From Polyangiaceae bacterium (lineage in GTDB: Bacteria > Myxococcota_A > Polyangia > Polyangiales > Polyangiaceae), in NCBI GenBank assembly GCA_025937895.1, contig JAICQL010000001.1:1-64000 (forward strand): DNA of 64,000 nt. Direction: 5' to 3'. Shown here piece after piece: positions 1 through 64,000 of the stretch (position 1 is the first letter of the stretch; every line of letters starts with the position of its first letter). A program made the position numbers and the translations under genes. The notes beneath the pieces are model-generated. The model was not told the DNA's origin. It saw nothing but the letters and a program-made list of their open reading frames with translations, and searched no databases.

Positions 1-137
1 CCGGTGGCACGCCAGGAACTGGCGCAAGGGCTTGGCAGTGGCGCGGCCCCCACCCACGCTCTCCCCCTGGCCCAAGCTCTCCCGTGAGCCCTGCCCTTGC
101 CCCCGCCTCCGCGGGATGGGAGTTTCCGGCAGTAGTG
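1..137. other. window edge, no gene assigned
   Basis: These bases lie downstream of the M16 protease operon, which is transcribed leftwards and stops at 138. I see no reading frame here that can be tied to a known family. It may hold the end of a neighbouring gene cut by the window or a short spacer. Confidence 0.3.
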
Positions 138-1667
138 CTAGATGGGCTCGCCGCGAGCGTTTACCTTGACCAGCTCGAAGCCGATGCCGTCGAGGGTGGG
201 CATCACCGTGGCGGCGTCGCCAGCAACGACGATGACGAGCTCGGAGCGGGAGCAGACGGTCTTGGCGGCCTGGTTGGCCTGCTCGAGGGTGACGGCGGCG
301 ATGCGGCTGGGCCAGCGCTCGAACCAATCGAGGGGGCGATTGTGCAGCGGGATCTCGGCAAAGCGTCCACCCAGGCGCTCGATGCTCTCGAACGTGGCTG
401 GGTAGCCGAGGAGCAGGCCGTTCACGGCATCATTGCGCTCCTGAGCCGTCAGCGGGCGGGTGGTGCACACCTCCGCGAGCTCGCGCAGGATCTCGTCCAG
501 GCTTGCCCGCGTGACGTCGCTGCGCACGTCGCCGAACACTCCAAAGAAGCCCGCCTGGCGAAAGCGCTGGAAGATGCTGCCGGCGCCGTAGGTGTAGCCC
601 TTGTCTTCGCGCAGGTTGAGGTTCACGCGGCTGGTGAAGGCCTCACCGAAGCTGCGGTTGAAGACGGTGCTCGCGAACAGATCTTCGGCATCGGCGCCCG
701 GGGCGCGCCGCATCACGCCGATCGCGCTCTGCGCGGCGCCGCCGTAATTGGCGAAGAATAGCTTGCCGGTGGCGGCGTTTGCCAGCGGGCGTGCCTCGGT
801 GCTGGGCTGCCCCGTCCAGTCACCAAAGGCTCGCCCGAGCTCACGCTCCACGACCTCTTGCTCGATGCCGCCGGTGACGATGAACGTGCTGCCCTCGGCG
901 GCCATCAGGCGCTTGTAGTGGGCCTTGACATCCGCGTAGCTGATGCCCTCGAGTGTATCCCGGGTGCCCTGGGGCAGCGCGCCTGCGTAGCCTTTGCCGA
1001 ACAGCCCGCGAAACATCGCGCTGCGCCGCCCGTAGCTCGGGTCCGCCTCCGAAGCGATGGCCTGCGCGATGAGCTGCGCCTTGCGACGCTGAAATTCCTT
1101 CTCGTCCAGCTTCGGACGGCGCACCACGTCTGCCAGCACGTCGACCGTCGGCGCGAAGTTCTCGGCGATGAGGTCCAGGCTCAAGATCACGCCGTCGGTG
1201 CTGGCGGAGATCTTCAGATCGGTGGCAAGGCCCTGCAGCTTTTCGCTCAGCGCCAGCGCATCCAGCTTGCCCGCCCCTTCGTCGAGCAGGTCTGCCATCA
1301 GGTAGGTCAGGCCCTCCTTGCCGACAGGGTCTGTCTCCGAGCCACGCGGCACTACGAACAGCAGTGAGACCAGCGGCACGTTGCCGTGCTTGCGGTACAG
1401 CACTCGCGAACCGGTGCTCAGCTTCCATGCTGTGGGCGATGGCGGCGCCCATGCAGGAGGCGGACCCGGCTCGGGCAGCTCCGCCAGCGCGGCCGCCTCG
1501 GCGGCGGACGGGGTGGGCCCGCCCGAAGCGGCGGGCGGCTCGGCGGCGGCGGGCGGAGCCGATGCCGCCTGCTGCCCTCCGCAGGCCAGCGCGAGTGCCA
1601 GCGCCAGACCGGTGATGGGCTGGCTCACGGTGCGAATCGATCGCCGAACGGGCGCAGGTGAAGTCAC
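138..1667 (-). CDS. M16 family peptidase-like lipoprotein, non-catalytic partner
   Basis: A 509-residue pitrilysin/M16-type protein with a lipoprotein signal: a hydrophobic stretch ending in Ala-Cys at about residue 29, then an Ala/Pro-rich linker. The N-terminal M16 fold begins near residue 85. Where active M16 enzymes carry HxxEH, this protein has LMADLLDEG, so the zinc site is missing. Such inactive subunits normally pair with an active M16 subunit. That partner is the upstream gene, whose stop overlaps this GTG start (GTGA), with AGGAGG placed just before it, so translation is probably coupled. The pair is likely a periplasmic or outer-membrane zinc protease. Substrate unknown. Confidence 0.85.
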   Translation of the reverse strand: MTSPAPVRRSIRTVSQPITGLALALALACGGQQAASAPPAAAEPPAASGGPTPSAAEAAALAELPEPGPPPAWAPPSPTAWKLSTGSRVLYRKHGNVPLVSLLFVVPRGSETDPVGKEGLTYLMADLLDEGAGKLDALALSEKLQGLATDLKISASTDGVILSLDLIAENFAPTVDVLADVVRRPKLDEKEFQRRKAQLIAQAIASEADPSYGRRSAMFRGLFGKGYAGALPQGTRDTLEGISYADVKAHYKRLMAAEGSTFIVTGGIEQEVVERELGRAFGDWTGQPSTEARPLANAATGKLFFANYGGAAQSAIGVMRRAPGADAEDLFASTVFNRSFGEAFTSRVNLNLREDKGYTYGAGSIFQRFRQAGFFGVFGDVRSDVTRASLDEILRELAEVCTTRPLTAQERNDAVNGLLLGYPATFESIERLGGRFAEIPLHNRPLDWFERWPSRIAAVTLEQANQAAKTVCSRSELVIVVAGDAATVMPTLDGIGFELVKVNARGEPI

Positions 1668-3028
1668 TGCGCACCTCCTTTCACGGCAGAGGGCTGCGCG
1701 GGGGTCACGTCCGTCTGCTTCTGACCGGGGAGAATGTCGAGGCGCACGGCCTTGTCGAGCTGAATCACCTGCTTGGCAGCCTGCAACACCTTCTCCGGCG
1801 TGGCCTCCAGGTAGCGCGCCAGATCTTGCTGCAGGTAATCGCCCTTGCCGGTGTGCAGGAAGTAGGCGGAGATCGTACTGGCGCGCGACTGCACGCCTTC
1901 GATCCGCTCGTAGAAGCCCTTCTTGTAGTTGGCCACCGCACGCGCGAGCTCCGCCGCGCTGGGCGGCGTGGCCAGCGCCTTGGTCAAGGCCTTGGTCAGC
2001 TCCGCGTACAGCGCGTCCACGGTCTGACCCGGCGCTGCCGTGGCGTCCACGATGAAGACGCTGGAGAGCGCCTGCGACATCTGGAACACGTTCACGTCCT
2101 TGGCGATCTTCTTGTCATAGACCAGCGGCAAATACAGACGGCTGGTCTTGCCCTGAGCCAGCACGCTGGCGAGCAGATCGAGCTCTGCATCCCCAGCCGC
2201 AAACAGGGCGGGCGAATGCCAGGCGAGGAAGATGCGGGGCAGCGGCACATCGTCCGTCTTTTGGACGTGGAGGGCACGCGGCACCGGCGGCGGCGGGCTG
2301 GGCCGGGGCGAGCGCGTGCCCGCGGGGATCGAGCCGAAGTAGTGCTCGATCAGCTCCTTGGCGTCCGCGCTCTGAAAGTCGCCCACCAGGGTCAGCGCTG
2401 CGTTGGAGGGCACATAGTACTGCTGGAAGAACTGCTTGACGTCATCCAGGTTGGCCGCCGCCAGATCCGCGTGGGAGCCGATCGGGGTGTGATGATACGG
2501 GTGGCCCTGCGGGTAGAGCGCCTCACCCAGGTACCAGAAGGCCATGCCATACGGCGTGTTCTCGTAGCGCTGCCGCCGCTCGTTCCTCACCACCTCACGC
2601 TGGTTGTCCAGCTTCTCCTGGGTCAGCGCCGGCAGCAGGTTCTGCATCCGGTCCGCTTCCATGAACAGCGGCGTCTTCAGGTAGTTACTGGGTACCGTCT
2701 CGAAGAAGTTCGTGCGATCGCTGCTGGTGGTGCCGTTCACCGCCGCGCCGATCGGCTCATAGGGCTTGAAGTACTCGTGATCGAAGTTCTTCGAGCCCTG
2801 GAACATCAGGTGCTCAAACAGATGAGCAAAGCCGGTGCGCCCCGGCCGCTCGTGACCGGAGCCCACCAGGTACAGCACCTCGACCGAGGTGACCGGGAGC
2901 GAGTGATCTTCGCTCAGCAGCACCGTCAGGCCGTTCTTCAACTGGTACTGTTCCACGGGTATCTGCGGCACGGCAGAGGTGCCCGCAGCTCCGAGCGCGA
3001 CGCTGAGAACGAGCGGAAGGCAGTTCAT
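1664..3028 (-). CDS. M16 family zinc metallopeptidase, catalytic subunit
   Basis: A 454-residue M16B-type peptidase. The inverted zinc motif HLFEH lies at residues 69-73, and the third ligand is probably Glu150 in a VVRNER segment. A short hydrophobic N-terminus (residues 4-19) looks like a signal peptide, which suggests export to the periplasm. The R/Y-type C-terminal half expected of M16 proteins is present. It overlaps the catalytically dead M16 lipoprotein gene downstream by four bases, the usual two-subunit arrangement in bacteria. The ATG at 3028 is the only good start near the signal peptide. Confidence 0.88.
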   Translation of the reverse strand: MNCLPLVLSVALGAAGTSAVPQIPVEQYQLKNGLTVLLSEDHSLPVTSVEVLYLVGSGHERPGRTGFAHLFEHLMFQGSKNFDHEYFKPYEPIGAAVNGTTSSDRTNFFETVPSNYLKTPLFMEADRMQNLLPALTQEKLDNQREVVRNERRQRYENTPYGMAFWYLGEALYPQGHPYHHTPIGSHADLAAANLDDVKQFFQQYYVPSNAALTLVGDFQSADAKELIEHYFGSIPAGTRSPRPSPPPPVPRALHVQKTDDVPLPRIFLAWHSPALFAAGDAELDLLASVLAQGKTSRLYLPLVYDKKIAKDVNVFQMSQALSSVFIVDATAAPGQTVDALYAELTKALTKALATPPSAAELARAVANYKKGFYERIEGVQSRASTISAYFLHTGKGDYLQQDLARYLEATPEKVLQAAKQVIQLDKAVRLDILPGQKQTDVTPAQPSAVKGGAQ

Positions 3029-3116
3029 GGGGCCGAACCTTCGTTCGGCCCTGCTCGAATGTCAACTTACCCTCGCCGAGAGAGCCGCTGGCTCGAGCTC
3101 AGCGGGGCAGCGCGCC

Positions 3117-4136
3117 TCAGAAGCGGGACTGGACTGCCAGACCGAGAACGCCGGAGCCGATGATCGGAGCCACCATCGGACGCGGCTTCACCGGCACATC
3201 TTCCTGCGGCGGGGCCGCATAATAAAGCGCCGAGGTGAGCAGGTAGCCGGTGGAGAAGCCCACCAGGTGCCCCAGCAGCACATCGCTGGCCCAGTGGTTA
3301 TCAGAGACGATGCGCAGCATGCCCGTGCCGAGAGAGACGCCGAGCGCGCCCATGCAAGCGCCCAGGTCGGCAGCAAAGCTGCCGTACAGCGCCAGCCGTT
3401 GATGGTGCGCGCAGGTGAGCCCCGCGAACGTGGAGCTGGCCGTGGCGTGGCCGCTAAAGAACGAGCGATTGCGCGCGTCCGTGCGGCAACCGCTGTCCGT
3501 GCTGGGATCGCACGTCTCCCCGTACGGGCGCTCGCGACTGACCAACTGCTTGGCGAGCCGATTGCTGAACTCGGTCAGGCCGAACGCCTCCGCGTTGATC
3601 ACCGTGAGCTGCCAGGCAATGTCCGGCCGCCCATGAATCCAGCCGGCAACGAGCCACGGATCGATCACCATCGCCTGCAGCGCAGTGCCGGCAAGCAGCA
3701 CGTTGCTGGTCTGGTGGGCAATGCTGCGAGCCAGCGGGGAGCTCACCCTTAGCGCGCGCTGCGCGCCTCGATCGAAGAGCACGGGGCCCGTCCACTCGGC
3801 GTCTGGCTCCGCCTTCAAGATCGCGCCCTGACCGAAGGCTCCCGCGATCAACAGCGGAGCGACGATATACTCTGGCCACCCTACCTGGCGATGCGCCGGG
3901 TTCAGCTCGACCTTGCCTGCGTCGAAGGGGCCTGCACCGAAGGAGCCTGCCTCGAGGGAGCCTGCATCGACGGCCCGCCCCGTCGCAGTCGCCTCCGGCT
4001 CTTCAGCGGCTGCTCGTACACCGTGCAACAGGAGCACCAGCGCACACGACCACGCCAGCCAGCCCCGGACGTGCGCTGCGCGAGCAACTTCGCTAGATCT
4101 GTGCCCCGCTTCACGCAGGGTGAAGAATTGCAGCAT
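3117..4136 (-). CDS. PAP2 superfamily phosphatase
   Basis: A 339-residue type 2 phosphatidic-acid-phosphatase-like membrane or periplasmic protein. All three PAP2 motifs are visible: K-x6-RP at about 196-204, SGH at 228-230 and R-x5-H-x3-D at 275-285. A hydrophobic segment at about 26-40 could be a signal peptide or first membrane helix. It is followed by a Gly/Ala-rich linker made of near-repeats of five residues (about 57-74). Likely activity is lipid-phosphate or isoprenoid-pyrophosphate hydrolysis at the membrane. The precise substrate cannot be read from the sequence. Confidence 0.85.
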   Translation of the reverse strand: MLQFFTLREAGHRSSEVARAAHVRGWLAWSCALVLLLHGVRAAAEEPEATATGRAVDAGSLEAGSFGAGPFDAGKVELNPAHRQVGWPEYIVAPLLIAGAFGQGAILKAEPDAEWTGPVLFDRGAQRALRVSSPLARSIAHQTSNVLLAGTALQAMVIDPWLVAGWIHGRPDIAWQLTVINAEAFGLTEFSNRLAKQLVSRERPYGETCDPSTDSGCRTDARNRSFFSGHATASSTFAGLTCAHHQRLALYGSFAADLGACMGALGVSLGTGMLRIVSDNHWASDVLLGHLVGFSTGYLLTSALYYAAPPQEDVPVKPRPMVAPIIGSGVLGLAVQSRF

Positions 4137-4330
4137 ACTGGACGAGGGAGACGGGCACCTACATCAGCACGCAAACGTCCGGCTGCGGAAGGAGCACACC
4201 CCCATCGTAGCTCGAGGTGCAGCTCGCGTCTCTCATCCTTCGCGCCCATTACCGACTCCAGCGGCAGGGCCGCTGGTAGCCAGCCGCTCCGAGGCACCCG
4301 GCAGATCGCAGCGCGACGCCCGGAAGAGCC

Positions 4331-5095
4331 TCAGTAGAGGCTCATCAGGCCTTCCGTGCCCGGCAGCGACCTCCGCTCGAACTCCTCCGAGATCCAGCGT
4401 GCCTTCGACGGCCTTCCTGGATTGCGGTAACCGTACACCACCGTCCAACGTGTGGCGCTGGTCGGCTTGCGAGGAGTCACGCCGTGCAACGCATGCGTCC
4501 ACATCAGGATCACCGTGCCGGGGGGCGAGCTCAGATGCTCGATGCGCAGCGGCTCCCCTGTGAGCGGATGGCGCTTGCCGTCGAGCCACACGCGCTGCAG
4601 CTCCTCGTCCGTCTGCGCCAGGATCTGCGAGTCGCGAAACAGGTGACTGCCCGGCACCGCCTTCAGGCCGCCGTCGTCCGCGGCGAAGCCGTTGAGATAG
4701 AAGAAGATGCGCAGGAAGCCCAGGCTTGGCTCGTCGTCGGCGTATTCGTGCGTGTGCCAGCGCAACCCGGGATTGTCCGCCAGGCGATTCAGGGCGACGC
4801 AGTGATCGTAGCGGATGTCGTGCCCCAGCACGCTGCGCGCCAGCGCCAGCAGCTCTGGGTGCCCAATCAAGCTGGCGAGGAAGGTGTCGTGCTCGGCAGC
4901 GAACTTGCTCGGGGTGGGTTCCTCCGTGCGCCCATAGCCGAACGGCTCCTGTAGAGCGGCGATGCGCTTCAGCGCCTCTGTCAGCAGCGCGCGCGCGTCG
5001 GCGCTGACAATGCCCGGCAAGACCAGATGACCACGCTCGTCGAGCTCCGCCTTCTGCTGCGGGCCGAGAACGTAAGGACTGAAAAGTTGTAACAT
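4331..5095 (-). CDS. Phytanoyl-CoA dioxygenase (PhyH)-family oxygenase
   Basis: A 254-residue Fe(II)/2-oxoglutarate oxygenase of the PhyH family. The proximal metal site is in the HTHEYAD segment (residues 114-120), the distal His is His201 or His204 in HALHGVTP, and an Arg near 216 (TRWTV) probably binds 2-oxoglutarate. The GFLRIFFYLN and GGLKAVPGSH segments are typical of the jelly-roll core. PhyH-family enzymes hydroxylate or halogenate small molecules, often in secondary metabolism. It lies divergently from the ThiF/nitroreductase pair and may belong to that accessory group. Substrate unknown. Confidence 0.8.
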   Translation of the reverse strand: MLQLFSPYVLGPQQKAELDERGHLVLPGIVSADARALLTEALKRIAALQEPFGYGRTEEPTPSKFAAEHDTFLASLIGHPELLALARSVLGHDIRYDHCVALNRLADNPGLRWHTHEYADDEPSLGFLRIFFYLNGFAADDGGLKAVPGSHLFRDSQILAQTDEELQRVWLDGKRHPLTGEPLRIEHLSSPPGTVILMWTHALHGVTPRKPTSATRWTVVYGYRNPGRPSKARWISEEFERRSLPGTEGLMSLY

Positions 5096-5295
5096 AGGGC
5101 TGGCACTCAGATGCCCGCTACATCACATGCCGCCTGGCGCAGAGACAAGGCTCTGCAGCTCGTCCGCTCGGGTGGGCGAAGGTAGGGACTCAGCCGGGCG
5201 GGAGCCGGAGCCCAACCCGCCGGCGCGGGCAGCCACGACAGCATTTTCTCCGGCTCCTTTGCCGGCGCCTCGAGCGGCCGTTCCTATGGATATCT

Positions 5296-6597
5296 ATGGC
5301 TTTCGACCGCTCGCTGTATCCCTGGCGACCGCTGGTGCTCGACGCTGCCACGGCGCATCGAAGCGGAGAGCTCTGCTACGAGGCAGACGGTACTGTGCGG
5401 CTCAGGTGCACGGCCCTGGGCGAGCCGGGGGAGAGTGTCCGGATCACTCCGGACCACCAGTACCCCTGTGTCTTGCCGACGTTCCTCGCTCTGGACAAGG
5501 CGCTCTCCAGCACGTCCAACTCGCCTCGCCTGCGCTCCGGCAAGACCCTGCGCGAGGCCTTTGAGCTCGAGTACCGGGGCTATCTCGAGCTGCTCGCCCA
5601 CACACAGGCCGCGGCCGATATCTGGGAGCCCGACTACGGGAGCTACGTCTATGATCGCCGGACCGGTGATCTGTATCTGACGGCGCCCGAGTACTGGCAC
5701 CGGCTGGCTTTGCTCACCAGCAACGCCAAGCTGCTCACCGATCCACCGGGCAAGATGACTGCAGAGGACATCCGCGAGCGCCTCGCCGATACGGTCGTGG
5801 GCTTCGTCGGTGCCAGCCTGGGCAGCAACGTGGTCGAGGGTGTGTTGCGGGAAATGCGGCCGCGCGCGGCCAAGCTCGCCGATCCCGACTACCTGGAGGT
5901 GACGAACCTGAATCGCCTGCAACACGGCTCGCTGCGCTACCTCAGCCAGCCGCGCTCGAAGCGCGATGACCCCAGGAATGGCTTCGAGACACGGTTCGTC
6001 AGCAAGCTCGAGCTGCTCGCGTACGAGAACCAGCTGGTGGATCCGTTCATGCAGTGGTTCCTCTACCCGGAGGGCATCACGGTCAGCAATCTCGACGAGT
6101 TCTTGCTGGGAAACGGCGTGGAGCCGCGGCTCGACTACGTGGTGGAGGAGGCGGACGACGTGCGCATCAAGATTGAGATTCGCAAGCGCGCACGCCTGCA
6201 CGGCATCCCGGTGCTCATGGCCAGCGACCTGGGCCACCGCTCGCAGGCGCAGGTACAAGACTACTCGCGTGACCCGGGCGCACCGCTCGGCTTCCGCGTC
6301 CCGGATCAGGAGTTGCTGGCGCTCCTGGAGCGCTGCCTGAGCAGCGGTGACCGTGCCGACTTCTTCGGCCTGGCCCGGGGCCTGCTGGGTGACGACTTCG
6401 CCGTGGACGAATACCGGGACTGGATGGAACAGCTCGGCGAGCAGCCGACGAGCAGCATTCCCCAGTCGGGAGCGGTGGCTCAGCTCTCCGGCGCCCTGCT
6501 GGGCAAGCTGCTGGCTCTGCATCGGCTGGGGCACGACGTGGGCGAGCGAGTGCTCATCGACACGCGCCGTCTATTGATGCTGGTGGATCGGAGCTAG
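5296..6597 (+). CDS. E1-like ThiF-family adenylyltransferase (Rv1355c-like N-terminal half)
   Basis: A 433-residue protein with a ThiF/MoeB Rossmann core. A nucleotide loop lies at VGASLGS (171-177), followed by a D-x-D-x-(L/V)-E-x-x-N-L-N-R segment at about 197-207, the signature of E1-like adenylating enzymes. About 160 residues precede the core. The next gene, two bases downstream, is an Acg-like nitroreductase. ThiF plus nitroreductase is the domain order of mycobacterial Rv1355c (annotated MoeY), so these two genes look like a split version. I see no CxxC zinc pairs and no ubiquitin-like partner nearby. Function unknown; adenylation of a carboxylate is the family activity. Confidence 0.75.
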   Translation: MAFDRSLYPWRPLVLDAATAHRSGELCYEADGTVRLRCTALGEPGESVRITPDHQYPCVLPTFLALDKALSSTSNSPRLRSGKTLREAFELEYRGYLELLAHTQAAADIWEPDYGSYVYDRRTGDLYLTAPEYWHRLALLTSNAKLLTDPPGKMTAEDIRERLADTVVGFVGASLGSNVVEGVLREMRPRAAKLADPDYLEVTNLNRLQHGSLRYLSQPRSKRDDPRNGFETRFVSKLELLAYENQLVDPFMQWFLYPEGITVSNLDEFLLGNGVEPRLDYVVEEADDVRIKIEIRKRARLHGIPVLMASDLGHRSQAQVQDYSRDPGAPLGFRVPDQELLALLERCLSSGDRADFFGLARGLLGDDFAVDEYRDWMEQLGEQPTSSIPQSGAVAQLSGALLGKLLALHRLGHDVGERVLIDTRRLLMLVDRS

Positions 6598-6599
6598 GG

Positions 6600-7778
6600 A
6601 TGGCTGCACCCGACTTGCCCGCTGCTCCACCATCCCCTGCCTCCCGGGCCTTCGCGGCCTGGCAGCTCCCGGTGCTGGAGCCGGCGGAGTTCCACGCGCT
6701 CGGCCCGAGCCACGGCCATGTGCTGGGCCCCGAGCAGGCGCGGTACCTGCTCTCCTTTTCGCTCCTTGCCCCCTCGTCACACAACACCGTGCCGCAAGCC
6801 TATGAGCTCGACTGCGGCGGGGACCGCATCGCCATCTACCTGCGGCGCCAGCTGGTGCTGCCAGAGTCGGACCCGGACGGCCGCGAGGCTCTCGCCAGCG
6901 TCGGCTGTGCCATTGAAAACCTGGCGCTCGCGGCGGAACAGTACGGCATCAGCTGTCGCTGGCAAGCTCGCCCCGAGCTTGGCTGGGGCGACGTGACACC
7001 GAGCCCGAGTGACGGCGAGACCTGCCTGGGTGAGCTGCTGCTGGCATCAGCGCCGCTGCCCGAGCAGACCCAGCGAGCGGACAAGCTGCGCGCGATGCTG
7101 GAGCGGCGAAGCGTGCGGGCCGAGTTTGATAGCGCACGGCAGCTGCCGGATGCGGTGAGGAGCGCGCTGACGCGCGCGCTCGAGCCACCGATCCGGCTCA
7201 GCTCGTTCGAGTCGGCGCAGGACAAGTTTGCCTGGGCCAAGCTGGACGAGCTGGCGATGAAGCACAAGCTGGAGGAGGAGCCCTTTCGACGCGAGCTCGG
7301 CGAGTGGCTGCTGCCCAATGAAGACGGCGACCGCCCGCGCGGCATGCGAGGGCGTGAGTTCGGCTTCGATGACCGGGTAACGCGCGAGCTCTCGGCGCGG
7401 CTGCGCGGCGAGGCGCCCATGCCGGTCGATCAGCTCGCCAGCCTCGCGCGAGCTGGCCGGATCGGGCTGTGCAGCGCGAGCGCCATCTGCGTGCTGTCCT
7501 GCGCGGACGCTTCGCCGGCGAGCGCCATCGTCTCTGGCCGCGTGTTTCAGCGCTGCGCGCTGGCGGTGGCGGCAGAGGGCTTCGTCTGCGCCGTTCACAC
7601 TGCCGTGTGTCACGTGCCGCACGCACGAGCGATGAGCCAGGCCACCTTGATGAAGTCGCTGCCACCCCATCTGATCTTTCGCCTGGGCGTTCCCCTCCAC
7701 GCAAGAGACGGCCAGCGCCCGCACTCCGCGCGACCGGAGCTGACGGAGTTGCTCACGACGAGCGTCAGCGGACGGTGA
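6600..7778 (+). CDS. Acg-like nitroreductase-family protein (Rv1355c-like C-terminal half)
   Basis: A 392-residue FMN nitroreductase-fold protein of the duplicated, Acg-like kind. The APSSHNT motif at about 57-63 is the usual phosphate-contacting segment of nitroreductases. GCAIENLALAAEQYG (about 102-116) matches the following helix, and the C-terminal half (LIFRLGVP near the end) resembles the second lobe. It starts two bases after the ThiF-like gene and is surely co-transcribed with it. Acg-like proteins often sequester flavin or act as dehydrogenases. Paired with an E1-like enzyme, a redox step after adenylation is plausible but unproven. Confidence 0.72.
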   Translation: MAAPDLPAAPPSPASRAFAAWQLPVLEPAEFHALGPSHGHVLGPEQARYLLSFSLLAPSSHNTVPQAYELDCGGDRIAIYLRRQLVLPESDPDGREALASVGCAIENLALAAEQYGISCRWQARPELGWGDVTPSPSDGETCLGELLLASAPLPEQTQRADKLRAMLERRSVRAEFDSARQLPDAVRSALTRALEPPIRLSSFESAQDKFAWAKLDELAMKHKLEEEPFRRELGEWLLPNEDGDRPRGMRGREFGFDDRVTRELSARLRGEAPMPVDQLASLARAGRIGLCSASAICVLSCADASPASAIVSGRVFQRCALAVAAEGFVCAVHTAVCHVPHARAMSQATLMKSLPPHLIFRLGVPLHARDGQRPHSARPELTELLTTSVSGR

Positions 7779-7785
7779 GCTTCAG

Positions 7786-8805
7786 CTAGCAGGGCTCGGC
7801 GACGACGATGTCCACGTCGCCACGGATTGTCTCTGCCAGACGAAACCCCGTCGCCTCGAACAACTCGCTGAGCTCGTCGCTCGAGCGCTGCCTGCCCTCG
7901 CCGAACTCCACCAGCATCTGAAGATCGAGCCAGGCCACCTGGGGCGACGTCGCGCCAGGTACGAGCAGGTGCTCCACCACGAGCACCCGCCCGCCCGGGC
8001 TGACTGCAGCCCTGCAGGCACGCAGAATCGCCAGGCACTGCTCGTCTGGCCAATCGTGCAAGATATCCGAGAGCAAATACGTATCGCCCTGCGGCACGCG
8101 CTCGAAGAAGCTGCCTGCCTCGACCTTGCAGCGCGCGGCCACGCCGGCAGCCGCCAGCAGCGCTGGAGCGTCCGACACGACCGCCGGCAGATCGTAGAGC
8201 ACACCCGTCAGCGCGGGATGGCGACCGAGCACTGCCCCCAGCAGCTGACCGCGGCCCCCACCCACATCCACCACCAGAGAGGACCGGGCAAAATCATAGC
8301 GGCGCACCAGCGCTGCGATGCGCGCCGGGCGAGCCCCGGCCATGACCTGATCGAAGGTGGCACCATCTTCGGGATGGAGCTGGTTATACTGCCACTTGCC
8401 CATGCCATGCGCGTGCTCGAAGGCCGAGCGCCCCGTCTGGATGCCATGGCCAAGTGCGGCCCAGGACTGCAGCGTGTAGGGGGCACCGAGAAACTCGATG
8501 GAAGGGACCCGCGTCTGCGGATGATCACGACGCAAGTGCCGTGACAGGGGCGAGTGCGCGAAGACCCCCGGCGCAGTCTCGCTGAACACGCCGGAGCTGG
8601 CCAGCGCCCGCAGCAGCCGCGCCAGCGAGCGAGCATGGCAGCCAGCTGCGCTGGCCAGCGCAGCTGCGCTGAGCGGCTCCTCCGCGAGCAGATCTGCGAT
8701 ACCAAGTCGCACGACCGTGTACAGCGCGAACGACTGCCGGTAGCCACGCATCAGCTCGAGCAAGAGTGCATCCGGCGGCAAAGCGGCACGTGGAGGATGG
8801 GTCAT
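7786..8805 (-). CDS. SAM-dependent O-methyltransferase (plant-type, dimerising)
   Basis: A 339-residue class I methyltransferase of the hydroxyneurosporene/acetylserotonin type. It has an N-terminal winged-helix dimerisation domain (about 1-100), SAM motif DVGGGRG at 180-186 and the catalytic-His segment ILHDWPDEQ near residue 258. Such enzymes methylate phenols or similar hydroxyls in secondary metabolites. I chose the ATG at 8805 because the family similarity begins there; a longer frame to 8922 adds 39 unconvincing residues. It converges on the nitroreductase gene with only seven bases between stops. Confidence 0.82.
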   Translation of the reverse strand: MTHPPRAALPPDALLLELMRGYRQSFALYTVVRLGIADLLAEEPLSAAALASAAGCHARSLARLLRALASSGVFSETAPGVFAHSPLSRHLRRDHPQTRVPSIEFLGAPYTLQSWAALGHGIQTGRSAFEHAHGMGKWQYNQLHPEDGATFDQVMAGARPARIAALVRRYDFARSSLVVDVGGGRGQLLGAVLGRHPALTGVLYDLPAVVSDAPALLAAAGVAARCKVEAGSFFERVPQGDTYLLSDILHDWPDEQCLAILRACRAAVSPGGRVLVVEHLLVPGATSPQVAWLDLQMLVEFGEGRQRSSDELSELFEATGFRLAETIRGDVDIVVAEPC

Positions 8806-8989
8806 GGCGTGCGTCCGAGTATTAGCATGTACGCGTTTGCCGAGGCGAGCGCATCCGGCGGCGCGCGCGGCCGGCTGCGCGTGCCAGCCAGTCGAGTCAT
8901 CGACGGCAGCTGCACACAACACGATATGGCAATGTTTCGACTTTTTTACTCAGGTGCACTGCTCCGATGCCGTTCCGATCAGCGGTTAA

Positions 8990-9874
8990 ATGGCTCTCAT
9001 AGATGGACTGCACGCTTGCAAGCACGGCGACCAGCTGTCAGTGCCGCCGCCGGCACGGCAGCACGCTGCCGGTGAAGCCACGCCTGCCGCACCCCACTTC
9101 TCACCACTGCCACCGCTGATCCCGATCAACGAGCTTCTGGAAGCGCCGGAAGCTGTGAGCGCTTTGGGTCACGCGCGCCCGGAGGAAGCAGCTGCGCTGC
9201 TGCGGGTGGCCCGCTGGTCGCGCGACTTTCTCACCCATCCGCATCCGGAGCTCGGTCGGCCGGGGCAGGTCTGCCCCTATGTCAGCAGCTCGATCCGCGA
9301 GCGCCGCTTTCTGCTAACCTTCATTCGCAATGCTGCCTCCGCCACCGGCAGGGCAGAAGAAGCGCTGCTGCAGCTGTGCGACTACTTCGTGCAGATGGAG
9401 CCAACCTGCGGCCGACAGACGCAGCGGAAGACGATCGTGGTGCTGTTCCCCGATCTGCCTACCGAGCGCACGGGTGAGCTGATCAATGGCATGCACCAGC
9501 GGCTAAAGCCTCACTTCCTGAGTCGCGGCCTGATGCTCGGCGAATTCTACGCAAAGAGCGAGAAGCGCGGCCTGCACAGCTCTCAGTTCAGGCCCCTTCG
9601 CTCGGACACGCCCTTACTGGTCATTCGTGCGATGGTGCTGACCGACATTGCATTTCTGTGCGACGACCCGCTGTTCGTGCGCCGCTTCCTGGACACGTTC
9701 GCTGAGCGTGGTTGCGATGAAGTTCTCTCGTACATGGAGCGCAAGCGGGAGGAATTGACCGAGGCTCAGCTCGCGATGCTGCTCGGGCAGGTCGCCAGTG
9801 CCAGAGCGGCGGAGTCCGTGGTGCGGCAGACGCAGCCGCCCCGACAGTCGTCGCACGCGGCCAGGCCGCGCTGA
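8990..9874 (+). CDS. DUF6875-like protein of unknown function
   Basis: A 294-residue soluble protein. The segment around residues 78-105 (HPHPELGRPGQVCPYV, preceded by a Trp-rich helix) matches what I know of the DUF6875 family, whose members often lie in natural-product clusters. No signal peptide or membrane segment is visible. A second block near 150-215 (IVVLFPDLP, then LMLGEFYAKSEKRGL) looks like a conserved alpha/beta domain. Start chosen at ATG 8990; there is no strong ribosome site. It sits between the O-methyltransferase and the GNAT-like gene. Function unknown. Confidence 0.6.
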   Translation: MALIDGLHACKHGDQLSVPPPARQHAAGEATPAAPHFSPLPPLIPINELLEAPEAVSALGHARPEEAAALLRVARWSRDFLTHPHPELGRPGQVCPYVSSSIRERRFLLTFIRNAASATGRAEEALLQLCDYFVQMEPTCGRQTQRKTIVVLFPDLPTERTGELINGMHQRLKPHFLSRGLMLGEFYAKSEKRGLHSSQFRPLRSDTPLLVIRAMVLTDIAFLCDDPLFVRRFLDTFAERGCDEVLSYMERKREELTEAQLAMLLGQVASARAAESVVRQTQPPRQSSHAARPR

Positions 9875-10133
9875 AGGATGGCGTAGGATTGAGCCTCACC
9901 GCGGCATACCTCGTCCTTCCGCGCTTGTCCGAAACGCCACATGTTCAAGCGCGCGGCGCAGTGATATTTGTCCCTCCGGGGCGATTGCACGCAGCCGATC
10001 AGGGGTAAAGAGCTCGTCCCCAGCGCCTGGAGGACGAGTCTGTCTCGAGCCTTGCGCGAGATGGCCGCACGCCGGCGCGGCGTATTGACCATCTATATTG
10101 CACCAGTGAAACACTGTCTGCCCGGAGGCATGG

Positions 10134-10886
10134 ATGGCGGCCCAACGCGAATCATTCGAAACGTTCGATCCAGCTGAAGAGCCTGCCAGTGAGTTGACGC
10201 GAATCCAGCGCGTCATGCCGTCGCGCACGGTGCCCGTGCAAAGGCTCCAGTACCATCTGATCGCGGCGCGCGCAACGCGCCACCCGCTGCTCGAGCAGGC
10301 CTATGAGCTGTGGAGAGACGTGTGGCAGGCCACCTTTCTGGAGGCGGAGGGCCTTGCCGAGCTCCGCTCCGACGAGTTCACGCGGCAGGACGAGATCGGC
10401 ATCCTGACCCTGGGCACCACGTGCGTCTCCGTCACCGCGCTACGCTGGCTCGACCTGTCCACGGCGCGCTTCCGTGACGACTCCTACTTCAAGCCCTGGC
10501 CGCGCGAGGCACTACGCGCACTCGGCAATGGCATCGTCGGGGTATCGAGCAACGCCGCGGTCCATCCCGACTGGCGCGGCACCTTGCTGGCTCCGCCGGA
10601 GGGCAGCAGCGCGCAGCCCGTGCGCATGGTGTACGCAGCGGTCGGGCTCACCTTGCAGCGCTTCTTCGAGTCGTCCGCGATCCACTCCGTGGCCGTCACC
10701 CGCAACGACCGGCGCATGGATAGGGTCTGCCATTCGCTCGGCGCGACCAGCCTGGGCCGCATCGTGCACCATGGGGTAGACGCCGACTTGATGTACTTTC
10801 CGCCTCGAGATCGCGGTCAGCTCGAGCCGGCGCTGGGCCAGCTCTGGCAGCGCCGCCAGCACCTGCGACAGGCCACCATGCCGTGA
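10134..10886 (+). CDS. GNAT-fold / N-acyl amino acid synthase-like protein
   Basis: A 250-residue soluble protein with a clear GGAGG five bases before the ATG. The AYELWRDVWQATF segment, followed by acidic residues and an LGTTCVSVTALRW strand, resembles the acyltransferase fold of N-acyl amino acid synthases and LuxI-type enzymes. The family link is tentative. The C-terminal half (SVAVTRNDRRMDRVCHSLG) fits the acceptor part of a GNAT fold. Its stop codon abuts the stop of the convergent gene at 10887 with no base between. If the assignment holds it would attach acyl groups to an amine. Confidence 0.45.
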   Translation: MAAQRESFETFDPAEEPASELTRIQRVMPSRTVPVQRLQYHLIAARATRHPLLEQAYELWRDVWQATFLEAEGLAELRSDEFTRQDEIGILTLGTTCVSVTALRWLDLSTARFRDDSYFKPWPREALRALGNGIVGVSSNAAVHPDWRGTLLAPPEGSSAQPVRMVYAAVGLTLQRFFESSAIHSVAVTRNDRRMDRVCHSLGATSLGRIVHHGVDADLMYFPPRDRGQLEPALGQLWQRRQHLRQATMP

Positions 10887-11420
10887 CTAACGAACGTGCG
10901 CCGACGGCTTGGCCGCGAGCGGCGCCTGCAGCCAGGGAAGGAAGGGCTGCGTCCCCTGAGCACGGCGAGCCTCTTGCACCATGCGGATCACCCGGTGCGG
11001 CGCCAGGGAGCCATGCTTGCCGTTGCCCAGAAAACGCGCGGCCGCCCCGACCGAGGCGAACACCCGGTGCGGATAATCCGGGCGGGAGAACAACGACACG
11101 CCCGCGACGATGGAACGCACCGTGGCGGCTCGGAACCCCTCCCCTTCGAACACGACCGCCGAGCGATCTACGACCCCATTGAAGCGCTTCAGGCAGCTCA
11201 CCAGCTCGATGCGCACCTCGAGCGGAGGCACGATTGCGTGCTCATCCACGACCGTCAGGATGAGCAGCGGCTCCTGCAAGGTGGCGTACAGCTCGGCGGC
11301 CAGCTGAGCCGAGCGCCGTACGGTTTGCACGGTGGTCTTGCCGAGAAACACCGCGAGCACGACACGGTCACAGACCGCCAGTACGGCGTCCCGTGTTGCA
11401 ATGTCTATTCGGATGTCCAT
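10887..11420 (-). CDS. small orphan-family protein A (GF[KR]A..RS family)
   Basis: A 177-residue protein of no family I can name. It shares an order of blocks with the products at 51598 and 56579: a hydrophobic strand (LLILTVVD here), a Pro-containing turn and helix, then the signature VFEGEGFRAATVRS, an Ala/Ser helix and a PHRVF-like end. This looks like a small alpha/beta fold of the STAS/SpoIIAA size class, but that is a guess. Start set at ATG 11420, because the 56 residues before it in the longer frame are low-complexity. The gene converges tail-to-tail with the GNAT-like gene. Confidence 0.6.
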   Translation of the reverse strand: MDIRIDIATRDAVLAVCDRVVLAVFLGKTTVQTVRRSAQLAAELYATLQEPLLILTVVDEHAIVPPLEVRIELVSCLKRFNGVVDRSAVVFEGEGFRAATVRSIVAGVSLFSRPDYPHRVFASVGAAARFLGNGKHGSLAPHRVIRMVQEARRAQGTQPFLPWLQAPLAAKPSAHVR

Positions 11421-11643
11421 CGCGCCCGGGCAGATAAACACGGAACCAGCACTTTTGCCAGCGCCGCCGCTGCACGAGCCGCGTCCAATGGGGCGTGAGC
11501 CGCTCGAGCTGCACGACGCGAGCTCCTGGAGAGGCGCCGGCGCCCCTGCTGGTGCGCACCGTACTCCGTGCTGCTCGAGGCGCCCCAACAGCCCGGCGGG
11601 CCAGCGGACCTGGCCGCGAGCTCACACGCGAAAAGCGGCTGGA

Positions 11644-11973
11644 TCAGCGCCCTGCGTCGGCGGGCTTCGCCCGCTTCGGCAGCTCGATCTTGGGCTTCTG
11701 ATCGTGGCGGCGATACAAGGTCAGCACGCGGCCGCTGTGTTGCACCAGATGGCTACGGGTCTGCGCCAGGATATGGGCGGAGACTTCGGCGGGCTCCACC
11801 GCACACTCGGTGTTGAAGCGCACCTTGATCAGCTCGTGCGCCGCCAGCTGGGCCCGGATCTGCTCGATGACCCCGCCGGCCATGCCCTTGGAGCCGATCT
11901 GCACGACCGGCTTCTGAGAGTGCGCCAAGCTGCGCAAGTACTGCCGCTGCTTGGCGGTGAGCTCAGGTTCCAT
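11644..11973 (-). CDS. yhbY: YhbY/CRS1-type RNA-binding protein
   Basis: A 109-residue KH-like (CRM domain) protein. LTAKQRQYLRSLAH at the N-terminus, the GxxG-type loop IGSKGMAGGV and the ELIKVRFN strand are characteristic of YhbY, which associates with pre-50S ribosomal particles. The ATG at 11973 gives the usual family N-terminus. A GTG at 12045 overlapping the glmS stop would add 24 residues and couple translation. The choice is unsettled because a perfect 9-bp hairpin sits two bases upstream of the ATG. Confidence 0.85.
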   Translation of the reverse strand: MEPELTAKQRQYLRSLAHSQKPVVQIGSKGMAGGVIEQIRAQLAAHELIKVRFNTECAVEPAEVSAHILAQTRSHLVQHSGRVLTLYRRHDQKPKIELPKRAKPADAGR

Positions 11974-11975
11974 GA

Positions 11976-12000
11976 GGGCGGGCTCTAGCTCAGCCCGCCC
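11976..12000 (-). promoter_or_regulatory. perfect hairpin at the yhbY start
   Basis: Arms GGGCGGGCT and AGCCCGCCC pair perfectly over nine bases around a seven-base loop. The hairpin lies between the glmS stop and the first ATG of yhbY, two bases before that ATG. It has no T-tract. It could hide the ribosome site, act as an RNA-binding site, or be a weak terminator. If the GTG at 12045 is used it lies inside the coding region. Confidence 0.45.
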
Positions 12001-12041
12001 TCCGGGTCCACTGTGAATGCGCCGCCGGCCCCCGGCAGCCG

Positions 12042-13871
12042 TCACATCACGGTCACTGATTTGGCCAGATTACGCGGCTTGTCGATGTCATAGCCCAGCT
12101 TCAGAGCCGAATAGTACGCATAGAGCTGCAGCGGAATCACGGTGAGTATCGGCGATACTGCGGGGTGGTGCGGCGGCAAGGCCAGCACTTCGTCCACCAG
12201 GCCGCGCACCTCCTCGTCGTCGCCAGCGGCGACCGCGGTGATGTGCGCCCCACGAGCCTTCAGCTCGCGCAGATTGCCGAGCATGCGCTCGCGTGTCTCA
12301 TCGGGGGGCACCAGCGCCCACACCGGCAGGCCCGGCTCGATCAGCGCCAGCGGGCCGTGCTTCATCGCGGCGCCAGACAGGCCCTCTGCCGGCACATAAG
12401 CGATCTCTTTCAGCTTGAGCGCGCCCTCTTGCGCGACCGGTACGTTGGCGCCGCGCCCCACGAACATGGTGAACTTGGAGCCGCCGAAGCGCTGAGCGAT
12501 GGCCTTGCACGCCGGCGCGTGTTCCAGCATGAAACGTACCTGCGCTGGCAGCTGCTCCAGCGCCTTGACCCAGGTGCGCCCGTCGGTGGCGCTCAGGTCA
12601 CGCATGCGCGCAAACTGCAGCGCCAGGAGCTCGGTGGCCAGCACCTGCGCGGTGAAGGCCTTGGTGGAGCACACGCTGATCTCCGGACCGGCGTGCACGT
12701 ACGTGCCGAAGTCGGTCTCGCGCGCCAGCGAGCTGCCGACCACGTTCGTGACGCCCGCCACCAGCCCACCCTTGAGCTTGATCTCGCGCAGCGCAGCCAG
12801 CGTGTCTGCCGTCTCACCGCTCTGCGAGATCGCCACGTACAGGGTCCGGCTATCGACGATGGGGTTCTGCACGGCCAGCTCGGCCGCGTCCTGCGCCTGC
12901 GCCGGCACGCGCGCGTAGCTGGACATCAGGTACGCGCCCACCTCCGCGCTGTACAGGCTGGTGCCGCAGCCGAAGAACACCACTCTCTGGACCTCGAACA
13001 GCCTGGCGCGGTGCGATTGCAGCCCGCCCAGGTGCGAGGAGCCCATGGCCGCGTCCAGACGCCCGCGCATGGATCGGTCGAGCGCGTCCGGCTGCTCGTT
13101 GATCTCCTTGAGCATGTAGTGCGCGTAGCTGCCCAGCTCGGCAGCCTCGGCCTGGTGCAAGATCTTCTCCACCCGCTTCTCCCGATCGCGGTTGTCGAGA
13201 TCCACCGTCTTGAAGCCGCGCGCCGTCAGCTCGGCGATCTCGCCGTCCTCCAGCACCACCATGCGCTCGGTGTACTGACGCAGGGCCAGCGGATCGGACG
13301 CGACCCACATCTCCCCCTCACCGATGCCCAGCACCACCGGGCTGCCGATGCGCGCCGCCACCAGCCGATCCGGCCTCTCCTGATCGACCACAACGATGCC
13401 CGCCGTGCCCTCCATGCGGTTGAGAGCGCCGAGCACCGCGTCCAGCAAGCTCTGACCGCGCGCCACCCCGCGCCCTACCAGCTCCGACAGCACCTCGGTG
13501 TCCGTCTCCGAGCGGAACTTCACCCCCTCGGCCAGCAACTCTCGGCGCAGCGCCTCGACGTTATCCACGATGCCGTTGTGCACGAGCGCGATGCGGTTCT
13601 TCGAGTCGCGATGCGGGTGACAGTTGGCCTCGCTCACCCCGCCATGGGTGGCCCAGCGCGTGTGGCCGATGCCCACGTGCCCGGGTAAGCCGCCCGGCGT
13701 GGCCTCCTCCAGCGCGCGGATGTGGCCCACCGAGCGCGCAACCTGCAGGCTGCCGTCGGCGACCGTCACCACGCCGGCGGAGTCATAGCCGCGGTACTCG
13801 AGGCGCTTGAGGCCCCCCAGGATCATCTCCCACGCCGAACGCTGCCCGATATATCCCGTGATGCCGCACAT
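12042..13871 (-). CDS. glmS: Glutamine--fructose-6-phosphate aminotransferase
   Basis: A 609-residue enzyme that makes glucosamine-6-phosphate for peptidoglycan and lipopolysaccharide. It starts MCGITGYIG, with Cys2 as the N-terminal nucleophile of the glutaminase domain. Two SIS sugar-isomerase domains follow (SQSGETADT in the first), and the end DKPRNLAKSVTV is the standard GlmS C-terminus. Length matches the family. It is followed by yhbY on the same strand with overlapping codons at the stop. I see no glmS ribozyme-like leader in the 63 bases upstream. Confidence 0.97.
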   Translation of the reverse strand: MCGITGYIGQRSAWEMILGGLKRLEYRGYDSAGVVTVADGSLQVARSVGHIRALEEATPGGLPGHVGIGHTRWATHGGVSEANCHPHRDSKNRIALVHNGIVDNVEALRRELLAEGVKFRSETDTEVLSELVGRGVARGQSLLDAVLGALNRMEGTAGIVVVDQERPDRLVAARIGSPVVLGIGEGEMWVASDPLALRQYTERMVVLEDGEIAELTARGFKTVDLDNRDREKRVEKILHQAEAAELGSYAHYMLKEINEQPDALDRSMRGRLDAAMGSSHLGGLQSHRARLFEVQRVVFFGCGTSLYSAEVGAYLMSSYARVPAQAQDAAELAVQNPIVDSRTLYVAISQSGETADTLAALREIKLKGGLVAGVTNVVGSSLARETDFGTYVHAGPEISVCSTKAFTAQVLATELLALQFARMRDLSATDGRTWVKALEQLPAQVRFMLEHAPACKAIAQRFGGSKFTMFVGRGANVPVAQEGALKLKEIAYVPAEGLSGAAMKHGPLALIEPGLPVWALVPPDETRERMLGNLRELKARGAHITAVAAGDDEEVRGLVDEVLALPPHHPAVSPILTVIPLQLYAYYSALKLGYDIDKPRNLAKSVTVM

Positions 13872-13934
13872 CGTGTTGCTTGTCCTCTCCGTGCTCGAGT
13901 CGTTTGCTTCAGGGGCCGCTGCGCGCGCCCGCCC

Positions 13935-14201
13935 TCAACCGTAGATACGCCGGCGGATCTGCCGCGGAGTGAGCGCAGGCGCCGTGAAGCGCAGCCGCCC
14001 CAGCTCCCCCGCGATCGTCTCGAAGATCTGCGGATTGCGCACGCCGCGCGCCGAGAGCTCGCGATGGCGCTGCGCAATGTACTCGTCCACGCCCTGGGCC
14101 AGGCAATCCAGGGTCTCGAGCACGGCACGCTGAGCCAGCCCGGGGGCTAAGCCGAGCAAGCGCTCCAGCCGTTCCCGGGCGAGGTCCAGCGGATCTGCCA
14201 T
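13935..14201 (-). CDS. small conserved-looking helical protein, unknown function
   Basis: An 88-residue, highly charged, mostly helical protein with no signal peptide. Residues 34-60 (CLAQGVDEYIAQRHRELSARG) suggest a long amphipathic helix, and the end is RQIRRRIYG. It lies 63 bases upstream of glmS on the same strand and may be co-transcribed. I do not recognise a family. ATG 14201 is chosen because the upstream frame contains only low-complexity sequence. Confidence 0.6.
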   Translation of the reverse strand: MADPLDLARERLERLLGLAPGLAQRAVLETLDCLAQGVDEYIAQRHRELSARGVRNPQIFETIAGELGRLRFTAPALTPRQIRRRIYG

Positions 14202-14241
14202 GTTCGCTACTCTGGCAGATCTCCAGAGGCCGGTCACATGA

Positions 14242-14261
14242 TTTGCCCGAAATCGGGCAAA
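14242..14261. promoter_or_regulatory. 20-bp perfect dyad in a divergent promoter region
   Basis: TTTGCCCGA, two bases, TCGGGCAAA: perfect nine-base arms. It lies between the start of the 88-residue gene (leftwards) and the double-receiver gene (rightwards), where a dimeric regulator would bind. No T-tract follows, so an operator is more likely than a terminator. Confidence 0.4.
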
Positions 14262-14343
14262 CCAGCCATGTTTCTGGAACATCACAGCCTTCCATGGCTC
14301 GCTCGGGGTTATCGATCCGGTACGGCGGGACGTTGCCTCTGGG

Positions 14344-15444
14344 GTGTGGCCTTCGGAACCGCCCAGGCCCCCCACGCGCTCACAGCCACCGCAAGGTACT
14401 GAGCCAGAAGCGCGTGAGGCGGGCATCGTGATCGCCATCGGCGACGTGGAGCTAGGTCGAGTCGTGCACGATGCGCTGTGCACCGCAAGTCCGCGCGTGG
14501 TCCTGGTGGAGTCCGCCACCCTGGCCTTGCACGAGCTGGATGGGCTGGCGCCGGCGCTGCTGGTGGTGGACGATGAGCTACCACTCGTGCGCGGCCTCGA
14601 TCTCGCCGGCCGCGTGCGCAGCGAGCGCTCGGACGCGGACGTCATCTTGCTGACGGACGACGATCTGGTGGTGGAGCTGGTGGGGCGCTTGCGCGTGGAG
14701 CGCGTGCGCTGCCTGCAAAAGCCGGTCGATCTGGAGCGGCTGCGGCAAGCCGTGGCGCTGGGCCTGCGCGGGCTGAACGCGCGCAAGGCGGGCTCGGCGT
14801 ATGAGGATCTGCTCGGTGAGCTCGAGGATCAGCGCTCGCGCTTCGAGCGCCGGATCAAGAACCTGGAGCGGCGCCAGGCATCGAGCCGGCCTCCGCCTTC
14901 GGAGGTGGCGACTGCCGCGCTCGCGGCCGCCACCGTGCCCGCGCCCCCGCCCTGCGCACGGGAAGCAGCCAGCGCCGCACCGCCGCAGGCAACGCCCACC
15001 AGCACCACGCCCATCAGCGCGGCGCCGCCCACGATCCGGGAGAGCGCAGCGCCGGCGCTGCCCGAAGACCTGCACGTGCTGGTTGTGGATGATGATCCGC
15101 TCGTGCGGCGAGCCATCGCTCGCCGCTTCAGGAGACAGCAGGTGACCCTCGCCGAAAACGGCGTCGCCGCCACGCGTGCGCTGGAGCAGGCACGGCCCGA
15201 TGTCATCGTCAGCGATCTGAAGATGCCAGAGATGGATGGCCTGGCTCTGGCCGAGGAGATCAAGCGGCGCTGGCCGGAGCTGGCGGACCGCATCGTCTTC
15301 GTGTCGGGAACGGGCTCGCAGATCGAGCGCGCGGCGCAGCAGACGCCAGCGCCAACCGTGCTGCGCAAGCCGGTAGAGGGGCGGCTGCTCGAGAGCCGCA
15401 TCGCCGAGGTGCTGGAGAAAGCGCTCAGCTCGCGCAAGCCGTGA
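14344..15444 (+). CDS. double-receiver response regulator
   Basis: A 366-residue protein with two CheY-like receivers and no output domain. REC1 (about 27-140) keeps the candidate phospho-Asp76 and the KP motif but lacks the first acidic pair. REC2 (243-360) is complete: DDD at 249-251, Asp291 and a RKPV lysine. A short coiled coil (about 155-178) and an Ala/Pro-rich linker separate them. REC-only proteins of this kind pass phosphoryl groups or control motility and kinase complexes in myxobacteria. The GTG at 14344 is the frame limit used; the true start could be slightly downstream. No kinase gene is adjacent. Confidence 0.78.
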   Translation: MWPSEPPRPPTRSQPPQGTEPEAREAGIVIAIGDVELGRVVHDALCTASPRVVLVESATLALHELDGLAPALLVVDDELPLVRGLDLAGRVRSERSDADVILLTDDDLVVELVGRLRVERVRCLQKPVDLERLRQAVALGLRGLNARKAGSAYEDLLGELEDQRSRFERRIKNLERRQASSRPPPSEVATAALAAATVPAPPPCAREAASAAPPQATPTSTTPISAAPPTIRESAAPALPEDLHVLVVDDDPLVRRAIARRFRRQQVTLAENGVAATRALEQARPDVIVSDLKMPEMDGLALAEEIKRRWPELADRIVFVSGTGSQIERAAQQTPAPTVLRKPVEGRLLESRIAEVLEKALSSRKP

Positions 15445-15490
15445 AAATGCCGGAGCGCTGGCGCGCGGCTGGTTGTATCGTCGGGCAAAG

Positions 15491-16045
15491 GTGAAACGCC
15501 CCATTTTGGCCCCGTGGCAGGTGCTGGAGCGGCGCAAGCTGGCGCAGCGGACCTTCCTCACCCTGTGGGAGGAGCGAGTGCGCCTGGCCAATGGCGCCGA
15601 GATCGATGACTTCTGCGTGATCGAGGCGCCGGACTGGGCTGCGGTGCTGTGCGTGACCAGAGCCCGCGAGATCGTGCTGGTGCGACAGTACCGCCATGGC
15701 TTGCGCGGTCCGAGCCTGGAGCTGCCCGCCGGTGCGCTGGAGCCGGGCGAGGCGCCGCTGGCGGGCGCCCAGCGCGAGCTCGCGGAAGAGACCGGCTATG
15801 GCAGCCAGGACTGGCGGCCACTGCTGCAAGCCTCGATCGATCCCTCGCGGCAAACCTCACGCGCGCACTTCTTCTGTGCGCTCGACGCGGAGCCGTGCCA
15901 GGCGCTCCGCTGGGACGAGAGCGAGGAGCTGGAGACGCTGCTGCTCTCGCGCGTGGAGCTGTTCGAGCGCATTGAGGCCGGCGAGCTGTCGCACGGCATC
16001 CACCTGGCCGCGATCTTGACGGCCGAGCGGCGCGGGCTTCTGTGA
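15491..16045 (+). CDS. Nudix hydrolase, ADP-ribose pyrophosphatase-like
   Basis: A protein of about 184 residues with a full Nudix box (G-x5-E-x7-REL-x-EE-x-G) in GALEPGE...RELAEETGYG. The N-terminal strand pattern and VLVRQYRHGLRG segment fit ADP-ribose/NDP-sugar pyrophosphatases, which hydrolyse nucleoside diphosphates linked to sugars. I prefer the GTG at 15491 (MKRPILAPW); a TTG at 15473 would add six residues. It overlaps the next gene by four bases (GTGA), so the two are translated together. Confidence 0.85.
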   Translation: MKRPILAPWQVLERRKLAQRTFLTLWEERVRLANGAEIDDFCVIEAPDWAAVLCVTRAREIVLVRQYRHGLRGPSLELPAGALEPGEAPLAGAQRELAEETGYGSQDWRPLLQASIDPSRQTSRAHFFCALDAEPCQALRWDESEELETLLLSRVELFERIEAGELSHGIHLAAILTAERRGLL

Positions 16046-16494
16046 CCGAAGCGGGCGATCTCCAGGGCCGCGCCGCGGGCACGCATCGGCTCTTTGCCTA
16101 CGGTACCCTGCAGGTGCCGGAGGTGCTGGAGGCGGTGAGTGGGGTACGGCGCAGAGGTGTTCCGGCCTTGCTCGCAGGCTTCCGCTGCTTTCGGGTACCT
16201 GGCAAGCCCTACCCTGCCATCGTGAGCCAAGCAGCAAGCTCGGTACGGGGCCTATTGTACGAGGGCCTGAGCGGCGCGGAGCTCGAGCTGCTCGACTACT
16301 ACGAGGGCGAGCTGTACGAGCGCCGCGAGCTGCCGGTGACGGTGCAGGGCACCGAAGTGCTGGCGATGAGCTACGTGCTCGCGCCGCAGCACGCTGCGCT
16401 GGCGGCGGAGCAGGCCTGGGATCTGCCGTCCTTCGAGCGCGAGCACCTGGCCAGCTACCTGCTGCGGCTGGGGCACACGCGCCGCGCGCCATGA
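16042..16494 (+). CDS. gamma-glutamylcyclotransferase-like (AIG2/GGCT) protein
   Basis: A 150-residue GGCT-fold protein. FAYGTLQVPEV near residue 16 is the YGSL-type substrate loop, and LDYYEGELYERRELPV around 83-98 contains the catalytic-type Glu. Family members open gamma-glutamyl-amine bonds or cyclise gamma-glutamyl amino acids. The GTG start overlaps the stop of the Nudix gene. The tail is short and basic. Substrate not predictable. Confidence 0.8.
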   Translation: MTEAGDLQGRAAGTHRLFAYGTLQVPEVLEAVSGVRRRGVPALLAGFRCFRVPGKPYPAIVSQAASSVRGLLYEGLSGAELELLDYYEGELYERRELPVTVQGTEVLAMSYVLAPQHAALAAEQAWDLPSFEREHLASYLLRLGHTRRAP

Positions 16495-16546
16495 GCGGGC
16501 GCGGCGCGGTCTCCCACGGATCGCGGGTGCGGGATACGGGCTCGGC

Positions 16547-18883
16547 TCACAGGCAGCCGAGATTCGGCACGCACAGCGAGAGCGTGTCACAGTCGTTCTC
16601 CTCGATCTGACCCGACACGCAGCGCAACTCCGTGCCGAGATCGTCGCTGCAGCTGGGCGGATCGCTCTCCAGGCACTCGGCGCACTCATCCCCAACCGAG
16701 GCGAGGCACAGCTGGGCCGAGCCGCAGGTAGCGCTGACCAGGTTGTTGCCGTTGCAGCTGCGCAGGGTGGCGCTGGCGCAGGCGGCGGCGGGCTCGAAGC
16801 TGAGCCCATCAGCCGCGCACTCGAGCAGCTCACCCGCTCGGCAGCGCACTTCTTCGGCCGTACAGCGGCACAATCCGGCGCCTTCACACACGAGGCCGTC
16901 AGCGCAAGGCGGCGCTGGCACACGCTGGCCATTGCTGCACACCTGAGGCTGGCCGCCAGCGCAGGAGCGCTCCCCCTCCACGCAATCGCCGCATGAGCTG
17001 CCCGTCGACGCGCTGCACAGCGCTGCTGAAGCGCAGGTGGCCGTGCTCAGCTCGCCGTCCTCGCAGCTGCGCAGCACGGTGCCGCCACTGCCGCCGCAGC
17101 GTGGGGCTGCCACCAGCGCGGTGCCGGTGGCGTTACAGGTCAGCAGCGAGTCACCGCTGCAGCTCAGCTGCCCGGGCACGCACGAGCATTGCCCGGCGCC
17201 CGCGCACAGGAGCCCCGCTCCGCACGCCGTCGCTGGCCCGAATGTGCCGTTTGGCTGGCAGGTGGCAAAGCTGCCGGTGCCCATACAGATGCGTTGCTGG
17301 CCGCTGCACTGGTTGCAGACATTGCGCTGCGGGTTGCAACCGGCCTCGCAGACCGTGGTGTTCAGCTGATTGCCGTTGCACGAGACCTGGTTCTGCCCCG
17401 AGCAGTCGCTGTTGCGGTTGAGCGGGGTGAAGCTGAAGCCGTCGTTGCAGCGCGCCAGCACCCCGCCTTGACAGGAGTAGCTGCCGACCGTGCAGGTCTG
17501 GCATGCGCCGGAGCCCGCGATGCAGCCGAGCGGACAGAAGGTGAGCGGGCCGAAGGAGTTGCCGTCGGGCGCGCAGGTGCGGCTGAAGCGCAGATCGGGC
17601 GTGCACTCGCGGCGGCTCGGAACACAGAAGTCGCAGCGCTGCCGGAACTCGCTGCACAGCTCCTCACGCAAACAAGCGGCGCCGGCGTTGACGAAGCCGG
17701 TGCGGCCCGCGTTGCAGCGCCGCGGCCGGTTGCCGTCGCAGTCGAACTCGTTGGCGTCACAGCTCGGGGGGATACACAGAGCGGAGCCGTCCTGGATCTG
17801 GCACAGCTGCGCCGTGGCGCACGGCGCTCCCTCTGGATCGAAGCCCATCTGGTCGGCGCGGCAACGCTCCACCTGTGCGCCATTGCAGCGCGTCTCACCG
17901 ATCTGACAGCCCACGTCATTGCAGACGCCTGCTCCGCTGTCACAAAACGCAGCGCCGCCCTCGCAGGTGCTGAGCGAGTCAAAAGCCGTCTGCGCCGCGT
18001 TGCAGCGCTCGAGCAGTGCGCCGGTGCAGCGGAACTCACCGGCGCCGCAGGTCTCGGGCTCGCACTGCGGCACGTCGCGCTGGCGCCCCAGCTCGCACAG
18101 CTCTCGGGTGGCGCACTCTCGGACCAGCTCCCAGCCCGTCTGGTCCGCGTTGCAGCGCTCTAGCGCGGCGCCGGTGCAGCGCGTCTCGCCCGCGTCACAC
18201 TCTGGAGCCTGGCACGCACAGGACGCCGCATCGCCCTGACAGGCCTCCAGGCTCAGCTCGCACAGCTTCTGGGTGGCGCACGTCACCAGCGAGTCGAACG
18301 CCAAGTCACCACAGCGCTCCAGCTCACCGTCGTTACAGCGCAGCTCCCCGGTCTCACAGGGATTCTCCAGGCAACAGGGGGTGGGCTTGCCCTCGGCCGC
18401 ACAGCGCTCGGCGTCCAGTGAACAGTGCCCTGCGCTCGGACAGGTTGCCTGTTGCTCGAGCTCCGTCAGATCTTCGTTGCAGCGCTGCGGCAGGTTGCCC
18501 GCGCACTTCATTTCCCCGAACAGGCACGCTGCCTGCAGACACCGTGCGGGCGACTCCGCGCACAGCGCGCTGGTCTTGCAGTCCTGACTGGGAAGCCAGG
18601 CCTTCCTGCCCGAGAGCTCGACACAGGTCTCCACGTATTGGCCGTTGCACTGCGCATCGGGCACCTCGCACGCCGGCGCGGGCTCGTTGGGCATGGTCTC
18701 CATCATCGTGCCCGGCAGCTCGACCCCCGACCTTGGCTGGTCCAGCAGCTGCACGTCGCCGCATCCGGCTCCCAGCGGCAGCGCCACCAGCGCTGCGATC
18801 CCCGTGGCTCCGAGCGCTCGCCCGAGCACCTTGCCCGCTCGCCGCCATCGCCGCGCCACCAAGCTCGTCTTCTGGTTCTTCAT
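16547..18883 (-). CDS. large Cys-rich repeat lipoprotein
   Basis: A 778-residue secreted protein with a basic N-terminus, hydrophobic segment and lipobox LGAGC (Cys41). The rest is a chain of roughly 40-50-residue Cys-rich units of the form C..GE.RC.G..LERCN....(W/F)......C....LCE. Spacing becomes looser toward the C-terminus. Such proteins are frequent in myxobacteria and are probably surface-exposed and disulfide-stabilised; no enzyme domain is seen. Start ATG 18883 is preferred over GTG 18892. A second, different Cys-rich lipoprotein lies at 26715-28397. Confidence 0.8.
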   Translation of the reverse strand: MKNQKTSLVARRWRRAGKVLGRALGATGIAALVALPLGAGCGDVQLLDQPRSGVELPGTMMETMPNEPAPACEVPDAQCNGQYVETCVELSGRKAWLPSQDCKTSALCAESPARCLQAACLFGEMKCAGNLPQRCNEDLTELEQQATCPSAGHCSLDAERCAAEGKPTPCCLENPCETGELRCNDGELERCGDLAFDSLVTCATQKLCELSLEACQGDAASCACQAPECDAGETRCTGAALERCNADQTGWELVRECATRELCELGRQRDVPQCEPETCGAGEFRCTGALLERCNAAQTAFDSLSTCEGGAAFCDSGAGVCNDVGCQIGETRCNGAQVERCRADQMGFDPEGAPCATAQLCQIQDGSALCIPPSCDANEFDCDGNRPRRCNAGRTGFVNAGAACLREELCSEFRQRCDFCVPSRRECTPDLRFSRTCAPDGNSFGPLTFCPLGCIAGSGACQTCTVGSYSCQGGVLARCNDGFSFTPLNRNSDCSGQNQVSCNGNQLNTTVCEAGCNPQRNVCNQCSGQQRICMGTGSFATCQPNGTFGPATACGAGLLCAGAGQCSCVPGQLSCSGDSLLTCNATGTALVAAPRCGGSGGTVLRSCEDGELSTATCASAALCSASTGSSCGDCVEGERSCAGGQPQVCSNGQRVPAPPCADGLVCEGAGLCRCTAEEVRCRAGELLECAADGLSFEPAAACASATLRSCNGNNLVSATCGSAQLCLASVGDECAECLESDPPSCSDDLGTELRCVSGQIEENDCDTLSLCVPNLGCL

Positions 18884-19266
18884 GGAGACCACCCAAAGCT
18901 CAGGTTTCGTGGCGCCACACCGCGCATGCGTGCCGCGCCCTCACCAGCCTACGGCTGGAGCAGGAGCGCCCCTGAACGGGACACTGCCAAATCGACTGAG
19001 TATTGCATGGAAGCGCGCAAAAAGCGCCTCTTCCGCAGGCGCTGCCCCCTGCACGCCGCTCCTACACGCCGCTCCTACACGCCGCTCCTACACGCCGCTC
19101 CTACACGCCGCTCCTACACGCCGCTCCTACACGCCGCCCCTACACGCCGCCCCTACACGCCGCCCCTGCATGCCCGCGCTCGCCAGCAGGCAGGCGCGAT
19201 CGGACAGCTCGCGGCGTGCGGCACACACATCTCGTGACGAGCGCGCCAAGCTGATACATTGGCGCC
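18884..19266. other. divergent intergenic region with tandem repeats
   Basis: This 383-base stretch separates the Cys-rich lipoprotein gene (leftwards) from the SDR gene (rightwards). It holds the 13-bp tandem repeat at 19054-19170 and no convincing gene. Promoters for both genes must lie here, but I cannot point to clear -35/-10 boxes. Confidence 0.6.
19054..19170. repeat. nine tandem copies of a 13-bp unit
   Basis: Unit CGCCGCTCCTACA repeated head-to-tail nine times. Copies 1-6 are identical, copies 7-9 read CGCCGCCCCTACA, and the last ends in TGCA. Because 13 is not a multiple of three, the repeat does not encode a periodic peptide in one frame. It is a minisatellite in a divergent promoter region. 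Confidence 0.95.
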
Positions 19267-19953
19267 ATGGAAACCGTTCTCATCACTGGCGCCAATCGCG
19301 GTCTCGGGCTGTGCCTGGTGCAGAAGTTCGCTGACTCTGGCTGGCAAGTGTTCGCCACCGAGCGCGCGCGCTCCGCCACGCCGCCGGTACAGGCCAGCAA
19401 CGTCCACTGGCTCACGCTCGACGTGCGAGACGCGGCCTCCGTGGCGCTCGCCGCGCAGGAGCTGGAGCAGCGTTGCTCCGGGCTCGACGTGCTGCTCAAC
19501 AACGCGGCCATCAATCCTCAGTCCGAATACGATGCGCTGCTCGGCGAGCTGGACTTCGCCGCGATCCAGCTCACCTTTGACGTGAACGCGCTCGGGCCGC
19601 TCCGCGTGATCCAGAGCTTGCTGCCGCTGCTGCTGCGCGGGCAGCGCAAGCTCGTCCTCAACATCTCGTCGGAGGCAGGCAGCCTGCGGCACTCCTGGCG
19701 CGATCGCTCGTACGGCTACTGCATGAGCAAGGCCGCGCTCAACATGCAGACCACCATCCTCGATCGAGCGCTGAAGCCGCGGGGCTTCAACGTGCTGGCG
19801 CTGCACCCCGGCTGGATGCGCACCGACATGGGCGGCCCCAACGCCCACCTCGACCCCATGGAGTCCGCGGAGGGGATCTATCAGGTGGTGGAGAGCGCAG
19901 GCGAGAACACTCCCCGGTTCCTGCAGCACGATGGCAAGGAGTTTCCCTGGTAG
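19267..19953 (+). CDS. short-chain dehydrogenase/reductase (SDR), C-factor-like
   Basis: A 228-residue classical SDR. The NAD(P)-binding TGANRGLG lies at residues 7-14, NNAAI at about 79-83, the Ser of NISSEAG near 138, and the catalytic YxxxK is in YGYCMSK. The size and HPGWMRTDMGG end resemble the CsgA/C-factor and sniffer-type SDRs, which in myxobacteria include a developmental signalling protein. I do not claim that role here. It stands alone, 21 bases beyond the repeat-bearing leader region. Substrate unknown. Confidence 0.87.
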   Translation: METVLITGANRGLGLCLVQKFADSGWQVFATERARSATPPVQASNVHWLTLDVRDAASVALAAQELEQRCSGLDVLLNNAAINPQSEYDALLGELDFAAIQLTFDVNALGPLRVIQSLLPLLLRGQRKLVLNISSEAGSLRHSWRDRSYGYCMSKAALNMQTTILDRALKPRGFNVLALHPGWMRTDMGGPNAHLDPMESAEGIYQVVESAGENTPRFLQHDGKEFPW

Positions 19954-20247
19954 CGCTCACCGAGCCGCTGCAAACCTGAGCTGCACGCGCGCAGCGCGGT
20001 CCGAGAAGGCGCGCCTCTCGAATGCGCCACCCCGTGGGGTAGCCGCAAAACATCCCACTGGGTGGCATGGCGACTATGGGGGGCTCCAGCGCTACCGTCG
20101 AGTGGATAGTCTTGCTCTCACCACAGCGCTGCTGCGCCGGGTGGAGTGCTCGTTTCTGCTGCGCGCAACTGCTCGCGGCAGCAACCCAACAGGGGGGCAT
20201 GCGGCACTGCCCTCACCGAGCCACTGGACTCGCCGTGGCTGAATGCC

Positions 20248-20859
20248 TCAGAGGCTGCGCGCGGGCACTCTCTTGCGCAGGTGGTTCAGCACGCCGTCCA
20301 GGTGCTTGGAGACCTGAAACTCATGGCTGAGCACCAGCTCTACCCGCTGGGCTTCGCTGAGCACGAAGGTGACGCGCCGCACGCGCGGCAAGAGCGGCCA
20401 TAACACGCCGAAGGAGCCACAGATGCGCCGCTCGGGATCGGCCAGGAGCGGAAACTGCACTCGCTGCTGGCGCCCGAACTCGCACTGCGTCTCGATCGGA
20501 TCAGGTGAGACGCCCAGCACGTGCGCGCCGAGCGCGGACAGCTCGGCGAAGTTGTCGCGAAAGCGCGCCGTCTCGTGGGCGCAGACGGGCGTGAACGCCT
20601 TGGGAAAGAAATACAGGACCACCGGCGCGCCGCTCAGCTCGGACAGGCTCAGCTCACGGCCATCCGTCGCAGCTGCTCGAAAATCTGGTGCACGCGCTCC
20701 TACTGCCAGCACGGCAGCACCGTAGCAGCCTCTGGCCAGCGCCACCACGCCCTGCTCCGCTCTCGCGAGCAATTGCTCGGCGCCCGGGAACCGCGTGGGC
20801 TCAGGGCGCGCATCTGCGGCGTTGGCGAGCGCGACCCGCGCTGGCAGAATCGTGGCCAT
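20248..20859 (-). CDS. peroxiredoxin (AhpC/Bcp type)
   Basis: A thioredoxin-fold peroxidase of up to 203 residues. The peroxidatic Cys is in FTPVCAHE (Cys93 in the longest version), and GARAPDF marks the start of the domain. SPDPIETQCEFG and PLLADPERRICGSFGV follow as in bacterioferritin-comigratory-type peroxiredoxins. It reduces peroxides using thioredoxin-like donors. The ATG at 20859 overlaps the start codon of the divergent gene. A GTG near 20710 would give a standard-length protein starting at VLAVGARAPDF and leave room for promoters, so the start is uncertain. Confidence 0.83.
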   Translation of the reverse strand: MATILPARVALANAADARPEPTRFPGAEQLLARAEQGVVALARGCYGAAVLAVGARAPDFRAAATDGRELSLSELSGAPVVLYFFPKAFTPVCAHETARFRDNFAELSALGAHVLGVSPDPIETQCEFGRQQRVQFPLLADPERRICGSFGVLWPLLPRVRRVTFVLSEAQRVELVLSHEFQVSKHLDGVLNHLRKRVPARSL

Positions 20860-22141
20860 GATCGACACATCGCCGCGAGCGGCAGTCGACGGCCCGCAGC
20901 GCCTCACGCAAGCGCGAGCGCTCGGCGGGAGAGCCTTGCAGCAGCTGCCTTGCGCAGCTGCGCTGCTGGCCGCCTGCGGCTGCGGGGCAGAACCTGCGAG
21001 CCGCGCGGCGCCCGGGGCCGGGGTGAGCTCTGCAGGCAGCTCGGCAGTGATTTCGCCTGCGCCGGAGTCGGGCTCGCCCGCCCCTGCGCTGGCCGAAGAA
21101 GGCGACATGAGCCTGGCGGCGCCGCCGGTCCTGGCGCCGCCGGTCATGGCAGAGCTGCCTGACGAGCCCGCGCCCTTGCCGCCGGTCACTGTAACGCCAG
21201 CCGCAAGCGGCCACGTCATCGAGCTCAGCGGGCGCCAGCTGCTGGTCGACGGCCAGCCCTTGCAGCTGCGCGGGGTGTGCTGGAACCCGGTGCCTGTCGG
21301 CGCCGTTCATCCCGAGGGGCTCGACTTTACCGGCTTCGCCGCGCTCGACATTGCGCGCATGCGCGAGCTGGGCCTCAACGTGGTGCGCACGTATGAGCCG
21401 CTGCTCGATCGGGGCGTGCTGGATCAACTCGCGGCGGCGGGCATCTTCGTCATCAACTCGGTGTACCCCTGGGGCGGAGCGCCCGCAGACGTGGTGGTGG
21501 AGCGCGTGCGCGCCGTGCGCACACATCCGGCGCTGCTGATGTGGGCCGTGGGCAACGAGTGGAACTACAACGGCCTGTACGTGGGTCTCGAGCCCGCGGA
21601 GGTGGTGGCACGCCTGAACGAAGTCACTGCCTTGATCAAGGAGGAGGATCCTGATCATCCCGTGACGACCATCTACGGCGAGCTGCCGGATGCCGCCACC
21701 TTGGCAGCGCTGCCGGGGATCGATGTCTGGGGCATCAACGCTTATCGCGGCCTCAGCTTTGGCGATCTGTTCGAACGCTGGCAGGGGCTGAGCGGCTTGC
21801 CCATGTTCCTGTCGGAGTACGGTGCGGATGCGTACAACGCAAGCCTGCCGGGTTACGATCCCGACAGTCAGGCGCAGGCCGTGGCGGCACTGACCAGAGA
21901 GCTGCTGGACAACACTGCGGTCAGCGGCGGCGCGAGCCTCGGCGGCACCTTGTTCGAGTGGGCAGACGAGTGGTGGAAGGATCAGGAGGGCAGCCCCAGC
22001 GTGCAGGACGTCGGCGGCGTGGCTCCCGGTGGCGGCCCTTTTCCGGACCAGGTCTTCAACGAGGAGTGGTGGGGTATCGTCGATGTGCAGCGAACACCAC
22101 GCCCCGCATTCGAAGCGCTACGCCGCGCGTACACCGAATGA
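20858..22141 (+). CDS. clan GH-A glycoside hydrolase lipoprotein (GH2 TIM-barrel type)
   Basis: A protein of about 427 residues with a lipoprotein-like start (hydrophobic run ending LLAACGCG) and a Pro/Ala-rich linker of about 75 residues. A TIM barrel like the catalytic domain of GH2 enzymes follows. GNEW supplies the acid/base Glu, and the nucleophile is probably the Glu in LSEYGADAY. The entry segment QLLVDGQPLQLRGVCWNP is typical of such barrels. It is likely a periplasmic or surface glycosidase; the sugar is unknown. The ATG at 20858 overlaps the divergent peroxiredoxin ATG by two bases. Confidence 0.8.
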   Translation: MIDTSPRAAVDGPQRLTQARALGGRALQQLPCAAALLAACGCGAEPASRAAPGAGVSSAGSSAVISPAPESGSPAPALAEEGDMSLAAPPVLAPPVMAELPDEPAPLPPVTVTPAASGHVIELSGRQLLVDGQPLQLRGVCWNPVPVGAVHPEGLDFTGFAALDIARMRELGLNVVRTYEPLLDRGVLDQLAAAGIFVINSVYPWGGAPADVVVERVRAVRTHPALLMWAVGNEWNYNGLYVGLEPAEVVARLNEVTALIKEEDPDHPVTTIYGELPDAATLAALPGIDVWGINAYRGLSFGDLFERWQGLSGLPMFLSEYGADAYNASLPGYDPDSQAQAVAALTRELLDNTAVSGGASLGGTLFEWADEWWKDQEGSPSVQDVGGVAPGGGPFPDQVFNEEWWGIVDVQRTPRPAFEALRRAYTE

Positions 22142-22282
22142 ATGCGGCCCGGTCACGCGCATTCCCTCGTGCAACTGCTCCTGCTCGAGCCGCGATCTGC
22201 TGCGTCTCACTGGAAATTTGCGCAACGAGTGTCGAAGCGCCGCAGCCCTGAGCAAAGATCGCCAGGTGTTATCCGCAAAATC

Positions 22283-22306
22283 CGGGGTTTTTGCCCCGAT
22301 CGGGGC
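22283..22306. promoter_or_regulatory. overlapping alternative hairpins upstream of the fibro-slime gene
   Basis: CGGGG-TTTTTG-CCCCG (22283-22298) overlaps the perfect 14-base palindrome GCCCCGATCGGGGC (22293-22306). The two use the same CCCC arm, so they exclude each other in RNA. The site is 150 bases after the glycosidase stop and 112 before the next start. It could be a terminator, an attenuator or an operator. Confidence 0.35.
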
Positions 22307-22417
22307 GCGGTTGCGTTGAGCTTTCGTTTCACCGTCGCGGCCGGGCTAGATCCACGCTGCTTCTCTGGCTAGAGTACGTACGCTGGCGGTCGCTCTTGCT
22401 GCGCCGCCGCTTGCGCC

Positions 22418-23443
22418 ATGGCTTTGTCCGCTTCCCCCCTTCTCTCTCCTCCCGCGGCTCGGAGTGCGCGTCCGGCTCTACCTGCCGCGGCCGTGCCCTC
22501 CGCGGCCGTGCCCTCCGCGGCCGTGCCCTCCTCGGTCCTGGTATCTGCGTTGTCGGCCGCCCTGCTCTGTGCGGGTTGCGCCGCTGGCGGCGGCGAGAAC
22601 AGCACGACCAGTGTCACCCAGAGCGGCAGCCCGGCTGGGGCCGGCCCGTCTTCGAGGCCTGGGCTCACCACCGGGGGCGGCACGCTCACGCCCGAAGATG
22701 GGCCGATGTTCAACCCGGATGATCTGGTCCCCACGGACGAGTGCGACGGCAATCTGCCCGTCCTGTACCGCGACTTCAGCGACTCACATCCCGACTTCGA
22801 GATGGATTTCCGCGGCGACGTGGTGCGCCGGCAGCTGCTGGAGCCGACCCTGGGTGCCGACGGCAAGCCCGTGTTCAAGAGCAGCGTGGGCTGTCCAGCG
22901 CAGGAGGGTACCCCCACTGCCTGCGCGAACTGGAACGTGAGTCAGCCGGTGATCACCAGCGCCGAGTCTTTCAACCAGTGGTACCGCGACACGCCGGGGG
23001 TCAACATGGCCTTCGAGCAGACCTTGGAGCTGGTGGAAACGCAGGGCGCAAACGGGCTGCCCTTCTACAGGTTCTCGAGCACCGAGTTCTTCCCCCTGCG
23101 CACCGATCAGGGCTTTGGCGCGACGCCCCCCGGCCAGAACCGCAACTTCTTGTTCACGACCGAGGTGCACGTCACGTTCACGTACGTCGCCGGGCAGAGG
23201 TTCACGTTCCGCGGAGACGACGACATGTGGATCTTCGTGAATGGCAAGCTCGCCGTGGATCTGGGCAGCATGCACGACTCGAAAGAGGCCATCATCGACT
23301 TCGATGCGCAGGCGGCCGACCTCGGGATCGCGGTGGGCCGCGCCTACCCCATGGATATCTTCCATGCGGAGCGGCACACCAATGCCTCGAACTTCAGCAT
23401 CGAGACCAACATCGCCTGCTTCACGCCGGCGATCGTGCGCTGA
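22418..23443 (+). CDS. fibro-slime domain lipoprotein
   Basis: A 341-residue exported protein with a long Ala/Pro signal region, a lipobox-like LLCAGC at about 54, then a low-complexity linker. The fibro-slime domain (about 115-335) belongs to the PA14-related group: FTFRGDDDMWIFVNGKLAVDLG is its hallmark, followed by MDIFHAERHTNASNF. Such domains bind carbohydrates with Ca2+ in slime, spore-coat or adhesin proteins. Three exact 15-bp repeats (22485-22529) encode AAVPS units in the signal region. Probably surface matrix or adhesion. Confidence 0.85.
   Translation: MALSASPLLSPPAARSARPALPAAAVPSAAVPSAAVPSSVLVSALSAALLCAGCAAGGGENSTTSVTQSGSPAGAGPSSRPGLTTGGGTLTPEDGPMFNPDDLVPTDECDGNLPVLYRDFSDSHPDFEMDFRGDVVRRQLLEPTLGADGKPVFKSSVGCPAQEGTPTACANWNVSQPVITSAESFNQWYRDTPGVNMAFEQTLELVETQGANGLPFYRFSSTEFFPLRTDQGFGATPPGQNRNFLFTTEVHVTFTYVAGQRFTFRGDDDMWIFVNGKLAVDLGSMHDSKEAIIDFDAQAADLGIAVGRAYPMDIFHAERHTNASNFSIETNIACFTPAIVR
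22485..22529 (+). repeat. three exact 15-bp repeats inside the signal region
   Basis: CCGCGGCCGTGCCCT occurs three times in tandem, in frame, encoding Ala-Ala-Val-Pro-Ser units before the hydrophobic core of the fibro-slime lipoprotein signal. Copy-number change would keep the frame. Confidence 0.9.
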
Positions 23444-23470
23444 CGCAGCCTGCGCCCTGACGTTGAGCCT

Positions 23471-25132
23471 TCAGTGACCGCGGGAGGCGCTGGCGGGGGC
23501 TGCGGGCTCCGCGTCGCTCAGCGGCAGCTCCGAGTCACTGTCGCCCGGTGAGGCTGCGCTGCTCAGCCCCCACTCCCGCACCCGGTACTGTACCGTGCGG
23601 CGGCTGATCCCAAGCACCTCGGCAGCGCGCGTCGTGGAGCCGCCGACTGCCTTCAGCGTCTCCGTGATGGCGTAGCGCTCGATCTCGGCCAGGGTGGCGC
23701 CTGGGATCAACAGCTTGAGCCCGTCGCTGACGTGCGGCCGCGTGGGCTGGATGGGCAGGTCGTCCGCGTCGACCCAGCCCGTCTCCGTCAGCACCACGGC
23801 CTGCTCCACCGTGTTCTGCAGCTCCCGCACGTTGCCCGGCCACGGGTAGTCCATCATCAGCAGCCTGGCCGCTTCGGTAAAGCCCATCACCTCTACTTCG
23901 TTCTCGGCGGCAGCGCGGCGCAGAAAGTGGTTGGCCAGGCGCAGCACGTCACTCGGGCGATCGCGCAGCGGCGGTACGGCGATGCGCACCACGTTCAAGC
24001 GATAGTAGAGATCCTCGCGAAAACGCCCCTCGTTCACGAGGTGCATCAGATCCTTGTTGGTGGCGGCCACGATGCGCACATCCACCTTGAGTGTCTCGTT
24101 GCCGCCCACCCGCTCGAACTCGCGCTCCTGCAGGAAGCGCAGCAGCTTGATCTGCACCGCGGGCGGGACCTCGCTGATCTCGTCCAGGAAGAGCGTACCG
24201 CCGTTGGCCTGCTCGAAGCGCCCCTCGCGCCGGCGATCCGCACCGGTGAATGCGCCCTTCTCGTGCCCGAACAGCTCGGACTCCAGCACTGACTCCGACA
24301 GCGCCGCGCAGTTGAGCTTGATGAAGCGGGCGCCGCTGCGCTTCGAGTTCTGGTGCAACGACGCCGCGATCAGCTCCTTGCCCGTGCCGCTCTCGCCCAG
24401 GATGAGCACGTTGGCGCGCGTCTGCGCCACCTGCGCCACCTTCTTGAGCAGGCCCTGCATGCTCGGGTGGCTGCCGATGATCTCGTCGAAGCGGGCCTGT
24501 GACAGGATGGCCTCTGCGCGATTGCGGAAGCGCACCGCGTCGCGACTCACGCGCGAGCGCTCGAGCGCCCGCTCCACGAGCGGCACCAGATCCGGCGCGG
24601 CCTCGGCCGGCTCCGCGCCACGCCCGTTGCCGTACCCGGAGCCGCCGGGCGCGGCACCGTTCGTCACAGCACCGTTCGTCACAGCACCGTTGCTAACAGC
24701 ACCGTTGGTAACAGCACCATTGGTAACAGCACCGTCCATAGCCGGGCCGCTGCTCGCTGCAACGGCGCCGTTTGCTGCAACTGCGCTGCTGGCCGCCACG
24801 AGGCCCGGGAGCGGAGTACCCGAGAGCGAGACGGCGGGCAACGAGCTCCCCGCAGCAGCGCCGGGCTGACCTGCCTCTGGCCAGCTCAGGAAGCTGCACG
24901 CGGGGTAGCTGCGCCGCCCGCGCTCCAGGAACTCGATGGCGTCAGCACCACCTGCCCTCAGATCGACCACCGCTACCTGCGGATCAAACCGGTCAAAGAG
25001 CGAGAAGCCCTCCGCGTCAGGACCGCAAGTGCGCACGACGAAGCCCACGCCGCTCAGGCGCTCGGCGTGGTGGCGAACCTGCTCCGGGCTGGAGCTGACC
25101 AGGAGAACCCGGGCCTCCACAGTTTCCGGCAT
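23471..25132 (-). CDS. sigma-54-dependent activator with degenerate receiver
   Basis: A 553-residue NtrC-type regulator. The N-terminal receiver (1-95) keeps Asp57 but has SSSPE where the acidic pocket should be, so normal phosphorylation is doubtful. A linker with five-residue (NGAVT-type) repeats follows (133-160). The AAA+ domain runs about 215-450, with Walker A GESGTGKE at 246-253 and the sigma-54 contact loop GAFTGA at 293-298. A Fis-type helix-turn-helix (TRAAEVLGISRRTVQYR) sits near the end. It activates sigma-54 promoters, and its targets are unknown. No histidine kinase gene is adjacent. Confidence 0.93.
   Translation of the reverse strand: MPETVEARVLLVSSSPEQVRHHAERLSGVGFVVRTCGPDAEGFSLFDRFDPQVAVVDLRAGGADAIEFLERGRRSYPACSFLSWPEAGQPGAAAGSSLPAVSLSGTPLPGLVAASSAVAANGAVAASSGPAMDGAVTNGAVTNGAVSNGAVTNGAVTNGAAPGGSGYGNGRGAEPAEAAPDLVPLVERALERSRVSRDAVRFRNRAEAILSQARFDEIIGSHPSMQGLLKKVAQVAQTRANVLILGESGTGKELIAASLHQNSKRSGARFIKLNCAALSESVLESELFGHEKGAFTGADRRREGRFEQANGGTLFLDEISEVPPAVQIKLLRFLQEREFERVGGNETLKVDVRIVAATNKDLMHLVNEGRFREDLYYRLNVVRIAVPPLRDRPSDVLRLANHFLRRAAAENEVEVMGFTEAARLLMMDYPWPGNVRELQNTVEQAVVLTETGWVDADDLPIQPTRPHVSDGLKLLIPGATLAEIERYAITETLKAVGGSTTRAAEVLGISRRTVQYRVREWGLSSAASPGDSDSELPLSDAEPAAPASASRGH
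24653..24736 (-). repeat. 15-bp repeats encoding an (NGAVT)n linker
   Basis: Near-identical 15-base units on the minus strand encode Asn-Gly-Ala-Val-Thr/Ser repeats between the receiver and AAA+ domains of the sigma-54 activator. The units keep the reading frame, so the linker can lengthen or shorten without breaking the protein. Confidence 0.85.
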
Positions 25133-25307
25133 TCTGAATTGCCTTCATGCATGTTTTTCCGGACGAACGCAGCAATAAATGCGTCGGCTGCAGAATCCCA
25201 CAGCATTTTGCTGCACGCTCGGCAGGCGCCCACGACGCGCCGTTCTCGCTGCCAGCACCGTTCTCGCTGCTGGTGCCGCTCACCGCCGTGCCGCTCACCA
25301 GGACTCG

Positions 25308-26645
25308 CTAGCGGCGGCTGAGACGCACCGTCCACTTACCGGTGCTGATCGCCCTGCCAGATACCCGATCGGCGCGCGGCTGCAAGGGATGCTTCAGCCC
25401 CAGGGTGACGCAATGGATGGCGCCCCCATTCTCAATCATCTCGTCCGAGTCCACCGCCACCACTCGTACGCCCTCCAGCGCCTGCTCCAACCGCTGGTGC
25501 GCCAGCGCCTGAACGGCGGGTGCGACGGCGGAGTAGCTGGGCACGAAGTAGTGGGAAGGCGTGCGCAGGCCGTTCACGTAGGAGTAGTAGAGCTCCTCAC
25601 GGTTCACCAACGGCAGCTCGACGAACTCGAGCGGCTGCCCGTGCGCCTCGGCAGCCTCGGCCAGCGCCTCGCGCGCGCCGAGCAGCGCCTCGATCACCTC
25701 GGGCGGGCTGGCGGGGGTGGGCACCGCCACCGCCACCTGGTGCGGCGACAGGAACTGCGCGAGCATGTCCGCATGACCGGTGGCCTCATCCGGCAGCTGC
25801 GGCAGGCGAGCCAGGGTGCGACAGCCGATCGTCTCCAGAAAGCTCTCCCACGGCTCGGTCTCGGCGCCAGGCAACCCGAGATCCTGCAAGGTCGTCTCGG
25901 TCATGCCGCACAGCCCCTCACCGTTGCTGATGATGCCGCCGCCCTCCAGGTTGAGCTGGGGCTCCGCCTGCTGCGGTGTCTCGAACACCTCGCTCAGCAA
26001 GGCTGGCAGCGCGTTGTCGCGCGGCCGATCTTCAGGGGCGTAGATCATGTCCAGCCACGAGATCTGCCCGTTGGCTTGCACCTCGATCGGACCGTAGTCG
26101 CGGATCCATGGCGTATCGAGCGCCATGCTGACCAGCCCCGCAAAGGGCACACGCCGGGCCCAGCGGCGAAAAGCGCGCGAACGCGCGTCTTTTGGCGTGG
26201 CCAGCACGTACACCGGCAGATCATCGTGAGCAAAAGCGAGCAGGCGCTGGATGGCGGACTGCCAGTGGCGGTTGTAGACCACGAGCAACGCCGACGAGGT
26301 GTCCCAGTCGCCACGGAGCGTGCCAGCGCTTGCGGCGCGCACGGCGTCCAGAGTCTGCACGTGCCAGCTGCTTGCGACGGGCGCGCGCATGCCCGGCTCT
26401 CTAGGGTGCGGCAGGTGGCGGCCGAAGCTGGACGGCGGCGAAGCCGACGAGAGCGCCGGAAACCGGGGGTTAGCGCCGGAGGGCGCTCTCTCTTGCTCCG
26501 AGCCGTCCGCGCCCTCCGCGAGCGCCACGCCACGCAAGGACGAGGCTGGAAGCGCTGCGGGTGACGGAGAGCCGCAATGCAAGAGGCCCGTCGCGGCCAG
26601 TAAAATTCCCCAGATTTCATGGTCCAGACGACGCCGCGTGTGCAT
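25308..26645 (-). CDS. agmatine-deiminase/peptidylarginine-deiminase-family lipoprotein
   Basis: A 445-residue guanidino-group-modifying enzyme. Motifs in order are TPWIRDYGPI, NLEGGGIISN, TGHADM and the C-terminal NGGAIHCVT, which carries the nucleophilic Cys. The N-terminus has a short hydrophobic segment ending LLHCG, which suggests a lipoprotein. Cytoplasmic agmatine deiminases lack this, so an exported deiminase acting on peptides or external agmatine is more likely. ATG 26645 gives the best signal peptide; 26666 is an alternative. It is flanked by the sigma-54 regulator and the Cys-rich lipoprotein. Confidence 0.82.
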   Translation of the reverse strand: MHTRRRLDHEIWGILLAATGLLHCGSPSPAALPASSLRGVALAEGADGSEQERAPSGANPRFPALSSASPPSSFGRHLPHPREPGMRAPVASSWHVQTLDAVRAASAGTLRGDWDTSSALLVVYNRHWQSAIQRLLAFAHDDLPVYVLATPKDARSRAFRRWARRVPFAGLVSMALDTPWIRDYGPIEVQANGQISWLDMIYAPEDRPRDNALPALLSEVFETPQQAEPQLNLEGGGIISNGEGLCGMTETTLQDLGLPGAETEPWESFLETIGCRTLARLPQLPDEATGHADMLAQFLSPHQVAVAVPTPASPPEVIEALLGAREALAEAAEAHGQPLEFVELPLVNREELYYSYVNGLRTPSHYFVPSYSAVAPAVQALAHQRLEQALEGVRVVAVDSDEMIENGGAIHCVTLGLKHPLQPRADRVSGRAISTGKWTVRLSRR

Positions 26646-26714
26646 GCGAGGGCGCACACCGTGCACCAGTGTGCGCTCGAGTGCAACAGCTGCCGGCGCC
26701 GTGCCGCGCCGGTC

Positions 26715-28397
26715 TCAGAGCAGCCCGCATGCGGCCGGCTGGATGCCGAACACGCTCGAGCTCAGGCAGCCCAGGCCCGTGATGTCGTCGTAGATGCCGC
26801 AGGTGTTGTCCGCCTGATGGCAGCAGCCGGACAGCTTGACCCCATTGTAAGGCGGCTCGGAAATGACTCGGTCCGGGCAGCCCTCGAGCAGCCGCGGGCG
26901 CCGCCCCTGATCTCGGGGTTCGCAGGAACGCGCGTTCTGAAAGTAGCGCTGCAGGTCGAGTCCACAGGCCGAGCCGCCCGCGCCGGGGCAACACGCGGCC
27001 AGGCTCGCGCCGGTACCCTCGTAGCTGGCGCACTCCACATCACCCGTGGCTGCGGGACAGCGGGTGACCGGCGCAGGCTCGGCCTCGCACTCGCAGCCGT
27101 TCGCCTGATGGCAAGCCCACAGCGCCTCGGCCACGTCAAACGCGGCGGCGCCGCCGCCTGCTTCCGACGCCACCTCGCCGCAGCGCTCCTGGCACGCGCT
27201 GCCCTGACAGCCCGTCGCCACCAGGCACGAGAACACCTGTGGACAGCCCGAGGTCTCCTGGCACAGGGCATATCTGCCCGGACAGAAGTCGCAGGCACAG
27301 GCGCTGCATGCCGAGGCCTCATCGCAGGCGTGAAAATCCTGCGCGCAGGTATCGGCGCTACCGCCCGTGCAGGCGCACTCGGTCATGCCACCGCAGCTCT
27401 CGCAGCAGCTCTTGCACGACGCCATGCACTGCTCGAGGGGCGTGCCCGCGCACGTGCACTGGGCCACGCAACCGCCGCACCCGCCGCAGCTGTCTGCTGC
27501 GCCGCTCTGCGCCGCGTCGATGCAGACGTCATTGAGCGGCGGAGGTGTGCAGGCGCCCTCACAGGCCGCTTGCTCGCCCCCTTCGCACAGACATGTCGCC
27601 AGGCAGTCACTGCAGCCGGTGCAGCCGCCAGCAGCGCTGCAGGTGTCTACAGGTGGCGCTGGCGGCAGCTGGCAGGCCGCGGTGCACTCCTCGAAGCTGC
27701 CGCCGTCACAGGCGCACAGCTCGAAGCAACTGCTACAGCCGACGCAGCTCTCGCCCGGGGCGCACGCGGCTGGCGGCGCCGCCTCACCGCAGTACTCTTT
27801 GCAGGCCCCGAAGCGCTCACCCGAGCACAGACACTCGCGAAAACAGTCCGGACAGCCCTGACAGGCGTTGGCCCTGGAGCAGCTCGAGGGCGGCGGTGGC
27901 TCGGCAGCCAGGCAGCTTACGCAGGACGAGGTCACCACGCAGGTGCGCACGGCGATAGCCGCTCGAAGGGCCGCGCTCGACGCGCCGCCCTCGGCCTCGA
28001 TGATGCTGCCGCAGTGCTCCCGGCAGCCACCCCCCGGAGCCGCGCCCGCCGAGAGATCGCAGCGGCTCTGCCGCGCGCAGGTCCAGATCGCGGCGCAGCC
28101 TGGATCCAGCTGGCAGGCGAGCACCGTGTCGCCGCAGCTCTGGCACGCGCAGGCCGCGCAGTCATCGGAGTCCGTGGCAACACAGGCGCCACGCGCCTCG
28201 CACTCGCGGCGGTGCACGTCCAGGCACGCACTGCAATCAGCGCCGGGGCGACAGCCCTCATAGCCTGCCGCCGGGTAGCTGGACGCGGTATCCGCCCGGC
28301 GCTCCTCGATGCCGAGCACGCTCGAGCAGGCCACCAGCAGCAAGAGAGCGGGGCCCACCTTGCGCTTCAGCTCACCTCGCTCCTTCCACGCCAACAT
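26715..28397 (-). CDS. Cys-rich lipoprotein with tandem Cys/Gly motifs
   Basis: A 560-residue exported protein: basic N-terminus, LLLLVAC lipobox, then a succession of Cys-dense segments (for example SCVGCSSCFELCACDGG and GCTGCSDCLATCLCEGG) spaced about 40 residues apart in the middle third. The outer parts hold less regular Cys blocks (ACACQSC and ACACDFC occur near each end). No enzymatic domain is recognisable. The Cys density implies a disulfide-bonded surface or periplasmic protein, like other myxobacterial Cys-rich lipoproteins. It has its own repeat type, distinct from the lipoprotein at 16547-18883. Confidence 0.78.
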   Translation of the reverse strand: MLAWKERGELKRKVGPALLLLVACSSVLGIEERRADTASSYPAAGYEGCRPGADCSACLDVHRRECEARGACVATDSDDCAACACQSCGDTVLACQLDPGCAAIWTCARQSRCDLSAGAAPGGGCREHCGSIIEAEGGASSAALRAAIAVRTCVVTSSCVSCLAAEPPPPSSCSRANACQGCPDCFRECLCSGERFGACKEYCGEAAPPAACAPGESCVGCSSCFELCACDGGSFEECTAACQLPPAPPVDTCSAAGGCTGCSDCLATCLCEGGEQAACEGACTPPPLNDVCIDAAQSGAADSCGGCGGCVAQCTCAGTPLEQCMASCKSCCESCGGMTECACTGGSADTCAQDFHACDEASACSACACDFCPGRYALCQETSGCPQVFSCLVATGCQGSACQERCGEVASEAGGGAAAFDVAEALWACHQANGCECEAEPAPVTRCPAATGDVECASYEGTGASLAACCPGAGGSACGLDLQRYFQNARSCEPRDQGRRPRLLEGCPDRVISEPPYNGVKLSGCCHQADNTCGIYDDITGLGCLSSSVFGIQPAACGLL

Positions 28398-28584
28398 TGG
28401 TTACGAGCTCGTGCGCTGCCTCTATCCCGGATGCATGGGTTGCGGCGGCGCGCTCACACCATGCAGGGCCGGGTGCGAGCCCGGCGCAGGGTCGCGCCAG
28501 CGCGTGACTGGAGGGCAGAAGCCATACGTTAGCATCGCGCGCTGGCCAACGCTCCCGGCGTAACCCCGAGCCTTTCGCGCTCAC

Positions 28585-30981
28585 TCAGGCGCGGCCGGAA
28601 AAGACACGCCGCAGCGCGATCACCTCGGAGTGGTGCGCCACCCGCTCCAGCACCTGCGCCACGTGAGCCGCATCGCGGCAGTCGAGGCTCAAGCGCAGCA
28701 AGGTATCTCCACGCCGCGTGCTGTGCGCCTGGATGTGTGAGATGTAGGCACCCTGGTTGGCGACCAGCTTGAGCACATCCCCCAGAACGCCGGCGCGATC
28801 CGTGGTGGTCACCTCGATCACCACGCTGTGGCGATCGTCGCCTGGCTGCCCCCACTTCACCTCCACCAGCCGCTCCGGCTCCTGCTGCTTCATCAGCTGC
28901 GCGCAGCTGCGGCGGTGGATCATCAGCCCGCGCCCCCGGGTGACGAAGCCGACCACGTCATCGCCCGGCACGGGGTTGCAGCAGCGAGCGCGCTGGCCCT
29001 GGATGTCGTCGACCTGATCGATGGTGATGCCGCGAGTGGGGGCCGGCGGGCGCGCCACCGGCGCTGGTAGCTCCGCCGCCTCGGCGGCGGGGGGTGCCGG
29101 CTCGTGGCGCTCCAGGCGCTCCTCCAGCTGCAACGCCGCCGAGGTCACCGCGGCAGAGCGGCGGTCGCCATAGCCCACGGCCGCAAACAGATCCTCAGCG
29201 CTGTCGTGGCCCAGCTCCTGCGCCAGCTGCTCCAGCGAGATGCGGCTGAGATCGAGCCGGCCCAGCTCCTTCATCACCAGCTCCCGCCCGGCGACGATCG
29301 CGTCCGGGCGGCCCTGCTCGCGGAACCAGTGCCGCACCTTCGAGCGCGCCTCGGACGTCTTCAGGTACCCGAGCGCGGGATTCATCCAGTCGCGGCTGGG
29401 GCGGGCGAGCTTGTGCGTGAGGATCTCGACCCTGTCCCCGGTGCGCAGCTGGTAGTCGAGCGGCACGATCTGATCGTTGACCCGGGCGCCACGGCAGCGG
29501 TGGCCGACCTCGGTGTGGATGCGATAGGCAAAGTCGACCGGGGTGGCACCCAGGGTGAGATCGATCACGTCGCCGCGCGGGGTGAACACGAACACCTGAT
29601 CCTGAAAGATGTCCGTCTCCAGCGCGTCGACCAGCTGGTGCGGATCGACCACCTCGCGCTCCCAGTCGAGCAGCTGGCGCAGCAGCATGAAGCGATCCTG
29701 CCCCGGCGCGTTCGCGCGCTTGCCCTCCTTGTAGGCCCAGTGTGCGGCCACGCCGAACTCGGCGAAGCGGTGCATCTCGCGCGTGCGGATCTGCACCTCG
29801 ATCACCCTGCCCTCCGGGCCCACCAGGCCGGTGTGCAGCGACTGATAACCATTGCCCTTGGGCATGGCGATGTAGTCGTCCACCTCGTGTGGCACTGGCG
29901 TCCACAGCGAGTGCACCAGCCCCAGCACGGTGTAGCAGTCGGACAGCTGCTCCGTGATCACGCGCAGCGCGCTCAGATCATGGATCTGCTCGAAGCTGAC
30001 CAGCTTGCGCTGCATCTTGCGGTGGATGCTGTACACGTGCTTGGGCCGCCCGGACACCTCGGCGCTGATGCCCGCCTCTTTCAGCTTGGCCTCCAGCTGC
30101 GAGATGCAGCGCTGGATGTAGGCCTCGCGGTGAGCGCGGGTCTCCGCCAGCGCGCGCGACAGCTCGGCATACGCCTCCGGCTCCAGGATGCGAAACGCTG
30201 CGTCCTCCAGCTGCCACTTGAATTGCCAGACGCCGAGGCGATTGGCGAGCGGCGCGTGCACCTCCAGGGTCTCCGAGGCCAGGCGCCGAGCCTCCGCACC
30301 GGCGGCGCGCGCCAGCTGCTCCAGGCGTAGCGCCAGCACGATCAGCACCACGCGCACGTCGCGCGCCATGGCCAGGAACATCTTGCGCAGCGTCTCCGCG
30401 CGCTCTTCCTTCAGGCGATCCCAGCGCACCTGCGTCAGGCGGGTGGCGCCCTCGACCAGGCTGGTGACCTCTCCCGCCAGCTCCTCCGGCAAGGCGCTGC
30501 CGGCAGGTGCCGCAGCCACGACCAGCGTGGCCGCCAGAGCGGCGGGATCCAGGCGCAAGTCTGCCAGGGTCTGCGCAGAAGCCAGACCGAGATCGAGAGA
30601 GCCGATGGGGAGCGGCACGCGCGCGCCGGGCTGGGGCCGGGGCAGATGGCGCAGCCAGCCCCAGGTCGCGCTCAGCAGGGCCTCTGCACCTGCCTTGCCT
30701 TCCGGCAGGTGACGCGACATGGCTGCCAGCAGGCGCTGAAAGCCGGCGCCCAGAGGATCGTCAGCGCCGGGCTCCAGCGCTGCAGGCTGTGCCGGAGCGG
30801 GCTGCGCCAGGTCCGGCGGTGAGGCAGCGGGCGGCGCCAGGGCTGCTGGGGCCGCAGCCGGCTGCGCCGAGCCGAGCACCAGCGCTTCCGTACCCGGCGA
30901 CGGGAGGCCGCCCGGCAATCCAGCGGAGCCCGGCAATCCAGCGGAGCCAGCCTCCGTCTCAGTCTGCGGAAGGGGGCACAT
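28585..30981 (-). CDS. relA: RelA-type (p)ppGpp synthetase with dead hydrolase domain
   Basis: A protein of about 798 residues with the long RelA/SpoT architecture: an Ala/Pro-rich N-terminal extension, an HD-like region, synthetase (RPKHVYSIHRKM, MPKGNGYQSLHT, EFGVAAHWAYKEG), TGS, a zinc-finger/RIS segment with a CC pair (RARCCNP), and a C-terminal ACT domain. In the HD region the His-Asp pair is replaced by VVAAAPAG, and the later DRLHN-type motif reads ALRLEQL. Hydrolysis should therefore be lost, leaving stringent-response synthesis. The ATG at 30981 overlaps the CBS gene stop by 23 bases; a start at 31041 is possible. An 18-bp duplication encodes SAGLPG twice near the N-terminus. Confidence 0.9.
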   Translation of the reverse strand: MCPLPQTETEAGSAGLPGSAGLPGGLPSPGTEALVLGSAQPAAAPAALAPPAASPPDLAQPAPAQPAALEPGADDPLGAGFQRLLAAMSRHLPEGKAGAEALLSATWGWLRHLPRPQPGARVPLPIGSLDLGLASAQTLADLRLDPAALAATLVVAAAPAGSALPEELAGEVTSLVEGATRLTQVRWDRLKEERAETLRKMFLAMARDVRVVLIVLALRLEQLARAAGAEARRLASETLEVHAPLANRLGVWQFKWQLEDAAFRILEPEAYAELSRALAETRAHREAYIQRCISQLEAKLKEAGISAEVSGRPKHVYSIHRKMQRKLVSFEQIHDLSALRVITEQLSDCYTVLGLVHSLWTPVPHEVDDYIAMPKGNGYQSLHTGLVGPEGRVIEVQIRTREMHRFAEFGVAAHWAYKEGKRANAPGQDRFMLLRQLLDWEREVVDPHQLVDALETDIFQDQVFVFTPRGDVIDLTLGATPVDFAYRIHTEVGHRCRGARVNDQIVPLDYQLRTGDRVEILTHKLARPSRDWMNPALGYLKTSEARSKVRHWFREQGRPDAIVAGRELVMKELGRLDLSRISLEQLAQELGHDSAEDLFAAVGYGDRRSAAVTSAALQLEERLERHEPAPPAAEAAELPAPVARPPAPTRGITIDQVDDIQGQRARCCNPVPGDDVVGFVTRGRGLMIHRRSCAQLMKQQEPERLVEVKWGQPGDDRHSVVIEVTTTDRAGVLGDVLKLVANQGAYISHIQAHSTRRGDTLLRLSLDCRDAAHVAQVLERVAHHSEVIALRRVFSGRA

Positions 30982-31441
30982 GTTCCCCGACCAGTGCGCG
31001 AAGAATATCGCTCGTGGTGACGATACCGAGCAGCTCCCCATCGCTGGCCGTGACCAGCAACGAGTGAAACCCGCCTGAAATGAACAGCTGCGCAGCCTGA
31101 CGCAGGTTCACCGTGGGACGGATGGTCTCGATGTTCTTCGTCATTACATCCGCGATACGGATGCCGATCCGCCCCCGCTTTGGGGCAGAAGGCGCCGCAC
31201 CGAGCTTCAGAATGTCGGCAGGGCTGACAACCCCCACCAGCTTGCTGCCCTCGCTCAGCACGGGTACGTGGCTGATGCGGCCCTGCCGGAAGATCTCGAT
31301 CGCCACCGACACGTCCTCCGAGACGTCCGCCGTGATCAAATCCCCCGTCGTCATGATCATGGACACGGGGCGCTCCAGCGCCGGCGTGGGCGCGCGCGAG
31401 GAAGCGGGCAACGAAGCGTCCGGCGGTTGTGGCGTGTTCAT
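30959..31441 (-). CDS. two-CBS-domain protein
   Basis: A 160-residue protein made almost only of a Bateman pair. CBS1 runs about 27-85 (MTTGDLITADVSED to GVVSPADIL), and CBS2 about 98-152 (VMTKNIETIRP to GIVTTSDILRAL). CBS pairs bind adenosine nucleotides and act as energy or ligand sensors. Its 3' end overlaps the relA start, so the two genes are probably co-transcribed, and a nucleotide-sensing role beside (p)ppGpp synthesis is attractive but unproven. Confidence 0.88.
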   Translation of the reverse strand: MNTPQPPDASLPASSRAPTPALERPVSMIMTTGDLITADVSEDVSVAIEIFRQGRISHVPVLSEGSKLVGVVSPADILKLGAAPSAPKRGRIGIRIADVMTKNIETIRPTVNLRQAAQLFISGGFHSLLVTASDGELLGIVTTSDILRALVGEHVPPSAD

Positions 31442-31572
31442 GGCGCGACCTCGAAGGTCTACTTATTACTCCGGCGCGCTCGAGGGGCAAGGGGCAGAGA
31501 GGCCATCGTCGTTCCGGCGGCCGTGGCAATCGCGTTTGACAGCTCACGGCGCCTGAAATACGCCAGCGAGCG

Positions 31573-33108
31573 ATGCAGTTACCCGGTGGCGCGGCGCGCT
31601 GGCTCGCAGCGTGTGGTCTCTGCGCCTTGCTGGGTGCCTCGCGACCGCTGCTCGCGGCTGGCCGGCTAGGAGAGAACGGCGAAGCGATCAGCACCAGCAG
31701 CTACTCCATCGACCTGTTTCAGGGAGCGTTGCTCGCCGGTAACCGTGTGATCGGTCTGGGCGGCGCGTACGTGGCGCTGGCCGAAGACGTGGATGGTGAT
31801 CTGCAGAACCCGGCCGCGCCCGCGATGCGGCCCTTCTTCTCCGTGGAGTATTTCGACTACTGGCTGGGGCTGGGGGTGACCTCGCTGGCGAGCTACAAGG
31901 GCAGCGACCTCTTCAACAGCGGAGCCCCGCTCGGCAGTGCCACCACGACGGATAATCAGTTCATCGTCACGCCCGCGCTCAACCTGCAGTGGGGCTCCTT
32001 CGGAGTGGGGGTGACCTGGGAATTCCAGAACTATGCCCTGGAGGGCAGGCCGATCCCCGACGGCCTGGCCCAGGATGGAACGGCCACGCTCGAGACCGCA
32101 GTTCACACGCTGCACTTCCAGGCTGCAAACTCGTTCTTCGACGGCCAGCTGGTGCTGGGGGCTGGTCTGCGGTACCTGCTCCTGGAGTTGGGCGCCACTG
32201 CGCCCGACGAGACCACGAGCACGCTGTTCGACAGCGGCGGCGTCGGCCTGGAGCTGGGTGCCGTGTGGCGCCCCAATCTGCAGCCGTATCGCCTGGGTCT
32301 GGCCTTTCGCTCTGCAATCGACACCGAGCCGAGCTTCTCGCGCAGCCTGCTGCCCAGCCCGGAGGGCGACATCGTGCTCGGCGAGGGAGCCAATTTGCTC
32401 TACCTACCCGAGCGCGTCAGCTTGCCCTGGGACGTCAACCTGGGCGCCGCGGTGCAGCTCGGCAGGCGCCCGCTCAACCCGGTGCCGCACACCGTGGAGA
32501 GCGTCTCGGAGCGCGCGCGCCTGACGTTCCGGCTGCGGCAGCTGGAGCGCGAAGAGGAGCGGGAGCGGCGGCTGGCCCTGGCCAGCAGCCCCGACGAGCG
32601 GGCGCAGGTGGAGGCGGAGCTGTCGCGCGAGGAGACGGAAGACTCCGCGCGCCTCTCGGCGGCGTATCGGGAAGCACGGCGCGCCCTGGGGGAGAGCTCG
32701 GCCCGAGTCGAGCGGTTCTACCTGCTGCTCTCGGCGTCGCTGGTGATCTCGGGGCGCGTGCGGGAGGGCGTGGGCGTGGAGTCTTTCCTGGGCCAGACGG
32801 TGAACCGCTCGGGCGGTGAGGTAGTGTATTCACCGCGTCTGGGAGCCGAGTCCGAGGTCTGGGAGGACGTGCTCCGGCTGCGCGCCGGCAGCTACCTCGA
32901 ACCGAGCCGCTTTGCCACCAGCCGCGCTCGCCTGCACGGCACCCTGGGTGGCGACGTGCGGCTGTTCAAGTGGAGCGTGTTCGGGCTGTGGCCGGACGAC
33001 TTCGTGTGGCACCTGCGCGGCAGCGTCGACTTGGCGGAGCGCTACTTCAGCACCGGTATCAGCATCGGCGGCTGGTACCCGCGCTATGAGCGCAGCGAGG
33101 TGCACTGA
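31573..33108 (+). CDS. outer-membrane beta-barrel protein, FadL/OmpP1-like
   Basis: A 511-residue protein with a cleavable signal peptide (about 1-29, ending LLAAG). The GLGGAYVALAEDVDGDLQNPAAPA segment near residue 57 resembles the NPA hatch region of FadL-type transporters. Alternating amphipathic strands follow, ending in a C-terminal strand rich in aromatic residues. An unusual, highly charged coiled-coil insert occupies about 310-385. FadL-type barrels move hydrophobic compounds across the outer membrane. The ligand cannot be read. Confidence 0.72.
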   Translation: MQLPGGAARWLAACGLCALLGASRPLLAAGRLGENGEAISTSSYSIDLFQGALLAGNRVIGLGGAYVALAEDVDGDLQNPAAPAMRPFFSVEYFDYWLGLGVTSLASYKGSDLFNSGAPLGSATTTDNQFIVTPALNLQWGSFGVGVTWEFQNYALEGRPIPDGLAQDGTATLETAVHTLHFQAANSFFDGQLVLGAGLRYLLLELGATAPDETTSTLFDSGGVGLELGAVWRPNLQPYRLGLAFRSAIDTEPSFSRSLLPSPEGDIVLGEGANLLYLPERVSLPWDVNLGAAVQLGRRPLNPVPHTVESVSERARLTFRLRQLEREEERERRLALASSPDERAQVEAELSREETEDSARLSAAYREARRALGESSARVERFYLLLSASLVISGRVREGVGVESFLGQTVNRSGGEVVYSPRLGAESEVWEDVLRLRAGSYLEPSRFATSRARLHGTLGGDVRLFKWSVFGLWPDDFVWHLRGSVDLAERYFSTGISIGGWYPRYERSEVH

Positions 33109-33114
33109 GCTCGG

Positions 33115-34059
33115 TCACGGCACTTCGCACACGAACGGCAGCTCCGAGTCACAGTCCCGATCGTCCCAGCTGCCCGGCGCGCGATTGTTGCTGCCGAGCA
33201 CGGAGAGCGCTGCACAGTTCTCGTCGTCGTCCGTGTTGTTGGGCTCACCCGGCGCCCAGCTCTCGTAGGCGCCGTTGACGGCAGCGCCGAGGTTGGCACC
33301 TTGCCAGAACTGAAACCCGTTGGGGATGGCGCCCCGGCCGCGCCAGATCCAGTTGCCCTCGTTGCCGCTGTCGCTGCCACCCATGTACGTCAGCAACTCG
33401 TCGTCTTGCGCAGCCGGCACGTCGGCGGCTGCAATGCTGTCGACCAGAAACTCATTTTCGGCTTCGGTCTCGATCCACGCGAGCCGCATGCCCTCCAGCT
33501 CACAGCGATCGGCCGCGACGTCACGCGACACGCTGGCGGAGCAGAACATGTAGCCGTGATCCGCAAGGGCGAAGCCGGCGCAGTCCACCGCGCAGGCCGC
33601 GCCTTCATCCACGACCTGGTCGCAATCGTTGTCCAGCCCGTCACACAGCTCGATGTTGGCGCTGCACGGCGGCGGAGGAGGCGGCGGCGGCGGCCCTGGC
33701 GGCGCCGGTGCCGCAGCGTCGAGCTGCGCTCCCGCGTCCTCCGCTCCGCCTGCGCTGGCGTCGTCGGCGCCCGCGTCACTCGCGCGGCTGCCCGGCTCTG
33801 CAGCGCTGCCCCCGGCTGCCACGAGTCCGATCGCGCCGCCCTGACCTTCCATCACTTCGCCGCCGGCACCGAGCACTGGAGCCCCGCCGGAGCCTGCGGC
33901 TGCTGCAGCACCTGAGGCATCAGCGCCTCCCGCTCCGCCGCTGGCGGCGCTCGACACGTCGTCCAGATACGATTGAAACAAGCGGCTACCGTCCGGCGCT
34001 TCACAGGAGGCAGACACGACCAGTAACCCTGCACCCGTCAGCACGGCGCGGTAAGACAT
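33115..34059 (-). CDS. C-type lectin / MopE-repeat lipoprotein
   Basis: A 314-residue exported lipoprotein (LLVVSASC lipobox, Cys19). A long Gly/Ala/Asp linker and a run of about ten prolines lead to one MopE-type motif (LCDGLDNDCDQVVDEG), then a C-type lectin-like domain (about 165-314). The lectin part has the GEPNN motif, associated with mannose-type Ca2+ binding, and WDDRDCDSELPFVCE at its end, the standard disulfide-closing segment. It probably binds glycans at the cell surface. Confidence 0.85.
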   Translation of the reverse strand: MSYRAVLTGAGLLVVSASCEAPDGSRLFQSYLDDVSSAASGGAGGADASGAAAAAGSGGAPVLGAGGEVMEGQGGAIGLVAAGGSAAEPGSRASDAGADDASAGGAEDAGAQLDAAAPAPPGPPPPPPPPPCSANIELCDGLDNDCDQVVDEGAACAVDCAGFALADHGYMFCSASVSRDVAADRCELEGMRLAWIETEAENEFLVDSIAAADVPAAQDDELLTYMGGSDSGNEGNWIWRGRGAIPNGFQFWQGANLGAAVNGAYESWAPGEPNNTDDDENCAALSVLGSNNRAPGSWDDRDCDSELPFVCEVP

Positions 34060-34410
34060 TGGCGGAACACCACTCTACGTCCACCCCTCGAGCTCAGCAA
34101 GGCGCGCATGCGCTCGCATGCGTTGCGAGAGCTCCTGAGACGCGCTTCGAGGATGGAACCACTTACGCCGACGCAGGCTCAGCGCATGCTCGTCTCGCCG
34201 CTGGAGACGATCGCAGCCTGGGTTCGTCGCATCGCCTTTCATTCATGCAGCGGCGCTGCAGCGCGGCGCGCTCGCGTGCTTTTGTGTGATCCAATTTTGT
34301 GTGATCCACGGCGGCCCTGGCGAATTGCACTCACGCCTGCCGTCGCGGTCATTCCGCCCCGCGGCGGTGAGCTTGCGTGCAGCGACCGATGTTGCGCCGG
34401 TCTCGCGCGG
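34060..34410. other. intergenic region with a 15-bp direct repeat
   Basis: This 351-base spacer lies upstream of the lectin gene and downstream of the universal stress protein gene. No credible gene is seen. It contains two tandem copies of TTTTGTGTGATCCA(A/C) at 34280-34309, more A/T-rich than its surroundings, which could be a binding site. Confidence 0.5.
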
Positions 34411-35313
34411 TCAACCTTCCGCGCGCGCCCTGGGCACGACCAGCGCGGCGCAGCTGGCGTAGCGCACCGCCGCCTCTGCTACCGAGCCGAGCACCAGGCG
34501 CCGGAAGCCGCCATGACCGTGCGTGCCCAGCACCAGCAGATCCGGAGCGCTGCTGCTCACTCGCTCGGCGATGCGCTCGCCCGGCGCGCCCGAGGCGATG
34601 TGAACCTCCAGCTTCAACCCGGCAGGCAACGCCGCGCTGCTGACGAACTCATCCAGATCGGCGCGAGCGCTCTGGCGAATGCGCTCGAACAGCTCGGCAT
34701 CGAAGTGCTCGTCCTCGTCGTAAAACGGCGCCGCCCACACGTACAGCACGTCGAGCACGGCCCCGAACTGCTGGGCGATGCCGCCTGCGACGTGCAGCGC
34801 CGTCCGGCTGTGCTCCGACAGATCGACGGCGACCAGCAGCCTGCGCAGCGCTGGAACCTGCGCCGCCGAGCCACCGCGCGCGATCAGTACCGGACAGGGC
34901 GCGGCGCGCAGCAGACGCTCGGACACGCTGCCCAGCAACCAGCGGGAGAGCCCCGTGCGGCCATGCGTCGCCACCACCAGCAAGTCAGCCCTGGTGCTGG
35001 CGGCATGATCACACAGAGTGCCGGGCAAGCTGCCGGAGAGCACCGTGGTCAACACGCGGTTGCCGGCGCCCGAGGGCAGCGCGGGCAACAGCTGCGCCAT
35101 CTGCGCCTCCGCCAGCGCCAGCCTCTGCCGCTGCAGCTCAATCGCCAGCGCCGGCTCTGCTGCCCAGAACGCATGATGGGTCTGCCCCACCTGCTCGACG
35201 ACGTGCACCAGCTCCAGGGTGCCGCCAAAGGCGCCCGCAAACAGCGCGCCATGTCCGAAGGCTCCCCTGGCCTCCTCCGAAAAATCCACGGGCACCAGGA
35301 TTCGACTGAACAT
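34411..35313 (-). CDS. tandem-domain universal stress protein (UspA family)
   Basis: A 300-residue protein with two Usp domains (about 1-145 and 155-300). Both end in the ATP-binding signature G-x2-G-x9-G-S: ATHGRTGLSRWLLGS in the first and GTHGHGGFRRLVLGS in the second. This ATP-binding type usually dimerises and modulates stress responses. ATG 35313 gives the canonical MFSRILVPVDFSE start, and a GGGGGAG ribosome site precedes it. It is a single gene downstream of the ECF sigma operon. Confidence 0.92.
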   Translation of the reverse strand: MFSRILVPVDFSEEARGAFGHGALFAGAFGGTLELVHVVEQVGQTHHAFWAAEPALAIELQRQRLALAEAQMAQLLPALPSGAGNRVLTTVLSGSLPGTLCDHAASTRADLLVVATHGRTGLSRWLLGSVSERLLRAAPCPVLIARGGSAAQVPALRRLLVAVDLSEHSRTALHVAGGIAQQFGAVLDVLYVWAAPFYDEDEHFDAELFERIRQSARADLDEFVSSAALPAGLKLEVHIASGAPGERIAERVSSSAPDLLVLGTHGHGGFRRLVLGSVAEAAVRYASCAALVVPRARAEG

Positions 35314-35394
35314 GTTCGGCAGCTCCCCCGCCACATGTAGAGCGGCAGGAACGGTTGCGCAACGCAGCCGCGCGCCCTCCGCCCTCGGTCGCCG

Positions 35395-35886
35395 TCAGTC
35401 TCTCTGGCGCGAAGTGCGACCGCGTTCCCCCGGGGTGCCCCAGCTGACGTCGGCCAGCTTGCGCCGCTCCTCCGGGCTCAGGGTGGCTGCGCGCTGCACC
35501 AGCTTTTCGTGCACGGCGGCCTGGATCTGTGTCGTCTCGGCACGCAGGGCCTGGAGCGCGCTCTGGAACTTTGCAGGGTCGAACGGCTCTGCGCTCAGCA
35601 CGCGCTCGGCCTCGCGCCGGATGCCCACCAGCTCCTGGCGCTTGGGCCGCAGCTCCGCCCGCTCCGCCTCCGTCATCCAGGAGAGCGGAGCACGACGCCC
35701 GCGGCGGTGGCGGCGCTCGGGGCGCTCGCCATCCGGCTCGTGCACCCGCGCGCTCGAGCTGGCGCTGCCCCAGCGCTCCGCACGCCACTGGCGGTGCTGC
35801 CACCAGCGCGCCGCCGTGACCCCCAGGAAGAAGAGGTTGATCGCGACGGAAACCGCCAGAGCGATGGCCAGCCAGCGCTGCTTCAT
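35395..35886 (-). CDS. periplasmic heavy-metal-sensor-like protein (CnrX/Spy type)
   Basis: A 163-residue membrane-anchored protein: one N-terminal helix (residues 5-26), then a periplasmic, Arg/Glu-rich helical domain of the metal-resistance/CnrX-Spy size. LSPEERRKLADV near the end is typical of the LTxxQ-like helices. It is the last gene of a sigma/anti-sigma operon, with the ATG overlapping the preceding stop by four bases. By analogy with CnrYXH it would sense metal or envelope stress and feed the anti-sigma factor. I see no cluster of His/Met ligands, so metal binding is uncertain. Confidence 0.7.
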   Translation of the reverse strand: MKQRWLAIALAVSVAINLFFLGVTAARWWQHRQWRAERWGSASSSARVHEPDGERPERRHRRGRRAPLSWMTEAERAELRPKRQELVGIRREAERVLSAEPFDPAKFQSALQALRAETTQIQAAVHEKLVQRAATLSPEERRKLADVSWGTPGERGRTSRQRD

Positions 35887-36380
35887 GGCTCCTCCTCCCA
35901 GTACAGATCCAGCCCCAGCGCGAGCTCGATCTCGCTCCAGTCCTCACCGGCCAGGCTGTCCTCGGGCTCCTCATCCAGCGGCTCTGCCAGGAATGCCGCG
36001 GGCGAGCCCTCTGGCGGCTCCAGCTCGAAGCCGGGCACGGAGCTGCCCACGAACACGCCGATGGCGGCCGCTGCGCCCCACGCCAGCAATGGCGCGAGCG
36101 GATTGCCAAACGGCCACCACGCAGCCCAGCCGCGAGGGTGGCGCGCAGGCAGCGCAGCGATGCGCGCCTGCAGCGCAGCGCTGGGCAGTACGTCCGGCAC
36201 GGCGTCCAGCAGCGCGGCCAGGCGCTCGGCGCGTGCCCACAGCGCTCTGGCATCGGCAGACGTATCCAGCAGCTCCTGCGCCGAGGCCCGCATGTCCGCC
36301 GGCCAGCGCTCGAGCGCGCTGCCATGCAGGTCCAGCCCGGCCTCCAGCGCTTCCAGGGTGAAAGGCTTGCGCTCGGTCAT
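35883..36380 (-). CDS. membrane anti-sigma-factor-like protein
   Basis: A 165-residue protein with a soluble N-terminal helical part (1-90), one transmembrane segment (about 94-112, LAPLLAWGAAAAIGVFVGSSV) and an acidic periplasmic tail. It follows the ECF sigma factor with a four-base overlap and precedes the metal-sensor-like gene, again overlapping. That is the place of an anti-sigma factor. The zinc-binding HxxxCxxC motif of ZAS anti-sigmas is absent, so it belongs to a zinc-free type if the role is right. Confidence 0.65.
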   Translation of the reverse strand: MTERKPFTLEALEAGLDLHGSALERWPADMRASAQELLDTSADARALWARAERLAALLDAVPDVLPSAALQARIAALPARHPRGWAAWWPFGNPLAPLLAWGAAAAIGVFVGSSVPGFELEPPEGSPAAFLAEPLDEEPEDSLAGEDWSEIELALGLDLYWEEEP

Positions 36381-37033
36381 GCCTCCCCCTGCTCGGCGAG
36401 GGCCGCGAGGCTCTCTTTCAGCTGGCGGCGTGCGCGCGCGAGCAGCGACTCGAGCGCGCGTACACCGACGCCCAGCACCTCGGCCGCTTCCGCGTTGCTC
36501 AGCCCTTGATAGTGCACCAGTCCGATGGCGGCACGCTGGCGCTCCGGCAGCTGCGAGAGCGCCAGCTGCACCGCGTTTGCGACCTGGCGCTCCAGAAACA
36601 GCCCGCTCGGACGCTCGGAGCCAGGCAGCTCATCCGGCGCGACCCCGCTGGCTGGCTCGCGCCGGCGGCGCAGGCGATCGATGCACAGGTTGTGGGTGAT
36701 GCGATAGATCCAGGTAGAGGGCTTGGCGCTGGGCACGTAGCGCCCAGCGTGCTCCCACAGCCGCAGGAAGGTCTCCTGACTGACCTCCTCCGCCTCGGCG
36801 CGGTTGCCCAGCATGCGGTGAGCGAAGGCGTGGATGCCGCGCAGGTGGCGATCGACGAGCTGCCGGTAGGCGCGCACGTCGCCACCTGCGACGAGCTCGA
36901 TCAGCTGCACCTCATCTGTCGTCGCGTCCACTGCTGGCTTCTCACGCCGCGCGACCAGCGTCTCTTCCCGCCGGTCGAGAGACATCGCGACCAACAGGTC
37001 GGGCCAGGGTTGCCACATCAGCGCTTCTGCCAT
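36377..37033 (-). CDS. ECF-type RNA polymerase sigma factor
   Basis: A sigma-70-family ECF factor of about 218 residues. Region 2 is seen in HRMLGNRAEAEEVSQETFLRLWEH and STWIYRITHNLCIDRLRRRRE, and region 4 in LPERQRAAIGLVHYQGLSNAEAAEVLGVG with its recognition helix RALESLLARARRQL. It directs transcription for the operon and probably autoregulates it. ATG 37033 has a GGAG seven bases upstream; a frame-extending start at 37075 is less likely. It overlaps the anti-sigma-like gene by four bases. Confidence 0.9.
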   Translation of the reverse strand: MAEALMWQPWPDLLVAMSLDRREETLVARREKPAVDATTDEVQLIELVAGGDVRAYRQLVDRHLRGIHAFAHRMLGNRAEAEEVSQETFLRLWEHAGRYVPSAKPSTWIYRITHNLCIDRLRRRREPASGVAPDELPGSERPSGLFLERQVANAVQLALSQLPERQRAAIGLVHYQGLSNAEAAEVLGVGVRALESLLARARRQLKESLAALAEQGEA

Positions 37034-37267
37034 TGCTTTGCTCCGCCCCGAACGATGGGGCTCTGCTGCTTTCAACGATGCGCAGCGTAAAACCCGTCGT
37101 CACTCTCGCGCTTCCGGGAATAGCCTGTGAGCGGTGTGGATCCGTGCACTTGGGGGCTGCGCTGGAAAGAAACGGGCAGCCGCCGCCGGGCCGACCTGCG
37201 GTGCTCCGCCCGGTGCTCGGCGTCCGTCTCGATCTGGGACGTGCCACTGCAGCAGCGTCACCGGCCG

Positions 37268-38770
37268 TCACCGCGTGGTGGTCGGAAGCTGCAACACGGC
37301 CAGCCCTGGCGCCGGCACCTCGACCCGGCAAGCGCTATCGCCCTGCTCCACCCGCCCCTCGCGCGGCACCACGCGCTCGGGCGCATCCCAGTCGTTCTGC
37401 TGCTGCAGCGCACCTCCGCCGAGCAGCTGCACGCTGACCTTACCCATCACTCGCCGATCCTCCAGGCGCACGTCCACCGTGAGCGGGCGCTCGCTCTCGC
37501 GGTTCACCAGGAACACGGAGAGCACACCGCTCTCGCCGTCAAAGCTGGCCGCCGCGTCCAGCACGGGTACCGAGCCGCGCGCCCCGGCGGAGTACTCCGG
37601 CGACTCGATGCGCGGGGTGAGCGAGATGCCGCGCGCGGCCTCGGCGAACATCACGAACGGGTGATAGATCGTCTGCAGCAGCAGCGCGTCGCGCTTGGTC
37701 AGCACGGGGGCAATGACATTCACGATCTGCGCCAGGCACGCGATCTTGACCAGATCTGCGCGGCGCAGGAACGCGGTCAGGTATTGCGCGCAGACCAGCG
37801 CGTCTTCCAGGTTGTACGCCTCCTCCAGCAGCGGCGGCGCCTCGCGCCAGGCGCCGCGCGTGTGCTCCCCGTGTCGCGCGCGGTACCACACGTTCCACTC
37901 GTCGAAGGCCAGGTACACGCGCTTGTTGCTGCGCTTCAGGCCGCGCACGTAGCCGATGACGGCCGCGTAGTCCTCGAGCACGCGATCGATCTCCACGCCC
38001 TCGGCCAGATACGCCGCCGAGTCCTTGGCGGCGTTCGAGCTGTAGCGATGGGCAGAGATATAGTCGATGGTGTCCCAGCAGGTCTCCAGCACCTCGCGAT
38101 CCCAGCTGAGATACGTAGGCATGCCCCGGCCGGAGGAGCCCGCGGCCACCGTCTCGATGCTGGAATCCAGCTGCTTCATCAGGAACGACGCCTGAAAGGC
38201 GCGCCGCGCATATTCCGCAGCGGGCACGTGCCCCGCCTGCCACGGGCCGTCCAGCTCATTGCCCAGCCCCCACAGCTTGACCGCGTAGGGGTTTGCCTGA
38301 CCGTGCTCGGCGCGTAGATCCGACCAGCGCGTGCCGCGCGGCAGGTTGCAGTATTCGACCAGACGAGCTGCGTCCGCCGCGTCACCGGTGCCCAGGTTCA
38401 CGGCCAGAAACGGGCCGGTGCCGAGGGCCTCGCACCAGGTCATGAACTCGCCGATGCCAAACTGATTGGTCTCGATGCTCTGCCAGGCATAGTCCGGGCG
38501 CCGCGGGCGCTGCGCGCGCGGGCCGACGGTGTCGCGCCAGTCGTACGCGGACACGTAGTTGCCACCTGGATAGCGGACCACGGGCATGCGCATGCGGGCG
38601 AGCGCCCGCAGCACGTCGCGGCGGAAGCCACGCTCATCACTGTGAGGGCTCTTCGGATCGTACACCCCGCCGTACACGGCGCGGCCGAGGTGCTCCAGGA
38701 AGCCGCCAAAGATGCGCGCATCGATGGCGCCGGCGTTAAACCCCGTGTTCAGTGTGAGACGAGCGGACAT
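37268..38770 (-). CDS. abfA: alpha-L-arabinofuranosidase, GH51
   Basis: A 500-residue GH51 enzyme that removes terminal arabinofuranosyl residues from arabinoxylan or arabinan. The N-terminus (FGGFLEHLGRAVYGGVY) is typical. The acid/base Glu lies in GLGNELDGPWQ and the nucleophile Glu in LAFDEWNVWY. A C-terminal beta domain completes the fold. There is no signal peptide, so it acts in the cytoplasm on imported oligosaccharides. It is the third gene of a leftward operon with galT and an IMPase-like gene. Confidence 0.94.
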   Translation of the reverse strand: MSARLTLNTGFNAGAIDARIFGGFLEHLGRAVYGGVYDPKSPHSDERGFRRDVLRALARMRMPVVRYPGGNYVSAYDWRDTVGPRAQRPRRPDYAWQSIETNQFGIGEFMTWCEALGTGPFLAVNLGTGDAADAARLVEYCNLPRGTRWSDLRAEHGQANPYAVKLWGLGNELDGPWQAGHVPAAEYARRAFQASFLMKQLDSSIETVAAGSSGRGMPTYLSWDREVLETCWDTIDYISAHRYSSNAAKDSAAYLAEGVEIDRVLEDYAAVIGYVRGLKRSNKRVYLAFDEWNVWYRARHGEHTRGAWREAPPLLEEAYNLEDALVCAQYLTAFLRRADLVKIACLAQIVNVIAPVLTKRDALLLQTIYHPFVMFAEAARGISLTPRIESPEYSAGARGSVPVLDAAASFDGESGVLSVFLVNRESERPLTVDVRLEDRRVMGKVSVQLLGGGALQQQNDWDAPERVVPREGRVEQGDSACRVEVPAPGLAVLQLPTTTR

Positions 38771-38818
38771 GATTTCTGACTTTCTCCTGTCGTGGCAAGT
38801 AGCAAGGCACTCTGCAAC

Positions 38819-39847
38819 TCATCGGGCTCCCGCGCTCTCCGGCGTCAGCCCTCGTCGCTCCAGCGCGGCCTGCAGCAGCGGCTCGATCTGCCGCCGCAGG
38901 CTGGCGTTGGCATAACCTACCCAGGCCACGTCGGCCTGCACGTCGAGCGGGACGTCGAGCGGGCGCCCCCACGGATCGCTGAGCAATACCCCCGCCTCTT
39001 CCGCGATCAGCGCCGTGCAGATGTCATACGGATGGCAGCACAGCCCGCTGGGCTGGCCCCGGCGCTGCAGGAGCGAGCGCATGAGCGGGCGCAAATCCGC
39101 ATTGAAGCGGTCGTGCCCCACCGCCAGCTCATACAGCTGGCCGCCGGTGGAGGCGTACTGATCCTCAAAGCACAGCGCCTTGCCCGCCGGTGAGGCGCCG
39201 AGCAGCGCCAGCATCAGCTCCTCATCGATCGCCGCGAGCTCGTCACGCGCTCCGGGGAAAAAGCGGGTGAGCATGGCATAGCCATGCAGCACGCTGTCGG
39301 CGCGTGACGGGCGCAGCGACAGCTGCGTGCGCGCGCCCGTCAGGTGATTGAGGCGCTCCAGGTTGGCACCGCGTCCGCGCACGGCCCAGAGCTCGTCACA
39401 CAGGTGCTGCTTGAGCGTGGGGATCTCCGTTTGTGCAGCCAGCAGCACGTCCCCGAGGCGCGTGTGCTCACCACGATTGGGCGCCACTGCGCCCAGCACC
39501 CAGGCGCTGCGCTTCTGGTACATGATGCCACGGGTACCGTCGATTGGGTCCACGATGAAGCGCCACGCGCTGGGCTTGGTCCTGCCGCGCGGCAGCACCA
39601 GCTCACCCCCCGGCAGGCCCTCGGCCACCAGCACCATGCCACCGATGGCACCCGCTTCCGGCTCCAGCTGCTCGATCAGCAACTCCTCGCTGACCTTGTC
39701 AATCTGATAGATGGTGTCGCCTGGACCGTCGTCGGCAACGGCGCCCAGCTCCGCCTCGGACTGGCGCTCGCAGGCGTCAACGACGGCGTCACGGATCGCT
39801 CGCTGCACGTCGCGCAGCAATCCCAGCAAGGTGCTCAGGTCGGCCAT
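38819..39847 (-). CDS. inositol-monophosphatase-family phosphatase
   Basis: A 342-residue Li+-sensitive-type phosphatase. DPIDGTRGI (near residue 121) supplies two metal ligands, and the second metal site lies in the C-terminal CCHPYDICTALIAEEAG segment. The protein is longer than typical IMPases because of inserts in the middle. It lies 23 bases after galT and 48 before the GH51 gene, pointing to sugar-phosphate dephosphorylation. The exact substrate is open. Confidence 0.85.
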   Translation of the reverse strand: MADLSTLLGLLRDVQRAIRDAVVDACERQSEAELGAVADDGPGDTIYQIDKVSEELLIEQLEPEAGAIGGMVLVAEGLPGGELVLPRGRTKPSAWRFIVDPIDGTRGIMYQKRSAWVLGAVAPNRGEHTRLGDVLLAAQTEIPTLKQHLCDELWAVRGRGANLERLNHLTGARTQLSLRPSRADSVLHGYAMLTRFFPGARDELAAIDEELMLALLGASPAGKALCFEDQYASTGGQLYELAVGHDRFNADLRPLMRSLLQRRGQPSGLCCHPYDICTALIAEEAGVLLSDPWGRPLDVPLDVQADVAWVGYANASLRRQIEPLLQAALERRGLTPESAGAR

Positions 39848-39870
39848 GGCCGCATCTTATGCTGGTGCGC

Positions 39871-40902
39871 TCAGCGCTGCGAGGACTTGTAGTGCACGCT
39901 CGAGACAGCGCGCAGCTCCGCGGCCTTGTCCTCCGGGGCCGTATCGCTGATGAAGCCTCCAGCGCCCACCTCGGGGCCTGCCAGGTACTTGAGCAGGCTC
40001 GGCTTGCGCAGCGGCGGATGGATCTGGATATGAAAATGGTGGTGGGAGTAGTCACGCCCATCCGTCGGCGCTTGATGCAGAGCCAGGATGTAGGGAAAGG
40101 GCATCTGCCACAGGTTGTCGAAGCGCACGAGCAGCTCGTGCAAGGCCGCGGCCAGATCTCCGAGCTCACTGCGCGACAAGCTGGCGATGCTGGGGTGCGT
40201 GCCCTTGGGCGCCACGATGGCGTCGTACGCGTAGCGGGCAAAATACGGAAGAAAGGCCACCGCGCCGTCATTCTCCACGAGCCAGCGCCGGCCGTCCGCG
40301 CGCTCCGCCGCCAAAATATCCTGAAACAGCAGGCGCCCGGTCTGCTGCCGGTGCGCTCGCTCCGCCTCCAGCTCGATCTCCATGCTCTTGAAGACGAAGT
40401 TGGTCGCGTAGACCTGGCAGTGCGGGTGCGGGTTGGACACGCCCACCACCTCGCCACGGTTCTCGAACACGAGCACGTGCTCGACCTCGCTGCGCGCCCC
40501 GAGCTCCAGGTATTGCTCCTGCCATACCGCCATCAGCGCAGCCACCTCTGCCACGCTCAGCTCCGCCAGGCTCAGATCATGCCGGGGCGTGTAGCAGACC
40601 ACGCGCGCGATGCCGGTGGCGGGGCGACTCTGATAGATGCCGGGGGGCTCGGGCAACACCAGCGGCGCCGAGGACCCTACGCACGGGTGATCGTTGTCGA
40701 ACACGAAGACGCCGGTGTAGTCCGGATTGCGCGCACCGCTGACCCGCGGGTTGCGCGGGCAGAGGTAGCAATCGCTCGCGTACTCCGGCGCCCGCCGCTC
40801 CGTGGCCTCTACCCGCTCGGTATTCCACGGCCGATTCTGGCGGTGCGCCGCGACCACGACCCACTCACGCCGCAGCGGGTGCCAGCGCTGCTCCCAGGTC
40901 AT
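39871..40902 (-). CDS. galT: Galactose-1-phosphate uridylyltransferase
   Basis: A 343-residue class I GalT. The active-site HPH triad is in [10 protein letters not shown], the N-terminal zinc-site region CYLCPRNPR is visible, and [12 protein letters not shown] near the C-terminus provides further metal ligands. The enzyme exchanges UMP between UDP-glucose and galactose-1-phosphate (Leloir pathway). ATG 40902 is preferred over TTG 40911. It is first in the leftward operon with the IMPase-like and GH51 genes. galK and galE are not in the window. Confidence 0.93.
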
Positions 40903-41004
40903 GGCCAGCAACTTACTCCGCGCGCGCTGGCGCGAGCAACCGGCGAGCGGCTGCCGGCCAAAAATGCCTGGTCAGGAGCCGCGCGTCATGACAACACCAG
41001 TATC

Positions 41005-42336
41005 GTGAAGGACAACCTGCTGGAAATCCGGGGCGGCCGCCGCCTCACCGGCGGTCGCGTCAGCGTCGCCGGCTCCTCCAATCAAGTCACCAAGTGCATC
41101 ATCGCCTCCCTGCTCACGAGCGAGGACGTGATCTTGCGCGGTGCGCCGGAGGTCAGCGAGCGCAAGGTCGTGCAAGAGTTGTTCGAGTTCCTCGGCGGCC
41201 GCATGGAGGAGCTGGACAGCTCCACCGTGCGCTTGAACGCGAGAGACGTGGCGCGGGCGGACATTCCCGATGAGCTGTGCCGGAAGAACCGCATCAGCGT
41301 GCTGTGCGCCGGCCCGCTGTTGCATCGCTTTCGGGAGGTGACCATCGCCAACACGCTGGGCGGCGATCAGATCGGCCGGCGGCCGGTGGACTTCCACCTC
41401 AAGGGTCTGGAAGAGATGGGCGCGCGCGTCGAGTGCAGCGGCAACATGTATCAGTTCAGCGTGGGGGAGCGTGGGCTGCACGGCGCACGGCTGGTCCTGC
41501 CCTTCCCCTCGGTGATGACCACCGAGCACCTGGTGATGACCGCCACCCTGGCGCGCGGCCGTACGGTGATCGAGAACGCGGCGACTGAGCCGGAGATCAT
41601 CGAGCTGGTGAAGATGCTGCAGCGCATGGGCGCGGACATCATGGTCGACGCGCACCGCACCATCGTGGTGCAGGGGGTGGAGCGGCTGAAGGGCTGTGAC
41701 GTGACGTGCATGGTGGATCGCAACCAGGCGGTGAGCTTCGCGTGCGCAGCGCTGGCCACCGGCGGTGACGTGCTCCTGGCCGGCGTGGGGCACGACCCCA
41801 TCTACAGCTTTCTGAACTTCATCCAGCGCATGGGCGCCGAGTTCCAGGTGACCCCGGAGGGCGTACGGGTCAGCGCCCGCCGCTTGCTGGCCACCCACGT
41901 CGAGGTGGAGGTCCACCCGGGGTTCATGACGGACTGGCAGCAACCCTTCACCGTGCTGTTCACGCAAGCGAGTGGCACCAGTGTGCTGCACGAGACCATC
42001 TTTGAAGATCGCCTCGGCTACACTCGCTTCCTGTCCAAGATGGGTGCCAACATCACGCTGTTCGCCAAGTGCCTGGGCGAGGTACCGTGCCGCTTCCGCG
42101 GTCGCAACCACATCCACTCGGCCATCATCCAGGGCCCCACCCCGCTGAGCGCGGGGGAGTTTGCGCTGCCCACGGACATCCGCGCCGGCATGTGCCTGGT
42201 GGTGGCGGGGCTGGTGGCTCAGGGCACCACTCGCCTCTCCAACATCCACGAGCTGCAGCGCAAGTACGATCACCTGGTGCAGAAGCTCTCGGCGCTCGGC
42301 GCTGACGTGCAGGTGCGCTCGCCGAGCCAGGGCTGA
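41005..42336 (+). CDS. MurA-like enolpyruvyl transferase with altered active site
   Basis: A 443-residue EPSP-synthase-fold enzyme related to UDP-GlcNAc 1-carboxyvinyltransferase, clearly alignable with E. coli MurA throughout. GGDQIGRRPVDFH puts Asp121 at the position of catalytic, fosfomycin-targeted Cys115. GSSNQ puts Ser25 at the position of the normally invariant Lys22, while Asn23, Arg120 and Asp305 (TDWQQPFT) are kept. The Asp variant predicts fosfomycin resistance. The Lys loss suggests altered activity or a paralogue with another substrate. Starts at GTG 41005, divergent from galT. Confidence 0.85.
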   Translation: MKDNLLEIRGGRRLTGGRVSVAGSSNQVTKCIIASLLTSEDVILRGAPEVSERKVVQELFEFLGGRMEELDSSTVRLNARDVARADIPDELCRKNRISVLCAGPLLHRFREVTIANTLGGDQIGRRPVDFHLKGLEEMGARVECSGNMYQFSVGERGLHGARLVLPFPSVMTTEHLVMTATLARGRTVIENAATEPEIIELVKMLQRMGADIMVDAHRTIVVQGVERLKGCDVTCMVDRNQAVSFACAALATGGDVLLAGVGHDPIYSFLNFIQRMGAEFQVTPEGVRVSARRLLATHVEVEVHPGFMTDWQQPFTVLFTQASGTSVLHETIFEDRLGYTRFLSKMGANITLFAKCLGEVPCRFRGRNHIHSAIIQGPTPLSAGEFALPTDIRAGMCLVVAGLVAQGTTRLSNIHELQRKYDHLVQKLSALGADVQVRSPSQG

Positions 42337-42378
42337 GCCCAGGCAGGGCTGAGCCGCCAGGGCGCGCGCTTTGTCCGG

Positions 42379-42828
42379 CTAGCGCCCGCGGGCGCCCGGG
42401 CCCTTCACGTGGCGGGTCACCACGATCTCCTTGCCGTCGCTCAGCGGGTGGACGGCAAAGCTGTGGGTCATGCGCAAGACGGCGCCCAGGCCGCCGCCGA
42501 TTCCCTTGCGATGCAGGAGCTGCATCGGGTCCAGCGGGCCGCGATCGTCGCAACCGTCTTGCAGCGCGATGCTCAGATCGTGGAAGGGGGGTCCGTAGTC
42601 CCTGGCCACCACGCTGATGCCACGCCCTCGCCCCTCTTGCGGCTCCAGTCCGCTGAAGGTCAGGCAGCCGTGCCGACCATACTTGATGATGTTGGAGCCC
42701 AGCTCCGAGGCCACGATGGCCAGCTCCGTCGTCTCCCGCGGCTGAAAGCCCAGCTCACCGGCAAAGGCCTTCACCGCGCCACGCGCGGCGAGCACGTCGA
42801 CCCAGACGCGGATCTCGAAATTGGGCAT
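42379..42828 (-). CDS. RsbT/RsbW-like histidine-kinase-type ATPase
   Basis: A 149-residue GHKL ATPase domain protein. The N box is in ELAIVASELGSNIIKYG, the G1 box in VVARDYGPPF and the G2-like glycine loop in RKGIGGGLGAVLR. Its Ser/Thr kinase or anti-sigma relatives phosphorylate STAS proteins. It is the last gene of the six-gene partner-switch operon, 18 bases after the second STAS gene. It is the second RsbT-like ATPase in the operon, so it could bind the released partner downstream of the stressosome. Confidence 0.83.
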   Translation of the reverse strand: MPNFEIRVWVDVLAARGAVKAFAGELGFQPRETTELAIVASELGSNIIKYGRHGCLTFSGLEPQEGRGRGISVVARDYGPPFHDLSIALQDGCDDRGPLDPMQLLHRKGIGGGLGAVLRMTHSFAVHPLSDGKEIVVTRHVKGPGARGR

Positions 42829-42846
42829 GTGCGGGCGGCGCGGCCC

Positions 42847-43476
42847 TCAGTCGGTAGACTCGAGCAACTGCCCCACGTACTGCTGGAGCGCGTCCCGCAG
42901 GTTGCGGTGTGTGATCACGTTGGATAGGTCCAGGCCCATGTGCACCACCGTCTGGGCGATGTGCGGGTTCATGCCCGTCAGCACACACTCGGAGCCCAGC
43001 AGCCGCACGGCCTTCGCCATGCGCACGAAGTGGTCCACGGTGCGCGTGTCCATCACGTCGATGCCGGTGATGTCGATGATGGCGCACTTGGCGCTCTTCT
43101 CCACCACTGCCCGCAGCAACGTGCTGGTCATCTCGCTGCTGCGCGCGGTATCCATCAGGCCCACCACGGGCACGCACAGCACGCCGTCCCAGACCTCCAT
43201 GATCGGCGTGGAGAGCTCCTGGATGGCGATCCGCTGCCGCTCGATCGTGGCCAGCTTGCCCTCCAGCTCCTGCTGGTAGGAGCGAGCCTTCTCCTGCTCC
43301 GCCCCCAGCGCCGCGATCATGTCGTTGATGCCCGCGTACAGGCTGGCGAGCGGACTGGTGTCGCCCTCTCGCAGCTCGAGGCGCGTGGTGTAATCGCCGT
43401 ACCCGACGTTGGACAGGACCAGGAGCGCGTCCGCGACGCTCTCCAGGATCTCTTGTTCCGCGTCTACTGTGTTCAT
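42847..43476 (-). CDS. RsbR-like STAS protein 2
   Basis: A 209-residue protein with an N-terminal sensor-like helical part (1-85, containing a HAMP-like SPLASLYAGINDMIAALG) and a C-terminal STAS domain (about 92-205). The two phosphorylatable Thr positions of RsbR proteins are kept: Thr in VMDTRTVD and in HIAQTVVHMG. No globin or PAS sensor is present. Its start overlaps the stop of the paralogous gene upstream. Together with the RsbS-like protein it would form a stressosome. Confidence 0.87.
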   Translation of the reverse strand: MNTVDAEQEILESVADALLVLSNVGYGDYTTRLELREGDTSPLASLYAGINDMIAALGAEQEKARSYQQELEGKLATIERQRIAIQELSTPIMEVWDGVLCVPVVGLMDTARSSEMTSTLLRAVVEKSAKCAIIDITGIDVMDTRTVDHFVRMAKAVRLLGSECVLTGMNPHIAQTVVHMGLDLSNVITHRNLRDALQQYVGQLLESTD

Positions 43477-44252
43477 ACTCCTCCGACTTCTTGATGGCCG
43501 CGGGCTTCGTGCGCGCCAGCGCCAGGCGCCGCCGGGCTGCCATCCTGCCCCGTGGATGTAACTGCGCTCGCCCCGCTGGCGGCTTGCGCCGCTCGCTTCT
43601 CAGTCCTGGACGCCTTCATGCTGACCAGCGCGCGCAAGGCGTCGCGCAAGGTACGGTGAGTCTCCACACCGGTGAGGTCCATGCCCATGTGCACGATCGT
43701 CTGTGAGACGTTCGGGTGTACCCCCGACAGCACACAGCGCGCGCCCAGCAGGCGCACCGCCCGGGCCGTACGCAAGAAGTGATCGACAGCCCGCGTATCC
43801 ATCACCTGGATGCCGGTGATGTCCAGGATCACCAGGCTGGCCTTGCAGCGCACGATGGTATTGAGCAACGTGCGCGCCATATCGGCGGCGCGCGCGCTGT
43901 CCATGACGCCGACGATCGGCATGCACAGCACACCGCGCCAGACCTCGAGGATCGGCGTGGTCAGCTCCGCGATGGCGGCCTCTTGCACCTCGATGGCGTG
44001 GATCTTCTGCCGCAGCTCCTCCGAGTAGAGCTCCGAGCGCTTGCGCGCCTCCGCCAGCGAAGCCACCATGTCGTTGAGGCTCGCCGTCAGCGCACCCACT
44101 GGATGGCTCTCCGGATAGCGCAGCTCCAGCGTGGGTACGGTCTCGCCCGCACCCACTCGCTGGAGCACCTCCAGCAACAGCGCGATGTTCTCCAGCAACT
44201 CCGAAGCCATGCCGGGAGCGGGGCGCGCGGTATCCAGGGCCGGGTCTGTCAT
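43473..44252 (-). CDS. RsbR-like STAS protein 1
   Basis: A 259-residue paralogue of the next gene: a helical N-terminal region (about 15-100, with HAMP-like VGALTASLNDMVASLAEA), then STAS (about 105-215) with both RsbR-type Thr positions (VMDTRAVD, NVSQTIVHMG). A low-complexity tail of about 40 residues follows. It starts four bases after the RsbS-like gene and overlaps the second RsbR-like gene, so translation is coupled. Likely a stressosome shell protein. Confidence 0.87.
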   Translation of the reverse strand: MTDPALDTARPAPGMASELLENIALLLEVLQRVGAGETVPTLELRYPESHPVGALTASLNDMVASLAEARKRSELYSEELRQKIHAIEVQEAAIAELTTPILEVWRGVLCMPIVGVMDSARAADMARTLLNTIVRCKASLVILDITGIQVMDTRAVDHFLRTARAVRLLGARCVLSGVHPNVSQTIVHMGMDLTGVETHRTLRDALRALVSMKASRTEKRAAQAASGASAVTSTGQDGSPAAPGAGAHEARGHQEVGGV

Positions 44253-44256
44253 CGCC

Positions 44257-44688
44257 TCACCGATTCTCGGAGATTTGCGCCGTCCCGGCGCCCTGGCGAT
44301 GGCGGCGGATCGCCTTCTGGTCGGGCTTCGCCACGCCCAGCAGCGACAGCGCCCCTTCCAGATCCAGTGAGCTGGTGATGTTGTCCAGGTGCACGCCCAT
44401 GGTCTCCAACGTCAGCGCGATCTCCGGCTTCATGCCGCAGATGACGGTCTGTGCTCCCATCAGCGACGCCGCATCCGAGATCTGCGACAGCACGGAACAC
44501 AGATGGCTGTCGATGATCCACAACCCCGTGATGTCAATGACCAGCCCGGAGGAGCCATCGCGATAGATGCGCTCCAGGACCTCCGACATCAGACGACTGG
44601 CAACGTCATCCGTCATCTCCCCCTGAAGCGGAACCAGCAGCAGGTGCCAGAGCTTGATGATGGGAATGTTGTTGTACGCTTCGTCCAT
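44257..44688 (-). CDS. rsbS: RsbS-like single STAS-domain protein
   Basis: A 143-residue lone STAS domain. DITGLWIIDSHLCSVL places Ser where RsbS is phosphorylated (Ser59 in Bacillus subtilis). EIALTLETMGV corresponds to the second RsbS site region. It lacks a sensor domain, as RsbS does. Gene spacing is three bases from the phosphatase gene and four to the RsbR-like gene. It is expected to bind the RsbT-like kinase inside the stressosome. Confidence 0.85.
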   Translation of the reverse strand: MDEAYNNIPIIKLWHLLLVPLQGEMTDDVASRLMSEVLERIYRDGSSGLVIDITGLWIIDSHLCSVLSQISDAASLMGAQTVICGMKPEIALTLETMGVHLDNITSSLDLEGALSLLGVAKPDQKAIRRHRQGAGTAQISENR

Positions 44689-44691
44689 GGG

Positions 44692-45252
44692 TCACTCGAG
44701 ATCTGCGATGAGCACGGTGGCATCGTCATAGCTGCGGCGGTGGCGCCGCAGCAGCCCGTCGCATGCGAGCTGCGGCGACGCTCCCTGAAACTCGGGAATG
44801 CTGGTCGGATTGGTGAGCCCGTCGGAGAACATCACCAGGCGGCAGGGAGACGCCAGTGTCGTCTTGCAGACACGAAACTTCTGGACGCGGACGCCCAGGA
44901 TCCCGGCCGAAGACACCAGCGGCACGTCCGCCCGTTGTGGCCGGAGCTCCACGTTGCCCACGGAGCAGGCCCACAGCTCCTTGCCCCGGACCAGGCAGAC
45001 GGCTCCTGCGGCGCCCCGCGTCCCGCGCATGGCGTCGTGCAGCGTAGGCATGAGCTGGTCCATGCTCGTGTCGAGCGAGACCTCATTCAGGTAGCGCAGC
45101 GCCGCCAGCGCCGCGAGCTCTGCCTCCGGCCCATGCCCAAGCCCATCGATGACCGCCAAGAGGCTCTGCTCGCGGTCGTCCTGGCGAAAGAACGGCCGAT
45201 CGCCGTTTGCCGACTCGCCCACTTTGGGAAGTGAGGCGTGCCCCACCAGCAT
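44692..45252 (-). CDS. RsbX/SpoIIE-like PP2C phosphatase
   Basis: A 186-residue PP2C-type phosphatase of RsbX size. VIDGLGHGPEAE is the metal-binding Asp-Gly motif, SVGNVELR the following strand, MFSDGLTNPT the second Asp motif and RSYDDATVLIADL the terminal Asp-Asp motif. RsbX resets the stressosome by dephosphorylating RsbR and RsbS. The ATG 45252 starts two bases after the RsbT-like stop. Confidence 0.88.
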   Translation of the reverse strand: MLVGHASLPKVGESANGDRPFFRQDDREQSLLAVIDGLGHGPEAELAALAALRYLNEVSLDTSMDQLMPTLHDAMRGTRGAAGAVCLVRGKELWACSVGNVELRPQRADVPLVSSAGILGVRVQKFRVCKTTLASPCRLVMFSDGLTNPTSIPEFQGASPQLACDGLLRRHRRSYDDATVLIADLE

Positions 45253-45254
45253 CT

Positions 45255-45887
45255 TCAAAGCACTACCTCCGCTACGATGGACGTTCCTCGTGCGCCCGTG
45301 GTGATCTGGAAGCGATCCGCCAGACGCTTGGTTCCCAGCAGGCCCTTGCCGAGCCCGGTGCGGCTCTGATAGCGGCCGCCCATGATTTGATCGAGGTTCG
45401 GAATGCCAGGGCCGTTGTCGATCGCCGTCACCACGATCTGACTGCTGCGCGACTGATTCACGAAGCCGACCTCGATGCTGCCCTGCTGCGCGTACAGAAC
45501 GATGTTGCGCGCCAGCTCGCTGACGATGGTCGTCACTTTCTGCATCGAGAAGGCGCTCGCGCCCGCGTTCTCGCACAATCTCCGCGCCTCCGACCGTGCG
45601 GCGCTGATGTCTGCCTCCCGCTTGAGGTCGATGCGACACGAGCTGGAGTCGGAGCGCGACCGAAAGAACTCCTTGAAGCGCTCGAGAGCGTCGTGCTGCA
45701 TGCGCGGCGCAACGAACAGCTCAATCCCACGGCGCAACGCCGGGCTGCACTTGACCAGCTCCTCGCGGGTCAACGTCGCCTCGGAGAGACCCCGCTCCTG
45801 CAGCACGCGAGCGACTAGGCCGCGGGCGTTCACCCTGGACATGTAACGCTCCAGGACCGCCGTGATCGCTTCGACGTCTTTGTTCAT
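45255..45887 (-). CDS. RsbT-like switch kinase with N-terminal extension
   Basis: A 210-residue protein. Residues about 85-210 match RsbT closely: ITTAISELARNI-like VTTIVSELARNIVLYA, AIDNGPGIPNLDQIM and the TGLGKGLLGTKRLAD lid. Residues 1-84 are an extra, mostly helical domain not found in RsbT, perhaps a regulatory or docking element. RsbT phosphorylates RsbR/RsbS and, once released, activates an output. It is the first gene of the operon, transcribed leftwards. No sigma-B-like gene lies in the window. Confidence 0.87.
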   Translation of the reverse strand: MNKDVEAITAVLERYMSRVNARGLVARVLQERGLSEATLTREELVKCSPALRRGIELFVAPRMQHDALERFKEFFRSRSDSSSCRIDLKREADISAARSEARRLCENAGASAFSMQKVTTIVSELARNIVLYAQQGSIEVGFVNQSRSSQIVVTAIDNGPGIPNLDQIMGGRYQSRTGLGKGLLGTKRLADRFQITTGARGTSIVAEVVL

Positions 45888-46763
45888 CCGCCGCCCCGAG
45901 ACCTCGACAGCTGTTCACGGCGTCCCAGCCCGGGAAGTTTAGATGCAGCCAAATTCCGTAGCCGTTCTGCGCACCCTTGCTGCGCGGCCACGGCGCACAC
46001 GTAGCCCTACAGGCCGCGTGAAGCTGGGTTGGCACCGGCCCCTGCAGGATGTGTCCTCGCCAGCGGACAGCCTCCCGCCCTCCGAATCGTGTCTCTCGTC
46101 CACTCTGCAGGACACCTCGCCGAGCGTTCTCAGCGCCACACGGTTCGGCGCAGCGAGCCCGCTTCACCGCGTCCGCGGCAGACACGCTGGCGGCAGCCAC
46201 GGCTCGCGGAGGCTGAATTTGTGCCATATCGTGCGCCCGCGGTGTCCCACCGCCTGGCGCAACCCGAGTGATACGACCAGGCGAGCTAACCCCTAAGGGT
46301 GTCTTGCCACACTAAATCACTCGTGAGACAGTGGCTCTTGGTGGGTGAGCATGAGCGGGATGAACGCAAAGCTCTGCGCGCGAGCATGACTGGAGGCAGG
46401 ATTGTCCGCACGGGGTCGAGTTGTTTCATCGGCTGTAACACAACTTCGGCTAGCCCATTTTGGCCACCTCGTTTGCCGGCGCCGTCTCGGGGCTGCCCGG
46501 CACGACATCGTCTACTCAGACGGCGTATGAGAGACACGAGATCAGCAACCACAGGGCATCCTTGCGGCGTTGCTGTTCTCGCCAGTGGCCCGCTCCGTCG
46601 CCGGGCATCTTCGCCGGCGCTCCCTCGAGCCTGGGGCAGCGCCGGGCCTCCTGATTGACTTTCCGAGGCGGCGGGGGGCCTTCGCGCGCTCCGATGCCCA
46701 CTGACAACCGTGACTGAAGGCCTCCGTGTTTACGCCACACGCTGGCCGAAAGGATGGACTTGC
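45888..46763. other. long divergent intergenic region
   Basis: About 880 bases separate the stressosome operon (leftwards) from the IDO-fusion gene (rightwards). Short open frames occur on both strands, but none shows a domain, a good ribosome site or the expected codon bias. Around 46290-46440 the sequence is somewhat richer in A/T. Promoters for both transcription units should be here. Confidence 0.5.
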
Positions 46764-49652
46764 ATGCTGCGTTCCACGCCGATCGAGCGTTCTATCCAGC
46801 GGACCGCCTCCTCGAATGGGCTGCTGGGTAGTGTGTCAGAGGCACACGGGTTGATGCCGGCGACGGCGCCGAGCACCAAGTTGCCGGAGCCACTCTCCTT
46901 CATCGACGAGTGCCTCGCCGAGCTCCCGAGGCTTCTTCGCAAGGGTCGAGTGTGCCGCCGACTGATGGAGCTACCCGTGGTTTCGGATGCCGAAATTCGG
47001 CGGCTCGACTGCGAGGGCAAGCTGCGGCTCAGCATGGCGTACGGCTTCTTCGCGTACTCCTTCCGTTACGCTTGGGAGCACGGTCGCGAGCGGCTACTGC
47101 ACGACGGCGAGCCCTGGGCCAGCGCGCCACCCGCTGCCGGAGAGGATCCGTGCGCACCTGCCTCGGGCACGATCGCCAGGATACGCCGGAACATCATGCT
47201 CCCCTGGCGCACGCTCTGGCAGGAAATGGGCCGTACGCAGCCCTGCTTTGAAGGCGACTTCTTCACGCGGAACTTTCGTGCGACAGGAGCCTACGGGGGC
47301 GGCTCGAGCGTCGGTCAGGACAGCTGCGAGCTCGCGTTTCGAATGTTTGACAGTGAAACGGAGCGCGTCTTCTTCCTGGGTGTGCAGGAGGTGACGGCTC
47401 GCTTCAACTGCCTGCCTGCGCTCGTGCGCATGCAGCGCGCGATGGCTCGGGGTGAGCACGAGGCAGTCGCCGCAGCGGTCGATGAGATCACGGTCCTCTG
47501 GGGGCGCGTGGTCGAGGACGTGTTCATGCGCTTTGATACGCGCATCGATCCCGCGGATTGGGCGGCCACCGTCGGCACCTGGACGGCGTCCCCGCTGCCC
47601 GGGCGCGACGGGTTCTCCGGCATGTTTTTTCCTGCGTTTCACATGCTGGACGTGCTGCTGGGGCGCGTCCGCTATGGGACCACGATGGGAAAGCTGATCG
47701 CCCACACCCGAGGGGAGCTGCTGCCCGCCTGGCAAGATCTGTTCGCCGCCATCGGCGAGGCTGACTTGCGCTCGTATTGCGAGCAGCACGGTCGCGAGTT
47801 TCCCGAGCTCCTGCGTGCCCTCGTTCGCCTGCAGGATGCCTATCAGCACTTCTTTCTGGTGCACCGGCGCAAGGTGTTCGCCTTCGAGTATCAGGGCATC
47901 GTCACCGGTCGAAATTCCACGAACGCCGGCATCGCCGTGAACATCAAGGACCGCACCGTGGAATCGGTCTTCAGCTTGGCCACTTGGAACGAGATCGACG
48001 ATCTCTTGCTGGAGAGCGGAAGAGAGCGGCCCCTCGAGCGGCTGGCAGCGGGCCCGAAATGCCCGTTCTCGGGCGCAGCTCTGGCCGACGACGCCCCGAA
48101 GGCGTTCCCCCCTGCGATTGCAACGGGCTGCCCATTTGGGGCAAGCGCCGGCGCCGGGAGCGCAGGCGCAGCCCCGGCACAGGTGTCGTTGCCCGCCTGG
48201 CGGCCCTTGCCGGGCGCTGAGTATCCGGGCCTTCACGGGCTGGAGCTCGACTCGCTGCCCGTACCCCCACAGGTGGGCGATCGGCTGGCGCTCTGGCTCG
48301 ATCCCGACGGAAAGGAAAAGGTCGAGGGTGACTTCATGGGGTCGCTGCGGCCTCCCTATCTGGTCCGCACCGCAGCCGCCGTCGGGCAACTGCACGGAGT
48401 TCAGCTCCTGCGGGGGATATTCGCTCGCGAGCCCGGCGCTGGGCCGCACGCGGACCACACGCGCGATGCGCCGGTACTGCTCATCGCGCAGGGGCGCCAC
48501 TCGGTGCTGGCGTCGACCTTGATCGAGCACGTTCGCTCCGAGCTCTTCGTGCTGCTCGAGGCACCCCCGTCCGAGAAAGCCCTGCTGGCACGGTTAGGGG
48601 TGCCAGCCGACGCGGTGACGACCGTCTCGGACCTCAGCCAAGCTTCCGTGGACGACGTATCGGAGGCGTGCGGCCATTCGCGCAGCACGCTTCGTGCGCT
48701 GCGCGACCGCTCGTTGATCTATGTGTCGGGCTCCCCCGAGTTCGTGAAGCGCGCGAACGCCTGGCTCGCTTCCGCGTTCCTCGAGCCGCAGGAGCCCATC
48801 ACTGCGTTCTTGTCGGAGCTCCGCGAGTCCAAGCGCTACCGCCCGATGGTCCAGGCCGGTTCTGCAGCCGCCGAGGAGAACTCGGTCATGTATCCGTGGG
48901 ACGTCATCGGCGCGAGGCGTTATCCGCTGCGCGTGGTCCTGAACGGCAGGGTCCTGGATCTCACGCAATTTCAGGCCGTACACTACGGCGGCACCCCGAT
49001 CTTGCGGATGCTGGCCGGCACCGACGTGAGCGCAGAGTTTTCACGCGCCCATCCTCAGCAGCAGATCCGCATGCCGGACGTATACGCGGTGGCCTCCTTT
49101 CGCGTCCCCGCAGGGCTGGAGCGGCTGACTCGCCTGAGCTTCATGATTGCACGTTCTGCGAACGTGCTGAATCTACTCGACGACATGCTGGCGCCTTACG
49201 GCGCTCACGCGCGGCCCCGAACGCAGCGCCTGTGCCGCGTGCTGGAGACGCTCGATGTGGAGACGCTCTGGTCCACACGGCTCGCTCGCGCCCTTGGCGG
49301 TGATATCCAGCCGGCGATTCAGGAGGCGCTGAGGGCAAATCACGCGCTCGCGCTGGTGACGCTGGAGAACAGCTTGCGGAGCTCCGAGCTGACCGATCTC
49401 TCGGCAACGTTTGCCGCGCAATACACGAGCCTCTACGAGGACGTGCTGCAGAACCTCGTCCGAGGTCTGCGCGAAAGCGTCACTGCCGTGAACCGTCCGC
49501 TCGATCGCAAGGCGCTGGCCCGTTGTTTTGGCCGGCATGTACAGATCTTGCTGGAGCGCGGCGCCCGGCGCTCGGCGCAAGATCCCCAGGTTGCCAGGGT
49601 TCAGCCCTGGGACGCGGAGACCGCGCCCGTGGTGCCCGAGGCCCTCGCCTGA
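46764..49652 (+). CDS. IDO/PrnB-like heme domain fused to reductase-like and cytochrome b5 domains
   Basis: A protein of about 962 residues with a multi-domain plan. Residues about 50-430 resemble indoleamine 2,3-dioxygenase-type heme enzymes (helical blocks, MFFPAFHMLDVLLG, and candidate proximal His367 in LVHRRKVFAFEY). A linker follows with two Cys-Pro motifs (CPF at 433 and 456). The segment about 470-675 weakly resembles an NAD(P)H/flavin reductase (APVLLIAQG, IYVSGSPEFVKRA). Residues about 720-770 are a cytochrome b5 domain with ligands His740 (HYGG) and His763. The C-terminus is helical. Cytochrome b5 and its reductase are IDO electron donors, so self-sufficient activation is plausible. 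ATG 46764 has an AAGGA site; GTG 46710 is possible. Confidence 0.72.
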   Translation: MLRSTPIERSIQRTASSNGLLGSVSEAHGLMPATAPSTKLPEPLSFIDECLAELPRLLRKGRVCRRLMELPVVSDAEIRRLDCEGKLRLSMAYGFFAYSFRYAWEHGRERLLHDGEPWASAPPAAGEDPCAPASGTIARIRRNIMLPWRTLWQEMGRTQPCFEGDFFTRNFRATGAYGGGSSVGQDSCELAFRMFDSETERVFFLGVQEVTARFNCLPALVRMQRAMARGEHEAVAAAVDEITVLWGRVVEDVFMRFDTRIDPADWAATVGTWTASPLPGRDGFSGMFFPAFHMLDVLLGRVRYGTTMGKLIAHTRGELLPAWQDLFAAIGEADLRSYCEQHGREFPELLRALVRLQDAYQHFFLVHRRKVFAFEYQGIVTGRNSTNAGIAVNIKDRTVESVFSLATWNEIDDLLLESGRERPLERLAAGPKCPFSGAALADDAPKAFPPAIATGCPFGASAGAGSAGAAPAQVSLPAWRPLPGAEYPGLHGLELDSLPVPPQVGDRLALWLDPDGKEKVEGDFMGSLRPPYLVRTAAAVGQLHGVQLLRGIFAREPGAGPHADHTRDAPVLLIAQGRHSVLASTLIEHVRSELFVLLEAPPSEKALLARLGVPADAVTTVSDLSQASVDDVSEACGHSRSTLRALRDRSLIYVSGSPEFVKRANAWLASAFLEPQEPITAFLSELRESKRYRPMVQAGSAAAEENSVMYPWDVIGARRYPLRVVLNGRVLDLTQFQAVHYGGTPILRMLAGTDVSAEFSRAHPQQQIRMPDVYAVASFRVPAGLERLTRLSFMIARSANVLNLLDDMLAPYGAHARPRTQRLCRVLETLDVETLWSTRLARALGGDIQPAIQEALRANHALALVTLENSLRSSELTDLSATFAAQYTSLYEDVLQNLVRGLRESVTAVNRPLDRKALARCFGRHVQILLERGARRSAQDPQVARVQPWDAETAPVVPEALA

Positions 49653-49750
49653 GGCGCCGGTGCAGGAGTGGGCATCGCAGCAGCGATGCCCTCACTGCCC
49701 GGCAGAGCTCTTCGGCGGGCGCGTCGTGTGCCGCCGCGCCCGCCCTGCTC

Positions 49751-50335
49751 TCACGCCCGCCAGGTCAGCTCGAAGGTGGCGCCATCCTCGCTCGGCTTCT
49801 CGGGTGACCAGCCCTGGACGGTGACGGACTCCACCGTCTTGCCGATCGCCCCGAGCCCAAAGCTGACAAAGCCGGCCGCCGTGCAGACGGCATGCTTGTA
49901 GCCTTGCATGCCCGAGGTAGCGAACCTGACAGAGTGATCGTCGAGGTTCTCGACCACGAGCTTGCCTCCGCTGCAGTCACGACGCCACAGGTCGGGCACC
50001 TTCTTCACGAGCAGCTGGGTCGACATCATCTTCATGAAAAGCTTTAGGAAGGTGTTCGTGGCTTCCATGGCCACGTGGGTGCCGCATTTGATGAGCAACT
50101 CCTTCGAGCGCTCCCCCCCGTCGCCAGCTTTCGAGATCGCGTCGAGCGCCTCCGAGAACACCGAAACAGGACACCAGTCGGCGGACTTCAGCGTCTCCAG
50201 TAGATGCCGGGCCTGCGGTGAGAAGGCGGCAATGGCCCGCTTTGCTTCCTGCTCTCCCACCGTCTGGCGCAGGTAATCGACAGCTGAAACGAACATGTAA
50301 CCGCGGACATTGAAGTCTAGCGACTGCTCACCCAT
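49751..50335 (-). CDS. DUF2378/TIGR02265-like myxobacterial protein
   Basis: A 194-residue soluble protein. The order of blocks fits the Myxococcales-restricted TIGR02265/DUF2378 family: an N-terminal FNVRGYMFVSAVDYL strand-helix, a Ser/Pro helix with W, a long middle helix with Phe-Leu-Lys-Leu-Phe, a C..GKLVVENL strand pair, and a final FELTW strand. Function of that family is unknown; a V4R-like ligand-binding fold has been suggested for similar proteins. ATG 50335 is preceded by GGGAGG. It converges with the IDO fusion gene. Confidence 0.6.
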   Translation of the reverse strand: MGEQSLDFNVRGYMFVSAVDYLRQTVGEQEAKRAIAAFSPQARHLLETLKSADWCPVSVFSEALDAISKAGDGGERSKELLIKCGTHVAMEATNTFLKLFMKMMSTQLLVKKVPDLWRRDCSGGKLVVENLDDHSVRFATSGMQGYKHAVCTAAGFVSFGLGAIGKTVESVTVQGWSPEKPSEDGATFELTWRA

Positions 50336-50740
50336 ACCTGAGATCCTCCCTCGTGCAACTCTGGCATACTTTGCCATTTGTCGCTTCCGGGGAGCAGCGC
50401 GGGCGCCGATTTCGGTGTGCCTCGGCCCCACATTCGCGGCCTACCAGCAGCTCACTGCCCAAAGAGCCGAGGGGCTGCGGGTGCGATGCGCCGCAACCCA
50501 CGCGCTCAACGCACAGCGCACGGGACGCATCGAGCATCGAGCATCGATGCACCGAACGGCGATGCGCCAGCACGATTGCGAGAGGGATCGGAGCGCTCAT
50601 CCTTCCGGGGTGAGTACCAGGCTGGGCAGGGAGCATTGCACAGCCCCCGGAGCGGTTGTTATCGTGTAGTCCCGTTCGCGACGCATCCGAGCGCGACTCG
50701 TGCGGCGTGCTCGAGACCGAACGGTGATCGAAGGAGACAC
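50336..50740. other. divergent intergenic region, 50.3-50.7 kb
   Basis: This 405-base region lies between the DUF2378-like gene (leftwards) and the HDO gene (rightwards). No gene is supported. The HDO gene has a good AAGGAG site at its end. Short CATCGAGCATCGA-type repeats occur near 50527-50545. I see no clear promoter boxes. Confidence 0.5.
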
Positions 50741-51457
50741 ATGCGACAGGTGTTGGCCAGCATAGATGCGCGAACGGAGACGTTCGCCCGGCTCACGTAT
50801 TTCCGTCTGCTAGAGCGTCCGGGGGCACGCTCCGACGTCGAGATCATGGCACGAGGGCTCTCGTTTTTCGTGATGAGCTTTCAGGACATGCTGCGGCTCA
50901 ATGCCAGGCTGATCAGCGATCCCGAGCTGAAACAGCTGGCCCTGGGCCAGCGCAAGGATGACGCCGGACATGACCTGTGGTTCTTGCATGACATTCAGAA
51001 GCTGAGTCTCGAGCCAGACCTGCGCTGGTTGTTCAGCAAGCGTCACGAGCAGACCAGGGATACGTCGTACGAGATCATCTCGCAGATCCTCACTGCCCGG
51101 AGCGATGCGGCCCGGCTCACCGTTGGGCTGGCGCTGGAGGCCACGGGCGGCGTCTACTTCAGCCGAGTGTACCGCTTCTTCTCCAGCTTCGGCCTGAGCG
51201 ACGGCTTTCAGTTCTTCTCCCGGCACCACTGGGACGCAGAGCAATCGCACGACTTACACGAGAGCCAGCTCCTCGAGCAGCTGCTGGCGCTGGAGCTCGC
51301 CCCCGAGGTGCGGAGCCAGGCACTGGCCGCGGCAGCATCCACATTCGAGGCGATCACGCGCATGTGTGAGGATCTATCCAGCAAGATGCTGGAGGCCAGG
51401 GCCCGCCAGGGCTTTCAGCCCTCGAGCGCGCTGGAGATCCAGCAGGGCTCGGCGTAG
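50741..51457 (+). CDS. heme-oxygenase-like di-metal (HDO-type) protein 1
   Basis: A 238-residue all-helical protein with the ligand pattern of heme-oxygenase-like diiron proteins: Asp74-x-x-His77 (DDAGH), Glu133 (ALEATGG) and His163-x3-Glu167-x2-His170 (HHWDAEQSH). The same spacing recurs in the product at 57092. HDO enzymes (UndA, BesC, SznF, CADD) catalyse oxidative C-C or N-oxygenation chemistry. The substrate here is unknown. AAGGAG lies five bases before the ATG. It is followed by a terminator-like hairpin and an orphan-family gene, inside the halogenase neighbourhood. Confidence 0.68.
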   Translation: MRQVLASIDARTETFARLTYFRLLERPGARSDVEIMARGLSFFVMSFQDMLRLNARLISDPELKQLALGQRKDDAGHDLWFLHDIQKLSLEPDLRWLFSKRHEQTRDTSYEIISQILTARSDAARLTVGLALEATGGVYFSRVYRFFSSFGLSDGFQFFSRHHWDAEQSHDLHESQLLEQLLALELAPEVRSQALAAAASTFEAITRMCEDLSSKMLEARARQGFQPSSALEIQQGSA

Positions 51458-51463
51458 CGCGTT

Positions 51464-51492
51464 CGGCGCCTGAGCTACCTTTCCAGGCGCCG
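51464..51492 (+). terminator. hairpin after HDO gene 1
   Basis: Arms CGGCGCCTG and CAGGCGCCG, nine base pairs, around an 11-base loop. It starts seven bases after the HDO stop. No T-run follows, which is common in high-GC genomes. Function as a terminator is inferred. Confidence 0.5.
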
Positions 51493-51597
51493 CTGTCCCT
51501 GCGGCAGCTCGCCGCTTTGGCACGTTCACCCACACGGCACCCACTGGGGTGACGCGCAGGCGGTCAACGGACCAGCCCAGCAACCGTTTCTGAGCTC

Positions 51598-52152
51598 ATG
51601 GGCAAAGTGAACCTGGCGGCGAGTGCGGCTCAGTCGGTGAGGTTTGAGACCCTGGGCGTCAAGCTCTTCCGCAGAGACTTTGCGTCCTCGTACGGTTGGT
51701 GGGGAAACATGGCCGTCGTGCTGGGTCGGCAGCCGCCAGACGCAGCACACGTCGTCAACTATCGCTCCTGTGTGCTCGAGCTGCACAAGCAGTTTCCGCA
51801 GGGCGTGGGCCTCATCACCGTCGTCAAAGACACGTCTGCGCCGAGCGCCAGCGGCCGCGACGCGATGCTGGCGATGTTCCGGGAGCTCTGGCCGCTGATG
51901 ACGGCGGCGCTGTTCGTGCCCAACGCCGAGGGCTTCAAGGCTGCCGTACTGCGCAGCGTGATGAGCGGGCTGGTCCTCGCCACCGGGCAGCGCGACCGCG
52001 TGCGCGTGGAGCGCTCCGTGCCTGCGGGCATGCCGTGGTTTGCCGGCAAGCTTCTGGGCGACCGTGGCGACGCTCAGCAGAAGCTGCTGCATTCGGGCAT
52101 TCAGCGCTTCTGCGAGGCAGAGTCCAGCCCCATCAGCCCACGCGCGCTCTGA
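51598..52152 (+). CDS. small orphan-family protein B (GF[KR]A..RS family)
   Basis: A 184-residue member of the same unnamed family as 10887 and 56579. Conserved blocks are LITVVKDTSAPSASGRD (strand, turn, helix) and VPNAEGFKAAVLRSVMSG, then a Val/Arg-rich strand and a PWF end. The N-terminal 30 residues differ between members. No signal peptide or catalytic signature is visible. It is positioned between HDO gene 1 and the halogenase on the same strand. Possibly a partner or sensor protein; function unknown. Confidence 0.6.
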   Translation: MGKVNLAASAAQSVRFETLGVKLFRRDFASSYGWWGNMAVVLGRQPPDAAHVVNYRSCVLELHKQFPQGVGLITVVKDTSAPSASGRDAMLAMFRELWPLMTAALFVPNAEGFKAAVLRSVMSGLVLATGQRDRVRVERSVPAGMPWFAGKLLGDRGDAQQKLLHSGIQRFCEAESSPISPRAL

Positions 52153-52770
52153 GTCACACGCTCCAGCCATCGCGCGTCAATCAGCAACCGCTCATCGTAC
52201 CCGCGCCGCACCGGCTGCCTCCACCCGTGGGGGTGAGCTTGCCCGCGCGCGAGAAGAGCACGGTGAGCATCCGCCGAGAGCCACAGCGCGCTCCCATGCA
52301 GTGCCGCGGTGCACGCAGCGCGCTGCAGCTCATCCGGCACAAATCAGGGCGGCAGCGCGCGCCCCAGGAGCGCGTCACGGCAGCGCGTGAGCGTAACGCC
52401 GGCAGGCAAGCGAGAGTGCCACTCACACGCGTCTCACAGCTCGAGTTGCCCGAGCGCACCCGCAGGGGGGTATTGCAACGCGCGGTTCGTTTGTTAAACC
52501 GATGAGCGCTTCGACGTTGAGCTCGATGCAGACTCAGCTCCACTCGAGCGGCAGACATCGCTCGCCGCTCAGACTTTCGCCATCAACGCAGTAGCGCCGT
52601 GGGCACTCACAAGCGCGCTCGGTGCATCGCCCTGCCTGCTCTCACCGAGAGCGGGCTGGGTCATCAGCCGCCACCCGCCGTCCCGAGAGCTCTTCTTTCA
52701 GGCTCTCGCGGAGCATCGCGCCTCGTCACCGTCTGTTCGGCGGCGAGGATCACCCCAGACAGGAGAAATC
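52153..52770. other. intergenic region upstream of the halogenase gene
   Basis: About 620 bases without a supported gene. Around 52471-52500 the sequence becomes A/T-richer with a weak TTGCAA...TTAAAC pair that could be a promoter, but it is far (270 bases) from the halogenase start. A good AGGAGAAATC ribosome site precedes the halogenase ATG. A 5' leader or a small RNA cannot be excluded. Confidence 0.4.
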
Positions 52771-54408
52771 ATGAACGAGACACAGCAGCGCACGAACGAC
52801 GACAGTGGGATGGTTCAGAACGTGGTGATCCTCGGCGGAGGCACGGCGGGATGGATGACGGCGTCCTACTTGAAGCGGGCCTTTCCCGACCTGCGCATCA
52901 CGCTGCTGGAGGCGCCCGGTATCCCGCGCATCGGCGTGGGCGAGGCGACCGTGCCCAACCTGCAGAAGGTGTTCTTCGACTTCCTCGGCCTGCCCGAGGA
53001 CCAGTGGATGCGCCGCTGCAACGCGGCCTTCAAGGTTGCAGTCAAGTTCTGCAACTGGCGCCAGCCGCGTACGGAGTCCAGCTCCGATCACTTCTATCAC
53101 CTGTTCGGCTTGATCCCGAGCGTGGGCCCGCTCTCGCTATCGCAGCACTGGGCCCTGCAGCACAGTCAGGGTGACCCCACGGCGCTGGACTACGCCTGCT
53201 ACAAGGAGCCACCGCTGCTCGACGCCAAGCTCGCGCCGCGCCATCGCGACGGCAGCCGGGCCATGTATTATGCCTGGCACTTCGACGCTCATCTCGTCGC
53301 GGACTACCTGCGAGAGGTGGCGACTGGCTGGGGCGTGCAGCATATCGTGGACCAGCTGGAGAACGTCGAGCTCGCCGCCGATGGCTCGGTGGCTGCGCTG
53401 TACACCCGCGCGGGGCGCAAGCTCGGCGCAGACCTGTTCGTGGACTGCTCGGGCTTCCGCGGGCTCCTGATCAACAAGGCGCTGGCCGAGCCCTTCCTGG
53501 ACATGAGCGATCACCTGATCTGCGACAGTGCCGTGGCCACGGCCGTAGCACACGATGATGACGCGAACGGTGTGGAGCCGTACACCTCAGCCATCGCGAT
53601 GGATGCCGGCTGGACCTGGAAGATCCCCATGCTCGGTCGCTTCGGCACGGGTTACGTGTACTCGAGCCGGTTCCAGTCCAGGGAGCAGGCGGCGCGGGAC
53701 CTGTGCGCGCTGTGGGACCTGAACCCTGCGCGGACGAGCCTGAACGAGATTCGCTTCCGGGTCGGCCGCAACCGCCGCGCCTGGGTCAAGAACTGCGTGA
53801 GCATCGGGCTCTCCTCGTGCTTCGTCGAACCACTGGAGTCATCCGGGATCTATTTCATCTATGCGGCGATCTATCAGCTGGCCAAGCACTTTCCCGACAA
53901 GAGCTTCAACCCGACCCTGGTGCAGCGCTTCAACGAAGCCATCGAGGCGATGTTCGATGACACGCGCGACTTCATTCAGACCCACTACCTGACCACGCCG
54001 CGCGAAGACACGCCCTTCTGGCGCGCGAACAAGTATGACCTGCGCCTGTCGGACAACGTGCAGCACAAGCTCGCCACCTACAAGTCAGGTCTGGCCGTCA
54101 ATACCGCGCTCTCGCAGGCAGACTCGTACTACGACAACTTTGATTTCGAGTTCGGCAACTTCTGGACCAACAGCAGCTACTACTGCATTCTGGCCGGTAT
54201 GGGCTGGATGCCAGACGTCCTGCCGCGAGTGCGCCACGCCAGCGCAGCAGAGCTGGAGCTTGCGCAGGAGCAATTCCGCGCCCTGAAGCGAGAGTCCGCG
54301 CGCCTGGCGGGGCAGCTGCCCAGCAACTACGAGCTGCTGCGGCAGCTGCATGGGACCGCGCCGATGACGGGCACGACAGAGCGGAGGCCGCTGCGTGCCG
54401 CGGGCTGA
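52771..54408 (+). CDS. FAD-dependent tryptophan halogenase (PrnA/RebH type)
   Basis: A 545-residue flavin-dependent halogenase. FAD-binding GGGTAGW is at 22-28, the catalytic Lys is Lys88 in [10 protein letters not shown], the class signature W-x-W-x-I-P is at 281-286, and the Glu of [12 protein letters not shown] (351-362) completes the active site. Similarity to PrnA continues through the C-terminus, including the YCILAGMG region that shapes the indole pocket. It should chlorinate or brominate free tryptophan, probably at C7 as PrnA and RebH do; regioselectivity is inference. The flavin reductase overlaps its end by 14 bases. Confidence 0.93.
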
Positions 54409-54934
54409 TGACTTCCGCGCCGCTGATGACTTCCGCGCGGCGATGGCATCCTTCGCCTCGGGCGTCACCATCGTCACCACGCTGGAGAGCGACGGCAGCC
54501 GCCTTGCGATGACCGCTACGGCTTTCACGGCGGTCTCGCTGGAGCCACCGCTGTGCCTGGTATGCGTGGACCGGCGTGCCCGCGCACACGCCCCCCTGCT
54601 CCAGCACGGCTCCTTCGGCGTGAGCATCCTCGCGGCAGAGCAGGAGCCGGTCGCGGCGCAGTGCGCCGCCCCGATCCGGGATCGTCTGGCGGGGCTGCGC
54701 TGGCGGCCCGGCGCGCGCACGGGCTGCCCGCTGCTCAGCGGGGCACTGGCCGTGCTGGAGTGTCAGCTGGTGGAGGCGCACCCGGCGGGGGACCACGATA
54801 TCCTGCTTGGCCAGATCGAGTCCGTACAGGTGCGCGAAGGCAATCCGCTGCTCTACTGGCGCACCAGGTACGGGGCGCTCCGGGCAGTTGCCGCGGAGCC
54901 GGGGCAGCCCACAGCCGAGCGCCGGGTGAACTGA
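54395..54934 (+). CDS. flavin reductase, halogenase partner
   Basis: A 179-residue flavin-reductase-domain protein (HpaC/PrnF class) that would supply FADH2 to the halogenase. The core [10 protein letters not shown]...[19 protein letters not shown] is typical, followed by [14 protein letters not shown] and the C-terminal [14 protein letters not shown]...[14 protein letters not shown] start at 54395 with GGAGG seven bases upstream overlaps the halogenase stop, so the two are translationally coupled. An 18-bp duplication (54404-54439) doubles an ADDFRA segment at the N-terminus. Confidence 0.9.
54404..54439 (+). repeat. 18-bp tandem duplication at the halogenase/reductase junction
   Basis: GCTGATGACTTCCGCGC(C/G) occurs twice. 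It encodes ADDFRA twice in the reductase frame, and the first copy contains the halogenase stop codon. In-frame and probably harmless. Confidence 0.9.
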
Positions 54935-54950
54935 GCCGGCAGCTCAGCAG

Positions 54951-54976
54951 GAGCCGAGGACTGGCGGCCTCGGCTC
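54951..54976 (+). terminator. hairpin after the halogenase-reductase operon
   Basis: GAGCCGAGG and CCTCGGCTC pair over nine bases with an eight-base loop, 16 bases after the reductase stop. No T-tract follows. It is a likely terminator of the halogenase transcription unit. Confidence 0.5.
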
Positions 54977-55151
54977 AAACTCGCCCGCTCGCTTGCTGCT
55001 GCAGCTCGTCGTACGTACGCACGAGTCATCGTCGGCACAGGCGCAAAGCGGTGCGCTCCACTCCGTCTCGGTTCATCCAGACTCAAGTCTTGGCCCGGCG
55101 ATCCGCTCAGGCAGACGGGGGGTCAACTGCCCGGGGGGGCGATCGTAGCTA

Positions 55152-56333
55152 ATGTCTGTAACATCTCAGGGGCGCTCCGGAGACGAGCCGGGAAAACCTC
55201 GAAAGCCCACCATCGTCGTGGTGGATGATTGCGAAGTGACCCTGGCCGCCACGGCCGAGACCCTGGAGCGCGCCGGCTATCGCGTGCTGACCCGCGATCG
55301 TCCAGCGGGCTGTGTCGCGATGATGCTGCAGGAGAAGCCCGATCTGGTGCTGCTGGACGTGTGCATGCCGACGGTGGCAGGCGACACGCTGGTCAAGCTG
55401 TTCTCGAAGGCATCGCCCAACAGCGGGACTATCATCCTGCTCTACTCTGCGTTGGATGAGCCGCTGCTGCGCAGCAAGGCCAAGGGCTCCGGCGCCCACG
55501 GGTATATCTCAAAGACCAACGACACGGGCGCGCTGGTGCGCGCCGTGCGGCGCTACCTGCGCCCCAGCAGCTTCGAGAGCCGCGTAGCGCTACCCAGCGA
55601 GACCGAGCCCCTCGACCGCCACAACCCAGCTGGCGTCTCTTCCATCCGGCGCGCCACGTCCGGCGCACAGTCCCACACCTCTGCGTTCCAACCGGCGTCT
55701 TCTCAGCACCCCTCTGCTCTGGTATCCAACCCGCCCACCCCTGCCGCCGCCTCGTCACAGCTCGCTGCGGCGCAGCTGGCCTCCGCCCACAGCGCCGCCG
55801 CGCTGCGCTCCAGCAGTTCCTCCGCGCTGCGCCGTGCCGTCGACCCCGACGCCAGCCGCCTGCGAGGCGTGGAGCTGCGCACGAGCACCTCTGGCGAGAT
55901 GCGTAGGGCCAGCGGTGCCTACTCGCTCAACGTCCCGACCGTCTTGTTCGTGGACGACGACATGCTCGTGCTCTCCGGCTATCGCCGCCAGCTGCTCGGC
56001 CAGCCCTTCGAGTTCGACTTCGCCCTGTCCGTTGCCCAGGCGCTGCGCCTGCTCGACGCCCCCCATCCACCGAGCGTGATCGTCTCGGATCTGCTGATGC
56101 CAGAGCCCAGCGGCCGCGAGCTGCTGCGCAGGGCTCTCGATCGTGATCCCAGCTGGAGCCGGCGCTTCGTGATCGTCACGGGCCTCTCCCCGCATGAGGC
56201 GCGCGGCCAGCTGGACCCGCGCTTCACCGGCACGCTGTTGCGCAAGCCCGTATCCACCGACGCGCTGAGCGCGGCGATCAAGGGCTCGCTCAGCGCTCTC
56301 GGCTTGCCGCTGGCGGCTGAGAGCGCGCGCTGA
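55152..56333 (+). CDS. double-receiver response regulator 2
   Basis: A 393-residue protein with two complete CheY-like domains. REC1 (about 20-137) has VVDD and LLDVCMP. REC2 (about 262-385) has FVDDD, IVSDLLMPEPSG and the LRKPV lysine. A Ser/Ala-rich linker of about 120 residues separates them. No DNA-binding or enzymatic domain is present. The layout is the same as in the protein at 14344, but the linker sequences differ. It lies directly downstream of the halogenase operon. No kinase is adjacent. Confidence 0.85.
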   Translation: MSVTSQGRSGDEPGKPRKPTIVVVDDCEVTLAATAETLERAGYRVLTRDRPAGCVAMMLQEKPDLVLLDVCMPTVAGDTLVKLFSKASPNSGTIILLYSALDEPLLRSKAKGSGAHGYISKTNDTGALVRAVRRYLRPSSFESRVALPSETEPLDRHNPAGVSSIRRATSGAQSHTSAFQPASSQHPSALVSNPPTPAAASSQLAAAQLASAHSAAALRSSSSSALRRAVDPDASRLRGVELRTSTSGEMRRASGAYSLNVPTVLFVDDDMLVLSGYRRQLLGQPFEFDFALSVAQALRLLDAPHPPSVIVSDLLMPEPSGRELLRRALDRDPSWSRRFVIVTGLSPHEARGQLDPRFTGTLLRKPVSTDALSAAIKGSLSALGLPLAAESAR

Positions 56334-56378
56334 ACAGCCTGCGGGCTGCTGGGTGTAGCGCCCGCTGCGCTGAGCTGC

Positions 56379-56397
56379 TCTGACCTCCCTGGTCAGA
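56379..56397 (+). terminator. short hairpin after double-receiver gene 2
   Basis: TCTGACC and GGTCAGA flank a five-base loop, 46 bases after the stop. The stem is seven base pairs. It could be a terminator or a small operator upstream of the next gene. Confidence 0.35.
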
Positions 56398-56578
56398 ACG
56401 AGATCTCCAACCAGCAGCGTCCTTTGGCCACGCCAGATGTGCGAGACACCCTCACACTGGCAAGCGAGCAAGGCTTTCCCCCCATTTGCCGATTGCAGCG
56501 CTGTGTCCCGCGAACGCCTGACAGCTGGTATTAAACTTAAGGATCAGCCAGCTTGACCGATTAGGATCGTTAGGCACC

Positions 56579-57103
56579 ATGCTCCCTGCGGCACGCCATC
56601 AGACAGCTGGGTCCGCCTCGGTGCGAACCTTCAGCTCACGCAGCATCGGACGCGTGGCAGTGTTGATCTGGCACACGGAAGTCACCGTCGAAGGTGCCCG
56701 AGCGATCGCCAATGTATTCGCCGAGTTGAAGAAGGACCGGTCCGCAAGCGGCTTCGGGTTTCTCACCGTCCTCGAGGCGGGAGTGGACATCAGGCCATCG
56801 CCGGAAGCCCGCCAGGCCGTTGCGCAGGTCCTGACGGACTACGGGTCCGACATTCGCGCGGCTGCCGTCGCTTATGAGGCGAGCGGCTTCAAGGCGACGA
56901 TTGTCCGAAGTGCGATCACCGCCATAAACATCGCGAGCAGCACACGCTTTCCCAATCGGGTATTCTCTGGCACACCACGGGCCATCGACTGGTTAGCGCT
57001 CACACTCGGGGACGCGACGATCGCCGCGAGCCTGCGAAACGGGGTAGACCAGATGCGCAGGGTGAGTCCGGGCGCGAGCGGCACCGTTCGCTCAGCTCGT
57101 TGA
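56579..57103 (+). CDS. small orphan-family protein C (GF[KR]A..RS family)
   Basis: A 174-residue member of the family also found at 10887 and 51598. It shares FGFLTVLEAGVDIRPSPEAR (strand, Pro turn, helix), then AYEASGFKATIVRSAITAIN and the FPNRVFSG segment that matches PHRVFAS in protein A. The N-terminus (VRTFSSRSIGRVAVLIW) probably starts the domain near residue 15. Its last 12 bases overlap the convergent HDO gene 2 inside a hairpin. Function unknown. Confidence 0.6.
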   Translation: MLPAARHQTAGSASVRTFSSRSIGRVAVLIWHTEVTVEGARAIANVFAELKKDRSASGFGFLTVLEAGVDIRPSPEARQAVAQVLTDYGSDIRAAAVAYEASGFKATIVRSAITAINIASSTRFPNRVFSGTPRAIDWLALTLGDATIAASLRNGVDQMRRVSPGASGTVRSAR

Positions 57104-57110
57104 GCTGAGC
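57090..57110. terminator. bidirectional hairpin at a convergent overlap
   Basis: GCTCAGCTC-GTT-GAGCTGAGC: nine perfect base pairs around a three-base loop, spanning both stop codons of the convergent genes. It could terminate both transcripts. No T-tract on either side. Confidence 0.55.
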
Positions 57111-57826
57111 CCTTCCTCGGCGCGAGACAGGCACTCGCCCAGGAAGTCCAGATACGCTGCCAGCGCGGCCGTTCCGGTCTCCACTAGATGACTGACTGCA
57201 CCCGGACGCTCCTCGAGCAAGTATCCCAGCATTTTCCGGTTCAGTGCAGTGTGCCCAACGTCCAGTTGAACGTGTTCCTGCAAGAAGGTCAGGCAATCCA
57301 AGATCTCTTGGCCCAGGACCACTCGGAACTGCTCTAGCAGCCTCGGACCGAGCAGCACACTCAACCCCTCGATCTCCAACTCGATTGCAACCTGAGCAAA
57401 GGGCGCATCCCCGGCGATTGTCTGCTCGTGTAACTGAATGTAGCGGTGCATTGCTGGCGTACACGGGCGTGCCAGCAATCGCGTAGCGTCAAGCTCCTTC
57501 TGGTACCGCTTCGAATACGCGGCAACGAGACTTCGAGTGTCATCGACAAACAAGCGGTCGTGACCCGCTTCATGCTCCGCGTGCTTGACCAAGCGATCGC
57601 CGACTTTCGTCAGGCCAATCTCGCGGCATCGCAAGCCTGCACGCTTGATCCAGCCCTCGACTGGCGCGGTCATCTGGACGCCTAAAGAGCAATACTCAAT
57701 CAGGAAGCGGTGCAGCAATTCCGGTGGGATGCCGGTGCGCAATAGCCCTCGCACACCAGAATGCGCGTCGATGCGTGCGCGGACACCCGACATATGTTGC
57801 TCGTAGAGCTCTAACTTCGTTTCCAT
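57092..57826 (-). CDS. heme-oxygenase-like di-metal (HDO-type) protein 2
   Basis: A 244-residue helical protein with the same ligand layout as HDO protein 1: Glu86-x-x-His89 (HEAGHD), a Glu in IELEIEG (149-153) and His185-x3-Asp189-x2-His192 (HVQLDVGH); Glu44 may be the first ligand. The set is more canonical than in protein 1. It starts immediately after the stop of the 580-residue PilZ-like gene (TGAATG), with a GAGGAGG site inside that gene, so the two are coupled. Base composition is visibly lower in G+C here. Substrate unknown. Confidence 0.7.
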   Translation of the reverse strand: METKLELYEQHMSGVRARIDAHSGVRGLLRTGIPPELLHRFLIEYCSLGVQMTAPVEGWIKRAGLRCREIGLTKVGDRLVKHAEHEAGHDRLFVDDTRSLVAAYSKRYQKELDATRLLARPCTPAMHRYIQLHEQTIAGDAPFAQVAIELEIEGLSVLLGPRLLEQFRVVLGQEILDCLTFLQEHVQLDVGHTALNRKMLGYLLEERPGAVSHLVETGTAALAAYLDFLGECLSRAEEGLSSTS

Positions 57827-59569
57827 TCAGCTAACCTCCTCAGTGGCCGAAACCGGTGCGGCGACAGCCTTGCGTAGATACAGCTGCCCCATACGAAACC
57901 TGCAGTAGTCCTCCCATTGGCGGATCCCCTCGCTCGCAAACGCCACGCATCCCATTCGTTCCGCGAGTTCGGTCCCGCACTCGGCCGTAGCCTGAAAAGT
58001 GCCAGTGGGGGCCACGACAATCGGATTACTCACCCCGATCGCAGCATACCAAGCACGCACGGCGGCTAGCAGCTCGAGCTGAGCAGCGACCGGAACCAGC
58101 TCGTTCCCCTGCTTGAAGTAGAACTGCGCGATGTTGAATAAATTGAACAAGGATGCTCCTGCAGGACCGGTCTCGCAAAGCGCGACACCGAGCAACTCTT
58201 CTCCGTCGAGCAGGCACAAGACGTGTCTCGTCCTCGCGTTCGTCCTGTTCAACTGCGGAGATGACAAAGACTGCGCATCGATGTCCATTGCATCAGCGAG
58301 AAGCTCCGGCAAGTGAGAGCGAACCAGCTTCGCGCACACATCCAGCAGAGCAGCAGACGCCGACAGCACCGTATATTCTGGAGCGACGTCACAGGCAGGG
58401 GCCTCCAAGGTTCGCTCAAACCGATCCCACGCAAACTGGATACCGAGCGCGTCGTCTCCCAACCAATCAATGAACTCCGAAAAGAGCATCTTGTGCCAGC
58501 GGAGTTCTATACTGAAGTACGCCATGGCAAGCGCCTTCGTGCCGTCGAAGGCCGTCGGCACCGAGCTTACTAGCTCATAGAGCGCAATTCGGCAGAGCCC
58601 ACTCTCGCGATGCCCGCCGATCGTGGCGAGTTGATGGAAAACCCACGTGTTGGCATAGATGCGCGTGCTCGAGATGTGTCCAAGCAACGTGCCGTCGCTG
58701 GCCTCGTAGACGACATCCATCGAGCTCGGGCTACAGAACTGCGTCCATGCCTCCGTCAGTCCCTCACCCAAGCGCAACTTCAAGTATCCCGATTCATCTA
58801 GAAGCGTCGTGAGGCGATTCCGGCTGACGAGGGAACGGTGCCGCAGCCTGGGAAAGCGCAAACCCAGGTAAGTGTGCACCAGCTTCTCGTGGGCGGATCC
58901 TGCGTCCAGCGAGACACCAACGAGGCTTGTCTTCTCGGCCCCGGATCGCTGCCGCCTGCCGGTGACCGTCAGCGGGATGCGGGTAGCGCCGAGCAGCAAT
59001 TCTGCCGCGACCGGAGTAGCGGGCAGCATCGGATCGCGATCGCTCGCAATGACACCGGCGCCAGTGGGGGCCAAGTCGACCACCTTCCAGGCGACAGGCT
59101 CATTTTGCCCGTCGGCGGAGTTCACCCAGCGAAGTTTTCCTTCACCGCGGCCAAGCGCCAGGCGAGTCGCACGCCGGAGATTGTGAACATAGACTCGCAG
59201 CGCGGACCAAATGGCCATGACTTCGCCGCCCGTGTCACCCGGCACTTCGAGCTTCTGAAGGCGCCCCCTCACGAAGAAACTCACGCCGTAGAGTTCACAG
59301 CTGCCGGTCCAATGCCCATCTCTCGCGGCTGCATTGATTGAAATACGGAGAGCACTATCATCGCGGCCTTGTAGCTTGACGAAGAAACTGGCCCTCCTCC
59401 GTCTGACATGAAGCCCTTCTAGCAACCGGCTCATGCACTGGAGCACCGCCTCACGGCCCGAGGCCGACTTGACCTCGAACCAGCCGTCGCCCACCAGGCT
59501 GTCGATCCTCGCTGGCGACTGCCGGTGTTGCGGAGCAAGAAAGTCGTTGGGCTCAGCCTTCAAGACCAT
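57827..59569 (-). CDS. PilZ-like domain protein of unknown function
   Basis: A 580-residue protein. Residues about 120-240 look like a PilZ domain: an RRATRLALG segment fits the RxxxR motif and DLAPTGAGV the (D/N)xSxxG motif, though the Ser is replaced. Binding of cyclic di-GMP is therefore plausible but not certain. The remaining 340 residues (TTLLDESGYLKLRLG onward, with a GNAT-like LLGVALCETGPAG segment near residue 475) match no family I recognise. ATG 59569 is preceded by GGAGGTGCC. It is coupled to HDO gene 2. Confidence 0.6.
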   Translation of the reverse strand: MVLKAEPNDFLAPQHRQSPARIDSLVGDGWFEVKSASGREAVLQCMSRLLEGLHVRRRRASFFVKLQGRDDSALRISINAAARDGHWTGSCELYGVSFFVRGRLQKLEVPGDTGGEVMAIWSALRVYVHNLRRATRLALGRGEGKLRWVNSADGQNEPVAWKVVDLAPTGAGVIASDRDPMLPATPVAAELLLGATRIPLTVTGRRQRSGAEKTSLVGVSLDAGSAHEKLVHTYLGLRFPRLRHRSLVSRNRLTTLLDESGYLKLRLGEGLTEAWTQFCSPSSMDVVYEASDGTLLGHISSTRIYANTWVFHQLATIGGHRESGLCRIALYELVSSVPTAFDGTKALAMAYFSIELRWHKMLFSEFIDWLGDDALGIQFAWDRFERTLEAPACDVAPEYTVLSASAALLDVCAKLVRSHLPELLADAMDIDAQSLSSPQLNRTNARTRHVLCLLDGEELLGVALCETGPAGASLFNLFNIAQFYFKQGNELVPVAAQLELLAAVRAWYAAIGVSNPIVVAPTGTFQATAECGTELAERMGCVAFASEGIRQWEDYCRFRMGQLYLRKAVAAPVSATEEVS

Positions 59570-59726
59570 GAGGCACCTCCTCTGTCGCAGAGACCAGGGA
59601 CTGCTCTCCTCGGTGAAACGCCGGCTCCTCAGCTTCTGAGCACAGCGCGACCACGGGAGCAATCGATTGCACCTCACTGTCCCCGAGAGAGACTCTTGTT
59701 CCCCGAAGTACAACTATCTGGAGCAT
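59553..59726 (-). CDS. possible small peptide gene, 57 aa
   Basis: A 57-codon frame starting at ATG 59726, with AGGAG seven bases upstream, overlapping the start of the 580-residue gene by 17 bases. The peptide begins MLQIVVLRGTRVSLGD and has an acidic C-terminal half with a single Cys. The ribosome site and coupling favour a real gene. It shows no similarity I can name; a regulatory peptide or peptide precursor is possible. Confidence 0.4.
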   Translation of the reverse strand: MLQIVVLRGTRVSLGDSEVQSIAPVVALCSEAEEPAFHRGEQSLVSATEEVPHGLEG

Positions 59727-60347
59727 GAAACACTCCTGCCTTCCCACGTCGAACTCGCTGGAATTCCGCTTCCGGCGTGTGTCTCACGGCGACGACAGCG
59801 TTGTCGGTCGTCACACGCAGTGACCGCCTAGCTGCTTCCCACGAAGCTTGGACGACGTTACGACAGTACATACCAAACGGGCGTTGCACTCCGCAACTCC
59901 CCCGTCGGGTGATACGCCACGCTGCAACACTGCAGAACACATCGAGCGATGCGAGCTCACTCGGGAACAAGCCTGTACCACCCACGAGCGATGCGCATGA
60001 ATCCAGCTCGAGATCATCGCCGATGTGAAGCGGCTCGAGTTGTTGGCCAGAGCACTCACCTCCTTTGAGGGGCGGTGGCACGCGTGCTGACCTAGCGCTG
60101 CGTCACCTCCAGGGGTGAGCATGGCGCGCATGCCGGAGGGGCCGGCTGTCCATCTTCACCCGTCCGACGGTGGAGCCAGGTTACGAACGTGACGTGTGGA
60201 TGAAGACCCATTGCTCGCTGCGCGAGTTGGTTACGCTGGAACTGTTTCGGGTGCAGCACACCAACACCGGCCCCATTGCGCACGCCGCTGCGGGACCGGT
60301 GGTTCTGGCGCCGTCCCAGGTGTCTGCCGCCTGCTGAGGCCGGCGCA
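59727..60347. other. poorly coding region of lower G+C
   Basis: About 620 bases upstream of the small-peptide and PilZ-like genes. Overlapping short frames exist on both strands; one on the minus strand (59674-60081, 135 codons) has protein-like stretches but no good start. An AAAGGAGGTG site near 60056-60067 precedes no convincing gene. The remainder up to the PASTA gene stop at 60348 shows nothing clear. A decayed gene or long leader is possible. Confidence 0.35.
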
Positions 60348-61058
60348 TCAACGGTTGACCACGACCTCGATCACGCCCTTCGGCGCCAGCTTCTTGCCTG
60401 GCTCGGGCTTCTGGCTGAGCACCCGATTCTCGGGTGTCTCGCCCCGGGAGATCCAGCGCACCTTCAGGGTTAGGCCAAGCTCCCCGAGCTTCTCCTTGGC
60501 TGACGGCAGGTCCATACCGACGAGCTTGGGAGTGTCAACCTGCGCGGGGCCGCTGGATAGATGAAGTGTCACTGCGCCGCCAGCGGCCAGCTCGGTTTCT
60601 GGCTCGGGAAACTGGCTGACCACGCTGCCGACCGGCAGCTTGGCGTGTGGCAGCGGGTTTCCTTGAACGACTTTGTATCCCGCCAGGGTCAGCTTCTCGA
60701 CGGCCTCGAGCTGGCCTAGCTCCGTCACCTTGGGCACGGCGGGCAAGCTGGCCGCAAAGGTCACGCCGATTCCCGTGCCCTGCGGCACGGGTTGGCCGGG
60801 CGCTATGGACTGGCGAACCACGGTCCCAGCAGCGACGCCGGGCGCGGGCTCGCGACCTTCCACCAGGAGCGCGACCTGCAACGCGGCGGTGTTGGCGCGG
60901 GCGTCGGTCTCCGAGAGCCCGACCAGCATCGGCGCGGGCGTCGAGCGCGCAACGGGCTCGGGAGAGAACAGCTGGTAGCGCTGAATCAGATAGCTAGCGC
61001 CGGTGGTGGTGAGCGCCGAAGTCAACAGGCTGATGAGAACTACCGATGAGCCGTGCAT
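60348..61058 (-). CDS. membrane-anchored PASTA-domain protein
   Basis: A 236-residue protein with an N-terminal transmembrane segment (about 4-24) and three tandem PASTA-type domains (about 40-105, 106-170 and 171-236), each ending in a (S/T)xxPxPG-like turn. PASTA domains bind peptidoglycan or beta-lactams, usually on PknB-like kinases or penicillin-binding proteins. Here no kinase or transpeptidase domain is attached. ATG 61058 puts the hydrophobic segment at the very start. Likely periplasmic wall-binding protein. Confidence 0.83.
   Translation of the reverse strand: MHGSSVVLISLLTSALTTTGASYLIQRYQLFSPEPVARSTPAPMLVGLSETDARANTAALQVALLVEGREPAPGVAAGTVVRQSIAPGQPVPQGTGIGVTFAASLPAVPKVTELGQLEAVEKLTLAGYKVVQGNPLPHAKLPVGSVVSQFPEPETELAAGGAVTLHLSSGPAQVDTPKLVGMDLPSAKEKLGELGLTLKVRWISRGETPENRVLSQKPEPGKKLAPKGVIEVVVNR

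Positions 61059-64000: not shown

Follow-up and report, generated by a model that had tools for sequence, protein, structure and literature searches.

A bacterial gene joining an IDO-type heme domain to cytochrome b5, and its outlying place in a fusion family that appears to be undescribed

The cellular reductant of IDO is still argued over. CPR, with or without cytochrome b5, supports or reduces IDO1 in vitro, while the donor that acts in vivo is unsettled (PMC13142367, PMC4191572), and one initial reducing equivalent suffices for IDO turnover (PMC12921851). PrnB and MarE have been described as stand-alone enzymes with no donor attached, and the donors they naturally use are unknown or debated (PMC11791213, PMC12312684). 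Attempts to drive PrnB with b5 or CPR failed (PMC11791213), and for the monooxygenation by MarE, which takes two extra electrons, the donor is missing and ascorbate fills in (PMC12312684).

We analyzed a 64,000-nt stretch of DNA from a Polyangiaceae bacterium (contig JAICQL010000001.1; hereafter, the window), for which a sequence-only reading had proposed that one polypeptide carries both a heme dioxygenase and its electron donor. As judged by sequence and model comparison, the gene joins an IDO-type heme domain to a predicted cytochrome b5 electron carrier. No published description of an IDO–b5 fusion was found in the openly accessible literature; an earlier mention elsewhere is possible.

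The fused gene and its domains

The features of the gene, all on the + strand, are as follows:
46764..49652, +, IDO–b5 fusion protein, 962 aa (ORF list, codon-position GC)
46815..48032, +, IDO-type heme domain, aa 18-423 (family profile, IDO fold, pLDDT)
47862..47864, +, H367, predicted proximal heme ligand, equivalent of IDO1 H346 (invariant column)
48033..48473, +, linker aa 424-570, predicted disordered, where relatives have the FAD lobe (pLDDT, no reductase profile match)
48060..48068, +, first CPF motif, C433 (motif scan; absent from relatives)
48129..48137, +, second CPF motif, C456 (motif scan; absent from relatives)
48474..48854, +, aa 571-697, low-confidence alpha/beta stretch at the NAD-lobe position, unrecognizable as reductase (model, motifs, profiles)
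48906..49097, +, predicted cytochrome b5 domain, aa 715-778 (Pfam over cut-off; family profile)
48981..48983, +, H740 of HYGG, first predicted b5 heme ligand (invariant column)
49050..49052, +, H763, second predicted b5 heme ligand (alignment)
49116..49568, +, C-terminal helical region, aa 785-935 (model; family helical-domain match at chance level)

The frame is intact over 962 codons from an ATG at 46764 (alternative start, GTG at 46710), and GC3 is about 0.80 in every 450-base block, a coding signal that is uniform from end to end. In the AlphaFold model of the protein the IDO domain is good, the b5 domain weaker and the middle poor. Within the IDO domain pLDDT is mostly 70–97, with values of 43–46 at aa 111–130. 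Residues 3–429 of the model show the IDO fold (Foldseek E ~1e-9, TM 0.80 to human IDO1; VIA Z 35.0 and 2.4 A over 352 residues to IDO2, Z 34.5 to IDO1). The IDO-type helical region read from the letters was thus recovered by structure prediction of the N-terminus, and its proposed proximal ligand, H367, aligns with the proximal His that is invariant across the fusion clade.

To judge from profile scores and the tree, the window IDO domain is closer to the fusion members than to canonical IDOs. It scores 158 bits against the fusion-family profile (shuffles at most 1.3) vs. 17.2 bits against Pfam IDO (PF01231), which is below the gathering cut-off of 26 and sets it apart from that family; the relatives tested pass this cut-off with 92–123 bits. 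A 100/100 split separates all fusion IDO domains, including that of the window, from canonical IDOs, the tree placing the window domain on the fusion side without fixing its exact position inside the clade. It is also the longest branch of the tree (tip 3.47 vs. a median of 0.36). The PrnB-like label given earlier to this domain, and with it membership in PrnB, was dropped, as the search reported no match to PF08933 at E <= 1 and the domain's affinities lie with IDO.

Residues 423–567, between the two domains, were modeled mostly with pLDDT below 50. The two Cys-Pro motifs noticed earlier are present here, at C433 and C456; these CPF motifs are heme-regulatory-like and occur in no relative. 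A reductase-like segment had also been read into the middle of the protein, and this part of the reading did not hold. The reductase profile gave -3.0 bits against 4.2 for the best shuffle, no match to the FAD-lobe profile was reported, and the protein falls short of the FAD/NAD(P)H reductase models PF00667 and PF00175. The RxYS and GGTGxxP motifs are absent from it, and YVCG reads YVSG. We therefore rejected a reductase remnant, its profile score lying below those of shuffled sequences.

The predicted b5 domain was confirmed by Pfam (Cyt-b5, PF00173; 29.4 bits vs. a cut-off of 23.7, aa 724–768) and by the family profile on the b5 region (36.8 bits; shuffles at most 3.4). Both histidines named for it aligned as proposed: H740 falls in the column of the invariant His in HPGG, and H763, 23 residues further along, in that of the second b5 His, a spacing that is also found in b5 of GGACT-type members. 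A conserved family helical C-terminus was rejected for the window protein, whose score of 7.1 bits is below the 7.8 bits reached by the best shuffle. Since the profiles of relatives recognize only IDO and b5, the layout is read as IDO – disordered linker – unrecognized stretch – b5 – helices. Of the claim that one polypeptide holds a heme dioxygenase and its donor, the IDO-type domain with b5 as a likely donor stands, but the reductase of the window copy does not.

The fusion family

Nearby genomes encode proteins of ~1550–1590 aa that match the window protein at 25–30% over the IDO region, the IDO matches in these full-length relatives having E values of 1e-29 to 1e-35. A contig scan with the window protein alone as query gave no matches, and a scan with an alignment of the relatives' IDO domains gave 21 loci, one being the same record as an earlier one. 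Fusions were found in Myxococcota, Bdellovibrionota, Chloroflexota, Pseudomonadota (a MAG), Actinomycetota, Cyanobacteriota and Armatimonadota. These seven bacterial phyla share one fusion family, apparently undescribed, in which the window protein is an outlier. The family is rare but widespread: a full-length-type IDO match was obtained in 9 of the 318 genomes of the class, and family members in 2 of 244 cyanobacteria and 3 of 296 Actinomycetota, each sample including the genome on which it was centered. Plasmids held only distant canonical IDOs. No closer relative of the short form present in the window was detected in 379 genomes of the phylum, nor in the class.

The clade has the domain order IDO – CPR-type FAD/NAD(P)H reductase – cytochrome b5 – helical domain, in some members with GGACT or FHA. 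Myxobacteria (and Oligoflexus, by sequence) have the form GGACT-IDO-FAD-NAD-b5-helical-tail, while a Chloroflexi member (L033) and one of Actinomycetospora (L041) are built as FHA-IDO-FAD-NAD-b5-helical. The extra N-terminal domain is lacking, and the reductase present, in two cyanobacteria, Anaerolineales L035 and Fimbriimonas L047. The reductase is missing from the IDO-b5-helical proteins of Streptomyces and Geodermatophilus (by Pfam) and of Herbidospora and Modestobacter (by sequence), which, like the window protein, retain b5. That the four genera retain b5 without a reductase points to b5 as the part that has to be present in cis. RxYS, GGTGxxP and YVCG occur in nearly all reductase-type members and are absent from the reductase-less ones; PF00175 is over its cut-off throughout the full-length relatives, and PF00667 under it in many.

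For one complete relative, that of Limnofasciculus, the model reached a pLDDT of 84.9 and a pTM of 0.84. Its IDO domain matches IDO2 with Z 40, and its best Foldseek matches are sulfite reductase flavoprotein (SiR-FP60), CPR and the FAD domain of P450 BM3, the match lists of the structure searches being filled by IDO and reductase folds. At the family level, then, the idea of a heme domain and its donor in one chain is upheld, most relatives holding a CPR-type FAD/NAD(P)H reductase together with b5. As in CPR and the self-sufficient P450 BM3, CPR-type FAD/NADPH lobes are fused in these relatives to a heme oxygenase domain; unlike there, cytochrome b5 takes the place of the FMN domain and the heme is predicted to be IDO-type and His-ligated, not that of a Cys-ligated P450. 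The window copy differs further in having no reductase. In having b5 as an internal electron shuttle beside a flavin domain the relatives resemble nitrate reductase, Ncb5or and flavocytochrome b2, none of which is known to carry an IDO domain.

A paralogue of the full-length type is present in the same genome as the window (L014, on G000:C1), which raises the reading of the window gene as a decaying, non-catalytic duplicate of it. The loss of the reductase, the unrecognizable C-terminus, the very long branch and the paralogue itself would all fit such decay. Yet the frame of 962 codons is intact with even codon bias, H367, H740 and H763 are retained along with the b5 and IDO motifs, and the IDO domain is modeled with confidence; we consider decay quite unlikely. 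The paralogue (L014:3534-8192, GGACT-IDO-FAD-NAD-b5) is followed by two radical SAM genes, and its GGACT domain is weakened, YFGYGSN reading HFEYGSN.

Active site and proposed chemistry

In multiple and profile-profile alignment (E 3e-43) the canonical DPxxYYxRVRPF aligns with DPVVWAKTVAPF of the fusions. The last Arg of the canonical motif we take to be R231 by homology with human IDO1, the human numbers being assigned from the human sequence motif. Fusion members share with IDO1 and IDO2 the fold, the proximal His and, overall, the pocket loop with its conserved Gly. They differ from them by the fused b5, by the replacement of R231 and F226/F227 and by the deletion of a ~20-residue stretch before the GxxG loop. 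In these alignments R231 is replaced by Ala or Gly in all fusion members (Gly in the window protein) and F226 by Trp, while the four canonical IDOs compared have Arg at the R231 position. A pairwise HMM alignment of low confidence places the R231 stretch otherwise; the residue would then be Phe, His or Tyr in most relatives and, for the window protein, Arg. Under either placement, the relatives have no conserved Arg at this position. R231 binds the carboxylate of tryptophan (PMC12921851) and, because it appears to be replaced in all fusions, dioxygenation of L-Trp in the usual mode is unlikely for them. The tryptophan chemistry expected at the outset is thus doubtful.

This bears directly on the view that the fusion is an ordinary IDO, converting L-Trp or halo-Trp to N-formylkynurenine, with b5 serving only to re-reduce auto-oxidized heme. 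The IDO fold and proximal His agree with it, as does the re-reduction of IDO1 by b5 and CPR (PMC4191572, PMC13142367), but the changes at R231 and F226 in all fusions and the loss of the ~20 residues before the GxxG loop do not. The canonical IDO gene that directly follows the fusion gene in Limnofasciculus (L048:3476-4597) and lies ~9 kb from it in Chrysosporum (G319:C58:30670-31569) cuts both ways: it associates the fusion with IDO, but a canonical IDO next door argues for a different job of the fusion protein. On balance, we regard an ordinary IDO as unlikely.

Our best explanation, in which we place middling confidence, is a putative His-ligated, IDO-fold heme oxygenase that is fed by the tethered b5 and mostly consumes reductant, acting in the window on a (halo)tryptophan-derived substrate. 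Both heme binding and the following electron path are what we infer from sequence and models. In most relatives, electrons would pass from NAD(P)H to FAD (in CPR-type lobes without an FMN domain), then to b5 and to the IDO heme, all within one chain. In the window protein the tethered b5 would pass electrons singly to the IDO heme and, because the reductase part has apparently been lost or rebuilt, would itself have to be reduced in trans. As R231 is replaced throughout the clade and dioxygenation of the IDO type can run without a continuous supply of electrons, the chemistry of the family is probably for the most part of the monooxygenase type, consuming reductant, and its substrate aromatic and probably indole-like. 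An IDO-fold oxygenase of this sort would need just such a chain as the fused NAD(P)H-FAD-b5. The strong divergence of the window protein (tip branch 3.47, median 0.36) counts against this explanation.

More tentatively, the fusions could form a family of self-sufficient His-ligated heme monooxygenases with the path NAD(P)H -> FAD -> b5 -> IDO-fold heme and a substrate other than free L-tryptophan. With the same reserve, such a family might be regarded as an IDO-fold equivalent of P450 BM3 in which b5 stands in for the FMN domain. If the family does monooxygenate, it would offer a new self-sufficient oxygenase scaffold. On evolutionary grounds, a natural fusion of IDO, CPR-type lobes and b5 is also independent evidence for the reality of the b5/CPR route, and it provides a single protein for measuring electron transfer to this class of heme enzymes.

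Gene neighborhoods

Downstream of the fusion gene the window holds the following genes:
50741..51457, +, heme-oxygenase-like diiron oxidase (HDO), closest solved structure AetD (Pfam, structure-database comparison)
51598..52152, +, unknown protein, 184 aa
52771..54408, +, tryptophan halogenase, RebH/PrnA class (E 1e-217 to RebH, ~1e-211 to PrnA)
54395..54934, +, flavin reductase, 14-base overlap with the halogenase gene (ORF list, Pfam)

The only PDB relatives of the HDO are AetD structures (E 5e-4). It keeps all six of the six diiron ligands (DAGH, E, HWDAEQSH) given for AetD in PMC11611611, as well as the substrate-facing, substrate-triggered Phe of AetD. With halogenase, flavin-reductase and AetD-like genes lying 1–5 kb downstream, the likeliest substrate of the window copy would be a (halo)tryptophan-derived indole made by the products of the neighboring halogenase genes. 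The fusion would then share with PrnB and MarE a His-ligated heme that acts on tryptophan derivatives in biosynthesis. The earlier hint at chlorotryptophan gains support from these neighbors. An opposite-strand ORF (49751-50431) separates the fusion gene from the biosynthetic genes, so their co-transcription is only putative, which counts against our explanation. HDO homologues occur in 35 of the 318 genomes of the class. A conserved halogenase and HDO cluster was rejected, as none of 12 HDO regions of other myxobacteria holds a halogenase like that of the window; the presence of an AetD-like HDO in many relatives, with no such halogenase beside it in these 12 regions, also speaks against our explanation. 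In one of the homologous loci (L074, G283:C868) the HDO homologue lies within a 1153-codon open frame, possibly another fusion.

A gene for a CBS-pair protein lies directly upstream of the fusion gene in six loci whose fusions are of the FHA or plain types (L033, L034, L035, L040, L044, L047; Pfam was run on one of the six). In L035 and L044 this protein seems to have a degenerate receiver domain, and a weak receiver-domain match was obtained in one locus. The association with FHA and CBS parts counts against our explanation and speaks for another role of the family, such as an O2/NO-handling or redox-sensing heme protein coupled to signaling. Flavohemoglobin consists of a heme domain with an FAD/NAD(P)H reductase, and the layout of the fusions resembles it. 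The FHA domains of L033 and L041, the six upstream CBS-pair genes, the GGACT domain of the myxobacterial forms and the reuse of the IDO fold as abalone myoglobin (PMC4191572) are all consistent with sensing. The window copy has no signaling domain, however, and both it and the Streptomyces copies adjoin tailoring-enzyme genes, which makes sensing rather improbable in our estimate. With tailoring-enzyme neighbors in some loci and CBS-pair genes in others, the family appears to be found in both biosynthetic and regulated settings.

In Streptomyces the fusion gene is accompanied by genes for a FAD monooxygenase, HpaB, an MFS transporter, an NmrA-like reductase, a ketosynthase, a PrnB-family protein and, as assigned by eye, an AraC regulator. 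The PrnB-family gene (L045:338-1561), a further point of likeness to the PrnB system, lies in the ketosynthase/HpaB/FAD-monooxygenase cluster adjoining the reductase-less fusion. In Chrysosporum the surroundings of the fusion gene include genes for PhyH, a sulfotransferase and an ABC transporter (L039:14800-18667), which suggests a biosynthetic cluster. Immediately upstream of the fusion gene in the window, and divergent from it, a cluster of genes for STAS-domain and histidine-kinase-like ATPase proteins of the Rsb/stressosome kind occupies 42379-45887 on the - strand, apparently together with a phosphatase-like ORF recognized by eye.
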